A DNA stretch of 31,571 bases, from the IMG/VR virus record IMGVR_UViG_3300006332_001381, positions 1 to 31,571 of that record, one strand, 5' to 3'. Below, in pieces: positions 1-31,571 of this stretch. Under the pieces are notes generated by a model. It was not told the origin of the DNA, did not search any database, and saw only the letters and a program-made list of their open reading frames with translations. Positions within the stretch are counted from its first letter, which is position 1. The number at the start of each line of letters is the position of its first letter. The position numbers and the translations under genes are program-made. The stretch comes from a virus.

Positions 1-310
1 AAGTTGCAGTAATAATGGTTCCATTTATTTGAGTTCTATAAGTTTCAACATCACTACCCAAGAAAGATTCTTGGACAAGAACTGCCTGTACATCCAAGTC
101 ATAACCAACCTGACCTGGTATGACCATTGCACCATCTTTAAATAGGTGCGTTCCAACAGACTCTACCTGATTTTGCAGAACACTCTGCATCGTACTGAGT
201 TCTCTTGCCTGAATAGGAAATCCAGGACGGAACAGCACCCGATAAAAATTCTTATCTTTATCAAAGTCGTCGTAATACGGTGTTACGTTTAGATTAGTAT
301 TTTGTGCCAT
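1..310 (-). CDS. DUF4815-type phage structural protein, N-terminal part (truncated by window edge)
   Basis: Reading from the ATG at 308-310 gives 103 codons that stay open to the left edge. The protein starts MAQNTNLNVTPYYDDFDKDK and goes on through NFYRVLFRPGFPIQARELST and GTHLFKDGAMVIPGQVGYD. I recognise this opening from the DUF4815 family, found in marine T4-like myoviruses as a structural protein of unknown exact role; its place just after gp8 suggests a baseplate or short-fibre component. The gene begins 5 bases after the gp8 stop, so it is probably translated from the same late transcript. No strong Shine-Dalgarno sequence precedes the ATG. The start is chosen because family members begin with this same MAQNTNLNV-like segment. 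Family assignment is from memory of the family and is fairly sure; the function is not known. Confidence 0.85.
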   Translation of the reverse strand, partial: MAQNTNLNVTPYYDDFDKDKNFYRVLFRPGFPIQARELSTMQSVLQNQVESVGTHLFKDGAMVIPGQVGYDLDVQAVLVQESFLGSDVETYRTQINGTIITAT

Positions 311-315
311 TAGAG

Positions 316-1848
316 TTAGAACTCGATTACGATTTTAATGTCTTCTACTTGGTCGTTTGCACGACTGATTGCTCTCCTATTATCTATATAAACAACCTGA
401 CCGCTATTTGGTTCAATTTCTGCTTTTGCATATCCACTAGTAAATCTCATACCCAAATCATACTCTGTGTTGTTAATAGTTCTTGAAGAAGAATTAGGAA
501 CAGCAGGAAAGTTTACGTCTGGTTGACCAGATGCACCTGAAGTTGCTCCACTTATAACGTTAGATCCATCAAACTCATTCTGTGTACCAGTAACTTCAGG
601 GAAGATACCATCAACTGAGTTCTGATAGTATTTCAAAACTTTAGTTGTTGCATTCCATGAAATAACTCTTGCACGAGCAGTAACGTTGGTTCCCCCAACA
701 ACTCGTGTTTGCGTAATAATCTCGTCAGGAACATAGTTTCCTTGGAAAGTTGGAGAGAAAATAACTGCTTTTGTAGCAGAAACTGTCAAATCTGCAAGAA
801 GTTCTGATGTACCAAACTTGAGTGGATTTGTTACCAATCCAATACGACGATAATCATTATCAATAGGGAAGTCACCTGCACCCTCATCATATGAGAGTTT
901 AGCATTAATCATTACACGGAAACCACCTAGTTCAATACTAGAATCAAATCCATGTCCATCTGGAGGTGGAATAATAACATCAACTTCTCCACTAGTACCT
1001 GTACCAATACCAGTAATAGCAGTAATACTAATTTGACCAAATGTATATCCTGTACCACCAGATGTTACAGTAGCAGAAGTAACCTTACCACCGTCAACAA
1101 CGATAGAAACACGACCTCCAGTACCATCACCGTTAATAGCAACGTTATCATATGTTCCGTTATTATATCCAGAACCAGCAGCGTTTATAACAACAGTATC
1201 AATCTCTCCAGAAACAGCATTAGTCTTTACCGCAGTATTGGTAAAGACTGGCATGTAGTCATTAGAGAAGAATTTAAGGACTGAAGCAACAGGGATGGTG
1301 TACATATACTTCCAACGATATCCATCGCCAGTAGTAATAATAGAGGTACTAGTGCCAGTAGGCTCAACTGTAGAAGGTTTACCATTAGGATCAGAGGGTG
1401 AGGTACCATTATAAATGCACTTATATACTTGATATTGTGAATTCACAACAAAAAAGTCTGCATCATATAATTTAGTAGCACCAGAAGAAGCAGTTTTAGT
1501 TGGAGAATAATTATGACGATACATGTCATAAGTAAAACCCAAACCACCCGTAGTTTCTTCGGGAGAAACCCAATCAATTCTACGAACAACCTGAACCGTA
1601 TCTGCAGCAAGAACTCTCTTAAGAGAGATCATGTCATCATATGAGTTAGAAAACTCTGAAAATGAATCCACTGCTTGTGGGGGTGCGTTCTCATTATCCC
1701 AAGGTTGGGATCTTCCAATAAAAACATAAAGTCTATCTCGATTGACACCAGCTGCAGAATCGCTCTGAGTTGCATCTGGTCCTTCAAGTGCTTTGATGAA
1801 TTTCCTCGCTGAAAAAATTCTAAATTGATCAGTTAATAGGGCTGCCAT
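316..1848 (-). CDS. 8: Baseplate wedge subunit gp8, enlarged form (510 aa)
   Basis: This is the T4 gp8 homologue, a baseplate wedge protein that binds gp7 and gp10 in T4. Matches to T4 gp8 run along its length: the N-terminal TDQFRIFSARKF segment, FIGRSQPW (about 43-50; T4 has FGRSEPW), VVRRIDWV (T4 IPRRDW), GDGYRWKYMYTIP (about 173-185; T4 GDGYVWEYLFEIP), RRIGLVTNPL (T4 RQISIITNPL) and the C-terminus YIDNRRAISRANDQVEDIKI (T4 YMENRPPIIMAMDQTEEINI). At 510 residues it is much longer than T4 gp8 (334). The extra length is two insertions: about 211-298, holding two GxGY beta-repeats, and roughly 345-460, holding a beta module like one in the upstream gene. The start is supported by the family's N-terminus. 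The leader from 1849 to 1883 has a near-perfect late promoter, but AGGA motifs lie either too near or too far for a good ribosome site. Confidence 0.93.
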   Translation of the reverse strand: MAALLTDQFRIFSARKFIKALEGPDATQSDSAAGVNRDRLYVFIGRSQPWDNENAPPQAVDSFSEFSNSYDDMISLKRVLAADTVQVVRRIDWVSPEETTGGLGFTYDMYRHNYSPTKTASSGATKLYDADFFVVNSQYQVYKCIYNGTSPSDPNGKPSTVEPTGTSTSIITTGDGYRWKYMYTIPVASVLKFFSNDYMPVFTNTAVKTNAVSGEIDTVVINAAGSGYNNGTYDNVAINGDGTGGRVSIVVDGGKVTSATVTSGGTGYTFGQISITAITGIGTGTSGEVDVIIPPPDGHGFDSSIELGGFRVMINAKLSYDEGAGDFPIDNDYRRIGLVTNPLKFGTSELLADLTVSATKAVIFSPTFQGNYVPDEIITQTRVVGGTNVTARARVISWNATTKVLKYYQNSVDGIFPEVTGTQNEFDGSNVISGATSGASGQPDVNFPAVPNSSSRTINNTEYDLGMRFTSGYAKAEIEPNSGQVVYIDNRRAISRANDQVEDIKIVIEF

Positions 1849-1874
1849 GTCCTAGGTACTATTGTCCTCTTGTT

Positions 1875-1882
1875 TATTTATG
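1875..1882 (-). promoter_or_regulatory. Candidate T4-type late promoter upstream of gp8
   Basis: The minus strand reads GCATAAATAAAC here: CATAAATA, one mismatch from the T4 late promoter TATAAATA. It lies in the 35-base gap between the 1,374-residue gene and gp8, 26 bases before the gp8 ATG, a sensible distance for a short leader. The sequence matches by motif only; no start site is known. Confidence 0.5.
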
Positions 1883-1883
1883 C

Positions 1884-4800
1884 CTATTTGGAACGAACGG
1901 TTGATAAATACTCAATGCTCTTAATTCTATACTGTGCTCCGTTATTTCCAGAGACCTTTTCACCACCCATAATTGCATATCCAACAGCACCAGAACCTGT
2001 GGTATCTCCACCAGCATTAGTGAATGTAATTGTTGGGTGTATATTATATGAGTTGTCTACACTCTGCACATAACCATATCCACCATTTGTAATGGTAATT
2101 CCTCCAACTTGGTCGCCAGCAACTGTCATAGTAACTGTTCCTGTTGCCTGTATATCACCAATAGATTCAAATGCCACTGTTGGTATTGCGGAATAGTTTG
2201 TTCCTGCATTTTGAATTACAACATCAACAATCGTGCTATTCTCAGCAAATTTATATAGATATCCAGCTTCTCCAACATTAACATCACCAGTATTGAATGC
2301 AGTGACATCCTTTAACTGAAGAACTTTATTTGATAAATCCCAAGAAACTACTGTTCCTCTAACACCAGATGTATCTCCAGTAACAATTTCATTAACACTA
2401 AAGTTTTGACCATTACCATCCAAAGCATCCAAAGTTATATTAACAAGAGCATTGTGCTCTCTTCCTTCACTAAGTCCACCTGCTATGGCAATATTTGCAT
2501 ATCTAAATGGTACATTAGCATCTTTGACGCTATCACCAACTTGTAATAATGTAGTATTTGTTCCACCTTGCGTTTCTTCAATACCATAAAGAGAACTGTA
2601 AATACCACCATCCAAACTAATTTGATTCTCATACTCAGTTGATGTATTAACTAGATCAGGTATACCATCACCAGCACCCTCATTTTCTAGAATATCTTGG
2701 AATTCTTTATCCTGAAGAGTTGAAATTGGATTTGTAAGAGTTATAATTGTAGATCCTAATACAGTAAGAACAACATGTGGAGAATCAAGAGCACCAGATG
2801 CACCAGCAACACCAGCATCAAATTGAACTGTAGCTTCTTCACTAGATGGAATACCACCATCAATAAATGCTAATTCGTCAATTTCAAATGTTAATAGTAG
2901 TTCTCTAGTGCTGGCATTCCAATCATAAACTTTAGCAACTTTATTACTAGCACTTTCAACTCTACGAATTACTCGATCACCAATATTGAATTTATATGTA
3001 GAAATACCACTATCATCATTTTGACCATCATCAAGAATAACCCTCTGGTCATAATTAAAGTTTACACCTCTAGTAATACCAGCAAATTTTTCATCTGTTT
3101 TACTAGTATATGCAATAGTTTCATAGTCTAAAATAAATTCACCAGATCCAGGAAAAGCACCAGTATTTGATACATAAATTTCACTAGCAGATGTAGTTAC
3201 ATCTTTAGTAAGACCACTCAAGTAAATATTTTTGGCATTATTTGCCTGACGAGCTCTAGTCTTACGTTTAAGATTTACCAATCTTGTAAATATTACATTT
3301 GGTGGAGTAGTATACCCACTACCTTGATCAGTTACAGTAATGCCTGTAATCTGACCCTGATCGATTGTAGCAACTGCTTTTGCACCTATACCTCCACCAC
3401 CAGATATAAGAATATATGGAGGTTCCTGATAGAATTCTCCAGGATCTGCAATAGCAATTGAAGTAATCTTTCCAGTAGTATCGATTTTTGCAGATCCTTG
3501 AGCGTCCTGACCTCCTCCTCCTTCAAAAACCATGGTGGGAGCACTACTATAACTTCTACCAGAATTTAATAATGTTAAACCTGTAACTGTCTGCACTGTA
3601 GATGTTCCAGTAGCACCAGATCCTTCACCACCTAATATTCTTGCCTTTGTAGTATTATAATAATTATCACCATTCTTAGTCATCTTAACATAAGCTATTG
3701 CTCCACTATCATTAAGTACAACGTCTCCAGCAGCACCATCAGGAAAATCTGATAGAACTTCTGGAACAGAATTTCCCTCAAATAGTGGTGTACCGTAAAA
3801 TTTACGTCCAATAACATATGGATAAACAGGATTTCCACTGCTATCCTCTGTCATAAAATATGCATATGTACCATTTGGATAGTCTGGAGTTACTGCAAAC
3901 TTTCCATTAAATTCATCAAGAGTTCCAACACTAGAATCGTAAATATAATCTTGTACCAAATCACCTAAAATATAACCACTTTGAACAGTTCTTAATCCCA
4001 AACCACTAGTTTGATATCCAAAAATGTATAACGCATCAGGTGCTGTTACTGGAACAACAATTTGAATTCTTCTTTGGGTTGCTGCGTTAAATCCAGCAAT
4101 ATATGCAGCATAAGTTACTGTAGAACCATCTAATGTATATGTGACACCTAATTCATACAAATATGAAGTAGTTCCAATACTACTAGAAGGATGCCATCCA
4201 CCATCAGTTTCTGAAAATAGTAAAAACTCACCATTATTAGAAGCATCATCCTGATTGAAAATAAAAGTTTTTCCTCTACCTAAAGATAAGAAATTAGGTC
4301 TAGAACCACCAAATAAAAATTCTCCATTAGAAACTGTTACAGTATAAGTGGTTGTACCAGTCGTATTTACAGCAGGTCTTGCACCAGGAAGTTCTGCAGT
4401 AGTTCTTAATCGATGTGAAGATACTTGCCTTACAGCAGTACCACTGGAATTATATCCCCAAGGACCATAAATGGGATATCCATCATAGGACATACCAAGA
4501 ATTTTAGAGTGTCCATCACTACGACGACTATAATCTAAAGTTCCACCAGATCCATAATAATTTTCAACATAATAATTATTGGTTAATGTCTCAGCACTAG
4601 TATCTGTACTGAGAATCATATATCCTTCATCACCAGAAGAACCAGCCATATTTGGATGATTCTTACAGTAGTAGTAAATTTTATTCGTTTCATCCGCATT
4701 CATTATGAATATAGGAGCATATTCATTTTCATAATCTGCTGCTGGATCCGATGACGCTCCAGTACTTGTATAATAAAGAGTTCCTGGAGTATCGTTATGT

Positions 4801-6008
4801 GTACCGTCAGCAGTTGTACTGAATCTAATTGGATGAGTATTATTAGTGGAATCTGATTGATTAAATTTAATCAAATAATTCCTTTTTACTGTAATATTTT
4901 CTGGAGCAAAGTAAAATGTTCCTGGTGTAAAAGTACCAAACTTTGCTGCATCTGCACCAAAGTCGATATAATATCCATTAAAAATATATGGATCCTCTGA
5001 AATTTTAAATGAAAATCCTGTAGAACCTAAACATAAGTCATTCTTAGAGAAAGAAGACCCAGTAAGTTGTCTCAAATAAATTCTAGTTACAACATTACTA
5101 CCATCTCTTACTACCTTAGAAATTTCTCCAGAAGCATTACCACCAATTTCATCAATAGTTCTACCTACAGCAAAGGTTCCTAGTGTTTCATCAACATTTG
5201 TAACATCTAGAGAAACATTAGCAGTTTCAACCTTTACGTTCCATGTAAATTGTTTAATTTTTCCCCATTCAAAAACACCATTTCCGAGTTTAAATTCATC
5301 AAGAGTTTTATTTGAATGATAATATCTTACATTTCCTTCAGTTACAGTATCATAAACACTATTACTTTTAACATAATCATATTTTACTGAATCGATGGCA
5401 AAGTTAGTTGGTGCATTTCCTGTACTTCCCCATTCTGGTGTATGTAAAAGACCACCATTAGCAAAAATACCGAGTACTTTATTATCTTGTTCTGTTCTAA
5501 CAGTAGGATGAGGTACATCTTTACCTCCTCTATAGATAAATGTTTGATCAAAACTTCTATCAATTAATGGTCCACCACCAGGTGCTGCTTCTTCTTGAAT
5601 ATAAGTGGGTTTAGGGTGATTATCAGATTGTATACGAAGTCTATCTGTATCTGCACTAAAAGTTCCTGAAATTAAAGAGTTTGGATGATCTTGCCAAATT
5701 CTATTAACATCAAAAGAATTTATAACATTTGGTGTTTCTTGTTCTGGGAAAAACTGTAATCTTAGAGGATCATAACCTTGACCTCTTTCGAGAACTCTTA
5801 CATGAATAATTTGTCCAGAATCAGAATCAATAATAGGATACAGTAATGCTTCCTGATCTGGAGTGCCACAACCAGATATAGTTAATCGTGGTGGATTTGC
5901 TGAGTCATATCCCGATCCACCGTCTAATACTCGTATTGCACGTACACCAAAATTCTCATCAAAAATTGGTTTGATGGAGGCACCTGTACCTGGAACAGTT
6001 CTAGTCAT
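1884..6008 (-). CDS. Mosaic structural protein with GxGY repeats, cupredoxin-like and YHYH-like domains (1,374 aa)
   Basis: No T4 counterpart is recognised. Seen in order: GxGY beta-repeats near the N-terminus (DGGSGYDSANPP, ERGQGYDPL); a cupredoxin-like domain at about 363-465 with His392, Cys448, His451 and Met454 in a C-x2-H-x2-M loop; a YHYH-like domain starting with DGYPIYGPWGY (about 507-518) and resuming at about 680-735 (LDEFNGKFAVTPDYPNGTYA); between these halves a second cupredoxin-like domain whose four ligand positions read E594, G664, T667 and L670; then more GxGY repeats (RSYSSAP, GSGYTTPP, TNYSAIP, GYGYVQ) and beta modules to the end. There is no signal peptide or membrane segment. 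It starts 5 bases after the preceding stop, with no visible Shine-Dalgarno sequence. The position among baseplate genes and the shared modules point to a virion surface or baseplate-fibre protein. That role is inference. Confidence 0.85.
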   Translation of the reverse strand: MTRTVPGTGASIKPIFDENFGVRAIRVLDGGSGYDSANPPRLTISGCGTPDQEALLYPIIDSDSGQIIHVRVLERGQGYDPLRLQFFPEQETPNVINSFDVNRIWQDHPNSLISGTFSADTDRLRIQSDNHPKPTYIQEEAAPGGGPLIDRSFDQTFIYRGGKDVPHPTVRTEQDNKVLGIFANGGLLHTPEWGSTGNAPTNFAIDSVKYDYVKSNSVYDTVTEGNVRYYHSNKTLDEFKLGNGVFEWGKIKQFTWNVKVETANVSLDVTNVDETLGTFAVGRTIDEIGGNASGEISKVVRDGSNVVTRIYLRQLTGSSFSKNDLCLGSTGFSFKISEDPYIFNGYYIDFGADAAKFGTFTPGTFYFAPENITVKRNYLIKFNQSDSTNNTHPIRFSTTADGTHNDTPGTLYYTSTGASSDPAADYENEYAPIFIMNADETNKIYYYCKNHPNMAGSSGDEGYMILSTDTSAETLTNNYYVENYYGSGGTLDYSRRSDGHSKILGMSYDGYPIYGPWGYNSSGTAVRQVSSHRLRTTAELPGARPAVNTTGTTTYTVTVSNGEFLFGGSRPNFLSLGRGKTFIFNQDDASNNGEFLLFSETDGGWHPSSSIGTTSYLYELGVTYTLDGSTVTYAAYIAGFNAATQRRIQIVVPVTAPDALYIFGYQTSGLGLRTVQSGYILGDLVQDYIYDSSVGTLDEFNGKFAVTPDYPNGTYAYFMTEDSSGNPVYPYVIGRKFYGTPLFEGNSVPEVLSDFPDGAAGDVVLNDSGAIAYVKMTKNGDNYYNTTKARILGGEGSGATGTSTVQTVTGLTLLNSGRSYSSAPTMVFEGGGGQDAQGSAKIDTTGKITSIAIADPGEFYQEPPYILISGGGGIGAKAVATIDQGQITGITVTDQGSGYTTPPNVIFTRLVNLKRKTRARQANNAKNIYLSGLTKDVTTSASEIYVSNTGAFPGSGEFILDYETIAYTSKTDEKFAGITRGVNFNYDQRVILDDGQNDDSGISTYKFNIGDRVIRRVESASNKVAKVYDWNASTRELLLTFEIDELAFIDGGIPSSEEATVQFDAGVAGASGALDSPHVVLTVLGSTIITLTNPISTLQDKEFQDILENEGAGDGIPDLVNTSTEYENQISLDGGIYSSLYGIEETQGGTNTTLLQVGDSVKDANVPFRYANIAIAGGLSEGREHNALVNITLDALDGNGQNFSVNEIVTGDTSGVRGTVVSWDLSNKVLQLKDVTAFNTGDVNVGEAGYLYKFAENSTIVDVVIQNAGTNYSAIPTVAFESIGDIQATGTVTMTVAGDQVGGITITNGGYGYVQSVDNSYNIHPTITFTNAGGDTTGSGAVGYAIMGGEKVSGNNGAQYRIKSIEYLSTVRSK

Positions 6009-6013
6009 TTATA

Positions 6014-7237
6014 TCAGTTTAATATATTGATAGTGCCGTTCATAAGAGAATGAACAGTGCATTGATAATAAAGAACGTTTGGACAATTCATAGGAACAGT
6101 CCAATAAAGGATACTTGTTCCACTACCAGATTGACCCTCTGTAAATGGAGTACCACTCAATCCTTGAGTACTTTGAATTCTAAATGGGTGGTTAGTACCA
6201 TTTGCACCATTATCAAATGCGTATGTCATACCTCGCATAACATACAATGTTGGATCTTCCGTAGCTGCAGCAAATCCAGGACCGTCAAATGTGAAGTGAT
6301 TAGCACCACTAGCACTCAATTCCCACCAAGTCATAGGACTGCGAGTTACAACCCAGTCAGTTCCATTCCAATATAAAGAATCTCCCTGAGTAATAGCAGG
6401 TACATCAGTATCAGTTAATGCAGCAAAAGTTGAAGTTAAAGTTCCATTAAACGCAACTGTAACTGTATCACCAGAAATAGAAGTTACAATATCATTTCCA
6501 CCAGCTATAGTAAGTGTGTCTGTAGTGGAGTTGGCAGTTGATGTTCCAGTATCACCAGCAACCGAGGCAAATAAATTTTGTAAACTCGCACCAGCAGCAT
6601 CATCACCAGGAATAAACTTACTTCCACTAGCACTCCACTTTAAAACTTGTCCATCTGCAATTGGAGTGGATGTAATATCAATATCATTTAAAAGATTAAC
6701 ACTAGAATACTCAGTAATAAGTTTTGCTCTTACATCACCAGCACCACCAGCAGTGATGTTAATATTCACATAAGGATTATCATCACCATCAACCGTAAAG
6801 AAATAACCAGTATTAGTAGCTGCAGGTGCATTACCAAGAGCAGTATACTCATTTTTATAGGAAATAGTTGATCCTACACTAACACTTCCAGTAGCACCGT
6901 CAAAAGTAGCAGTTTGACTGCCAGCAGTGATAAGAACATCTCCATTTCCATTAGGAGCAATAGTAATATTTCCATTTGAAGAAGAAATAATACTATTTCC
7001 AGCAACATCTAATGCAGAAGTTAACGCATTATAATTACCAGCAACAAAATTAGTGCCATTATATTTCAATACTTGGCCAGTAGCTGGATTGGAAAGATCT
7101 ATACTTAAAGAGGTATTGTTTCCAAGGGCGGTATATATTTCATTAAAATTATCATTAATTTTATCACCGCCACTTCTCAGCGTATCACCTGTATTATCAT
7201 TAGCTGTAGTACCAATGTTTAGGGATTGTTTAGCCAT
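6014..7237 (-). CDS. Tail-fibre-like protein with C-terminal cupredoxin-like domain (407 aa)
   Basis: The N-terminus (NIGTTANDNTGDTLRSGGDK, then INDNFNEIYTALG) is the short segment found at the start of many T4-like phage fibre proteins. The middle (about 60-300) is a low-complexity beta-rich shaft with repeated phrases such as GQVLKYNGTNFVAG and GQVLKWSASGSKFIPG. The last 105 residues form a cupredoxin-like domain: NHPFRIQS contributes His350 and YYQCTVHSLMNG contributes Cys393, His396 and Met399, the four positions of a type 1 copper site with C-x2-H-x2-M spacing. Whether copper is bound is not known; the fold may only serve as a knob or trimer tip. A perfect late promoter lies 20 bases before the ATG, so this gene can start its own late transcript. 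GTGAG just before the ATG is a weak ribosome site. Confidence 0.87.
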   Translation of the reverse strand: MAKQSLNIGTTANDNTGDTLRSGGDKINDNFNEIYTALGNNTSLSIDLSNPATGQVLKYNGTNFVAGNYNALTSALDVAGNSIISSSNGNITIAPNGNGDVLITAGSQTATFDGATGSVSVGSTISYKNEYTALGNAPAATNTGYFFTVDGDDNPYVNINITAGGAGDVRAKLITEYSSVNLLNDIDITSTPIADGQVLKWSASGSKFIPGDDAAGASLQNLFASVAGDTGTSTANSTTDTLTIAGGNDIVTSISGDTVTVAFNGTLTSTFAALTDTDVPAITQGDSLYWNGTDWVVTRSPMTWWELSASGANHFTFDGPGFAAATEDPTLYVMRGMTYAFDNGANGTNHPFRIQSTQGLSGTPFTEGQSGSGTSILYWTVPMNCPNVLYYQCTVHSLMNGTINILN

Positions 7238-7257
7238 TACTCACTACTTTTTTTAGT

Positions 7258-7266
7258 TATTTATAG
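7258..7266 (-). promoter_or_regulatory. T4-type late promoter CTATAAATA overlapping a stop codon
   Basis: The minus strand reads CTATAAATA, an exact match to the T4 late promoter core TATAAATA with a leading C. It overlaps the end of the giant gene: its CTA is the last codon and its TAA is the stop (7261-7263). The ATG of the 407-residue gene begins 20 bases further on, leaving a leader of about a dozen bases if transcription starts at the usual T4 distance. An A-rich stretch follows, then a weak GTGAG before the ATG. Confidence 0.75.
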
Positions 7267-10200
7267 GATCTCTGGATCTACTAGTTCTTCACCATATAGT
7301 GAAAGATCTGGTGGAGTCCAATCTGAAGGAACTGTTGTTTCAACATCGACTCCAGGATCTTGATATCCAGAACCAACATTAGTAACCGTAACTCCTGCAA
7401 TACCAACAAGTGCCTTCACCTGACCGTCAAATCCAGAGATAGAATCTAATCTTACAACGGGTCTAGATGTATATCCAGATCCACCAGATGTTACACTAAC
7501 CCTATCAATATATCCACTAGTTAAGACTGCCGTTGCATTTGCATTTTGCCCAAAGACAGATCCAAGATAATCAAATGTGATCAATGAGTTTGAAGATTCA
7601 ATAACAGCAACTTCACGGTCACTTACCTCACCTTCAATATCAATAAAGTCTCCTGCTTCAACTGGTGGTACAACTACATCAGCATCAACGTCTGCCTCAG
7701 AACCCACATAAGAGAATCCTACAAATGTTGATCCAAAACGAGGAACTTCAGAGAATATAATTCTAGAACCAACAAGTTCAAAACCAACACCAGGTTCCTG
7801 AAGAACACCATTAACAGAAATAATAATATTATTTTCTGGTCGAATAGTAGACGATTGAACACCATCAGTAAGTGTAAGCGAGTAGAAAATATCATCACGC
7901 TTAAGGTTGAATGATTGACGTAAAGAATCAAATTCAAATCCAATATCATCCAATTGTCTTAATTTACCAAGATAGAATCCTGTAAACGATGCACCAAGTT
8001 CAGGTGCTTCACTAAACTGAATTTTATCAGAGAATGCTGTATATGCATTTCCTGCTCCAGGAGGTTGTAAAATACCATTCACAAAGACCATCATGTGACC
8101 TTCAGGATCAGGAAGGTATTGCTGACCATTGGCAGTAGTTAAATTAAATGTGGTTTGAGTTCCATCAAATCCCTTAAAGAATCTCTTAGTCCTTGCTTTA
8201 AGAACTTTTTTACCAATAGATGCAGATCTATAATTATCTCCTCCTCGGAGACCATCTCTTGCACTAAAGGTTCCATTAACGTTAGTGAGATATAATCTCT
8301 TATTAATAGAAACATCACGAATTTCCTGAATACGAGCAGAAGCTGCACCAGCAACACTCAAATCTCCCGAAACAGTGGCTTTTCCAACTAAGGTTACATT
8401 ACTAGTTGAATAATCACCAACAGTATCACCAGATCCTATTATTCCCTCAACAGGAACATAATAGATGTAATTATTGACTGAATCATATTCAGATATAATA
8501 CCATAATTATCAGTATCCTGACCGTCATTAACAATACGATAAAGTCTATTACCAACAGTGAAAGTAGTTAAATTAGAATCTACAGTTACAGACAATCTCA
8601 CATGACCAGTAGAGGCAACTTTGCCTCCTACTTTAACATCAAGACCATTAAATTTCTTAACATCTAAGTATATTTTAGAAGAATTAGGATAAACAACAGA
8701 TGTTGTTTCAAGAGATCCAAGAAGAGATGCTGTATCAACAGTTAGTTTTCCTCCAGTATTATCAAGAACTGCTGCAGAATTAGTAGTATAAGAAACAGGT
8801 TCTGCAGTTTTATTGCTTGTAAATCCTTGGAATGCAATATTTTCAACAAAGTTACCTTTAACATCGATGAGATGCATTCTATTTTCAATCGCACTAATTT
8901 GTGCAAGTGTTGTATTTGCTAAACCTTGAATTACGTCCGTAACTTGCCATGTTCCTGCGGTTACAGCAACATCGAGATACTTATAATTATCATCTTCATG
9001 GAAACCATATACAACACCAGTAATTCCAGAATCACCTTGCTTCTGTACAGATTCATTCATTGTGAATGGACCATCTGTAATATTTCCATCAATTCTAAAT
9101 CTCTTATAATCTTTAGCAACCTTTGCTTCATTTAAAGTAAGTTGTTGAATTTCTGCAGAAACATCAGATGTAACAGAGTAAGCATAATCAGATTGAACTA
9201 TTTCACCACTAATTCCAACAGGAACAACAATATCACCATAAAATTTAGTTAATGTAGGTAATGCATTATTTCCAGAAATTGTAGTGTAATGTTCATTATC
9301 TTTCAATTGTCCAGAGATTATATCCAAACTAGATCCAATTAATGCCATCGCTGTATCTGTATTATAATATGCAGCACTAGCACCATCATAGAATTTATAG
9401 AAACTTGCAGCTGGTGATGGATTTACCAAAGTATCACTAAGTGCTTGTTTCATATATTCCCTCAAAAGATCCAATGCAAATGTTTTGATATTATACTCTG
9501 CATTTGTATAGAATTCAGTTCCAAGAACAGAAACATATGTTCCCAGTGATTTTGTAGTAAGTTTAGCACCCCAAAGATATAAACCAGTTCCACCAGCACC
9601 AGTCCAATCTAATAAACCAGTATTGCTAAGAACACTAATTCTATTGTTTATAGTACTAAATCCATATCCAACATCTATCGTCATGTATAATCTATACCAT
9701 CCATCACCAAGAGGAATAGATCCATGTGCAGAAACATTTACACCACTACTATTAAAGAGATTACCAAGTTCACCTGTGTTTAGATTTACACTAAAGTGTG
9801 CATTTTCAGTTCCAGAATCTAAGAATACTGTAAATCTAACTCGATTATTTTCTCCTTGTTTCACAAAGAATGAAGATGTGAATGTTTGTGTTGCATTATT
9901 AGCACCAGTATCAAATGTTTCTGTATCGGCATCCCATTTAATTGTATCAGTATCAAAGGTGTCGAATGATGTTAAGTTATAAGATCTTTCAATCTTATGC
10001 TCACCAGCACTTGCAGCAACTACAAGTTTTTCAGATGTTAGTGTAGAATCTGGACTAATTGCTGCATTATTAGTAACTGTTACAAGAGATGTTGCCCAAT
10101 TTTGATCAAACACTTCAGGATTGACCCAAAGATTTGTATTATTTGCAGAACCTTGAATTAAAGAAGATACGTCATTTTTAGCATTTTCAATAGTCTTTAC

Positions 10201-13200
10201 ATTACTGTAATTGTTATACCATTCATGTGCTGCAGTAATACCACCAGTAGCAATTGTAGCAGTAGCACCAGAACCAGGTGCAGTTAAATTAGCTCCTGCT
10301 GTATATAATGTTCCAATAACACTTCCAATAACCATTCTAGATCCAGAAGAATATAAAACAATAGCAGTTGTAGAATTGTTGGTAATGGTTTCTCCAACAA
10401 CAAAAGTACCAGATACTGCACTAAAGTCAAGAGTATACGCTGTCTGTGTGTCAACTGTATTAGAAGTAATATAATCATATTGAATGTTGTTAACAACATC
10501 GTCAATAAATGAGTCATATACCCAAGTATTAGAACCAAATTGATTGGTAACTAAAGATGTGATTTCTGCTTTATAGTAATTCTTATTATAAACAATATTT
10601 TTAACTACGCTACGTGCTTCAATATCTCCTGGGAATAGAGTATCTAAACCAAAGTCAATGAGATCTCTCATTCTATACCAAACTTCATCAATATTGGTAG
10701 GAGTTTCTGTATCTCTATATGCAGCAATACTTGTATGTGCTGCTTCATATTGATCACCAGATACACTAGTATTCTTACTGTAAAGTAAATTCTTAATTGC
10801 TTTTTCAGATAATAGTTTTATTGATTCATGAGCAAAGAAGAATGCATATAGTTCATCACCAACAGGAGTAATTTTCTTAGTTGGATCCAAGAATTTTTCC
10901 ATTTGAGCGATAACACTATTATTACCACCTGTTTGAAGATCTGAAATTGCAGCAATTATAAACTCTTCGATATAAGTTCTATAATTTGAAATGTCATAAG
11001 TTAATGCAGAGAAAGTTCCGCTATCGATTGTGTATTCAAGTTCTGTTCCAAGTAATCCAAGGGCAGATTGCCTACCAGCAATTTCCTGAGTGATGTAATC
11101 TCTATTAAAGTAAAGTCTATTACCACCAATATCATAATCACTTCCAGTAGGAGCAATGATGTCATTAACAGTTGTGATCAGAGTATCAATTGCATCCTTA
11201 ACATTAGCACAATCACCAGGAACTGTTACACAATTAGCAATTGCTGAAACAAATGTATGTGGAGAATCAATAGAAGTTGGTTTACCATCAGTTACATTTA
11301 CTGTAATAGTATCTGTTGTAGATGATAATATCTTAAGATCTCTCTGATATGCATAATCTGCACCAGTTGAACGAGGATATGTCTTAGTCTGACCACCAGA
11401 TGCAGCACCAACATTAACTGTAATTGAAGTTGCCGTAACGCTAGTAATAGCAATCGCAGTATTGTATGAAGGATCTGTTGTTCTTGGATAAGTGTGTACT
11501 GTTTGATGATTATCAGCATCACAAGTAAATGCCAATACATCAGGAGCAATAGTTACCGTATTACTGGTTGTTAGTGCATGGTTTCCAATAGTCATTTCCA
11601 TGTCACCAGTAGTAGGATTATAATCAACATCACTGATTACAAATCCTGAAGATTGACCAACATTAACTGTAATTCCTGTTGCTGTAACTGCACTAACTGC
11701 AATTGCTGTATTAAATACAGGGTCAGTTGCTCTTGGATAAGTCTTAGTAGCAGTATTGCTATCCATTCCACATGTGAATGATAACTTATCTTGACCAATA
11801 GTTACAGTAGTTGCTGCTCTCTTAATAGCATCTGCTGCTCCACTTACAAATGTATGTGGATCTGTATTTGTGGAAGGCGTGACATCTAATACTTGAATAT
11901 CAAAAGTATCTGTAGTAACACCAGAGATAGGAATCCACTTATTACTAATAGGATCATTTGCACGAGGATAAGCAGTTCCTGCAGAGCTAGCACCAACATT
12001 AACTGTAATAGTATTAGTGCCAACAGCAGTAATAGCAATTGCAGTATTGTATACTGGATCAGTTGTTCTTGGATATGAATGAGTTGATCCATAATTATCC
12101 AAATCACACTGGAAGTCTAAAGAACCAGCAGTAATTGTTACTAGATTAGAAGTTGTTAAATTATGACCACCAATGGTTAATACCATTACACCTGTTGTTG
12201 GGGTGTAATCAGCATCAGTAACGTTATATACAATACCAGTATTAGCAGTTATAGCACCAACTGCAGGACCACCAGTATAATTATGATTGCCAGAACCATA
12301 TGTGCAACTAAAGGTTATAGCACCATCATCGAGATAAACTAGATCACCATTAGAGAAGTTATGACCACTAACCTTCAAGGTCATAACACCTGTTGTTGGA
12401 TTATATGCACTACCAGCTTCTGCAGTATGTAAAGTAGGAGCTGCTAAACTATGAGATCCAATAGTCATATCTAACTGACCACTAAGAGGATCATAAACTG
12501 CATCAGTAACATCAAACTGAGATCCACCAGTTACAGTAATAGCATTGGATGAAGTAGCACCATTATAAGTGTGAGCAGTATCTGCTCCAGTCACCATAAG
12601 TGCATTAGCAATACCAACATTAACTGTAATTGAAGTTGCTGTAACTGCAGTGATAACAAGGGTTTTATTAGATGCAGGATCAGTTGATCTTGGATATGCA
12701 TGGTTAGATGCATTACCATCCTTAGTACAAGTAAATGTTATACCACCATCAGCAATAATAGCTGTATTTGCAGTGGTAAGAGTGTGAGTACCAATAAAGA
12801 TCTCCATCTTACCTGTGGTTGGATCATAATTTGTTCCAGACTGTGCTGTAAAGTTTAATCCATCAACTGAGACAGCATTTTCAGCACCAGTTACAAATGT
12901 ATGATCTCCAGTATTAGCATACTTAACTATTCCACCAACATAGGTATGATTTCCACTACCGTATGTGCAACTGAATGATAATGAATTGGTTGCTAATTGG
13001 ATCATCCTTCCAGCAGGAACTTGATGTGTTCCAATATTCATGGTTAAATCACCAGATGCAACATCATAGGTTGCAGCAGAAACACTAAACTGTGCTCCTG
13101 GAGTATCATTAGTAATTCCCCAGTCACCAGTAATAATATTATCAGTATTATTATAATCGAGATCACCACTAACTGCTTGCTTCATGTAAAGTGCAAGTCT

Positions 13201-16200
13201 CTCATGAGCATAAATTGACTGTGGAAGTTGTAATCTAATATGTTGAATTTCATTCTTATTGTCAACATAGAATTTAGCAGCTCTTAAAGTATTTTTATTA
13301 CCACCATATTGAATATCTTTAGCAACACCTTCAACAATAAGTCCCAAATCAGTCTTACATCTTAGAGTACCATTACCACTTCCATCAGCATTTCTAGGCA
13401 TATCATTTGATAGATCAGGATATCTATCAAGCATATCAAATGCTGCTTTATCAACAATAACAGAGTTATTTTCACGTAGTAAGTTCGCAGCATCACGGAA
13501 CCTATCTTGTGAAGATGGATCGATGCGAGGTGTATAAAGAACATCAGTTGCACTATCGTGATATGAAATATCAAGCTCTACTTTATGCAATGCATCAATT
13601 ATTCCACCTTGGAATTCTGCTACAGGTTGAAGTTTAGTAATAGTTGCAAGATGATCTACAGGTGTTGCTGCAGATGCATTAGTGATTGTATCTGTGAGGA
13701 TATCTATCAAGTTACCGATAGTAGAGTATACATCAGCACAATCACCTGTATTAAAGTTTAGAACTCTAACAGCACCATGGGTAGCACTAGCAAATGTATG
13801 AATAAATTGATCTTTAGCAGCAGAAGCACCAACATTAACTGTAATAGTTCCGTCTTGATGTGCTAATCCATCAGCAACTGCAGATACAAATGAATGTGTA
13901 TCAGTATTTGTGGAAGGAACTACATCTAATACTTGAATATCGAAGGTGTTAGTAGTAACGTTAGAAATAGGTACATACTTACCGCTAATTGGATCAGATG
14001 ATCTTGGATATGACTTCTGTGCAGCAGGACCAGAAGCACCACCAAATGCACAACTGAATGTAATAGAATTATCATCCATCTTAATGTGATCACCAGCTTC
14101 AAATCCATGATTAGAAACTGTAAGTGTCATCGCACCTGTAGTTGGGTTGTAAGCACCATCAGTAATTGTATGTCTAGTTTCTCCTACAGCAGTAACTGGA
14201 AGAACAGCATTGGCAGCAGGATCAGTTGCTCTAGGATATGATTTATTAGATTCATTTCCATCCATCTGACACTTGAATGTAATGCCACCAGGTGCAATAT
14301 CAACTCTAGATGAAGTTGTTAATTGATGAGCTCCAATAGTAAGAACCATATCACCTGTTCCTGCATTATAAGTTGCACTAGTAGGAGTAAATGTTGGAAC
14401 TGCTTTACCGACATTAACTGTAATTGTGGTAGCAGTTTCTGCAATAATAGGAAGAGCTGTTCCAGATGAAGGGTCAGAAGCACGAGGATAAGCAGTTTCT
14501 AATGTATTATTATCAGCATCACAAGTGAAGGTTACACCACCATTAGCGATAGTAACTGTATTGTCAGTTGTTAAACTATGAGATCCAATCTCAATAACCA
14601 TATCACCTGTTGCAGGATTATATGTTGTTCCTGTTACTGCAGTAAAGGTTCCAGATGCTCCACCGCCAGCAGTAATTGCATTAGTAACACCACTTACAAA
14701 GGTATGAACACCTGTAGGATAAGTTGAATCTGTAATTGTAGTATCAGTCTTCTGTGTCAATCCATGATCACCCTGAACTGTCCAAAGAGTATTTGTGATG
14801 ATGTACTGAAGCATATCATCAACTTTTTCATAAGCAAATAAAGTTTCTTTAACTGCTGGTTCAATTTGTGCAATTTGTACTGGAGTTAAAGTTCTATCAA
14901 CGTAATAAGATGCAGCATCCCAAATATGACTGTTAGATCCATTACGAAGATCTTGAACGATTGCATTCAATGAGTCACGAATATCATCTTCACAATTAAC
15001 ACCTGCATCAGCAATAACACCACCAGTTACAGCAGAAACAAATTTATGTACATAGTTACCACCAGTAACAACTGCATTATCAGCAGCAGATACGAAGTTA
15101 TGTGTAGAAGTATCTGATGATGTTCCTACGTTAATTGTAACTGTTCCTGTTTGCTTGATTATTGCACCAGCAGTTGCAGATACAAATGCATGTGTAGATG
15201 CATTTATAGATTTTCCAATATCGAGTGTAAATGTATCAGAATCAACGATAGTTACTTCAACCCACTTACCACTAATAGGATCAGTTTGTCTAGGATAAGA
15301 CTTACCAGCAGTTGCAACACCAACATTAATTGAAATAGTATCAGTAGTTACAGCAGTTATTGCTTGAGCAAGATTGTATATTGGGTCTGTTGCTCTAGGA
15401 TATGAATGAGTAGAACCATGTTGATCCTTATCACAAGTAAAGTCAAGAGAATTAGCAGCAATTTTAATTGTATTAGATGTTGTTAATCCATGACCAACAC
15501 TAGTTAATACCAATACACCAGTTCCAGGATCATAAGTTGCACCCGTTACATCTTTATTACCAGCACCAGTTACAGAAATTGCACCAGCAGCAGTTCCACC
15601 AACATAAGTGTGAACACCTGCACCACCAAGAGCACAAGAGAATGTAAGTGAATTATCAGCAATTTGAACTCTATTACCACTAACTAGGTTATGAGCACTA
15701 GCAGTATTAATTGTTAAAATACCAGTTGCAGGATCATAAGACGCAGTGCTGACATTTTGAGTTGTTGTTCCAACTGCAAGTACATCAAGAGATGTATTGT
15801 ATGCAGCATCAGCAACTCCAGTGTTGTTAGATGCTCCACCAGCAGTTCCATTAGCACCACTTGCTCTTGGGTATGTTTTTTGAGTTGTGTTACCATCACC
15901 ATTATAATCACAAGTAAATGTAAATGAATTTGGACTTAATCTAAGTTGTGTTCCAACATTAATCGTATGATTTGGAATCGTCATTACAAAAACACCAGTT
16001 GCAGGAGTATAACTTGCTGCAGTTGGTTTAAAGTTAACTAATGGAGAAGTTCCAACATTAACAGTTAAATTAGTAGTGCTAGAAGATATAATTGGAAGGG
16101 CAACCTGCTTAGACGCTGGATCAGTTGCACGAGGATATGTCTTAGTAGATGCATTATTATCCATCGAGCAAGTAAATGATAACGCACCATCATTAATCTT

Positions 16201-19200
16201 AACTCTATCTTTTTCAACAGTAACACCATCAGTAAGAGCAGAAACAAATGTATGTGTGTAATTACCACCAGTTATAACTGCTCCAGATGTTGCAGATACA
16301 AATGTATGTGCATCAGTATTTGTGGAAGGAATAGTTGTTAATACTTGGAGTGTAATTGTAGTCGCAGTTACTGACTCAATATTGATTGAAGTATTATAGA
16401 ATGGATCATTACCATTAGATCTAGGATATGTTTTCTCTGCAGCAGGACCAGAAGCACCACCAAACCCACAACTAAATGTTAGTGAATTGGGTGCTAATTT
16501 AACACTTGTGCCAGCAGTCAAATTATGAGCACCAATTTCAAGAACCATCAATCCTGTATTAGGATCATATGTTGTTCCTGATACTGGTGTATATGTAACC
16601 TGAGGTGATGCACCTATGTTTACATCGAATGTGTGATCAGTTACGTTGGAAATTGGTATCCATTTGCCAGCTACAGGATCAGTTGCACGAGGATATGAAT
16701 GGTTAGTAGAACCACTATCCATTGTACATGTAAATGTAACACCACCAACTTTAATATTGACCCTTTGACCATTCTTAAGACCATGGTTCAATTTTGTAAG
16801 TGTCATAACACCAGTGGTGGCAGTATAAGTTGCACCTGATGGGGTTACTGTTCCACCATTTGTTAAACTGTTACCATCTACTGTCATTGACAATAAACCA
16901 GTAGCAGCATCATATGTTGCAGCAGTAGGTGTATAACGAGTTCCTAAGATTACCAACTCAGGATATCTCTGTCTCATTGAATAAACAACTTCTTTCTTAA
17001 TGAAGTCACTATTCTTAAGAATTAAATCAGCAGCATCTAAGTATCTGTGAGTCTTCTTAGCAAATCCCTTAGAAGCAATACCAACGTTAACAGTTACAGT
17101 TGTACCAGTTACAGCACTGATTGCTAAAGTAGTTCCATATGCAGGGTCAGTAGTTCTTGGATAAGTATGTGATGTAGCATTATTATCGAGAGTACAAGTA
17201 AAGGATAACTTATTAGCACCAATAGTAAGAGTATCACTTGTTGTAAAACTATGAGACCCAATTGTTAATACTAACTCTCCTGTTTCATAATCATAAGTTG
17301 CGTCAGTTACGTCCTTATTAACACTACCAGCAGTAATTGTAATGGCATTAGATGAAGTACCGCCATCATAAGTGTGTCTACCAATAGCACGAGTAGTTTC
17401 TAAGATAGAATCATTATTAAATTCTTCTCCAGTAGTCAGAGATTCTCCACCAGACCAATCTTCAGTATAAGTTTGTCCATCAGTACCATCAAAGTGGATA
17501 AGTAATTTTGCATCTGCATCACCTTGTAAAACTCCTACAGGAGCAGTAAACGTTGTAGTATAGCGAGCAGTATTAGAAACTCTAAGATCATCAATATATC
17601 CAGTAGTAATTGCAGATCCAGCATAATCACCACCAATTCTAATTGGTTTTGTAGAACCATAGTCACTACTATCAGAATATGAACTACCCTCTTGGGTACC
17701 ATTTAAGAACAACTTGGTATCAGTACCATTTCTAGAAAGAGCAACATGATACCAAGTACCAACTACAAGGTTTGTTGCACCAGTAATAGTAACACTACCA
17801 TTATTGAAATACTTAATATTTGCACCATCAACATACAGATAAGGAGCAAGTTCAGTTGCACCAGATCTCATGTCAAAGATAGTCTTACTACCAGCAGCAA
17901 TAGTATTCAATTTAATCCAACATTCAATAGTAAATGCTCCTGTGCCAAATCCAAATTCGGTAGAAGTTGGGACAGTTAGATAACCATCGATAGCAACTGC
18001 ACCAACATTAACTGTAATTGTAGTATCTGTCTCTGCTGTAATTGTGAGAGCGAGACCAGATGAAGGATCAGTTGCTCTAGGATATGCTTTATTTGCAGTG
18101 TTGCCATCTTGAGCACAAGTAAATACAACACCACTATCAAGGATAGTTACTTTATTTGATGTGGTGAGAGTGTGAGTACCAATCTCAATTACCATATCAC
18201 CTGTAAATGGGTTATATGTAGTTCCTGTAGCAGCAGTAAATGATCCTGTAGCACCGTTACTAGCAACAATCGCATCAGTAACACCACTTACAAAAGTATG
18301 TGCTGATGCACCAGGAGATAGTGCTAGACATGCAGTACCATATTTTTTATTATTAGTGTTAAGTTGAGAACTTCCAACAAATGTAGCTGTGTGATAATCA
18401 TTTCCATCATATGAAGATCTACCGATCTTACCAAGAAACGCAGTTTGTTGTGATGCATTATATCCAACAATCTCTGCTTTAGTATCAGTTGTTCTGATAA
18501 CTTGACCACGAGATAAGAATCCACTTCCAACAGAATCTTTAAAGGTTAATTTATGAACATTAATCTTATCACTATTTCCAAATTCACCACCAGAATTTCC
18601 ACCATAATCAACTTTATAGTTTCTAATAAATTCTTCGTCAGTGAAATTACCACTTTCGTTATCATAAATTAGAATATTATTACTAATTCCTTCACTAGGT
18701 GGGAATGAAGAATCAAAAGCAGTTATATTATCAGTAAAATCAACAATACTTACTTGAGATTCGGAAATATTATCAAGAACTTTGTTTGGATAACTAATAG
18801 AAGCCAATCTATTGAATAGTAGTCCAAAGAAGGAAGATCCTTCAGAGATATTAACTTGTTCAATAAATTCATTAGTTACTGGATCTTGATATGCACTAGT
18901 TGCAATAATCTTAGCAACTACTCCAGACTTAGCACCAATAATATAATCATTTAATTGAATATCATATAATCCTGGAGTTGACTGATATGTACCTGCAGTC
19001 TTACTTAAAGTAAGAGTATCGGTAACAGAAATTTCTGTTGAATAAATCGGAGTATTTTCTTGTTGAGAAACTTGAGCAGTACCAGAAACTCCTCTGGTCA
19101 CAGTAATAGTTGTTGAATCAGAACCATTTACAACTTCAGTAACAGTAACAATTTCAGAACCAATCTGATAATCATCATTAAGTGTAAATGATCCAGCAGG

Positions 19201-22200
19201 AAGTGCTCCACCAGCAGTTGTAATTGCTACTAACTCAACCTCAGTTGTTGCAGCACCGATACTATAACGAAGTTTTGCTATAGGTGTTTCTTGTCCAGTT
19301 TCAAGGTTCGATGTTTCTACTTTTGCTGTATCTCCACTTAAATTAGTAACTTTCTCATTGAATAAGTATAATCCAGTGCTGGTTACGTCTGTAACCGAAC
19401 TAAGAGTACCAGAAAATCCTGTCGCACCTACTTGACAATTCTCTCCAATAATAAAGGTACCCTGAGTAACAAATCCGCTGATTACACTACCACTGACACT
19501 AGTTACTGTAAGTCTAGCAGTAGAAACAACGCCAACAAGTTCATTACCAATATTAGGGAAAATACCACTAGTAAATGAAAGTTCGAAATCCTTAGTTGCC
19601 TGTGCAGCTATAGTGACGCTTACATATTTCACACTTGCGGGTGGTCTAGGTGGTTCTGCAAATACGATAGAATCACCCTGAACTTCAAAAGAAGTATTTG
19701 GAGTTTGTGCTACACCATTAAGAACAATTAGAAGTTGATCTCCACTAGCAATAACATTCTCACCATTATTAACAGTAAGTGGGAATTGAGTCTTAACACC
19801 GTCAAATTGACCAGAAATGTCATCTAATCTTTGAACAACAGAAGTTAAGATATTCTCAGATGATGTAAGTCTCTTTTGACGGAATAATACTTCAGTATTA
19901 TTAAATTCAGAATAAATGGGTTCTGCTAAAGCAAAGTTTTGAATATTTGGTACAACTGCTTCTCTAGTAAGTTCAACTGACTTAGTAAGTTCAAAATCGA
20001 TTTCTTTGTTTGCAATATAACCATAATCTTCTAGATTCAGTTCACCAAATACCTTAAATGATGCAGGGTGAACGTTCTTAATAAGAATATCTTTCCAATC
20101 ACCGATGGATACAGAAGACTTAACAGCATAAGAGAAGTCCTGATAGTAGTAAGAGTCTTGAATCTTTTGAATAATTTCGGAAGGTTTACCAACATCATCG
20201 ATAAACTGACCTGTAGTTTTGGTAATAGGACCAATTTCAAGAACACCTTTAGCAATATTAAGATCACTAATAATACCAGAAGACTTAGAAATAACACCAG
20301 TTATACTTTCACCTTTAGTAAATGTATTATCATAATTTACAATTTTAAGAATTCTAGGACCAATTTGCCATCCTTCATTAGTAGACACATATCCAGTAGC
20401 AGTTGCTGTATCTAAAGAACTACCTTGATATACAAGTTCACCCTCTAAGAAAGTTGATGTAATAACATTCGCATCTGCTGTAGCACCAAAAGCTTTGGTT
20501 AATACTTGCTGTCTACCAGTACCAGCGTTTACAAAGGCAAGACCATCACCCAACTCAGCATTTGCAAAAGTAATTGCCAACTTCATTTGATCAGGTTCTA
20601 GAGAGTTGGCAGTACCAGTAATAGCATAATACGTTGTATTTCCATTCAATCTACCAGTAGCACCTGAAGATAATGGGAATTCTGTACCTTCTCCAGTATC
20701 AACTACATTTAACTTGACCTCAGAACCATTTACAATTCCATGAGGGAATGCAAATTGTAAAAGACCCAAGTCAAGGTTAACGACATAGTTAAATGAAGAT
20801 CTAAGTTCGACTGTAGGTGAAGAAGAATATCCAGCACCAGGATCTTTAATGATAATACTTTCAATTCTTCCATTTCTAATAGTTGCTTCCGCAATAGCAC
20901 CAGATCCACCACCACCACTTAAAAGAACTGCAGGTGCTTGAGAATATCCAGAACCAGGATCAGTAACGGTAATACTATCAAGAATACTTGTAGAAGTTAA
21001 CTGAGCATTAATTGGGAATGTAATTTCAGGACGAAGTGTGTAATCATGAGTATAATCATAACCAAAGTTATTGTTCTTAAGTTTCTTAATCTTACCAACA
21101 TTTGTTCCTTTTGCGAAAATTACCGCACCAGTACCAAATGCAGGAATGACTACGTTAATAACTGCTCCAGATCCAGTTAAACCTGATCCAAGAATACCCT
21201 CAATAGATTCAATATCAATAGATGCAGTAGTATATCCTTTACCAGGAGATGCTACAGCAGCACCAGTGATTGTACCTGATCCAACAGTATCATCAAACTC
21301 AACAGTAATGGTTGCTTTACCACCTTCACCATCACCTGCAACAGGGACTTCATAGTAAACACCTGGAGCATATTCAGTACCACCATCATTAACTACAATC
21401 TTCTCAATCTGTCTGAATGATGCAATATCACTAATGATAGGTAACTTCTGATAGAAACCACCTGGAGATACTAATTTAATAGTATTGATAGGTCCAACTG
21501 CTCTCGTAGAAGTAGTTGAATAGTATGAATAAACCTGATCAAATTCATCTGTACCAACTTCAGCATTAGTCTTTTCAGGTTCCTTAAGTAATTGGAATCT
21601 AAACTCAGTATCGGTTATAACTTCAGCAACTGAGAATGTGCCTTCATATGGAGTTGTGATAACATCAATGAATGAATTCTCACCAACTGGAGAATCAGAA
21701 CCAGTCCTAGATGGGTCAAAGTAATAGGAGATATTAGTTACATCACCCAATACAGAGAATTTAACAAATGGATAGTTTCCAGCACCTAGAGGAACACCTG
21801 GAGTACCTTCTCTTGTTATGTTGTTAAATGAGTATTCTAGTTTGTACTGGTTGTCTTGTGAGAATGACAAGTAGTAGTTAAGGTTTGAAGTATCAGATAC
21901 ATCAAAGACATACTGATGATTTCTAGTAAACTCTAGGGTTGGGTGCTTCGCATATATGTTAACACTAGCAATAGCGTTATTGTTAAATGTTGGCTCACTT
22001 ACAGCAGTTGATCTAATACCAAGTGTATATTCCCTAGATCCAATTATCTGATCGATAAAGAATGATCCATTGAATTGATCACCTTGGAATCCTTCAGAGA
22101 AGATGATATCACCTACTTTGAATCCATGAGGAGAGTTTGATGTAAAGTATACTAAATTGGTGTTATTAACAGCATTTCTAATAATATCTTTTTCAAGACG

Positions 22201-25200
22201 GACAGTAACACGAATCTTCTTAACAGAAGCAAATCCAGAGATCTCTACACTCTTACGATCCTCTGCTTCAGTTATATTACCAGAATTGATAGAAACAACA
22301 TCTTCTGGAATGTATAGTGAACCAGGTTGAATCTCTACAATCTGTACCGTATAGTTATTACCTAGATCATATGGAAGTGTCCTAGCATAAGTTGCGATTG
22401 ATTCTGATGTAGATACATGATCCCATGTTACACCACCATCAGATGCAGCACCAGTAGTATGTGTTGGAGGAGTTGTACCAGATACACCAGCACCACCAGT
22501 TGCCACCTCATATACATTTAACTTATGCCATACTCTTTGTCCCACAACATATAACTTACCATTATCCCACTCAGGCATATCATTAGCAAGATATTGAGGC
22601 ATTGGATATGGATGTTGAGTAAGATCAACAGTAAACTTACCTGCATCATCTATGAATACCCAGTTAATAAGACCATCACTTACAACACCACCAGTATGGA
22701 CTGGAGGAATTGTTCCAGTAGTACCTGTGCCTTGTGACTGATAGATCTTCTTATCGTAGTATCTCTGCTCACCAACAGTTACAGATACACCTGCTGCCCA
22801 AGGGATTTCAGGTTCTTCAACTTGGAAATATGTACCAGCAATCTGGTTTACATCACCAACATCAGTCTTAAATCTATCTGTATTATTAAAGTTACCATAT
22901 ATCTTACCAACCTTATATTTGTTACCAACTCCACGGTCTTGCTCTAAAATTGCATTCTCATTAGGTACCTCAACGATAGTACCATATGCACTAACAATAT
23001 CCTGTCCACCAGCATTAGTAGTAAACTGTTGGATTATAGAATTCTTAGTTAACTTAACATCCTGTGTGAATGTAAACTCAAGGACATTATCAATCTTTTG
23101 ATATAATGCATCTCTTAGATAATACTTACTGATTACATCAGCAGTAATTGTAAGTTTCTTACCTAATGGTGATGGTACTGTAGAAGTCTTCGTGCCATAT
23201 TCTGTAAGAGCATTACTAAAGGTATATGTCGCAGGATTCATTGTAGATATGGTTTGAGACATATCTAAGATCTGTAAACCACCAGCACCAACTTGCCAGG
23301 CACTGAATGCTGCTAAACCTAAATCAGTCCAAGTTGTAGGAGTCTCAATATCTTCAAATGCAATATTAGTATACTCAGTTAAACCAGTAAGAGTATATGC
23401 ACCTCTCTTATCATGCAATCTGTCAAACTTAATAAGAGCAGTATCTGATATAGATGTAGTAATAGCAATCTCTTCAGTTGGAATAACATATGTGCCATTA
23501 TAAGGAGCAACATCATCGATGACTAGATCATCAATCCAACCAATCATTGAATTACCAACAACAGGACCAGAGAATTTACCAGCAACTGTAAGATCTCCAA
23601 CACTGATATCAGATGTAGATTGGAAGTTAGCAACTAAGTTACCATTGAAGTATACTTCATACTGATACAATCCAAGAGATTCTTCTCTCTTCTGGAATGT
23701 AACATGTACCCAAGCACCACCACCAAATAATGTCCAGTTAGTAGCAGTAGCAGAAGTTGCAACCTCAACTGAGTTTACATAGATAACAACTTTTTCATAG
23801 TTACCACTAGTATTATCTCCATCTAATTCTACTTGAATAGAATCACCAGTAATAGGTGTTACATCAAATAGTAATGGTTTTGTTTGAGTTGCATGATGTG
23901 CAGTAGCAATAGACATCCATGCTCTCGCACTCCACTCCTTAGTAGTTAAATTATAAGCAGGGAATTTAACAGGACATGCTGCACTTAACTTAAGTGAACT
24001 TGTACCAAACTTGTATATTGAAGTATCAACAGAAGCATTAGAAGGAGTATGTAATGTTAGAGTTGATTTATTCAACTTAGTATGATCAAAATCTAGATCA
24101 TTTTCATCATTGAAACGATATGATGCTAATTGATCAGACTGTCTACGATCTACAGCAACAATACAGTCACCAGAACTATCTACTGTATGAGTCTTAGCTT
24201 GTATACCAATGTTTACTGTGTCATTAATCTTAGTTTCCTTAATTACAGTACCATCATACTTGAGGTAATGTACAACAGCATATCTCTCATTCTCAGACTC
24301 AATAACATCAGTAACAAGTGTATAGTTACCAAATACGTCTACACTAACACCAGCATGTTGAATACTATCAACATTACCACTAATAGTTACTGACTTACTC
24401 CATTCCCATCCAGCATTAGCAGTAGCGATTGGGAATTTATTAACTTGGACTTTCTCAAACTTCTGAGTAGCACCATTATAGAAGTCCCAGATAAGGATAG
24501 CATCGCCATATTCATCAACAGTGAATTGTGGATTTCTTACATATCCACCAACTGCTGGTACCTGTCTAATATACTCAATTTCTAGGTTTGCACCATCAAA
24601 GAAGAATACACCAAAGATACAATCATTATTTTGATCATTAACACCAACAAAGAAGAATCTATCATCAGAAATCCACTTAATCTGATTGATCATCTCTGAA
24701 TCATCAGCAGATGCAATCTTTCTCTTCTCTACAAGGTCACCGTCAAGATCACACTGAATAACCCACATATCGTTAGGATCAGGTGAGTTACTATCTGTAT
24801 AACCTGCAATATAAATTCTCTTCTCTTGGTCAAGTGCTATAGTTGTTACCCAGTCCCTTCTAGAAAGACCTGAGATACCAGCAATTGCCTTCTGCCACTG
24901 TAGAATACCATCAGGAGCATTAGCATTGTTAAAACCAGACTTATACTGTCCTAGCCATATATCAGGATTGTACTGAGAATTATTAGGGTCATATGTATGA
25001 CCAACGATGTAAATGACATCATCTTCTAATGACTCGTCAATATACATCTTGACGAATTCTGCCTTCTTAACACCTGAATTAGTAGGTAGTAGATTTCTCT
25101 CCCAAACCTTCTGACCTAAATCGTCAAACTTAACAAGGAATGCTGCTTGATCACCATCTGTCTCTAAAACACTACCACAAACATATGTGTAACGATCAGC

Positions 25201-28200
25201 AGTAGTCCAAGTATCATGTACACTAACTTGACCAGCTGCTTCTTTATATTCTGTTATCCAATAACGAGTCTTCTTATACTGTTGTGGATGAGATACTCTA
25301 ATTTGAGGTGGATTATCAGAATCATATCCATTACCAGAGTTAATAATATTAACATTATTGATTTGTCCTGTATTCTCTAGTACCAACTGCAATTCAGCAT
25401 CCTTACCAGAATCAGTAATCAGTTCAAATGTAGGTGGAATATCGTTATTATATCCAGTACCAGCTTGGAGTATATTAATCCTCTCAACACCAGCAACAAC
25501 CTTAACTCTATAAGTCTTAGAGGTATTATCAATTACAGGTCTTGAGTTTACAATTATTTCATCTTGCTGTCTTAATTCATGACCTTCAGCAGTGGTAATT
25601 TTACCATAAGGACGGTCACCAATAACTTCTTTCTGATAACCAATAATTCTTTGACCTTTAACAGATTCAATAAGTGCAGATGCACCAAATCCACCAGTAC
25701 CTTCATTGTCAAAGAATACAGTGTCATTTACCTGATAAGAAACACCTGGGTTTTCAACAACGAATCCATCAATCTGAGCATTCTCAAACTGGGTAGTTGT
25801 CTCAACTTCGATGTCAACTCTAGACTCTTCTGATACTCTTGGGAAATAATCATAAATTTGTAGAGTTGCCTCTTCAGACATCTCTAATATTTCTTGTTGC
25901 TCATTAGCATCAATCAAACCATCATTGTTAGAGTCTTGTATTTCAAAGATAATAGGATATCCTTCTATCTCAGTAGTAAAGACATCTGCCTCTTGGTTTG
26001 GTTGACGATCAACATCGATGTCAACATCAGTATATGGGTCTCTATAACGGACAACACCATTAGGTATATTCTCCTGTGTTGCTACCTGAGAGAAGTTCCA
26101 ATCATCTGGAAGTGAGTTAAACTGAGGACCACAAATGTATGGATACTCTGGAAGACCTGCTTCACTAGCATCGATAGTTACAAAGTAAGCATATGTGCCT
26201 TCTGGATAATCTGGTGTCTTACAGAAACGACCATTATAGTTGTCTAAGTCACCAGACTGGAAATCATAGTAATAGTCATCAACAAAAGTACCAGCAGCAT
26301 ATGTGGCAATAGGAGGACCATCTACCCTAGAAGGGTTAGGATTAGTTGTCTCATCATATACAACGTTTGCTTTTAATTTAAAGGAAGTACGCATCCTTCT
26401 GATACCACTATTTGCATCAGTAGGATCGATATATCCATATGGACCATATATTGGGTTACCATCAAACGCCCAACCAATAATAGGTGAGTGTTGGAAGTTA
26501 GATTCTAATTCTTTAAATGTCTGTGTTACAGGATCCAAATATACATTGTCACCAACAACATATCTTAATTCCTTAGGATCTGATAGGTGAGCATATTCAC
26601 CACCAAACTGGTTGTTATATCCAGTGAATACATAACCTCTTGCATTGTCAAATTTAGTGTCAAGATCATATTCAAGGTTCTTATTCCACTGATACACAGT
26701 AGGTGTAAAGGTCGCTAATTGACCTACTGCTTCGAGTCTAACGGTGGTTAAACCTTGTGTATACCCAATACCCTTGTTGGTGATAGTTATTCCTAATACA
26801 CGACCTTTGTCTTCTCCAATCGTGCCAATAGTTGCTTTAGCAATAGCACCGAAACCATCACCATTGATGATTACAGTAGGTGCTGTTGTATATGATTCAC
26901 CAGAGTTAATAATAGCGATAGATACGATTCTACCGTTAATAACAATAGGTTGTGCTAAAGAACCTTCACCAGAGTTAACCTTGATAGCAGGAAGTGAAGT
27001 ATAACCACTACCAAAGTTTGTTACGTTAACACTCTGAATAGTACCTCTAACGTTAGCAGTTGCAGTTGCCCCGCTACCGCCACCACCTGTGATGGATACT
27101 AAAGGTTGTGTAGTATAATCTTTACCTGGTTGCTCTACTAGAATTCTTGTTACTCTACCACCAGTAATAACTGCCTGTGCAGTAGCACCGCTACCATTAC
27201 CACCAACAATAGAAACTAATGGTGAGAATGTATATCCAGATCCCCCTTCAGTTACTTCAAAGGAGTCTAGACTACCATTAACTACAACTTCAGCAGCAGC
27301 ATTTGATCCACCACCACCTGTTATCTCTACGTTAGGTTTAGCACCAGCATCATAGTCTATACCTGAATTGGTGACAGTGATAGAAGTTAAAGGACCATAT
27401 TGGATGAATTCTCTTGATTTGTAAGACCATATAGAAACACCATTAATCCAAGCACCAATAGGTGTTCCTGGATCAACTGTCTTACGTTCTGAGATTGTCT
27501 GGACTAGTCTAGGGAATCTTAAGAGTTTTCTTTGGTTTCCTGGGATGAGAGCCGACCCAGTGAAAGGACCAATCTTATAATTGGGTAGACCAGAAGCAGC
27601 AACATAAACATAGTTATCGTTGAAGAATGCATTCTGTATATTAGTAGTAAATTCACTTACAACCTTATTAATGGATGTGATATCAGATTTACCTCTGTTG
27701 AGGTCAACAGATAAGAGAATATTACCACCAGGTATTATCTCTGTTGGTACTGCTATCTGATATGAGAATGTAAACTGATCAATTCTAGAGGTTACAGTGA
27801 ATGTGCCGTTGTATACAACAGGGTTAGCACCGTATATTGTAACTTGGTCAGAAACTAGTAGACCGTGAGGGTTATCACAAACTACAGTAGCAGTCTGGTT
27901 ATTAACACCACCAGGAGTGATTGTGTTAACCTGAATCAGTTTCTTAACGTTGTATAACCAAGATTGAAGTCTTAATTCTTCAGCAGTAGATCCAAGGTTT
28001 GCTACCTTTAGTTTATCTCCTTGAAGGTAATATGACCCAGTATCATTAAGAACTGTAGTACCTGCTTCAGCGATACCTAACACTCTTAACTTACATTCTG
28101 TTGAAGTACCTCTATTAACGTAAACATAGATGTCTGACTGGACTATGGTACCAGGATCCCAATCTTCGACGACTCCATTCTTAGACCTAGTACACTCTAT

Positions 28201-30789
28201 GAACTGGTTTAGGGACTTCTCCTTATACTGGACTTCTTCCTCATCATTGACCCTTATAGTACCGTTTCTCTCGGGCCATCCAATAGTACTGTCAACTGTT
28301 AGGATTTGACCGTCTACACTAAGAGGCTCAACAAGACGAGTCTTATAGGGGATAATAAACCTACCAACTAGAGTTTCTTCAGATATTGCTAATTCGTAAA
28401 TGGTGTCAGTACCTTCAATAATGGTAATGACGTTTTCAATCAAAGCAGATGCAGCAGTTACAGAATTATCAACTTCATCAGCATATTGGTTGATTTGAGA
28501 GTCAATAAGATTTGCAGCATCACCTTCTATTAACTCAGCACGTAAAATAGTGTCTACAACCCAAGTAGCATGGGATGGACTGATGATTTCATCCTTAGGA
28601 TAGTAAAGATCAACATCTTCACCAAATAGAATCTTAAAGAGGTATTGAGTTGCTAACTTCGTACCTTTTGAGATATAGAAGTCGGTAATATTCTTAATTA
28701 CCTGTACTGGGTTAACTTTGGCAAAATCAATATCCAAAGTCGGCAAATACTGCCTTCTAAACTTATCAAAGACTTCTTTAATGAATAAAGAGTCTAAATT
28801 GGTTACATAAGACCCTGCTGGGTGATTTGACTGTCTTAGAGCTGCTTCGCCAGCATATATCTCATTATGAAGGTTATCATAAGCTACAGGACCAGAAACA
28901 CCTCTAGCACATCCTAAAAAGGCACTAGGAGCATAATTTGCACCTTCTTCGATAATATCGAATCCAGTAACTTGATCAAACCCAACATCTACAGATGAAC
29001 GTGCAGCACGAGGTTCTGCAATGTATATTTTAGGAGGTTCTGTTTCTGAGTAACCAGATCCAAAATTAATGATATTAATGTCTGTAATTTCGCCATTAAA
29101 GATAGTTGCTTGTGCTAAAGCACCTGTACCTCCAATTGGCACTCCATATCCGTCTTTTCTGTCATCTACGATATAAACTGAAGGTGCATCGGTATATCCT
29201 TGTCCACCAGTCAACATTTCGATATTTGTTACTGATCCAGATGCTACAGTAACGTCTAAGACTTGAGCACCGATAGGATCGACTATTTTAGTCCTAGGAG
29301 GTGTCAGATACCCTCTACCACGGTTAGTAATCTGAATTTCGTAAACTTGACCATCCTGGTTGATTTTAGCGATTGCAGTGGCATTAATACCACCCTCAGG
29401 TGCTTCATCAAGATATACTGTAGGAGGATTGCTATATCCACTACCCATAGTGTTAACAGTGATGGAATCGACGTTAACACGTCCTTCACTGTCAATTGTT
29501 GGTTGAGAGATGACTGCACCACCAGGATTCTTAAATGAAATCGCTGGAATGAAATCATAACCACTACCACTGTTAGTAATGGTCAAAGTATCGACCATTC
29601 CAGTAGTATCGTTAACTGTAAGACTTATTTGTGCAGAAGTACCGTTAGGATCGTTTGGAGACGCTACAATTGGGATTGGAGGGTTATATGAGTTATATCC
29701 TTGTCCACCATCGATTAAATTGATGTCTTTAATACCACCAATCAATGATTTGGCAGTTGAACCTCTTCCATCATTACTTGTGATAACAACTTTAGGTGCA
29801 AAGTCTAATCTATACTTAGATCCACCATTTTTAGGTATTAATGCCCCAATTGTCCCATCAGTAGCAACCTTAGCAATTGCGGTTGCTCCTGAACCGTAAG
29901 AAGGAGCAATATATTCAACAGACCTAATATGGATAGCGTCAGCAGCTCCAATTTCATTTTTGAAAACAACTCTATCTTCAAAAACGGTAAAATCTTCATA
30001 AGGGATTTGTAAACGACCATTTTTATTAATAATTAATCCAATTTCCGAAGTTGGGGTGTATGAACTCCCATTTACTCGTAATGGATACTCTTTTGTGTTT
30101 TGCCACTCCTGATATGGAATAGAATCCGTTACAGTGATGGTTTGATCGGAATATCCGACCAAATATGTTAATCTAGTGAATTCTGAATCATCTGCACCAG
30201 TTCTATCTCTAGGTGGACTATCAAAACGTATATTAAACCCTTCAATGAAGTAATCTACGTTTGGCACCAACATTGTGTTGTAGGTAATCACAATTAAGTG
30301 CTCTGCTGAAGGAGGAGCGACTGGAGTACCTAAAAAGCTTAGTTGGAAGTTGTTTTCAACACCATCAAACAGTGTAAATGGGTTTTCTAGTTGTTGCTTC
30401 TTCTTATTAAACTGGGGAAAAGAGATCCCAGGAGTAATAATAACATCAGGACCACGAGTAACAGATTCATAGTAAATTACCTCATTATCAATCATTATGG
30501 AGCCATTTTGCTCCTGGAACCCATCTATACCTTCAATTTCAATCTTTTCATCGTACAGACCAATATCCTTGAGCAATTTAGTTGCACTTGCAAGTTGCTC
30601 AGAGGTATAATTATCCAGATCAAGATATCTCAGTAAATTATTGAGAATATCGTAAGGACGACCTGTTTTCTCTTGAGACTTATAGTACTCAAAGAGGAAA
30701 TTAACTAATTGTCGGTCTTCTTGACGAATAAACTCAGGTAACTGATTTTCGACCCTATCAGAGACGTTGATATTCTTTGTAATCGGCAT
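7261..30789 (-). CDS. Giant multidomain baseplate/adhesion protein at the gp7 position (7,842 aa)
   Basis: One unbroken 23.5 kb frame, roughly 0.8 MDa, starts 5 bases after the gp6 stop with no strong Shine-Dalgarno sequence. Residues 1-250 form a conserved opening (MPITKNINVSDRVENQLPEF; RPYDILNNLLRYLDLD). Then: GxGY repeats (about 297-623); a helical part (about 645-1120, KGTKLATQYLFKILFGED) like large myovirus wedge proteins; GxGY repeats (1130-1354); YHYH-like domain (1432-1540); EF-hand loop (1619-1630); probable beta-propeller (1845-2220); LamG-like domain (2227-2437); twin carbohydrate-binding-like modules (about 2665-2790); degenerate cupredoxin-like domain (about 2950-3020); GxGY repeats (3120-3330); split LamG-like domain (4131-4412); YPR array with helical inserts (4163-6525); helical stretch (to about 6690); jelly-roll-like module (6886-7083); two FDG/VNG beta modules (about 7547-7700) and GxGY repeats. 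Order suggests the gp7 wedge position; adhesion is inferred. Confidence 0.9.
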   Translation of the reverse strand: MPITKNINVSDRVENQLPEFIRQEDRQLVNFLFEYYKSQEKTGRPYDILNNLLRYLDLDNYTSEQLASATKLLKDIGLYDEKIEIEGIDGFQEQNGSIMIDNEVIYYESVTRGPDVIITPGISFPQFNKKKQQLENPFTLFDGVENNFQLSFLGTPVAPPSAEHLIVITYNTMLVPNVDYFIEGFNIRFDSPPRDRTGADDSEFTRLTYLVGYSDQTITVTDSIPYQEWQNTKEYPLRVNGSSYTPTSEIGLIINKNGRLQIPYEDFTVFEDRVVFKNEIGAADAIHIRSVEYIAPSYGSGATAIAKVATDGTIGALIPKNGGSKYRLDFAPKVVITSNDGRGSTAKSLIGGIKDINLIDGGQGYNSYNPPIPIVASPNDPNGTSAQISLTVNDTTGMVDTLTITNSGSGYDFIPAISFKNPGGAVISQPTIDSEGRVNVDSITVNTMGSGYSNPPTVYLDEAPEGGINATAIAKINQDGQVYEIQITNRGRGYLTPPRTKIVDPIGAQVLDVTVASGSVTNIEMLTGGQGYTDAPSVYIVDDRKDGYGVPIGGTGALAQATIFNGEITDINIINFGSGYSETEPPKIYIAEPRAARSSVDVGFDQVTGFDIIEEGANYAPSAFLGCARGVSGPVAYDNLHNEIYAGEAALRQSNHPAGSYVTNLDSLFIKEVFDKFRRQYLPTLDIDFAKVNPVQVIKNITDFYISKGTKLATQYLFKILFGEDVDLYYPKDEIISPSHATWVVDTILRAELIEGDAANLIDSQINQYADEVDNSVTAASALIENVITIIEGTDTIYELAISEETLVGRFIIPYKTRLVEPLSVDGQILTVDSTIGWPERNGTIRVNDEEEVQYKEKSLNQFIECTRSKNGVVEDWDPGTIVQSDIYVYVNRGTSTECKLRVLGIAEAGTTVLNDTGSYYLQGDKLKVANLGSTAEELRLQSWLYNVKKLIQVNTITPGGVNNQTATVVCDNPHGLLVSDQVTIYGANPVVYNGTFTVTSRIDQFTFSYQIAVPTEIIPGGNILLSVDLNRGKSDITSINKVVSEFTTNIQNAFFNDNYVYVAASGLPNYKIGPFTGSALIPGNQRKLLRFPRLVQTISERKTVDPGTPIGAWINGVSIWSYKSREFIQYGPLTSITVTNSGIDYDAGAKPNVEITGGGGSNAAAEVVVNGSLDSFEVTEGGSGYTFSPLVSIVGGNGSGATAQAVITGGRVTRILVEQPGKDYTTQPLVSITGGGGSGATATANVRGTIQSVNVTNFGSGYTSLPAIKVNSGEGSLAQPIVINGRIVSIAIINSGESYTTAPTVIINGDGFGAIAKATIGTIGEDKGRVLGITITNKGIGYTQGLTTVRLEAVGQLATFTPTVYQWNKNLEYDLDTKFDNARGYVFTGYNNQFGGEYAHLSDPKELRYVVGDNVYLDPVTQTFKELESNFQHSPIIGWAFDGNPIYGPYGYIDPTDANSGIRRMRTSFKLKANVVYDETTNPNPSRVDGPPIATYAAGTFVDDYYYDFQSGDLDNYNGRFCKTPDYPEGTYAYFVTIDASEAGLPEYPYICGPQFNSLPDDWNFSQVATQENIPNGVVRYRDPYTDVDIDVDRQPNQEADVFTTEIEGYPIIFEIQDSNNDGLIDANEQQEILEMSEEATLQIYDYFPRVSEESRVDIEVETTTQFENAQIDGFVVENPGVSYQVNDTVFFDNEGTGGFGASALIESVKGQRIIGYQKEVIGDRPYGKITTAEGHELRQQDEIIVNSRPVIDNTSKTYRVKVVAGVERINILQAGTGYNNDIPPTFELITDSGKDAELQLVLENTGQINNVNIINSGNGYDSDNPPQIRVSHPQQYKKTRYWITEYKEAAGQVSVHDTWTTADRYTYVCGSVLETDGDQAAFLVKFDDLGQKVWERNLLPTNSGVKKAEFVKMYIDESLEDDVIYIVGHTYDPNNSQYNPDIWLGQYKSGFNNANAPDGILQWQKAIAGISGLSRRDWVTTIALDQEKRIYIAGYTDSNSPDPNDMWVIQCDLDGDLVEKRKIASADDSEMINQIKWISDDRFFFVGVNDQNNDCIFGVFFFDGANLEIEYIRQVPAVGGYVRNPQFTVDEYGDAILIWDFYNGATQKFEKVQVNKFPIATANAGWEWSKSVTISGNVDSIQHAGVSVDVFGNYTLVTDVIESENERYAVVHYLKYDGTVIKETKINDTVNIGIQAKTHTVDSSGDCIVAVDRRQSDQLASYRFNDENDLDFDHTKLNKSTLTLHTPSNASVDTSIYKFGTSSLKLSAACPVKFPAYNLTTKEWSARAWMSIATAHHATQTKPLLFDVTPITGDSIQVELDGDNTSGNYEKVVIYVNSVEVATSATATNWTLFGGGAWVHVTFQKREESLGLYQYEVYFNGNLVANFQSTSDISVGDLTVAGKFSGPVVGNSMIGWIDDLVIDDVAPYNGTYVIPTEEIAITTSISDTALIKFDRLHDKRGAYTLTGLTEYTNIAFEDIETPTTWTDLGLAAFSAWQVGAGGLQILDMSQTISTMNPATYTFSNALTEYGTKTSTVPSPLGKKLTITADVISKYYLRDALYQKIDNVLEFTFTQDVKLTKNSIIQQFTTNAGGQDIVSAYGTIVEVPNENAILEQDRGVGNKYKVGKIYGNFNNTDRFKTDVGDVNQIAGTYFQVEEPEIPWAAGVSVTVGEQRYYDKKIYQSQGTGTTGTIPPVHTGGVVSDGLINWVFIDDAGKFTVDLTQHPYPMPQYLANDMPEWDNGKLYVVGQRVWHKLNVYEVATGGAGVSGTTPPTHTTGAASDGGVTWDHVSTSESIATYARTLPYDLGNNYTVQIVEIQPGSLYIPEDVVSINSGNITEAEDRKSVEISGFASVKKIRVTVRLEKDIIRNAVNNTNLVYFTSNSPHGFKVGDIIFSEGFQGDQFNGSFFIDQIIGSREYTLGIRSTAVSEPTFNNNAIASVNIYAKHPTLEFTRNHQYVFDVSDTSNLNYYLSFSQDNQYKLEYSFNNITREGTPGVPLGAGNYPFVKFSVLGDVTNISYYFDPSRTGSDSPVGENSFIDVITTPYEGTFSVAEVITDTEFRFQLLKEPEKTNAEVGTDEFDQVYSYYSTTSTRAVGPINTIKLVSPGGFYQKLPIISDIASFRQIEKIVVNDGGTEYAPGVYYEVPVAGDGEGGKATITVEFDDTVGSGTITGAAVASPGKGYTTASIDIESIEGILGSGLTGSGAVINVVIPAFGTGAVIFAKGTNVGKIKKLKNNNFGYDYTHDYTLRPEITFPINAQLTSTSILDSITVTDPGSGYSQAPAVLLSGGGGSGAIAEATIRNGRIESIIIKDPGAGYSSSPTVELRSSFNYVVNLDLGLLQFAFPHGIVNGSEVKLNVVDTGEGTEFPLSSGATGRLNGNTTYYAITGTANSLEPDQMKLAITFANAELGDGLAFVNAGTGRQQVLTKAFGATADANVITSTFLEGELVYQGSSLDTATATGYVSTNEGWQIGPRILKIVNYDNTFTKGESITGVISKSSGIISDLNIAKGVLEIGPITKTTGQFIDDVGKPSEIIQKIQDSYYYQDFSYAVKSSVSIGDWKDILIKNVHPASFKVFGELNLEDYGYIANKEIDFELTKSVELTREAVVPNIQNFALAEPIYSEFNNTEVLFRQKRLTSSENILTSVVQRLDDISGQFDGVKTQFPLTVNNGENVIASGDQLLIVLNGVAQTPNTSFEVQGDSIVFAEPPRPPASVKYVSVTIAAQATKDFELSFTSGIFPNIGNELVGVVSTARLTVTSVSGSVISGFVTQGTFIIGENCQVGATGFSGTLSSVTDVTSTGLYLFNEKVTNLSGDTAKVETSNLETGQETPIAKLRYSIGAATTEVELVAITTAGGALPAGSFTLNDDYQIGSEIVTVTEVVNGSDSTTITVTRGVSGTAQVSQQENTPIYSTEISVTDTLTLSKTAGTYQSTPGLYDIQLNDYIIGAKSGVVAKIIATSAYQDPVTNEFIEQVNISEGSSFFGLLFNRLASISYPNKVLDNISESQVSIVDFTDNITAFDSSFPPSEGISNNILIYDNESGNFTDEEFIRNYKVDYGGNSGGEFGNSDKINVHKLTFKDSVGSGFLSRGQVIRTTDTKAEIVGYNASQQTAFLGKIGRSSYDGNDYHTATFVGSSQLNTNNKKYGTACLALSPGASAHTFVSGVTDAIVASNGATGSFTAATGTTYNPFTGDMVIEIGTHTLTTSNKVTILDSGVVFTCAQDGNTANKAYPRATDPSSGLALTITAETDTTITVNVGAVAIDGYLTVPTSTEFGFGTGAFTIECWIKLNTIAAGSKTIFDMRSGATELAPYLYVDGANIKYFNNGSVTITGATNLVVGTWYHVALSRNGTDTKLFLNGTQEGSSYSDSSDYGSTKPIRIGGDYAGSAITTGYIDDLRVSNTARYTTTFTAPVGVLQGDADAKLLIHFDGTDGQTYTEDWSGGESLTTGEEFNNDSILETTRAIGRHTYDGGTSSNAITITAGSVNKDVTDATYDYETGELVLTIGSHSFTTSDTLTIGANKLSFTCTLDNNATSHTYPRTTDPAYGTTLAISAVTGTTVTVNVGIASKGFAKKTHRYLDAADLILKNSDFIKKEVVYSMRQRYPELVILGTRYTPTAATYDAATGLLSMTVDGNSLTNGGTVTPSGATYTATTGVMTLTKLNHGLKNGQRVNIKVGGVTFTCTMDSGSTNHSYPRATDPVAGKWIPISNVTDHTFDVNIGASPQVTYTPVSGTTYDPNTGLMVLEIGAHNLTAGTSVKLAPNSLTFSCGFGGASGPAAEKTYPRSNGNDPFYNTSINIESVTATTITLQVLTTIPSTNTDAHTFVSATSGAVITGGNYTHTFVSALTDGVTVEKDRVKINDGALSFTCSMDNNASTKTYPRATDPASKQVALPIISSSTTNLTVNVGTSPLVNFKPTAASYTPATGVFVMTIPNHTINVGTQLRLSPNSFTFTCDYNGDGNTTQKTYPRASGANGTAGGASNNTGVADAAYNTSLDVLAVGTTTQNVSTASYDPATGILTINTASAHNLVSGNRVQIADNSLTFSCALGGAGVHTYVGGTAAGAISVTGAGNKDVTGATYDPGTGVLVLTSVGHGLTTSNTIKIAANSLDFTCDKDQHGSTHSYPRATDPIYNLAQAITAVTTDTISINVGVATAGKSYPRQTDPISGKWVEVTIVDSDTFTLDIGKSINASTHAFVSATAGAIIKQTGTVTINVGTSSDTSTHNFVSAADNAVVTGGNYVHKFVSAVTGGVIADAGVNCEDDIRDSLNAIVQDLRNGSNSHIWDAASYYVDRTLTPVQIAQIEPAVKETLFAYEKVDDMLQYIITNTLWTVQGDHGLTQKTDTTITDSTYPTGVHTFVSGVTNAITAGGGASGTFTAVTGTTYNPATGDMVIEIGSHSLTTDNTVTIANGGVTFTCDADNNTLETAYPRASDPSSGTALPIIAETATTITVNVGKAVPTFTPTSATYNAGTGDMVLTIGAHQLTTSSRVDIAPGGITFKCQMDGNESNKSYPRATDPAANAVLPVTAVGETRHTITDGAYNPTTGAMTLTVSNHGFEAGDHIKMDDNSITFSCAFGGASGPAAQKSYPRSSDPISGKYVPISNVTTNTFDIQVLDVVPSTNTDTHSFVSAVADGLAHQDGTITVNVGASAAKDQFIHTFASATHGAVRVLNFNTGDCADVYSTIGNLIDILTDTITNASAATPVDHLATITKLQPVAEFQGGIIDALHKVELDISYHDSATDVLYTPRIDPSSQDRFRDAANLLRENNSVIVDKAAFDMLDRYPDLSNDMPRNADGSGNGTLRCKTDLGLIVEGVAKDIQYGGNKNTLRAAKFYVDNKNEIQHIRLQLPQSIYAHERLALYMKQAVSGDLDYNNTDNIITGDWGITNDTPGAQFSVSAATYDVASGDLTMNIGTHQVPAGRMIQLATNSLSFSCTYGSGNHTYVGGIVKYANTGDHTFVTGAENAVSVDGLNFTAQSGTNYDPTTGKMEIFIGTHTLTTANTAIIADGGITFTCTKDGNASNHAYPRSTDPASNKTLVITAVTATSITVNVGIANALMVTGADTAHTYNGATSSNAITVTGGSQFDVTDAVYDPLSGQLDMTIGSHSLAAPTLHTAEAGSAYNPTTGVMTLKVSGHNFSNGDLVYLDDGAITFSCTYGSGNHNYTGGPAVGAITANTGIVYNVTDADYTPTTGVMVLTIGGHNLTTSNLVTITAGSLDFQCDLDNYGSTHSYPRTTDPVYNTAIAITAVGTNTITVNVGASSAGTAYPRANDPISNKWIPISGVTTDTFDIQVLDVTPSTNTDPHTFVSGAADAIKRAATTVTIGQDKLSFTCGMDSNTATKTYPRATDPVFNTAIAVSAVTATGITVNVGQSSGFVISDVDYNPTTGDMEMTIGNHALTTSNTVTIAPDVLAFTCDADNHQTVHTYPRTTDPSYNTAIAITSVTATSITVNVGAASGGQTKTYPRSTGADYAYQRDLKILSSTTDTITVNVTDGKPTSIDSPHTFVSAIANCVTVPGDCANVKDAIDTLITTVNDIIAPTGSDYDIGGNRLYFNRDYITQEIAGRQSALGLLGTELEYTIDSGTFSALTYDISNYRTYIEEFIIAAISDLQTGGNNSVIAQMEKFLDPTKKITPVGDELYAFFFAHESIKLLSEKAIKNLLYSKNTSVSGDQYEAAHTSIAAYRDTETPTNIDEVWYRMRDLIDFGLDTLFPGDIEARSVVKNIVYNKNYYKAEITSLVTNQFGSNTWVYDSFIDDVVNNIQYDYITSNTVDTQTAYTLDFSAVSGTFVVGETITNNSTTAIVLYSSGSRMVIGSVIGTLYTAGANLTAPGSGATATIATGGITAAHEWYNNYSNVKTIENAKNDVSSLIQGSANNTNLWVNPEVFDQNWATSLVTVTNNAAISPDSTLTSEKLVVAASAGEHKIERSYNLTSFDTFDTDTIKWDADTETFDTGANNATQTFTSSFFVKQGENNRVRFTVFLDSGTENAHFSVNLNTGELGNLFNSSGVNVSAHGSIPLGDGWYRLYMTIDVGYGFSTINNRISVLSNTGLLDWTGAGGTGLYLWGAKLTTKSLGTYVSVLGTEFYTNAEYNIKTFALDLLREYMKQALSDTLVNPSPAASFYKFYDGASAAYYNTDTAMALIGSSLDIISGQLKDNEHYTTISGNNALPTLTKFYGDIVVPVGISGEIVQSDYAYSVTSDVSAEIQQLTLNEAKVAKDYKRFRIDGNITDGPFTMNESVQKQGDSGITGVVYGFHEDDNYKYLDVAVTAGTWQVTDVIQGLANTTLAQISAIENRMHLIDVKGNFVENIAFQGFTSNKTAEPVSYTTNSAAVLDNTGGKLTVDTASLLGSLETTSVVYPNSSKIYLDVKKFNGLDVKVGGKVASTGHVRLSVTVDSNLTTFTVGNRLYRIVNDGQDTDNYGIISEYDSVNNYIYYVPVEGIIGSGDTVGDYSTSNVTLVGKATVSGDLSVAGAASARIQEIRDVSINKRLYLTNVNGTFSARDGLRGGDNYRSASIGKKVLKARTKRFFKGFDGTQTTFNLTTANGQQYLPDPEGHMMVFVNGILQPPGAGNAYTAFSDKIQFSEAPELGASFTGFYLGKLRQLDDIGFEFDSLRQSFNLKRDDIFYSLTLTDGVQSSTIRPENNIIISVNGVLQEPGVGFELVGSRIIFSEVPRFGSTFVGFSYVGSEADVDADVVVPPVEAGDFIDIEGEVSDREVAVIESSNSLITFDYLGSVFGQNANATAVLTSGYIDRVSVTSGGSGYTSRPVVRLDSISGFDGQVKALVGIAGVTVTNVGSGYQDPGVDVETTVPSDWTPPDLSLYGEELVDPEIL
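7690..8150 (-). repeat. Two consecutive FDG/VNG beta modules near the giant protein's C-terminus
   Basis: Two copies of a module of about 70 residues occur back to back: FDGTQTTFNLT to VNGILQPPG to IQFSEAPELGASFTGF, then FDSLRQSFNLK to VNGVLQEPG to IIFSEVPRFGSTFVGF. Related copies lie near 19.55-19.83 kb (FDGVKTQFPLT, LNGVAQTPN, IVFAEPPRPPASVKY) and in the N-terminal part near 30.15-30.4 kb (FDGVENNFQLS). The module is probably a beta-sandwich used as a spacer. Its function is unknown. Confidence 0.7.
9540..10135 (-). other. Jelly-roll-like module in the giant protein (about residues 6886-7083)
   Basis: The segment opens NLWVNPEVFDQNWATSLV, contains FTSSFFVKQGENNRVRFTVF and GDGWYRLYMTIDVGYGF, and ends GLYLWGAKLTTKSLGTYVS. 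This pattern recurs at the ends of phage tail proteins and resembles carbohydrate-binding jelly rolls. A sugar-binding role is inference. The recognition is by pattern only. Confidence 0.6.
13150..13750 (-). other. Longest helical insert within the YPR array (about residues 5680-5880)
   Basis: The segment begins GDCADVYSTIGNLIDILTD and includes FRDAANLLRENNSVIVDKAA, YPDLSNDMPR, LRCKTDLGLIVEGVAKDIQY and RAAKFYVDNKNEIQHI. Related pieces occur at 14.76-15.0 kb (NCEDDIRDSLNAIVQDL, WDAASYYVD), 16.94-17.06 kb (YLDAADLILKNSDFIKKEVV) and 10.7-11.2 kb (GDCANVKDAIDTLITTVNDI). It is a second repeat family, predicted helical from its composition, alternating with the beta units. Similar text is familiar to me from large proteins of marine T4-like phages. 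No function is known. Confidence 0.65.
17989..18303 (-). repeat. YPR unit lying inside a LamG-like domain
   Basis: Residues 4163-4267 (AHTFVSGVTDA to VNVGAVAI) form one YPR unit. The residues before (KKYGTACLALSPG) and after (GYLTVPTSTEFGFGTGAFTI) join as one LamG-like domain if the unit is removed. An ungapped comparison of residues 4164-4263 with 5362-5461 (14407-14706) gives 73 identities in 100 positions by hand count. Confidence 0.75.
20800..21430 (-). repeat. GxGY beta-repeat cluster 3 in the giant protein
   Basis: Residues about 3120-3330 hold four clear copies (GGTEYAPG, PGKGYTTA, PGSGYSQAP, PGAGYSSSP) and one weaker one, separated by GGGGSGAxAxATI-type turns. The copies match those of the two larger clusters in the same gene and of the 1,374-residue protein. 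Confidence 0.75.
23480..24110 (-). other. LamG-like (concanavalin-type) domain 1 of the giant protein
   Basis: Residues about 2227-2437 show the usual LamG order: KFGTSSLKLS, an Ala-Arg-Ala-Trp strand (EWSARAWMSI), WVHVTFQKR, YFNGNLVANF and a closing GWIDDLVIDDVAPYNG. In other proteins this fold binds sugars or proteins. It directly follows the probable beta-propeller. Confidence 0.75.
24130..25255 (-). other. Probable beta-propeller segment of the giant protein (about residues 1845-2220)
   Basis: The segment repeats the pattern of SBBP-type propeller blades: AAFLVKFDDLGQKVWERNL, VIYIVGHTYDPN, IALDQEKRIYIAGYTDSNS, DMWVIQCDLDGDLVEKRKI, FTVDEYGDAILIWDF and VDVFGNYTLVTDVIE. I estimate five to seven blades. 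Blade families of this kind are usually extracellular. Confidence 0.6.
26180..26495 (-). other. YHYH-like domain of the giant protein (about residues 1432-1540)
   Basis: The segment reads HSPIIGWAFDGNPIYGPYGY, then DLDNYNGRFCKTPDYPEGTY and AYFVTIDASEAGLPEYPYIC. This is the pattern of the YHYH family. A second copy is in the 1,374-residue protein, with DGYPIYGPWGY and TPDYPNGTYAYFM. Confidence 0.7.
26730..27410 (-). repeat. GxGY beta-repeat cluster 2 in the giant protein
   Basis: Residues about 1130-1354 hold six copies of about 35 residues each: SGIDYDAG, GGSGYTFS, PGKDYTTQP, FGSGYTSLP, SGESYTTAP and KGIGYTQG, with GGGGSxAxAxV-type turns between. The pattern is a short beta-strand repeat. 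Three cluster-2 copies keep a near-identical GGGGS or GGNGSGATA turn. Confidence 0.8.
28920..29905 (-). repeat. GxGY beta-repeat cluster 1 in the giant protein
   Basis: Residues about 297-623 hold eight copies (GGSKYRLD, GGQGYNSY, SGSGYDFIP, MGSGYSNPP, RGRGYLTPP, GGQGYTDAP, FGSGYSETEPP, EGANYAPS). It separates the conserved N-terminus from the helical gp7-like part. Confidence 0.8.
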
Positions 30790-30794
30790 CTATC

Positions 30795-31571
30795 TTAGAA
30801 ACAGGATTCGCTGACTGGATATGTGAAGGTATCCGTTGGATAATCGATAATATTTATACCCCCTACTGGACCGAAATTATAACCATTAAAGTTATTCGGA
30901 TCGAAGGTGGGGATTGCAGTATCGTTGATTGTATAGTCAATTGGATTGACTACTGGGTTAAAGATTGTAGGATCTACGCCTGGTGGGACTTGAATTGATC
31001 CACCAGCAGGTAATACCTGAATTGGTAGTCTCTCAGTGTCATCTGGAGTTCCCTGAATCGCTACAGGACCAACACAGACTTGACCAGTGCTATAATCAAC
31101 ACTTCCTACAGAAGGATTAAGAACTAACTCAGTTTCATCCCTAGTTGTGACGAGAATTAGGTTACCCATACCATCATCTCTAATATTTACTGGTACCAAG
31201 ACCTGATTTGTCGTATTTGTCGAAATTCCAGGACTACTGATCTGTGCAGCAGTTGCACCATCGGTTAAAGTAAGATTTACCAAATCTTCAGTGTATCCAG
31301 TGGCATAAAACGTACCAGATTTAACTGTTGAGAAGGAAGGCTTACATTTTTGGTCTCCAGTGCCATCTCCATCCTTAGGACTTCCAGAATATTGAGATGG
31401 ATCATAAAGTGGGTTGCCAAAATCCAAACATTGAGTAAATACATTACCAAAAGTGAATTGATCGAGATTTTGACCCAAAGTCATTTGAGTAACATTACCA
31501 GAAATTGAAGAATCTGCATTATCGATCATAGAACCGAAATTAGATCCATCAATACGTCCATTAAACCTATT
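30795..31571 (-). CDS. 6: Baseplate wedge subunit gp6, C-terminal part (truncated by window edge)
   Basis: The frame is open to the right edge, so the start lies outside the window; the first visible codons read NRFNGRIDGSNFGSMIDNAD. The methionine at 31527-31529 is internal. The stretch RFNGRIDGSNFGSMIDNADS, then SISGNVTQMTL, matches the conserved region of T4 gp6 that carries an IDxADxSITSN-like segment. T4 gp6 forms the dimer that closes the baseplate ring around the hub. The rest is beta-rich and includes GTFYATGYTEDLVNL and DDGMGNLILV. It ends PVSESCF. The stop is 5 bases before the giant gene's ATG, and the last codons contain a late-promoter match. Identification rests on this conserved segment and on gene order. 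Confidence 0.85.
   Translation of the reverse strand, partial: NRFNGRIDGSNFGSMIDNADSSISGNVTQMTLGQNLDQFTFGNVFTQCLDFGNPLYDPSQYSGSPKDGDGTGDQKCKPSFSTVKSGTFYATGYTEDLVNLTLTDGATAAQISSPGISTNTTNQVLVPVNIRDDGMGNLILVTTRDETELVLNPSVGSVDYSTGQVCVGPVAIQGTPDDTERLPIQVLPAGGSIQVPPGVDPTIFNPVVNPIDYTINDTAIPTFDPNNFNGYNFGPVGGINIIDYPTDTFTYPVSESCF
30851..30858 (-). promoter_or_regulatory. T4-type late promoter TATAAATA upstream of the giant gene
   Basis: The minus strand reads GGTATAAATATTATCG, an exact TATAAATA, inside the last codons of gp6 (GGINII). It lies 61 bases before the giant gene's ATG. A chance match is possible because the region is AT-rich, but with the matches before the 407-residue gene and gp8 it fits a pattern of one late promoter ahead of each main unit. 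Confidence 0.6.

Follow-up and report, generated by a model that had tools for sequence, protein, structure and literature searches.

A cupredoxin-like domain without copper ligands, inserted in the YHYH domain of a cyanophage baseplate wedge protein

Genomic context and domain architecture

The window analysed here is a whole IMG/VR virus record of 31,571 bases. One of its genes encodes a protein of 1,374 amino acids, residues 1–1373 of which match the PHROG 708 family "baseplate wedge subunit" with 2341 bits. This match over the full length and the synteny with gp9 and gp8 identify it as a full-length Kyanoviridae baseplate wedge protein. Residues 363–735 are 96% identical to a hypothetical protein of Prochlorococcus phage P-SSM7, in which the homologue is located between gp9 and gp8. 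The same region is matched at least partly by 385 records (coverage of at least 80% in 216), demonstrating that this arrangement is widespread among T4-like cyanophages and therefore no assembly artefact. A PDB sequence search with residues 363–735 returned nothing meaningful. The features of the gene are the following:

1884–6008, minus strand: baseplate wedge protein, 1,374 aa (PHROG 708; T4-GC 399 in P-SSM7)
4605–4922, minus strand: domain 1, residues 363–468, cupredoxin-like, complete putative His-Cys-His-Met ligand set
4833–4835, minus strand: codon of His392, domain 1 ligand position, conserved in 80/80
4647–4667, minus strand: Cys448-x2-His451-x2-Met454 loop, domain 1 ligand positions, conserved in 80/80
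4359–4577, minus strand: YHYH N-terminal half, residues 478–550 (Pfam PF14240 stretch 4353–4553; domain HMM)
3978–4370, minus strand: domain 2, residues ~547–677, predicted cupredoxin fold without ligands, inserted in YHYH (AlphaFold2 and cupredoxin matches)
4227–4229, minus strand: codon of Glu594, at the first His ligand position (never His in 119 loci)
3999–4019, minus strand: Gly664-x2-Thr667-x2-Leu670, at the Cys, His and Met positions, between predicted strands 659–664 and 672–677
3804–3983, minus strand: YHYH C-terminal half, residues 676–735 (Pfam PF14240 stretch 3840–3977)

In the following, cupredoxin-like domains with the ligand set are called live and those without it dead.

Some relatives are more elaborate: S-RIM8-like proteins carry an additional insertion of ~150–170 aa between domain 1 and the YHYH N-terminal half, and P-SSM3-like proteins an additional insert within the C-terminal half (loci L083, L135-L144 and L147-L158 cover both types). 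In P-SSM3 (HQ337021.1, L089:4882-9255), the orthologue is unannotated despite a long open frame of 1,265 codons and may be broken by a frameshift.

The original prediction placed domain 2 between the two halves of a YHYH-like domain, in agreement with two Pfam stretches at 4353–4553 (profile positions 78–144) and 3840–3977 (139–184), which score 42.6 and 28.3 bits against a curated cut-off of 25. It also described the YHYH domain of the 7,842-aa virion protein (7261–30789, minus strand) as uninterrupted except for a spacer of about 60 residues. That domain does lie in one stretch, but it takes up 166 aa for 128 profile positions, so that the extra length is ~38 residues instead. The 7,842-aa protein also contains many near-identical repeats at residues ~4100–6500, such as TYPRATDPxxx and HTFVSAxxxAV.

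YHYH domains have been predicted to be zinc-dependent hydrolases with a triad of histidines and an aspartate (PMC7824862). Bacterial members read EYHHHVNPxCLY...HSPIIGYAFDG, and the phage protein has ENYYGSGGTLDYSRRSDGHSKILGMSYDG at this place: unlike them, the phage copy is split by a cupredoxin and lacks the YHHH-like His-rich motif upstream of HSPIIGYAFDG. Because this motif is missing, hydrolase activity of the phage copy appears doubtful. We had also considered GTYAYF as a sign of a lost YHYH motif, a candidate that was rejected since bacterial members are identical there and the His-rich motif lies upstream. The YHYH domain is uninterrupted in the 36 bacterial or archaeal loci with readable motifs (80 relatives kept from a genome scan), with the exception of L225 (NZVD01000020.1). 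This contig of 22.9 kb belongs to a Rhodopirellula MAG. Its baseplate protein is cyanophage-like, with a live domain 1 and a dead domain 2, and the contig is probably misbinned phage DNA.

Domain 2 has a predicted cupredoxin fold and no ligands

Domain 1 carries the His-Cys-His-Met set expected of a type-1 copper cupredoxin, as far as its residues can tell. H392, C448, H451 and M454 are invariant in 80/80 window-like rows, and the set is kept in every complete domain 1 copy, that is in 103/103 preceding domains of this type (loci L044 and L045 are likewise live). Amicyanin has the same C-x2-H-x2-M spacing, and a CTPHPFM loop of this kind appears in the title of PDB entry 2vmj. Within the 1,374-aa protein, domain 1 is the only one with a recognised, putative type-1-copper-like ligand set of this amicyanin-like spacing. 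It is modelled less confidently than domain 2, with pLDDT values of 50–77 per block (AlphaFold2).

Domain 2 aligns with domain 1, as had been proposed: profile-profile comparison gives E = 4e-7 to 2e-6 at a probability of 90–93% over 43–49 columns, with E594 falling under H392. A joint cupredoxin HMM scores domains 1 and 2 at 126.9 and 164.7 bits, both being among its training rows. All residues named at the outset are correct (E594, G664, T667 and L670 in domain 2, besides the four ligands of domain 1), and so is the statement that every ligand has gone from domain 2. Among loci of the same architecture, 0/119 keep any ligand at the aligned positions, where 119 counts loci rather than phages and certain contigs are present twice. 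At the first position, the dead copies mostly have N, E, Q or S, and never H; the Cys position is A, G or S in 119/119, and a CxxHxxM loop occurs in none; T, N, S or A mostly replace the second His, and L, Y, H or A the Met, with His there in 17/119. No Cys at all is found in 109 of the 119 copies, and no Met in 74. Across the 80 window-like rows, these positions are variable. Domain 2 thus lacks the His-Cys-His(-Met) set of type-1 copper cupredoxins.

Structure prediction nevertheless returned a cupredoxin for residues ~547–677, the outcome on which the original prediction had been staked. With 54 homologues, AlphaFold2 modelled domain 2 at a pLDDT of mostly 77–96, with one loop block near 51. 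The model resembles auracyanin A (Z 8.6, rmsd 2.7 over 100 residues), AcoP (E 4.5e-4), and rusticyanin and laccase domains (Z about 8), and Foldseek/VIA match both dead and live inserted copies to cupredoxins. The predicted structure is thus a Greek-key β-sandwich of the cupredoxin type, at modest Z values. In the model, residues 594, 664, 667 and 670 lie before a strand, at a strand end and in the loop preceding the last strand, and the ligands H131, C207, H210 and M213 are placed in the same way in the model of a live ACG-2014d homologue.

Live inserted domains and further losses of the site

Homologues were examined for ligands elsewhere in the domain, and these were found in the same places as in domain 1. 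Proteins of the ACG-2014d and S-RIM14 type (L081, L086) resemble the window protein in gene place between gp9 and gp8, in the YHYH insertion point and in fold. They have no domain 1, yet their inserted cupredoxin keeps all four ligands, reading NDAHPLAL...YFCRYHGLM in ACG-2014d and NTGHGILF...YFCYNHANM in S-RIM14. Of the inserted copies in proteins lacking domain 1, 26/26 carry the complete set; they come from about 20 distinct contigs. Domain 2 is therefore a dead ortholog of a live domain. Throughout the baseplate family, a live inserted domain always goes with the absence of domain 1 and a dead one with its presence. This distribution agrees well with the idea of a dead copy beside a live neighbour, the site surviving only where it is of use, but the complementarity depends on essentially one loss event.

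A lineage of proteins of about 3,300 residues with two YHYH modules each (L132-134, L165-178) behaves differently. All detected inserted domains are live here. The domain preceding module 1 is dead, and the one preceding module 2 is mostly live, but dead in L167-171 and L197, where YYVSDVGIKEGK replaces YYVCxxHxxM. In this lineage, the site was thus lost in preceding domains at least twice. In certain modules, both cupredoxin copies are live, and we rejected a strict rule of exactly one live site for this reason; no module with both copies dead was seen among the modules examined. Taken together, the site was lost on several occasions, affecting the preceding domain in some cases and the inserted one in others, and independent events are few.

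Cupredoxin-like domains are also found in other proteins. The window's neighbouring gp9-like protein, a tail-fibre connector (6014–7237, minus strand), ends in a third such domain (6023–6346), which has all ligands (NHPFRI...YYQCTVHSLM), and CxxHxxM was present in 94/94 gp9-like reading frames checked. Ligand loops of C..H...M spacing also occur in tail-fibre proteins. The 7,842-aa protein shows a weak cupredoxin HMM match at residues ~2947–2985 (21835–21951; 14 bits, E 1e-5) with SYYFDPSRTGSDS at the place expected for the Cys-His-Met loop, possibly another dead cupredoxin. Cyanophage PSS2 encodes a stand-alone cupredoxin-like protein of 112 aa (CSPG_00077, L082:5992-6330) without the His and Cys ligands (YYYAVGTAAMGG). 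It is probably identical with BFVD model C7F4C6 (112 aa), which matches the window model with a TM of 0.87 by target.

Phylogeny and selection

In a tree of the YHYH halves that excludes the cupredoxin, the proteins with a dead copy form one clade (100/98), and live-copy proteins as well as the modules of the 3,300-residue proteins fall outside. The nearest relatives and the outgroup copies of the dead clade are live, and one loss in an ancestor would explain this most simply. A tree of the cupredoxin domains, built with the four ligand columns removed, likewise unites the dead copies (100/97) and nests them among the inserted domains and certain tail-protein domains (97/84). Domain 1 stands apart as a distant subfamily, its clade set off by a long stem of 2.0 substitutions. 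An AU test of all inserted domains forming one group, the truncated one of L129 included, gave p = 0.40. The original prediction of a duplication is not borne out by this topology, in which domain 2 joins live inserts from other phages. Domain 2 looks like a long-resident domain, and domain 1 like one that was separately acquired or is a very old relative.

Median dN/dS is 0.24 in domain 2, compared with 0.17 in domain 1 and 0.07 in the YHYH C-terminal half, and domain 2 is still under purifying selection. Dead and live inserted copies share the fold residues R578, G579, F584, W605, H606, R646, P657 and F663, while G671 and R673 do not vary among dead copies but are less strictly conserved in live ones. 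Selection and kept fold residues, combined with drifting ligand positions, fit a structural role in the baseplate wedge, with domain 2 as a bridge between the YHYH halves.

Discussion

We propose that a cupredoxin domain with a complete His-Cys-His-Met site was inserted into a YHYH loop before the phage lineages considered here diverged. All four ligands of domain 2 would then have been lost in an ancestor of the P-SSM7-like phages, a clade that carries an intact domain 1 as well, domain 1 presumably releasing domain 2 from constraint. The β-sandwich may have been retained as a metal-free structural module that holds the two YHYH halves and packs in the baseplate wedge. Domain 1 would supply the sole potential metal site of the module, with copper as the presumed metal, most likely serving virion rigidity or stability and not electron transfer. 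It would not be the sole site in the baseplate, since the window's gp9 contains a live-looking cupredoxin. We assign this whole account a probability of about 0.7; against it stands that the lineage of 3,300-residue proteins tolerates two live copies.

If the presence of domain 1 were coincidental, the ligands of domain 2 would have been lost by plain drift after one accident. One clade and one event are all that this needs, and the site was also lost in the PSS2 112-aa protein, in the first copy of L117 and in preceding domains of the 3,300-residue proteins. However, the partner is live in every paired module examined, few as the independent events are, and the further losses in the 3,300-residue proteins struck the preceding domain while the inserted one was kept; we therefore consider drift rather improbable. 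A tandem duplication in the protein's own lineage, followed by site loss in the inserted copy, would account for the homology of the two domains, and uniting domain 1 with dead domain 2 costs only 5.9 lnL. This sister relationship is disfavoured, though short of formal rejection (AU p = 0.19): the free tree joins domain 2 to live inserts at the same insertion point in phages without domain 1, and besides the long stem of domain 1, its HMM scores domain 2 at only 3.6 bits. Such an origin seems distinctly improbable, more so than drift.

Two further possibilities concern domain 2 itself. Its former ligand loop could have been repurposed to bind a glycan, another wedge protein or another ion, and the invariance of G671 and R673 in dead copies suggests a loop that was remodelled rather than merely decayed. 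W605-H606, however, are shared with live copies and so constitute no new site, and the replaced ligand positions vary freely, which leaves repurposing unlikely, if somewhat less so than duplication. That domain 2 is still a copper domain whose misaligned ligands lie elsewhere is very improbable: His does occupy the Met position in 17 copies, and His and Met residues are scattered within the domain, but most copies lack Cys altogether and many lack Met, and the predicted strands put 594, 664, 667 and 670 where a cupredoxin site belongs.

Ligand loss beside a live domain 1 thus remains our preferred explanation. It could be extended to the suggestion that the baseplate cupredoxins truly bind copper and that selection prevents any YHYH module with cupredoxins from losing its last live site, the partner being free to lose its own, which would appear as reciprocal loss between lineages. 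We regard this extension as speculative and would bet against it, if less firmly than against drift.

The predicted fold of domain 2 is like that of single-domain cupredoxins such as auracyanin A, rusticyanin, AcoP and those with an amicyanin-type CxxHxxM loop (Z up to 8.6), and the ligand pattern of domain 1 is equivalent to theirs; domain 2, in contrast, is ligand-free and sits within a virion protein as an insert. Multicopper oxidases, two-domain laccases and coagulation factors V and VIII contain several cupredoxin domains per chain, certain ones without type-1 ligands, and loss of the copper site in duplicated cupredoxin domains of multidomain oxidases is well known. Unlike these enzymes and factors, the phage protein is structural and shows no pattern of a mononuclear or trinuclear centre. 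No description of cupredoxins in phage baseplates was found in the literature searched, and the combination seen here, a phage YHYH domain interrupted by a cupredoxin and a site lost reciprocally between lineages, appears to be undescribed there. These phages rank among the most abundant viruses in the sea, and the domain in which the protein retains its site differs between two of their lineages: a natural experiment on whether metal sites in the virion matter.

Follow-up and report, generated by a model that had tools for sequence, protein, structure and literature searches.

Plastocyanin and amicyanin, the small copper proteins to which this work leads, are exported, stand-alone electron carriers, and a cupredoxin domain is also found at the N-terminus of the nitrite reductase of Hyphomicrobium denitrificans (2dv6), i.e. 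as part of an enzyme. Type 1 sites have a very high affinity for copper, the cytoplasm contains very little of it in free form, and in stellacyanins the axial ligand is a Gln. On the phage side, the annotation of gp9 in the T4 record is that of a tail fibre connector which also triggers sheath contraction. With respect to metals in virions, iron-binding phage tail fibres are discussed under the Ferrojan Horse idea; in PMC8115048, a viral NirK is described as most like gammaproteobacterial NirK. The cryo-EM study of P-SCSP1u (PMC10575957) did not resolve the distal fibres, and in its accessible text the only copper is that of the grid, which tells nothing about the domain treated here.

We analysed a stretch of viral DNA of 31,571 nucleotides (IMG/VR record IMGVR_UViG_3300006332_001381), which is referred to as the window in the following. 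Three of its genes are of importance here:

6014..7237, minus strand: gp9-type baseplate wedge tail-fibre connector, 407 aa
1884..6008, minus strand: virion protein of 1374 aa (PHROG_708, baseplate wedge subunit) that contains a YHYH domain and another cupredoxin-like domain
316..1848, minus strand: gp8 baseplate wedge, the downstream neighbour (Pfam Phage-Gp8, E 1.4e-19)

For the open frame at 7237..6014 (minus strand), the identity is clear. Residues 1-406 match PHROG_677 (‘baseplate wedge tail fiber protein connector’, E 4e-186), the N-terminal gp9/gp10 domain (T4_gp9_10_N, PF07880) is found with 43.7 bits versus a cut-off of 25, phmmer matches the gp9 and gp10 chains of T4, and among named relatives gp9 of Prochlorococcus phage P-SSM7 comes closest (93% identity, tblastn). 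In tblastn, 333 phage records match the whole gp9, and in 287 the match spans 80% or more of its length. The gene lies among baseplate wedge genes, as a T4-type gp9 should: the row in the window is a gp6-like part (PHROG_219, baseplate wedge subunit), gp9, PHROG_708 and gp8, and the order in P-SSM7 is identical (giant structural protein, gp9, homologue of the 1374-aa protein, gp8). Since the baseplate genes are ordered as in P-SSM7 and the frame encodes gp9, the window is, judged by its genes, part of a marine T4-like cyanophage genome. Adjoining gp9, an ORF of 7842 aa (7261-30789, minus strand, 23.5 kb) encodes a giant repetitive virion protein at the position that the large ‘structural protein’ has in P-SSM7, and reading by eye reveals degenerate cupredoxin-like stretches without ligands in it.

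This identification changes the view of the C-terminal domain that an earlier note on this DNA had placed at the C-terminal tip of a fibre-like protein. The C-terminal position holds, but a fibre tip is ruled out by the three matches to PHROG_677, T4_gp9_10_N and P-SSM7 gp9; because the protein is the gp9 connector, the domain would lie at the site by which the long tail fibre is held in T4 gp9, and not at a free tip. The placement, which the earlier note regarded as unusual, is not exceptional among marine cyanophages: the domain alone matches 345 phage records at E≤0.01, of which 340 carry the name Synechococcus phage, Prochlorococcus phage or cyanophage. As already stated in that note, no signal peptide is evident when the N-terminus of gp9 is read by eye. 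Likeness to T4 gp9 thus exists in the N-terminal gp9/gp10 domain, the annotated name of the cyanophage homologues and the location near gp8, whereas the solved T4 chain has 288 aa and lacks a match to the copper domain: the profile of the C-terminal domain matches neither the T4 gp9 sequence nor anything else in the T4 genome. T4 gp9 is also absent among the structural matches listed by Foldseek and VIA-align, an absence that is compatible with kinship. A model of full-length gp9 was poor (pLDDT 57.7), does not tell how the domain is oriented in the baseplate, and was set aside. The domain and its candidate ligands are located as follows:

6017..6340, minus strand: C-terminal cupredoxin-like domain, residues 300-407, about 108 aa
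6188..6190, minus strand: His350 codon, candidate N-terminal copper ligand, on the His ligand of plastocyanin (HMM profile)
6059..6061, minus strand: Cys393 codon, candidate thiolate ligand, aligned to the Cys of plastocyanin and amicyanin
6050..6052, minus strand: His396 codon, candidate C-terminal His ligand, likewise in plastocyanin and amicyanin alignments
6041..6043, minus strand: Met399 codon, candidate axial ligand, replaced by Gln in 9 of 382 wider-family domains

The predicted fold of this domain is that of a cupredoxin. AlphaFold2, run on the window domain with 65 relatives, gave a model with pLDDT 96.9 and pTM 0.89, and this model and its structural matches (Foldseek E 8e-5) indicate a Greek-key beta-sandwich. 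The alignment chosen for the fold (A3, 66 rows) combines 53 of 67 non-redundant rows with 13 close gp9 rows, the 14 rows left out including ligand-less and axial-Gln ones; it also served as profile for the searches of PDB sequences, of T4, of 15 phage records, of the species-genome collection and of P-HM2, P-SSP7 and S-PM2. Foldseek found 13 solved chains at E≤1e-3, and all of them are copper proteins (nitrite reductase, rusticyanin or laccase), but the next hit (rank 14, E 1.2e-3) is a peptidase without copper, and the fold alone is therefore no proof of a copper site. In VIA-align, the 50 matches listed are copper proteins throughout. The best is the above-mentioned 2dv6 domain (Z 10.9, 2.0 A, 92 residues), followed by rusticyanin with Z 8.4-9.6 and small laccases with about 8.1-8.7, although a Z near 8 by itself may reflect a common arrangement. 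Identity to 2dv6 is 18%, and the gp9 domain comes without the type 2 copper or the catalytic domain of an enzyme. The viral nitrite reductase of PMC8115048 was considered as a counterpart and rejected, since as far as its accessible text goes that NirK belongs to another virus and is another domain than that of gp9.

That the domain is homologous to type 1 copper proteins also follows from profile comparisons, in which PDB sequences of plastocyanin (E 7e-6) and amicyanin (E 2e-5) were found. In the alignments to plastocyanin, all four ligands of the profile (His, Cys, His and Met) land on the corresponding residues; in the amicyanin alignments, which come from a separate profile search, Cys, His and Met align and the first His is displaced by two positions. 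The gp9 domain has the short C-x2-H-x2-M loop in common with the printed amicyanin sequence. The differences lie in context, as the gp9 domain is the C-terminus of a baseplate protein with about 20% identity to these carriers, and the 407-aa gp9 is neither a stand-alone domain nor provided with an evident export signal. Curated cupredoxin models were not reached at their cut-offs by the window domain: PF00127 (Copper-bind) was not among the matches listed, amicyanin TIGR02657 scored 12.4 bits versus 110.2, and plastocyanin TIGR02656 was also below cut-off, so that the domain is not filed in any of these three. The At5g54830-like domain PF25489 weakly matches 17 of the 29 members of A2, the set from which the domain profile was built (best E 1.3e-4), which may be an overlooked kinship. 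No solved phage structure with the domain was among the best 60 of 87 and the best 60 of 97 matching PDB sequences. A library of viral models gave 59 matches at E≤0.001, with cyanophage proteins frequent among them; the BFVD entries A0A481Z6J5, A0A481YWX9, A0A481YY19 and A0A481Z7Q7, which match the domain model with E of about 1e-7 to 1e-6, are ‘Beta-sandwich proteins’ of Pithovirus- or Marseillevirus-like genomes.

Within the final 112 codons of the frame (6350-6014, minus strand), the earlier note had named His350, Cys393, His396 and Met399 as ligands with the spacing C-x2-H-x2-M. These positions are exact, they lie on the predicted cupredoxin fold, and they follow the order His ... Cys-x2-His-x(2-4)-Met of type 1 sites. 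The sequence HPF at His350 is similar to the His motif of the type 1 site in multicopper oxidases. The C..H..M pattern occurs twice in the five window proteins, once in gp9 and once in the 1374-aa neighbour, and since its mean in 1000 shuffles of this protein pair was 0.0 as printed, the occurrence is not due to chance.

All four residues are invariant in 81 of 81 aligned gp9 sequences (the window and the best 80 of 582 relatives), whereas the nearby His314 is a His in 40 and Cys385 a Cys in 3 of the 81. These gp9 sequences are close relatives, with 113 of 407 columns invariant, and more distant members were therefore sought. Among the distant records fetched, 12 of 13 contain the Cys-His-Met pattern, the exception being RN05-S. 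The domain profile recovered 456 domain copies from 285 sources, 382 of them distinct, with counts that cover the fetched loci (among them the best 80 of 411 and the best 80 of 104). At the four ligand positions, 351 of the 382 have HCHM, nine HCHQ, and one each HCHL, YCHM and RCFM; seven lack the Cys (YSAM, HSSV, ESNY, FAVM, DSTI, ESSA, DSNI), and 12 have gaps at ligand columns (six H---, four ---- and two -CHM). Where the Cys is gone, the second His is gone as well (7/7), and mostly also the first (6/7), but as the Cys-less domains stem from few loci, they do not represent seven independent losses. When columns were ranked in 323 unique domains, the top five were C393 (320), G336 (320), M399 (319), H396 (319) and H350 (318), with the qualification that this ranking used the 391 of 456 copies with fewer than 25 gaps, by which most HCHQ rows were removed. 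After reduction to 62% non-redundancy, HCHM is present in 48 of 53 domains and HCHQ in one. Even at identities as low as about 25-45%, residues 350, 393, 396 and 399 are kept as a set. Ligand-less rows were retained in the counts for the 81-gp9, 382, 323 and 1374-aa sets. The earlier note had proposed ligand conservation as a check, with its absence speaking against copper; as the ligands are kept in all 81 gp9 sequences and in most of the wider family, this objection does not apply.

The HCHQ domains form a single family, mostly in giant phage proteins, with the motif YYWCxxHxGQG, which resembles a copper site with axial Gln; the domain is located at about residues 1390-1527 (loci L218, L219, L220, L230, L239, L242, L244 and L265) or, in L202, at residues 134-239. 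In Synechococcus phage RN05-S, the domain at 2926-3270 has kept the family signature with Phe, Ala, Val and Met at the ligand columns, and it thus offers a natural ligand-less comparison.

The neighbouring gene contributes a second site:

4647..4835, minus strand: second ligand set His392, Cys448, His451 and Met454 of the 1374-aa ORF

The A3 profile matches this ORF at 4638-4901 with E 1.7e-11. Of 81 loci examined, nine gave no reading, and in 70 of the 72 readable ones the second ligand set is intact; of the two exceptions, one has Ser for Met and the other is cut off.

The domain is not restricted to gp9. It also occurs in other phage proteins, such as annotated tail fibres and a protein of the Prochlorococcus podovirus P-SCSP2, and a profile search of 15 records including the window gave at least one and up to five domain matches in each, which is not a rate, as 14 of the 15 were fetched because they matched. 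A search of the species-genome collection for the motif YYYQCxxHxxMxG gave 70 stretches, which by title come mostly from marine Bacteroidetes, and 62 of these 70 loci contain the domain by profile. These Bacteroidetes proteins have the same domain, but they are cellular by record title, many are small single-domain ORFs, and none was recognized as a virion protein. A transfer of the domain between marine bacteria and phages is likely. In QCLS01000003.1 (titled Prochlorococcus sp. AG-418-C09, 189,106 bases), a frame of 1506 residues combines Ig-like and cupredoxin domains in the manner of a virion protein, and this record may be a phage genome inside a single-cell assembly.

How could a type 1 copper protein function at this place? 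Conservation and predicted fold support the reading as a type 1 site well, and we lean towards a cupredoxin domain of the type 1 copper-like kind that is situated at the joint with the tail fibre, is probably loaded with copper outside the cell, and stabilizes or switches this joint. Gp9 is synthesized in the cytoplasm, is assembled into the baseplate in the same compartment and lacks an evident export signal, so that until lysis the site probably contains no metal or another one. Thereafter, it could be filled from cell debris or sea water, which is plausible because type 1 sites bind copper so tightly. The cupredoxin domain would replace, at least in sequence, the fibre-holding C-terminal part of T4 gp9, and the bound metal would mainly lock the ligand loops, thereby stabilizing the surface at which the fibre docks to the trimeric connector. 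A redox change of the metal could in addition tighten or loosen this joint. As ligand-less members such as the FAVM domain of RN05-S retain the domain, the metal is not required for folding everywhere.

What alternatives exist for such a copper-stabilized joint? The four conserved residues might be structural, in that the domain is a pure beta-sandwich whose Cys, His and Met form a metal-free loop core or bind zinc by chance. The seven of 382 distinct domains that persist without the Cys agree with this, as does the cytoplasmic synthesis implied by the lack of an evident signal peptide; the cytoplasm is a poor place for copper loading, and zinc or an empty site is possible. Such a structural use nevertheless appears rather unlikely to us, as residues 350, 393, 396 and 399 are retained together to about 25-45% identity, Cys and second His are lost together, it is the axial residue that changes to Gln, as in stellacyanins, and the fold neighbours are copper proteins.

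Alternatively, gp9 might be a redox sensor in which a change between Cu(II) and Cu(I) gates the deployment of the fibres and thereby couples adsorption to light or to the redox activity of the host. Adsorption of S-PM2 is light-dependent. P-HM2 cannot adsorb in the dark according to the accessible text of PMC7112961, P-SSP7 is reported as able to infect in the dark, and within the limits of these sources the domain matches fit, with five in P-HM2 and none in P-SSP7. However, S-PM2 has a single match, which is partial, and the stretch fetched from it lacks an intact motif, the domains of P-HM2 are situated in other large ORFs without established gp9 identity, and the comparison comprises three phages only. 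Three phages with one misfit give no support for a link, light-dependent adsorption as role of the domain was therefore kept as a rival reading only, and we consider a redox sensor decidedly unlikely. In a wider version, many marine cyanophage virions would be copper metalloparticles in which the type 1 centres of the connector and of the second baseplate protein form a redox switch that sets the fibre position, with adsorption tracking redox state or light around the host; this we regard as very unlikely. The virion copper might also be captured or delivered in order to harm or feed the host, or to bind a copper surface of the host. As T4 gp9 is present in many copies per virion, many copies can be expected here, but no host copper receptor is hinted at by the sequence, and this option seems most improbable. 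The analogous proposal of the Ferrojan Horse, under which iron-binding tail fibres are discussed, speaks for such delivery; the common point is a metal in a virion tail protein, whereas the metal there is iron at the fibre and here a predicted type 1 copper-like site in the connector.

A literature search by title and abstract, with subscription journals and preprints mostly outside its scope, gave nothing among the papers listed that describes this domain. To judge from sequences and models, these virus particles may contain copper. If copper is bound by the joint domain, a group of viruses that is very abundant in the ocean would have a conserved blue-copper centre in its adsorption machinery, which would be a use of a cupredoxin and a virion metal of which the search gave no description, and it would offer a new handle on how cyanophage adsorption depends on light, redox state and the copper of sea water.
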